Assembly: GCA_022732315.1 (NCBI GenBank)
Contig: JAIJUV010000123.1
Location: forward strand, 1-7,278
DNA length: 7,278 nt
Direction of reading: 5' to 3'
Source: Prevotella sp.
Lineage (GTDB): Bacteria > Bacteroidota > Bacteroidia > Bacteroidales > Bacteroidaceae
A program made the translations under genes and the position numbers. This document shows, in pieces, positions 1 through 7,278 of the stretch (its first letter is position 1; every line of letters begins with the position of its first letter). A model generated the notes under the pieces. That model was not told the origin of the DNA and ran no database searches. It saw only the letters and a list, made by a program, of their open reading frames with translations.

Positions 1-6
1 TTTCAT
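1..6 (-). CDS. possible first codons of a leftward gene, cut by window edge
   Basis: Read on the minus strand the first six bases are ATGAAA, a typical Met-Lys start. They sit downstream of an AT-rich leader and of a Bacteroidetes-like -7 box at 113-120. Only two codons are visible, so nothing can be said about the product. The leftward gene is an inference from the leader and promoter, not from coding sequence. Confidence 0.25.
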
Positions 7-112
7 TCTTGTGTATCTATCTGTTTCTTATTAAATCAATTTTAAGTTCGACAATCTGTTAATTTGCAACTCTCATGTTTGGTTCATAATCCGCACATTG
101 TATTTTGCCTTG

Positions 113-145
113 CAAAAATAGCAAAAAATCTTGGAATAAAAGAAA
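113..145 (-). promoter_or_regulatory. candidate leftward promoter (Bacteroidetes type)
   Basis: On the minus strand 120-113 reads TATTTTTG, a perfect match to the Bacteroidetes -7 box TAnnTTTG. About 21 bases upstream (145-142) lies TTTC, one mismatch from the -33 box TTTG. It would start transcription near 105 and give a leader of about 100 nt before the possible ATG at 6. The region is AT-rich, so a chance match is possible. Confidence 0.35.
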
Positions 146-290
146 AATTCCCGATAAATTAACGCAAAACATACGTAAAAACTAAATGTGAGCTGCATTT
201 CGTATTTTTCATATATTGAGACACTACTGTCCAAAAAAACTGGGAAATTCGCTCTTTGAAATAGGTGAATTATAGTCTTTTATGCAGTAT
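121..290. other. AT-rich intergenic stretch, no gene seen
   Basis: This stretch is rich in A and T runs and has no open frame of useful length on either strand. The part from about 218 onward (GAGACACTACTGTCC followed by an A-run) has the look of an insertion-sequence terminus, but no matching inverted end was found elsewhere in the window. Confidence 0.4.
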
Positions 291-324
291 TTTGCAATGA
301 AACGGACTTGATTTCGTAACTTTG
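291..324 (+). promoter_or_regulatory. rightward promoter (Bacteroidetes type)
   Basis: TTTG at 291-294 and TAACTTTG at 317-324 match the Bacteroidetes -33 (TTTG) and -7 (TAnnTTTG) boxes with a 22-base spacer, slightly longer than the usual 19-21. Transcription would begin near 331, about 20 nt before an ATG at 351 that is preceded by the purine-rich GAGACAGA. An imperfect 11 bp inverted repeat (303-313 with 350-360, one mismatch) brackets the -7 box and could be an operator, or chance. The gene it once served appears to be broken. Confidence 0.55.
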
Positions 325-350
325 CTGCCAAAAGTGTGTCCTGAGACAGA

Positions 351-436
351 ATGAAGTCCGATATTGGCTATATTGGATAGATTTCTGTCGTAACTTCTAA
401 AGAGATGGTGGCAGACCCACCGCATTCGGCATACAG
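351..436 (+). pseudogene. degenerate 5' coding remnant upstream of the intron
   Basis: An ATG at 351 lies at the right distance from the promoter at 291-324. The frame reads MKSDIGYIG and then hits a TAG at 378-380. If that stop is ignored, the frame stays open (ISVVTSKEMVADPPHSAY) up to the inferred intron boundary at 437. This is compatible with the 5' exon of a gene, possibly a transposase, that took a nonsense mutation and an intron insertion. The family is not recognised, and this could also be non-coding sequence. Confidence 0.25.
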
Positions 437-806
437 GTGCTGATTGTAAACCACTTTGTGCTGCTCTGATGGAAACAGATGGGTAGTGAACGACAATAGA
501 AAGTCTTCCGTAAGGTTGGCAAGGTATTTGTCAAGGAGATGAACGCAAGTGAACCATTGATGAAGCATCGTTAGCAAAGTTATCAAGTCACATCAGAACC
601 AAGGTGTTTGGGGGAATCTTAGGATAATGGAAGAGGAAACCTGTTTACTGTCTGCTGGGTGTGCGGTGTATAGGTGGCATGAACTTGACATAGGCTCTTT
701 AGAGGAACTGGAGAAATAGACATGGAATGCTAAGGGAAAATGCCGAGAGCCGTGACACGCAAGGCAGAAAGTATTGATGTCCATGTCTGTGGCGGATTAC
801 CTCACA

Positions 807-1065
807 ATGAACGAGGCAAACCCTTTTGTAATAGACAAGTGATTGGTGTGGGAAGCTTACCGCAAGGTGAAGGAAAACAAGGGTAGTGCGGGTATCGATA
901 AGGTTGCCCAAAAGACATTTGATAAGGAAATGTCCCAGAACCTTTAGTAAGATATCGAATCGCATGAGCTCTGGTTGCTACTTTCACAAAGCGGTTAAGC
1001 TGGTCACATTGGGTGAAGGGATTTGTACCCTATCCACGTCTAGGTTATTTAAGACTGTAAATTAA
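807..1065 (+). pseudogene. truncated group II intron reverse transcriptase (LtrA-like)
   Basis: From the ATG at 807 the frame reads PFVIDK, a TGA at 840-842, and then VWEAYRKVKENKGSAGID, the hallmark N-terminus (RT0 region) of group II intron maturase/reverse transcriptases. After SQNL a TAG at 945-947 closes the frame. Shifting by +1, the homology resumes at 949 with K-I-S-N-RMSSGCYFHKAVKLV, matching the family's usual YKIWNRMSSG.YFP..VK segment, so one extra base was gained near 945-948. Homology stops near 1005. The next codons to the TAA at 1063 do not look like this family, which marks the edge of a large internal deletion removing the catalytic YADD core, maturase and any endonuclease domain. 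An intact protein is about 400-600 aa. The start codon is uncertain because the N-terminal part may also be altered. Confidence 0.8.
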
Positions 1066-1088
1066 TTAACAAAAGAGTTAAGTACGAA

Positions 1089-1122
1089 GAACTGTGTGAT
1101 GGGAGACTGTCAAGCATGGTTC
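1089..1122 (+). ncRNA. group II intron domain V hairpin (degenerate triad)
   Basis: These 34 nt fold as a standard domain V: lower stem 1089-1096 with 1115-1122, a small bulge, an upper stem, and a GAGA (GNRA) loop at 1103-1106. The length is exactly the canonical 34 nt. Aligned by eye, the catalytic triad normally read AGC at positions 2-4 is AAC here (1090-1092), so the conserved G-U wobble becomes A-U. This suggests loss of splicing activity. Confidence 0.7.
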
Positions 1123-1164
1123 CGAGAGAAGGGAGGGTGAAACTCTCTCCACTTACTCGACAGC

Positions 1165-1281
1165 CCCCTGATTTACACTAAACTTTAATGGTCTTGCCCC
1201 TGATTTGCAACAAACTTTAACGCTGTTGCCGCTGATTTGCGACAAAAAAGTAGTGTCTTTGCCCCTGATTTGAAACAAATG
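1165..1281 (+). repeat. tandem repeat, four copies, 32-33 bp period
   Basis: Copies start at 1165, 1197, 1229 and 1262. Each opens with CCCCTGATTTG or a close variant (CCCCTGATTTA, CCGCTGATTTG), followed by a more variable A/C-rich part such as CAACAAACTTTAA. The first copy begins three bases after the inferred 3' end of the intron and the last runs into the ATG at 1279. There are no unique spacers, so it is not a CRISPR array. The regular spacing in front of a start codon suggests either a protein-binding array or a repeat tied to the neighbouring ATPase remnant; both are inference. Confidence 0.75.
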
Positions 1282-1404
1282 CGTATGATTAGACGAAATA
1301 TCATCAGTAAACTGGAGGCTTGGAAGCAAGACAAAAAGCATAAGATCAAGACAATTCATAAGGAAGAGTTTACGTTGATCAATCTTCCGTTCCTATATAA
1401 TTAA
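1279..1404 (+). pseudogene. 41-codon ORF, likely remnant of a DUF4143-type AAA ATPase
   Basis: The ORF runs ATG to TAA and encodes 41 residues starting MRMIRRNIISKLEAWKQDKK. This resembles the opening of the ATP-binding proteins with a C-terminal DUF4143 domain that are abundant in Bacteroidales; those usually continue within a few residues into a Walker A motif (GARQVGKT or similar). Here the Walker A and everything after are absent, and the chain ends in INLPFLYN, which could be the family's own C-terminus joined by an internal deletion. An intact member is about 380-450 aa. The stop codon overlaps the 5' arm of a strong hairpin. It may instead be a genuine small gene; the assignment rests on a short N-terminal resemblance only. 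Confidence 0.4.
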
Positions 1405-1442
1405 GGTGGACAATGCTTTTTAGGAATAGCAATGTCCACCTT
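1403..1442. terminator. hairpin between convergent units, likely bidirectional terminator
   Basis: A 15 bp inverted repeat (1403-1417 AAGGTGGACAATGCT with 1428-1442) has one mismatch and a 10-nt loop. It sits between the rightward ORF ending at 1404 and the leftward cvfB ending at 1466. Neither side has a clean U-tract; the flanks are only A/T-rich (TTATTATATA on the plus side), so termination is likely but not certain. Confidence 0.65.
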
Positions 1443-1465
1443 ATTATATATAGTTCTAATCTGCT

Positions 1466-2308
1466 TTATTCTGCCAATCGGATGCTCATTGGGCTTACGG
1501 TGATGAGGCGTTTCTTGTAGAGGTCGCCTATAGCACGCTTGTAAACCTTCTTGCTCACGTGGAAACGCTCGTAGATGTCATCGGCCTCGCTCTTGTCGCC
1601 AAGGTTGCACTCGCCATCGTTGTCCAGAAGATACTGGTAGAGGGTTTCTGCGAAGTCGGCAGTCTGCTGGATGCCGGTCTTCTGCAGGGTGACATCTATC
1701 TTTCCGTCAGGACGAACTCTTCCGATGTATCCCTTCATCTTGTCACCCGTGTGGATGTACTGGAAAATCTGGTCCTGATAGAGCAGACCCGGATACTGGT
1801 TGTCGATGATAACCTTGAAGCCGAGGTCAGTCTTCTGCCAGATGAGGAGATCCACCTCTTCGCCATGCTTGTAGTGAGGATGGTCTTCGTTGAGATAGCG
1901 CTCAATCTTGGCAGAGGCAACGATGCGGTAGCTCTCCTCGTCGATGTGGATATGCACGATGTAGGAGTTGCCGAGCACCATGCGCTTCTTCTGCTCGCGG
2001 AACGGGCAGAAGATGTCCTTCATCAGTCCCCAGCCCAGGAAGGCTCCGTATTCGTTGACCCATTTCACTTCGAGATAGGCAAAGTCGCCCACCTTAGCCA
2101 ATGGGGTTTCGGTGGTAGCGATGAGGCGCTCTTCCTGGTCGAGATAGATGAAGACATCCAGCTCGTCTCCGATGCCAGCGTCTTCTGGAACGTAGCGGGA
2201 TGGAAGGAGGATTTCTCCCTCGTCACCACCATCGAGATACAGACCGAAATCTACTTTCTTTACGATGCGAAGGCGATTGTAATCGCCGAGTTTTATCTTT
2301 TTTGCCAT
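1466..2308 (-). CDS. cvfB: CvfB-type S1-domain RNA-binding protein
   Basis: This 280-aa cytoplasmic protein has the layout of the CvfB/YitL family: S1-like OB folds followed by a C-terminal winged helix. An N-terminal S1-like segment covers about residues 5-65 (VKKVDFGLYLDGGDEGEILL), a second about 70-135 (VNEYGAFLGWGLMKDIFCP) and a third about 145-212 (TDLGFKVIIDNQYPGLLY ... GKIDVTLQK). Residues about 218-280 form the winged-helix-like end (DDIYERFHVSKKVYKRAIGDLYKKRLI). The length matches the family. Members bind RNA and have been linked to regulation of virulence factors in Staphylococcus aureus; the role in Bacteroidetes is unknown. The ATG at 2308 is the natural start. It lies 31 bp downstream of lolD, so the two are probably co-transcribed. 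No signal peptide is present. Confidence 0.9.
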   Translation of the reverse strand: MAKKIKLGDYNRLRIVKKVDFGLYLDGGDEGEILLPSRYVPEDAGIGDELDVFIYLDQEERLIATTETPLAKVGDFAYLEVKWVNEYGAFLGWGLMKDIFCPFREQKKRMVLGNSYIVHIHIDEESYRIVASAKIERYLNEDHPHYKHGEEVDLLIWQKTDLGFKVIIDNQYPGLLYQDQIFQYIHTGDKMKGYIGRVRPDGKIDVTLQKTGIQQTADFAETLYQYLLDNDGECNLGDKSEADDIYERFHVSKKVYKRAIGDLYKKRLITVSPMSIRLAE

Positions 2309-2339
2309 ATCATATTATTTTCGAGAATATAAAATGCTT

Positions 2340-3068
2340 TTAGATGCAATCTGCGGATGATTCTGGTTCTTCTGCAGCAGACTCTTCCTTGTTATCAGCA
2401 GCTCCTGCCTCCACCGTCTTCTCTATCATTCCATCCTTGAGATGGATGGTGCGGTCGGTGATGGACGCAAGACCCTCATCGTGGGTAACGATGACGAAAG
2501 TCTGACCGAATTTGTCTCTCAGGTCGAAGAAGAGTTGGTGAAGCTCTGCCTTGTTCTTGGTGTCGAGACTTCCTGATGGCTCATCGGCAAGGATGACGGC
2601 AGGGTTGTTGACCAGGGCTCTAGCCACGGCTACACGCTGCTTCTCACCACCTGATAACTCGGCAGGCTTGTGGTTGGCTCTGTCGCTCAATCCCATGAAT
2701 TCCAATAGCTCCTCGGCACGCTCCTTGGCCTCCTTTTTGCCCTTTCCGGCTATGAAGGCAGGAATCATGATGTTCTCCAGGGCGGTGAACTCTGGGAGAA
2801 GCTGATGGAACTGGAAGACGAAACCGAGATGCTGGTTGCGGAAATCGCTCAGCTTCTTGGTGCTGAGGCTGCGCACATCCACGCCATCTACCTCAATGCT
2901 GCCACTATCTGGCTTGTCAAGGGTACCGATAATCTGGAGAAGTGTGGTCTTGCCGGCACCACTTGGACCGACGATGCTTACCACCTCGCCCTTGTCAATA
3001 TGCAGGTCGATGCCCTTAAGCACCTGCAGGGAGCCGAAGCTCTTGGTTATACCTTTTATATCAATCAT
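2340..3068 (-). CDS. lolD: LolD-like lipoprotein-export ABC transporter ATPase
   Basis: A 242-aa ABC ATPase with all motifs intact: Walker A GPSGAGKT (34-41), Q-loop FVFQ with Q86, signature LSGGE (138-142), Walker B AVILADE (157-163), D-loop SGSLD and switch histidine H196 (VIVTHD). The [19 protein letters not shown] stretch is typical of the LolD/MacB/FtsE group, and LolD is the best fit. With LolC/LolE permeases, not in this window, it would power transfer of outer-membrane lipoproteins from the inner membrane. I chose the ATG at 3068 ([12 protein letters not shown]). An in-frame ATG at 3107 would add 13 residues without family resemblance and lies upstream of the -7 box at 3095-3102. Residues 217-242 are an unusual acidic Glu/Ala/Ser tail ([19 protein letters not shown]) beyond the usual end. 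MacB-like or other type VII ABC ATPases are the alternative. Confidence 0.85.
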
Positions 3069-3094
3069 TTTCTTATTCAAAGTTATTTTGCAGG

Positions 3095-3102
3095 CAAAAT
3101 TA
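3095..3102 (-). promoter_or_regulatory. -7 box of the lolD-cvfB promoter
   Basis: On the minus strand 3102-3095 reads TAATTTTG, a perfect TAnnTTTG box. Transcription would begin near 3088, about 20 nt before the lolD ATG at 3068, which supports that start over the one at 3107. No convincing TTTG -33 box is seen at the expected spacing. Confidence 0.5.
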
Positions 3103-3159
3103 AGCAAAATATTTGAAAATGCCTAATTTTAAGAGATAAAAAGAAATAAGGAGGGATAT

Positions 3160-3202
3160 AAAAAAACAAAACGAGCCTTATTCTTGCAAATAAAGCTCGT
3201 TT
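3160..3202 (-). terminator. intrinsic terminator of the pectin operon
   Basis: A 14 bp stem (3202-3189 with 3182-3169, one mismatch, AAACGAGC/GCTCGTTT core) and a 6-nt loop are followed on the minus strand by TTTTG and seven Ts (3166-3160). It lies 39 bp after the GH28 stop codon and ahead of the lolD promoter, so it separates the two leftward units. The U-tract exists only in the leftward direction. Confidence 0.9.
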
Positions 3203-3241
3203 CAGTACTCAATTCTGTATTTCTTTCTAAAAATGTATGTG

Positions 3242-4633
3242 CTATTTCAACCCGTCGGCATCGCCTGTGGTCTTCAATCCGTTGCTCTTCTCTCTAGGGG
3301 TGATATTCACTTTCTTCGCCACGGTGTTCTCGATGAGATTGGCATCGAATGCCATCTTCTTGTCGGTGCAGGTGATGTCTTCGAAGGTGAAATCCACCAG
3401 ACGATATTTCTCGCTCTTGGCAACATCGAAGAAGTTGTCGCAATCCATCTGGATGTTCTTCATCGTGATGTTGTTGCACTGGCTCAACGGCATGTCCTTG
3501 CGGTCGCCCGGCTTGAAGAACTGGGTCCATGGGCGGATGACGAGGAAACTGCCTGTGATGCCCTGGATGTTATCCACCGTTACGTACTCGTAATGCTGAG
3601 GCGTATCAGGGCGCATCTTCAGCCAGAGCACGCGCTGTGCCTTATCTACCTTGATGTTGCGGAGCACGATGTTGCGGTCTTTCACACTTTCGCTGCCAAG
3701 AGTCAGACAGCCATGCACGGTTCCATAATGGCAGTTCTGGATGAGCACGTTATATACAGGACCATTCTCTGGTGCCTGGTCAGCCCAGGTTCCCTTACCG
3801 CCCTTGATGGCGATGGCATCATCGTTTACGCTCATGTAGCAGCCATCCACCAGCACATCGTGACAGACATCAATGTCGATGGCGTCGCTGCTTGGTGCCC
3901 GCATGCCACTGGTTGGGGCGAAGATGGTGCAACCCAGGAAGCGGACATGGTCGCAGCGATAGATGTGGTTGGTCCAGAACGGACTGTTCTGAATATGCAC
4001 ATCCTGCAAGGTTACGTTGCTTGAATTGCTGATATAGACGAGGCGAGGGCGCTGTGCATCCTTGTTGGTACACTGGCGGTTCCAGGTGCGACGAATCCAG
4101 AACTCCTCCCAGTAGTGATAACCGTTGCCATCGATGGTACCCGGACCGGCGATGGTGAAGCCATCACATTTGTCGGCATTGATGAAGGCTGAGAAATATT
4201 TGCAGGTCTCGCCCTCGATGCGGGTTTCTACTACTGGGAAGTTGGCGATGCGGTCGCTGCCTTTCAGTTTTCCGCCTTCTTCCAGATACAGGTGGGTTTT
4301 TGGCTTGAAGAAGAGGGCACCGCTCTGATAGGTTCCGGCAGGTACCACGATAACGCCACCGCCATCCTGGGCAGCACGGTCGATGACAGCCTGGATAGCC
4401 TTGGTCTGAATCAGGGTGCTATCCGCCTTTACACCATAGTCGGTGAGGACGTATTTCTTGCCCAGGGTATCCACATTTACCTTCTGGGCGTTTCTGAACC
4501 AGGCATCCATCTTTGTGCCATCAGGCCAAAGCTCGGTTTGTGCCTTCTTTGCTTTCTTCTGTTTCTTTGCGGCGTTGGCGCTTAGTGGAGAGAATGCCAC
4601 TAAGCAAGCCATCAGCCAAATATATTTCTTCAT
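3242..4633 (-). CDS. secreted GH28 family glycosidase (polygalacturonase / rhamnogalacturonan type)
   Basis: This 463-aa protein starts with a signal peptide (MKKYIWLMACLVAFSPLSANA, cleavage near residue 21-22) followed by a Lys/Ala-rich linker. The rest is the right-handed beta-helix of glycoside hydrolase family 28. FGVKADS-like TDYGVKADSTLIQTKAIQAV (64-83) and GGGVIVVPAGTY (91-102) are the usual N-terminal strands. The active-site signatures are SSDAID (D250), NDDAIAIK (D271, D272), VHG (H307) and the R334...LK339 pair equivalent to the RIK motif. GH28 enzymes hydrolyse alpha-1,4-galacturonosyl linkages in homogalacturonan or galacturonosyl-rhamnose linkages in rhamnogalacturonan by inversion. 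The GH106 and GH105 neighbours favour rhamnogalacturonan-I, but the motifs alone do not decide the substrate. It is the last gene before the terminator, and its 5' leader is A-rich. The ATG at 4633 gives the signal peptide directly. Confidence 0.92.
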   Translation of the reverse strand: MKKYIWLMACLVAFSPLSANAAKKQKKAKKAQTELWPDGTKMDAWFRNAQKVNVDTLGKKYVLTDYGVKADSTLIQTKAIQAVIDRAAQDGGGVIVVPAGTYQSGALFFKPKTHLYLEEGGKLKGSDRIANFPVVETRIEGETCKYFSAFINADKCDGFTIAGPGTIDGNGYHYWEEFWIRRTWNRQCTNKDAQRPRLVYISNSSNVTLQDVHIQNSPFWTNHIYRCDHVRFLGCTIFAPTSGMRAPSSDAIDIDVCHDVLVDGCYMSVNDDAIAIKGGKGTWADQAPENGPVYNVLIQNCHYGTVHGCLTLGSESVKDRNIVLRNIKVDKAQRVLWLKMRPDTPQHYEYVTVDNIQGITGSFLVIRPWTQFFKPGDRKDMPLSQCNNITMKNIQMDCDNFFDVAKSEKYRLVDFTFEDITCTDKKMAFDANLIENTVAKKVNITPREKSNGLKTTGDADGLK

Positions 4634-4668
4634 TTTTTCTTTTTTCTTTTTTACCTTTTTACTTTTTT
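4634..4668 (-). promoter_or_regulatory. A-tract leader upstream of GH28 start
   Basis: On the mRNA strand the 35 bases ahead of the GH28 ATG are nearly all purine, made of iterated A5-6 tracts separated by G or GT (for example GGTAAAAAAG and GAAAAAATG). No classical Shine-Dalgarno site is present. A-rich, unstructured leaders aid initiation in Bacteroidetes. Here it also separates the start codon from the strongly structured element just upstream, and such tracts are prone to length change. Confidence 0.6.
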
Positions 4669-4721
4669 ACTGAAGTTTCACAAGTAACCTCCGGTCCCCG
4701 AAGGGGGCCAACTTTCAATAA

Positions 4722-4758
4722 CCGCTGGTGGAATGACCGAAGGTCATGGAACCTGCGG
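4722..4758. repeat. hairpin B, left copy
   Basis: A palindromic module built from CCGC/GCGG, GGT/ACC and ATGACC/GGTCAT arms around a GAA loop, with mismatches between arms. Its inverted counterpart is at 4862-4898; over 37 bp the two differ at only a few positions, mostly in the central ATGACC/GGTCAT segment. Confidence 0.75.
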
Positions 4759-4861
4759 AGAACCAATAGTAGGGAGAAAGCGTCCCCGAAGGGGGCGAAC
4801 CACATCCAGTCTTGCTCCTGTTCGCCCCCTTTGGGGACGATAGAGAGAGTATATCTGCTAT

Positions 4862-4898
4862 CCGCAGGTTCCATTCCCTTTGGTCATTCCACCCGCGG
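4862..4898. repeat. hairpin B, right copy (inverted)
   Basis: The inverted copy of the module at 4722-4758, opening CCGCAGGTTCCATTCCC and closing GGTCATTCCACCCGCGG. It can fold on itself or pair with the left copy to make one long cruciform or stem across the element. Confidence 0.75.
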
Positions 4899-4948
4899 TT
4901 ATTCACATTCGCCCCCTTCGGGGACGGCAGGATGCTACTTGCGAAACT

Positions 4949-6076
4949 TCAGTTTTTTGCCTTTAAGAGCTTGTAGTATTCGGCTGCGCCGAGAAGGAGG
5001 CAACCTGTGCCGTAGTCCTCGAAGTCAGGAACTGAGGTGAAGGTGACAGGCTGACCGGCTGCTGGATCCTTTCCTGTGCCCTGGTTGTAGCCGATGAAGC
5101 CATCCTCATGAACCGATGCGGCAAGTGCCTTCCATGCTTTATCCATCGCTTTCTGATAGGTGGCTCTAGGAAGAATGCCCTGCTGAACACCCCATGCCAT
5201 ACCATAGAGGAAGAGACCAGTACCCGTCATTTCAGGACCGCCATAGTTGGCTGGACAAACGAGGCTTACGTTCCAATAACCATCCTCGCGCTGGCATTTC
5301 AGGATAGCCTTGCTCATAGAGATGAAGTCTTTCTTCAGATACTGATAGTACTTATCTTTCTTTGGCAAAGTCTCCATTACGCGGACCAGGGCTGCATATA
5401 CCCAACCGTTGCCACGGCTCCAGTAGCAGTTGCTGCCATCCTTCTCCTTGTAAGGTGGCACGTAGTCCTTGTCTCTCCACCAGAGACCTTCTTTCTTGTT
5501 AAAGAGACCGTTAGCCAAGGTGTCACGGCTCCATTTGTAGGAATTCATCGCATAATCCAGATACTTGCGCTCACCGGTAATCTTGGCATACTTGGCGTAG
5601 ACTGGCATCGCCATCTGGATAGCGTCAATCCAAGTCCAGTAGTTCACACACTTGGTGCTCATCTGGTGGTCCAGGTTCTCTTTCACCTTGCTCAAATCCT
5701 TCTTACCGCCGGTCTGAACGTAGCGGTCTATGTAGGTCTGCTGGCAGCACTGGTTGTCGGCATCGGTATCGTTCACGCTGCCACGGGCTGTCCACTTGTG
5801 GTAATCCGCCCATTTGTCAGTGTAGTCGAGATAGCGCTGCTGAGGGTCAATCTCGTAAAGCGCCATCAATCCCTCGTAGTACACGGCACGGGTCCAGAGG
5901 TTGCTGGTGCGGATTTTCTTTACGAATGTGTCGAGGGTAGGGTCACTGTACTTCGTCATGAAGTAGTTGTTGGTACGATGGGCTACCTCCAGAATTTCAT
6001 TTTGCAATGCGTTCTGGGCAGAAATTGAAGTCAAACCCAGGAGCATGAAGAGCGATGAAAAGATCAGTTTTTTCAT
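4949..6076 (-). CDS. GH105 unsaturated rhamnogalacturonyl hydrolase
   Basis: A 375-aa exported enzyme of glycoside hydrolase family 105 (YteR/YesR type). Residues 1-20 are a signal peptide (MKKLIFSSLFMLLGLTSISA). The (alpha/alpha)6-barrel shows the family signposts: WTRAVYYEGLMALYEI (61-76), the catalytic segment WTWIDAIQMAMPVYAKYA with D151 as likely general acid, WSRGNGW (219-225), CQREDGYW (261-268), PEMTGTGLFLYGMAWG (281-296) and FEDYGTGCLLLGAAEYYKL near the end. It removes the 4,5-unsaturated galacturonyl residue that polysaccharide lyases leave on rhamnogalacturonan or other pectin fragments. The start at 6076 was chosen because the signal peptide begins there; the longer in-frame extension to 6355 overlaps GH106 and has no family resemblance. 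The TGA stop (4951-4949) lies inside the terminal repeat of the adjacent palindromic element, so the last residues (KAKN) may be new. Confidence 0.92.
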   Translation of the reverse strand: MKKLIFSSLFMLLGLTSISAQNALQNEILEVAHRTNNYFMTKYSDPTLDTFVKKIRTSNLWTRAVYYEGLMALYEIDPQQRYLDYTDKWADYHKWTARGSVNDTDADNQCCQQTYIDRYVQTGGKKDLSKVKENLDHQMSTKCVNYWTWIDAIQMAMPVYAKYAKITGERKYLDYAMNSYKWSRDTLANGLFNKKEGLWWRDKDYVPPYKEKDGSNCYWSRGNGWVYAALVRVMETLPKKDKYYQYLKKDFISMSKAILKCQREDGYWNVSLVCPANYGGPEMTGTGLFLYGMAWGVQQGILPRATYQKAMDKAWKALAASVHEDGFIGYNQGTGKDPAAGQPVTFTSVPDFEDYGTGCLLLGAAEYYKLLKAKN

Positions 6077-6105
6077 TTGTCTTGTTATTAATGTTTGTTT
6101 ATTAT

Positions 6106-7278
6106 TTATTTGATTTCCACGAGTTTCACGGTGCTGTTCAGTCCGCTTGGCACAGGAGTCCATTTCTCGTAGGTGGTCTTCTTGTAGTTGATGTCCACCA
6201 CGTTGATTTCCTTCATCTTGCGCCACTTTACACCTTGACGGTCCATTTCTGCTATGCGGTTGGCTGGCAGGTTGGTAACCTCGATGCGGAGGGTATTCTT
6301 GCCCTTTACCAGCTTGTCCTGGCAGTTGAGGATGTAAGGCACAGCCCAGGCGCAACCCACGTACTCGCCGTTGATATAGACACGGGCACTCTCGCGAACA
6401 TCACCCAGGTCGATGGCCCACTGCTTCTTGGCATCATCCTTCGACAGCTTGATGGTGGTTTCGTAAACACCTGTTCCCATCATCACCTTCGCCTTGTCGC
6501 TGAGGCCTTCCCAAGACTTCACGCCCTTCAGGTTGAAGGTTTCGCCCACCTTTGGAGCATCCTCGGTGAACGACAGCTTCCAGGTATTTGCGGTCAGGTC
6601 GATGGTCTTGCTATCCGCAGCAGCGATGGCTTCCTTGCCGCCCACCTTCACCTTAGAACCGAGCTTCCACTCGTTCACTGGCTTATTCGATGTGATGAGG
6701 ATGCGGCTCTCGCCACTCTTCAGGTTCAGCTGGATACCCTTGTCGCCGATGGTAGCCTCGTGATATTCGCCCGTCATAGGGTTATACCAGATGCCATGCT
6801 TCTCGTTCACGGCTAAAGCCACGCCAGAGGCGATGTCCTTGCTGGTGAGGTTGGCGATGAAGTAATGATGACCGATGCTGTTGGCACGTCGAATCATCTT
6901 CAAGCCCAGGTTCTTTCTCATCAGTTCCGGTTTTGCCGCCTGTTCCATTGCCTTGATATTATCGCCCTTGATAATCTTGGCACCTTGTGATTTCAATTCT
7001 GATATGTGCTCAATCACGTCGCTTGGCATGATGTTGTTGCCAGGAATGATGATACCTTTGTATCGGGTTCCGGCAGCTGTTTCAATCATGCCGTTTTTAA
7101 AGGTACACGTGCGAAGGTACTTGTCGCTGATGTAATCGCAGTCGAATCCTGCCTTGTCGATGTCGAGAATCACCTTGATAAACTCAGGTGCTTTCTTCGC
7201 CATGCTGTGGATATCGAATTGCATCAGCCAGTTTTTGGTATCCTTGCGCCACATATCTCTTACTGGCAGATAAACCAG
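6106..7278 (-). CDS. GH106 alpha-L-rhamnosidase, C-terminal part (5' end outside window)
   Basis: An open frame of 390 codons runs in from the right edge and stops at TAA 6108-6106. It begins LVYLPVRDMW, like the YLP..D.W segment of GH106 enzymes. The visible part contains a Rossmann-like section (about residues 28-110, with YKGIIIPGNNIMP), the segment GLKMIRRANSIGHHYFIANLT (about 125-145), and a galactose-binding-like beta-sandwich (about 265-340, with RVYINGEYVGCAWAVPYIL and LRIEVTNLPANRIAEMDRQG). It ends PVPSGL.., matching the family's PLPSGLLGPV end. GH106 proteins are about 1000 aa or more, so most of the protein including the catalytic domain lies outside. The family removes alpha-L-rhamnose from pectic rhamnogalacturonan. 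The next gene starts 29 bp downstream, which indicates one transcript. Confidence 0.85.
   Translation of the reverse strand: MVYLPVRDMWRKDTKNWLMQFDIHSMAKKAPEFIKVILDIDKAGFDCDYISDKYLRTCTFKNGMIETAAGTRYKGIIIPGNNIMPSDVIEHISELKSQGAKIIKGDNIKAMEQAAKPELMRKNLGLKMIRRANSIGHHYFIANLTSKDIASGVALAVNEKHGIWYNPMTGEYHEATIGDKGIQLNLKSGESRILITSNKPVNEWKLGSKVKVGGKEAIAAADSKTIDLTANTWKLSFTEDAPKVGETFNLKGVKSWEGLSDKAKVMMGTGVYETTIKLSKDDAKKQWAIDLGDVRESARVYINGEYVGCAWAVPYILNCQDKLVKGKNTLRIEVTNLPANRIAEMDRQGVKWRKMKEINVVDINYKKTTYEKWTPVPSGLNSTVKLVEIK

What the first reader, a model, noticed from the sequence alone, without database searches (positions are those of the whole stretch)
4669..4953. MITE-like palindromic element inserted inside a pectin-degradation operon
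The whole GH105-GH28 gap is an inverted repeat with 20 bp termini (two mismatches), internal order A-B-A / A'-B'-A', and T5 flanks. It encodes no protein. That combination fits a non-autonomous transposable element or a REPIN-like palindrome mobilised in trans. Seen directly: the repeats and their symmetry. Inferred: mobility and target duplication, since a T-run is weak evidence.
Basis: partly seen in the sequence, partly recalled or inferred. Interest (0 to 1): 0.75.

Follow-up and report, generated by a model that had tools for sequence, protein, structure and literature searches.

The report
Hairpin jumping element with borrowed ends
A 283-base DNA hairpin that makes no protein has jumped between two pectin-digestion genes of a gut Segatella; its tips match a cut-and-paste transposon and its middle resembles the arms found around a different, single-strand transposase, so it looks like one kind of mobile element packed inside another.

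Summary
In detail: 4669-4953 is a full-length inverted repeat (fold z -16.9) with 20-bp ends differing at two places. Exact bounds are 4670-4952, flanked by a 7-bp duplication with one mismatch (TTTTTTA/TTTTTTG). Three relatives have the uninterrupted site, and the insertion replaced the GH105 stop codon.

The MITE reading is supported. A 95% copy lies on a Segatella copri plasmid. The end CTGAAGTTTCGCAAGT also ends 1.6-kb IS4-family elements, two with perfect 8-bp duplications. Of 69 candidate MITEs with this end, 32 have 7-8-bp duplications.

The core (A-B-A arm, 19-nt loop, inverted arm) is not IS4-derived. Arms of the same plan flank IS200-like Y1 transposase genes in related genomes. In G047 a MITE matches such an element minus its gene. 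In G006 the core lies between a different end, with duplications at 12 of 13 copies. These Y1 proteins carry the signature of TnpAY1 subclass 1.2, described in 2018 as generally lacking IS200-type end structures.

Not shown: activity of either enzyme, or their presence in the window's genome, which is not held.

The parts
4670..4952 (.). the whole element, 283 bp, full-length imperfect palindrome
4663..4669 (.). left copy of the 7-bp target duplication, TTTTTTA
   Evidence: empty site in relatives
4953..4959 (.). right copy of the duplication, TTTTTTG (one mismatch)
4670..4686 (+). left terminal repeat CTGAAGTTTCACAAGTA
   Evidence: 15 of its first 16 bases match the right end of the IS in L112
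4936..4952 (-). right terminal repeat, CTGAAGTTTCGCAAGTA on the minus strand; first 16 bases identical to the right end of the IS in L112
4692..4800 (+). left arm: hairpin A (from 4694), hairpin B (4722-4758), hairpin A (4781-4799)
4801..4819 (.). 19-nt loop between the arms, where the Y1 gene lies in the armed Y1 elements of other genomes
   Evidence: for the comparison
4820..4927 (-). right arm: A' (4821-4839), B' (4862-4898), A' (4908-4926)
4949..4951 (-). TGA stop codon of the GH105 gene, supplied by the terminal repeat; three relatives use TAA after a different C-terminus
4949..6076 (-). upstream gene, Pfam Glyco_hydro_88 (GH105 of the finding)
3242..4633 (-). downstream gene, GH28

Best explanation
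A non-autonomous transposable element with two layers. Outer layer: terminal repeats of an IS4-family DDE transposon and a 7-8-bp target duplication (shown by comparison), so the last move into the GH105-GH28 gap was most likely made in trans by an IS4-family transposase acting on the ends (inferred). Inner layer: two inverted A-B-A multi-hairpin arms around a 19-nt loop, on the plan of the arms that flank IS200-like Y1 transposase genes in related genomes. The core is therefore most likely a gene-less, REPIN-like derivative of such a Y1 element (shown by alignment for a sister element in genome G047; inferred by homology for the window). The core also occurs under a second kind of end, so it appears able to be carried by different DDE transposons. 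In the host it lies between two genes read in one direction, would be read into their mRNA as a strong hairpin (inferred) and supplies the stop codon of the upstream gene (shown).
For: Strong palindrome. Empty site in L001, L002, L003. Copy elsewhere on a plasmid with its own 8-bp duplication, one mismatch. End shared with IS4-family ISs: of 25 loci scanned, five (L090, L091, L095, L096, L112) have it at both ends with at most 4 mismatches in total, 1586-1601 bp; L250 has a variant; L090 and L091 have perfect 8-bp duplications. 14-mer end in 29 of 398 genomes, 78 places by my sum, control 11. 32 of 69 candidate MITEs with 7-8-bp duplications, 0 of 8 false pairs inside IS loci, shuffle means 1.9 and 0.5. 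Arms at Y1 genes; 14 of 24 scorable Y---Q--HH loci against 1 of 6 other Y1 loci and 0 of 400 random placements. G047 MITE L069 against its own Y1 element: 97% over 144 nt including the end, 87.5% over 96 nt on the other side, gene missing. Window element against the G006 Y1 arm: 75% over 69 nt, E 3e-8. Core under a second end with duplications at 12 of 13.
Against: The window's genome is not held, so neither enzyme was looked for there. The window duplication has a mismatch and lies in a T-tract. 37 of 69 candidate MITEs show no duplication and four of six ISs show none. MITE-bearing G047, G011, G044 and G226 had no IS4 relative at E 1e-10; G219 and G089 did, and in the G089 one (L103) I found no such ends. 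10 of 24 signature Y1 loci lack the arms by my measure. The gene-less copy of G213 does not match its own Y1 arms, and that of G310 matches one of two Y1 loci. The G047 armed Y1 element has no clear duplication (by eye). No Y1 gene with arms close to the window's was found.
Confidence: 0.75

Rival explanations
1. A plain IS4-type MITE: the IS4 transposase moves it, the hairpin core is incidental filler, and the likeness to Y1 arms means only that Y1 elements and MITEs nest in each other now and then.
For: One end carries interiors of 19 groups by blastn at E 1e-5, several without strong folds. Duplications point to a DDE enzyme.
Against: The same core plan recurs at Y1 genes and as gene-less copies matching their own Y1 arms in G047, G044, G006 and one of two loci in G310, and under a second end in G006.
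Confidence: 0.17
2. A true REPIN/BIME moved only by a Y1 (RAYT-type) transposase; the ends and duplications are accidents of insertion sites.
For: Inverted hairpin arms, dispersed gene-less copies, Y1 genes with the same arm plan.
Against: Ends identical to those of an IS4-family IS over 16 nt, empty sites and duplications far above the control; Y1 enzymes are not known to make target duplications (recalled). The four Y1 proteins tested stay below the curated cut-off of the REP-associated transposase model.
Confidence: 0.05
3. Not a mobile element but a regulatory or terminator structure of the operon.
For: Very strong fold; it lies between two genes read in the same direction.
Against: Absent from the same place in L001, L002 and L003; a 95% copy lies beside unrelated plasmid genes; terminator-like sites 3 against 1.1 (sd 1.1) in shuffles, the two on the operon strand without a long U-run; the only Rfam match over it is far below its gathering score.
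Confidence: 0.03

Closest known systems
MITEs of Porphyromonas gingivalis (BrickBuilt, MITEPgRS/464, MITE239, MITE700) with ends shared with IS5-family ISs (PMC4596501, passages)
   Same: Non-coding, ends shared with an IS, interiors unrelated to the transposase and to each other
   Different: Here the IS family is IS4, duplications were tested, and the core is a double three-hairpin arm like those at Y1 genes
REPIN / BIME with RAYT (TnpAREP) (passages and sections of PMC3733652 and PMC6006769)
   Same: Two inverted hairpin units around a short loop, dispersed, with a Y1 transposase gene flanked by like units
   Different: Each arm has three hairpins and about 109 nt; no GTAG foot; bounded by DDE-type ends with duplications; the Y1 proteins fit the IS200/IS605 model rather than the REP-associated one
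TIRtrons / TIRYT (PMC3733652 section 16)
   Same: A Y1 transposase gene between terminal inverted repeats, with dispersed copies of the repeats
   Different: In G047 the outer repeat matches ends of an IS4-family IS; the described TIRtrons are not tied to a DDE transposon in the text I saw
TnpAY1 subclass 1.2 (PMC6006769 section 18)
   Same: Y---Q--HH signature, Bacteroidota
   Different: Described as generally without IS200-type end structures; here 14 of 24 scorable loci with the signature have inverted arms
CGTC-tagged REPs (PMC3733652, passages)
   Same: The A unit is a small hairpin starting CGTC
   Different: Described stems begin with complementary AT and tails fit CCA; not seen here; not filed as a member
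PINSR, the 188-bp repeat of Prevotella intermedia (PMC4755523, passages)
   Same: Dispersed intergenic repeat of Prevotella
   Different: Described as lacking terminal inverted repeats

Membership tests
MITE of an IS4-family element | short, no transposase gene | tested here: met
   283 bp; no gene-like ORF
MITE of an IS4-family element | terminal inverted repeats shared with an autonomous IS | tested here: met
   first 16 nt of the right end identical to the right end of L112; transposase NCBIfam IS4 E 7e-112
MITE of an IS4-family element | target duplication and empty site | tested here: met
   TTTTTTA/TTTTTTG, 6 of 7; three empty sites
MITE of an IS4-family element | dispersed copies | tested here: met
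   one full copy and one shorter copy on the HDE06 plasmid; copies in the window's own genome not testable
MITE of an IS4-family element | moved by the IS4 transposase | not testable with these tools
   needs an experiment
REPIN / RAYT | inverted pair of hairpin units around a short loop | tested here: met
REPIN / RAYT | like units flank a Y1 transposase gene | tested here: met
   in related genomes only; window species not tested
REPIN / RAYT | GT[AG]G foot of canonical REPs | tested here: not met
   no such foot in the A units (by eye)
REPIN / RAYT | Y1 protein passes the REP-associated transposase model | tested here: not met
   0 of 4 Y1 proteins reach its cut-off; 3 of 4 pass the IS200/IS605 model
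TnpAY1 subclass 1.2 (partner genes in other genomes) | Y---Q--HH signature | tested here: met
   25 of 33 readable Y1 loci, including the armed ones of G047, G044, G006, G310 and G213
TnpAY1 subclass 1.2 (partner genes in other genomes) | specific C-terminal domain and clustering with the published set | not tested
   published profiles not at hand
CGTC REP | AT pairs at the base of the stem and a CCA tail | tested here: not met
   sequence; definition from passages

The most novel reading that the evidence does not exclude
Y1 proteins of TnpAY1 subclass 1.2 in Bacteroidota, described without IS200-type ends, act on three-hairpin A-B-A arms and give rise to gene-less inverted dimers. These dimers have repeatedly been enclosed by the ends of unrelated DDE transposons, giving two-engine elements: a single-strand transposase makes and maintains the core, a cut-and-paste transposase spreads it.
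Probability: 0.35. Interest if true: 0.8.

Novelty: new variant of a known kind. Interest (0 to 1): 0.6.

Why it matters
It offers a candidate DNA partner for a transposase subclass described in 2018 as generally lacking IS200-type ends, and shows how REPIN-like hairpins may travel under the ends of ordinary transposons. Some genomes of this genus hold many of these ends (152 places within one mismatch in one 2.5-Mb genome, control 6), so they bear on operon read-through, stop-codon changes, assembly breaks and spurious gene calls in an abundant human gut group.

Tried and rejected
Rfam at a lax threshold gave over the element only a microRNA family far below its gathering score (53 against 137 bits), taken as a long-hairpin chance match. 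Viral contigs: the 18-mer end pattern hit 7 contigs, none with a second inverted end within 2 mismatches; two core patterns gave none. Phages and E. coli genomes: no match. A DNA search of 200 genomes with the whole element found only G006; the terminal repeat was the better probe. CGTC-REP membership was considered and rejected. ORFs beside the end hits looked like ordinary neighbouring genes by eye, except the transposase of L057. A plasmid search with the G006 Y1 protein gave 559 records, all under 60% identity; none of the 15 rows listed is Segatella, 544 were not listed. A match of the G213 gene-less copy to its Y1 locus was first read as an arm match; it lies beside another copy further on, not at the arms, so G213 counts against.

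Papers: searches showed no description of this end or of arms at subclass 1.2 genes; the library is open access only. Seen: PMC3733652 abstract, passages, section 16; PMC6006769 passages, sections 12 and 18; PMC4755523, PMC4596501 and PMC5771137 passages only.

Row handling: of 77 called end pairs, 8 lie inside IS loci and were set aside. Y1 loci were the top-scoring ones the tool offered plus those of 12 chosen genomes, not a random draw; 6 of 34 loci truncated and unscored, leaving 28, of which 14 reach 20 nt; of 41 loci, 8 had no readable HuH..Y frame and 3 more were truncated, leaving 30; two pairs of the armed loci come from the same genome (G047, G310). The 19 arms were cut out with patterns that contain A-unit letters, so the presence of A hairpins there is partly by construction. 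The 12 of 13 allows lengths 7, 8 or 9 and one mismatch, without a shuffle control.

Full report
What was checked. The window reads as Segatella/Prevotella: its GH105 protein is 97% identical (best segment) to one of Segatella copri iA622. On the minus strand lie a glycoside-hydrolase-like gene (6106-7278), the GH105 gene (Pfam Glyco_hydro_88, 4949-6076) and GH28 (3242-4633). The gap between the last two holds the reported inverted repeat as described, with a fold far beyond shuffles.

Exact ends and insertion. Comparing end pairs from many genomes puts the element at 4670-4952 (CTGAAG...CTTCAG), with TTTTTTA before and TTTTTTG after it. With one duplication copy kept, the joined flanks align without a gap across the junction to L001, L002 and L003, so the site is empty there. 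In L002 and L003 the sequence seen there is a TTTTTACC-like array; L001 has further unrelated sequence beside the site. The insertion changed the end of the upstream gene: the three relatives end KLVKGKK, KLLKVKR and KLLKVKK before TAA; the window ends KLLKAKN before a TGA that lies in the terminal repeat.

Other copies. Plasmid NZ_CP137558 of S. copri HDE06 carries a 95% full-length copy with its own duplication (TACCTTAA/TACCTTCA) and a 195-bp copy that lacks the stretch between two A units and shows no duplication. Phage records and E. coli genomes gave no match.

The ends belong with an IS4-family transposon. The 14-mer AAGTTTCGCAAGTA occurs in 29 of 398 genomes drawn from the genus: 78 places by my sum of the printed counts, against 11 for the backward control. 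A 13-mer with one mismatch allowed gives 32 to 152 places in six of seven genomes against 4 to 6 for the control, and 0 against 5 in G006. Behind one such end lies a DDE transposase (L057: NCBIfam IS4 E 3e-104, Pfam DDE_5 E 5e-11). 19 of 200 genomes had a relative of it at E 1e-30. Of 25 loci scanned, five have the end on both sides at IS length with at most 4 mismatches in total (L090, L091, L095, L096, L112); L250 has a variant. These six are 1586-1601 bp; L090 and L091 have perfect 8-bp duplications, the other four none. The window core has no similarity to these loci at E 1.

MITE census. In the loci fetched, 77 end pairs were called; 8 lie inside IS loci, leaving 69 candidate MITEs. 32 of the 69 have a 7- or 8-bp duplication with at most one mismatch, 0 of the 8 do; shuffled right flanks gave means of 1.9 (7 bp) and 0.5 (8 bp) of 77. 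Their interiors fall in 19 groups at E 1e-5, some of them short singletons. In a first set of 23 pairs, the interior without the ends has a fold z below -2.5 in 19, against 40 shuffles each; one of the other four was too short to score.

The core plan belongs with Y1 transposases. The A unit GTCCCCGAAGGGGGC occurs in 7 of 398 genomes, with 10 to 34 places in five of them and control 0; none of the seven has the window's 14-bp end. Y1 genes (Pfam PF01797) in G310, G213, G006, G044 and G047 are flanked by inverted arms of the A-B-A plan. In the wider set, 14 of 24 scorable loci with the Y---Q--HH signature share at least 20 nt of inverted 11-mers between their flanks, against 1 of 6 other Y1 loci and 0 of 400 random placements, the largest of which was 13 nt. 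The set is the tool's top hits plus chosen genomes, not random. By NCBIfam, 3 of 4 of these Y1 proteins pass the IS200/IS605 model and 0 of 4 the REP-associated one.

Gene-less copies against the Y1 arms of their own genome: G047 97% over 144 nt, G044 88% over 102, G006 79-80% over 101, G310 84% over 105 at one Y1 locus and nothing at the other; in G213 the only matches lie beside the arms, at another copy. In G047 one Y1 gene with its arms lies between two copies of the MITE end (AAGTTTCGCATGT), and MITE L069 matches that element on both sides of the gene, which it lacks. That Y1 element shows no clear duplication by eye; for the second G047 Y1 copy and the two G044 ones only one side's end was found. 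The window element matches the G006 Y1 arm at 75% over 69 nt, E 3e-8. In 19 arms cut out for comparison, 37 of 38 A units form a hairpin of at least 4 bp, with stems that change on both sides together (CCCC/GGGG, CCTC/GAGG, GCCCT/AGGGC), and B stems differ likewise; the cutting patterns contain A-unit letters, so only the stem changes are informative.

A second set of ends. In G006 the core lies between GGTTCATCCGCA repeats (30 places, control 0); 12 of 13 such elements have a 7-9-bp duplication with at most one mismatch, 9 of them 8 bp (no shuffle run). The G006 Y1 gene has arms, but no place of that pattern lies at it. So arms and ends are separable, and the core occurs under at least two kinds of end. 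That the second is DDE-type is inferred from the duplications alone.

How it most likely works. An IS4-family transposase in trans recognises the 17-bp ends and inserts the element at a T/A-rich site with a 7-8-bp duplication (inferred from ends and duplications). The core arose as a gene-less derivative of a Y1 element (alignment in G047; inferred for the window). Whether a Y1 enzyme still acts on it is open. The stop-codon change is shown; effects on the mRNA are inferred.

Novelty. MITEs with ends shared with an IS and unrelated interiors are known in P. gingivalis (PMC4596501, passages). REPINs and TIRtrons are known (PMC3733652). Subclass 1.2 Y1 proteins were described as generally without IS200-type end structures (PMC6006769 section 18). 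The eight paper searches named under Tried and rejected showed no report of such arms at these genes, nor of REPIN-like cores inside IS4-type ends; this covers open-access papers only.

Noticed in passing
window 407-524 and 1087-1161: Rfam group II intron matches above their gathering scores (D1-D4 68.3 bits, Intron_gpII 44.8 bits); the 560 nt between them hold no full reverse transcriptase frame in the ORF list, so it looks like a gene-less or decayed intron.
   Followed up: no
window 1165-1280: A 32-nt tandem repeat (CCCCTGATTTGCAACAAAC type, 2.6 copies by TRF; three copies) starts just after the intron match.
   Followed up: no
L002 4740-4903: A 164-bp element with the same end but a different interior (AGTTAAAGGAG type) and a 7-bp duplication lies near the start of the GH105 gene of a related MAG.
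   Followed up: partly
L220, L227, L230 (G213, G310): Core copies with stretches like GGTTCTTCCGG outside them, perhaps a further variant of the G006 end; seen by eye in a few loci only.
   Followed up: partly
L041, inner side of the element: Hairpin arms read through as long spurious frames (peptides such as PRALPWA); I recall like peptides among annotated small proteins of other genomes, from no call.
   Followed up: no
L007: A contig titled Parabacteroides distasonis An863 carries a GH105 gene 77% identical to the window's and GH28 DNA matching at 72%: mixed assembly or transfer.
   Followed up: no
L032, L033 (S. copri plasmid NZ_CP137558): The plasmid with the element copies also lists several other transposases and a predicted macrolide resistance gene.
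   Followed up: no
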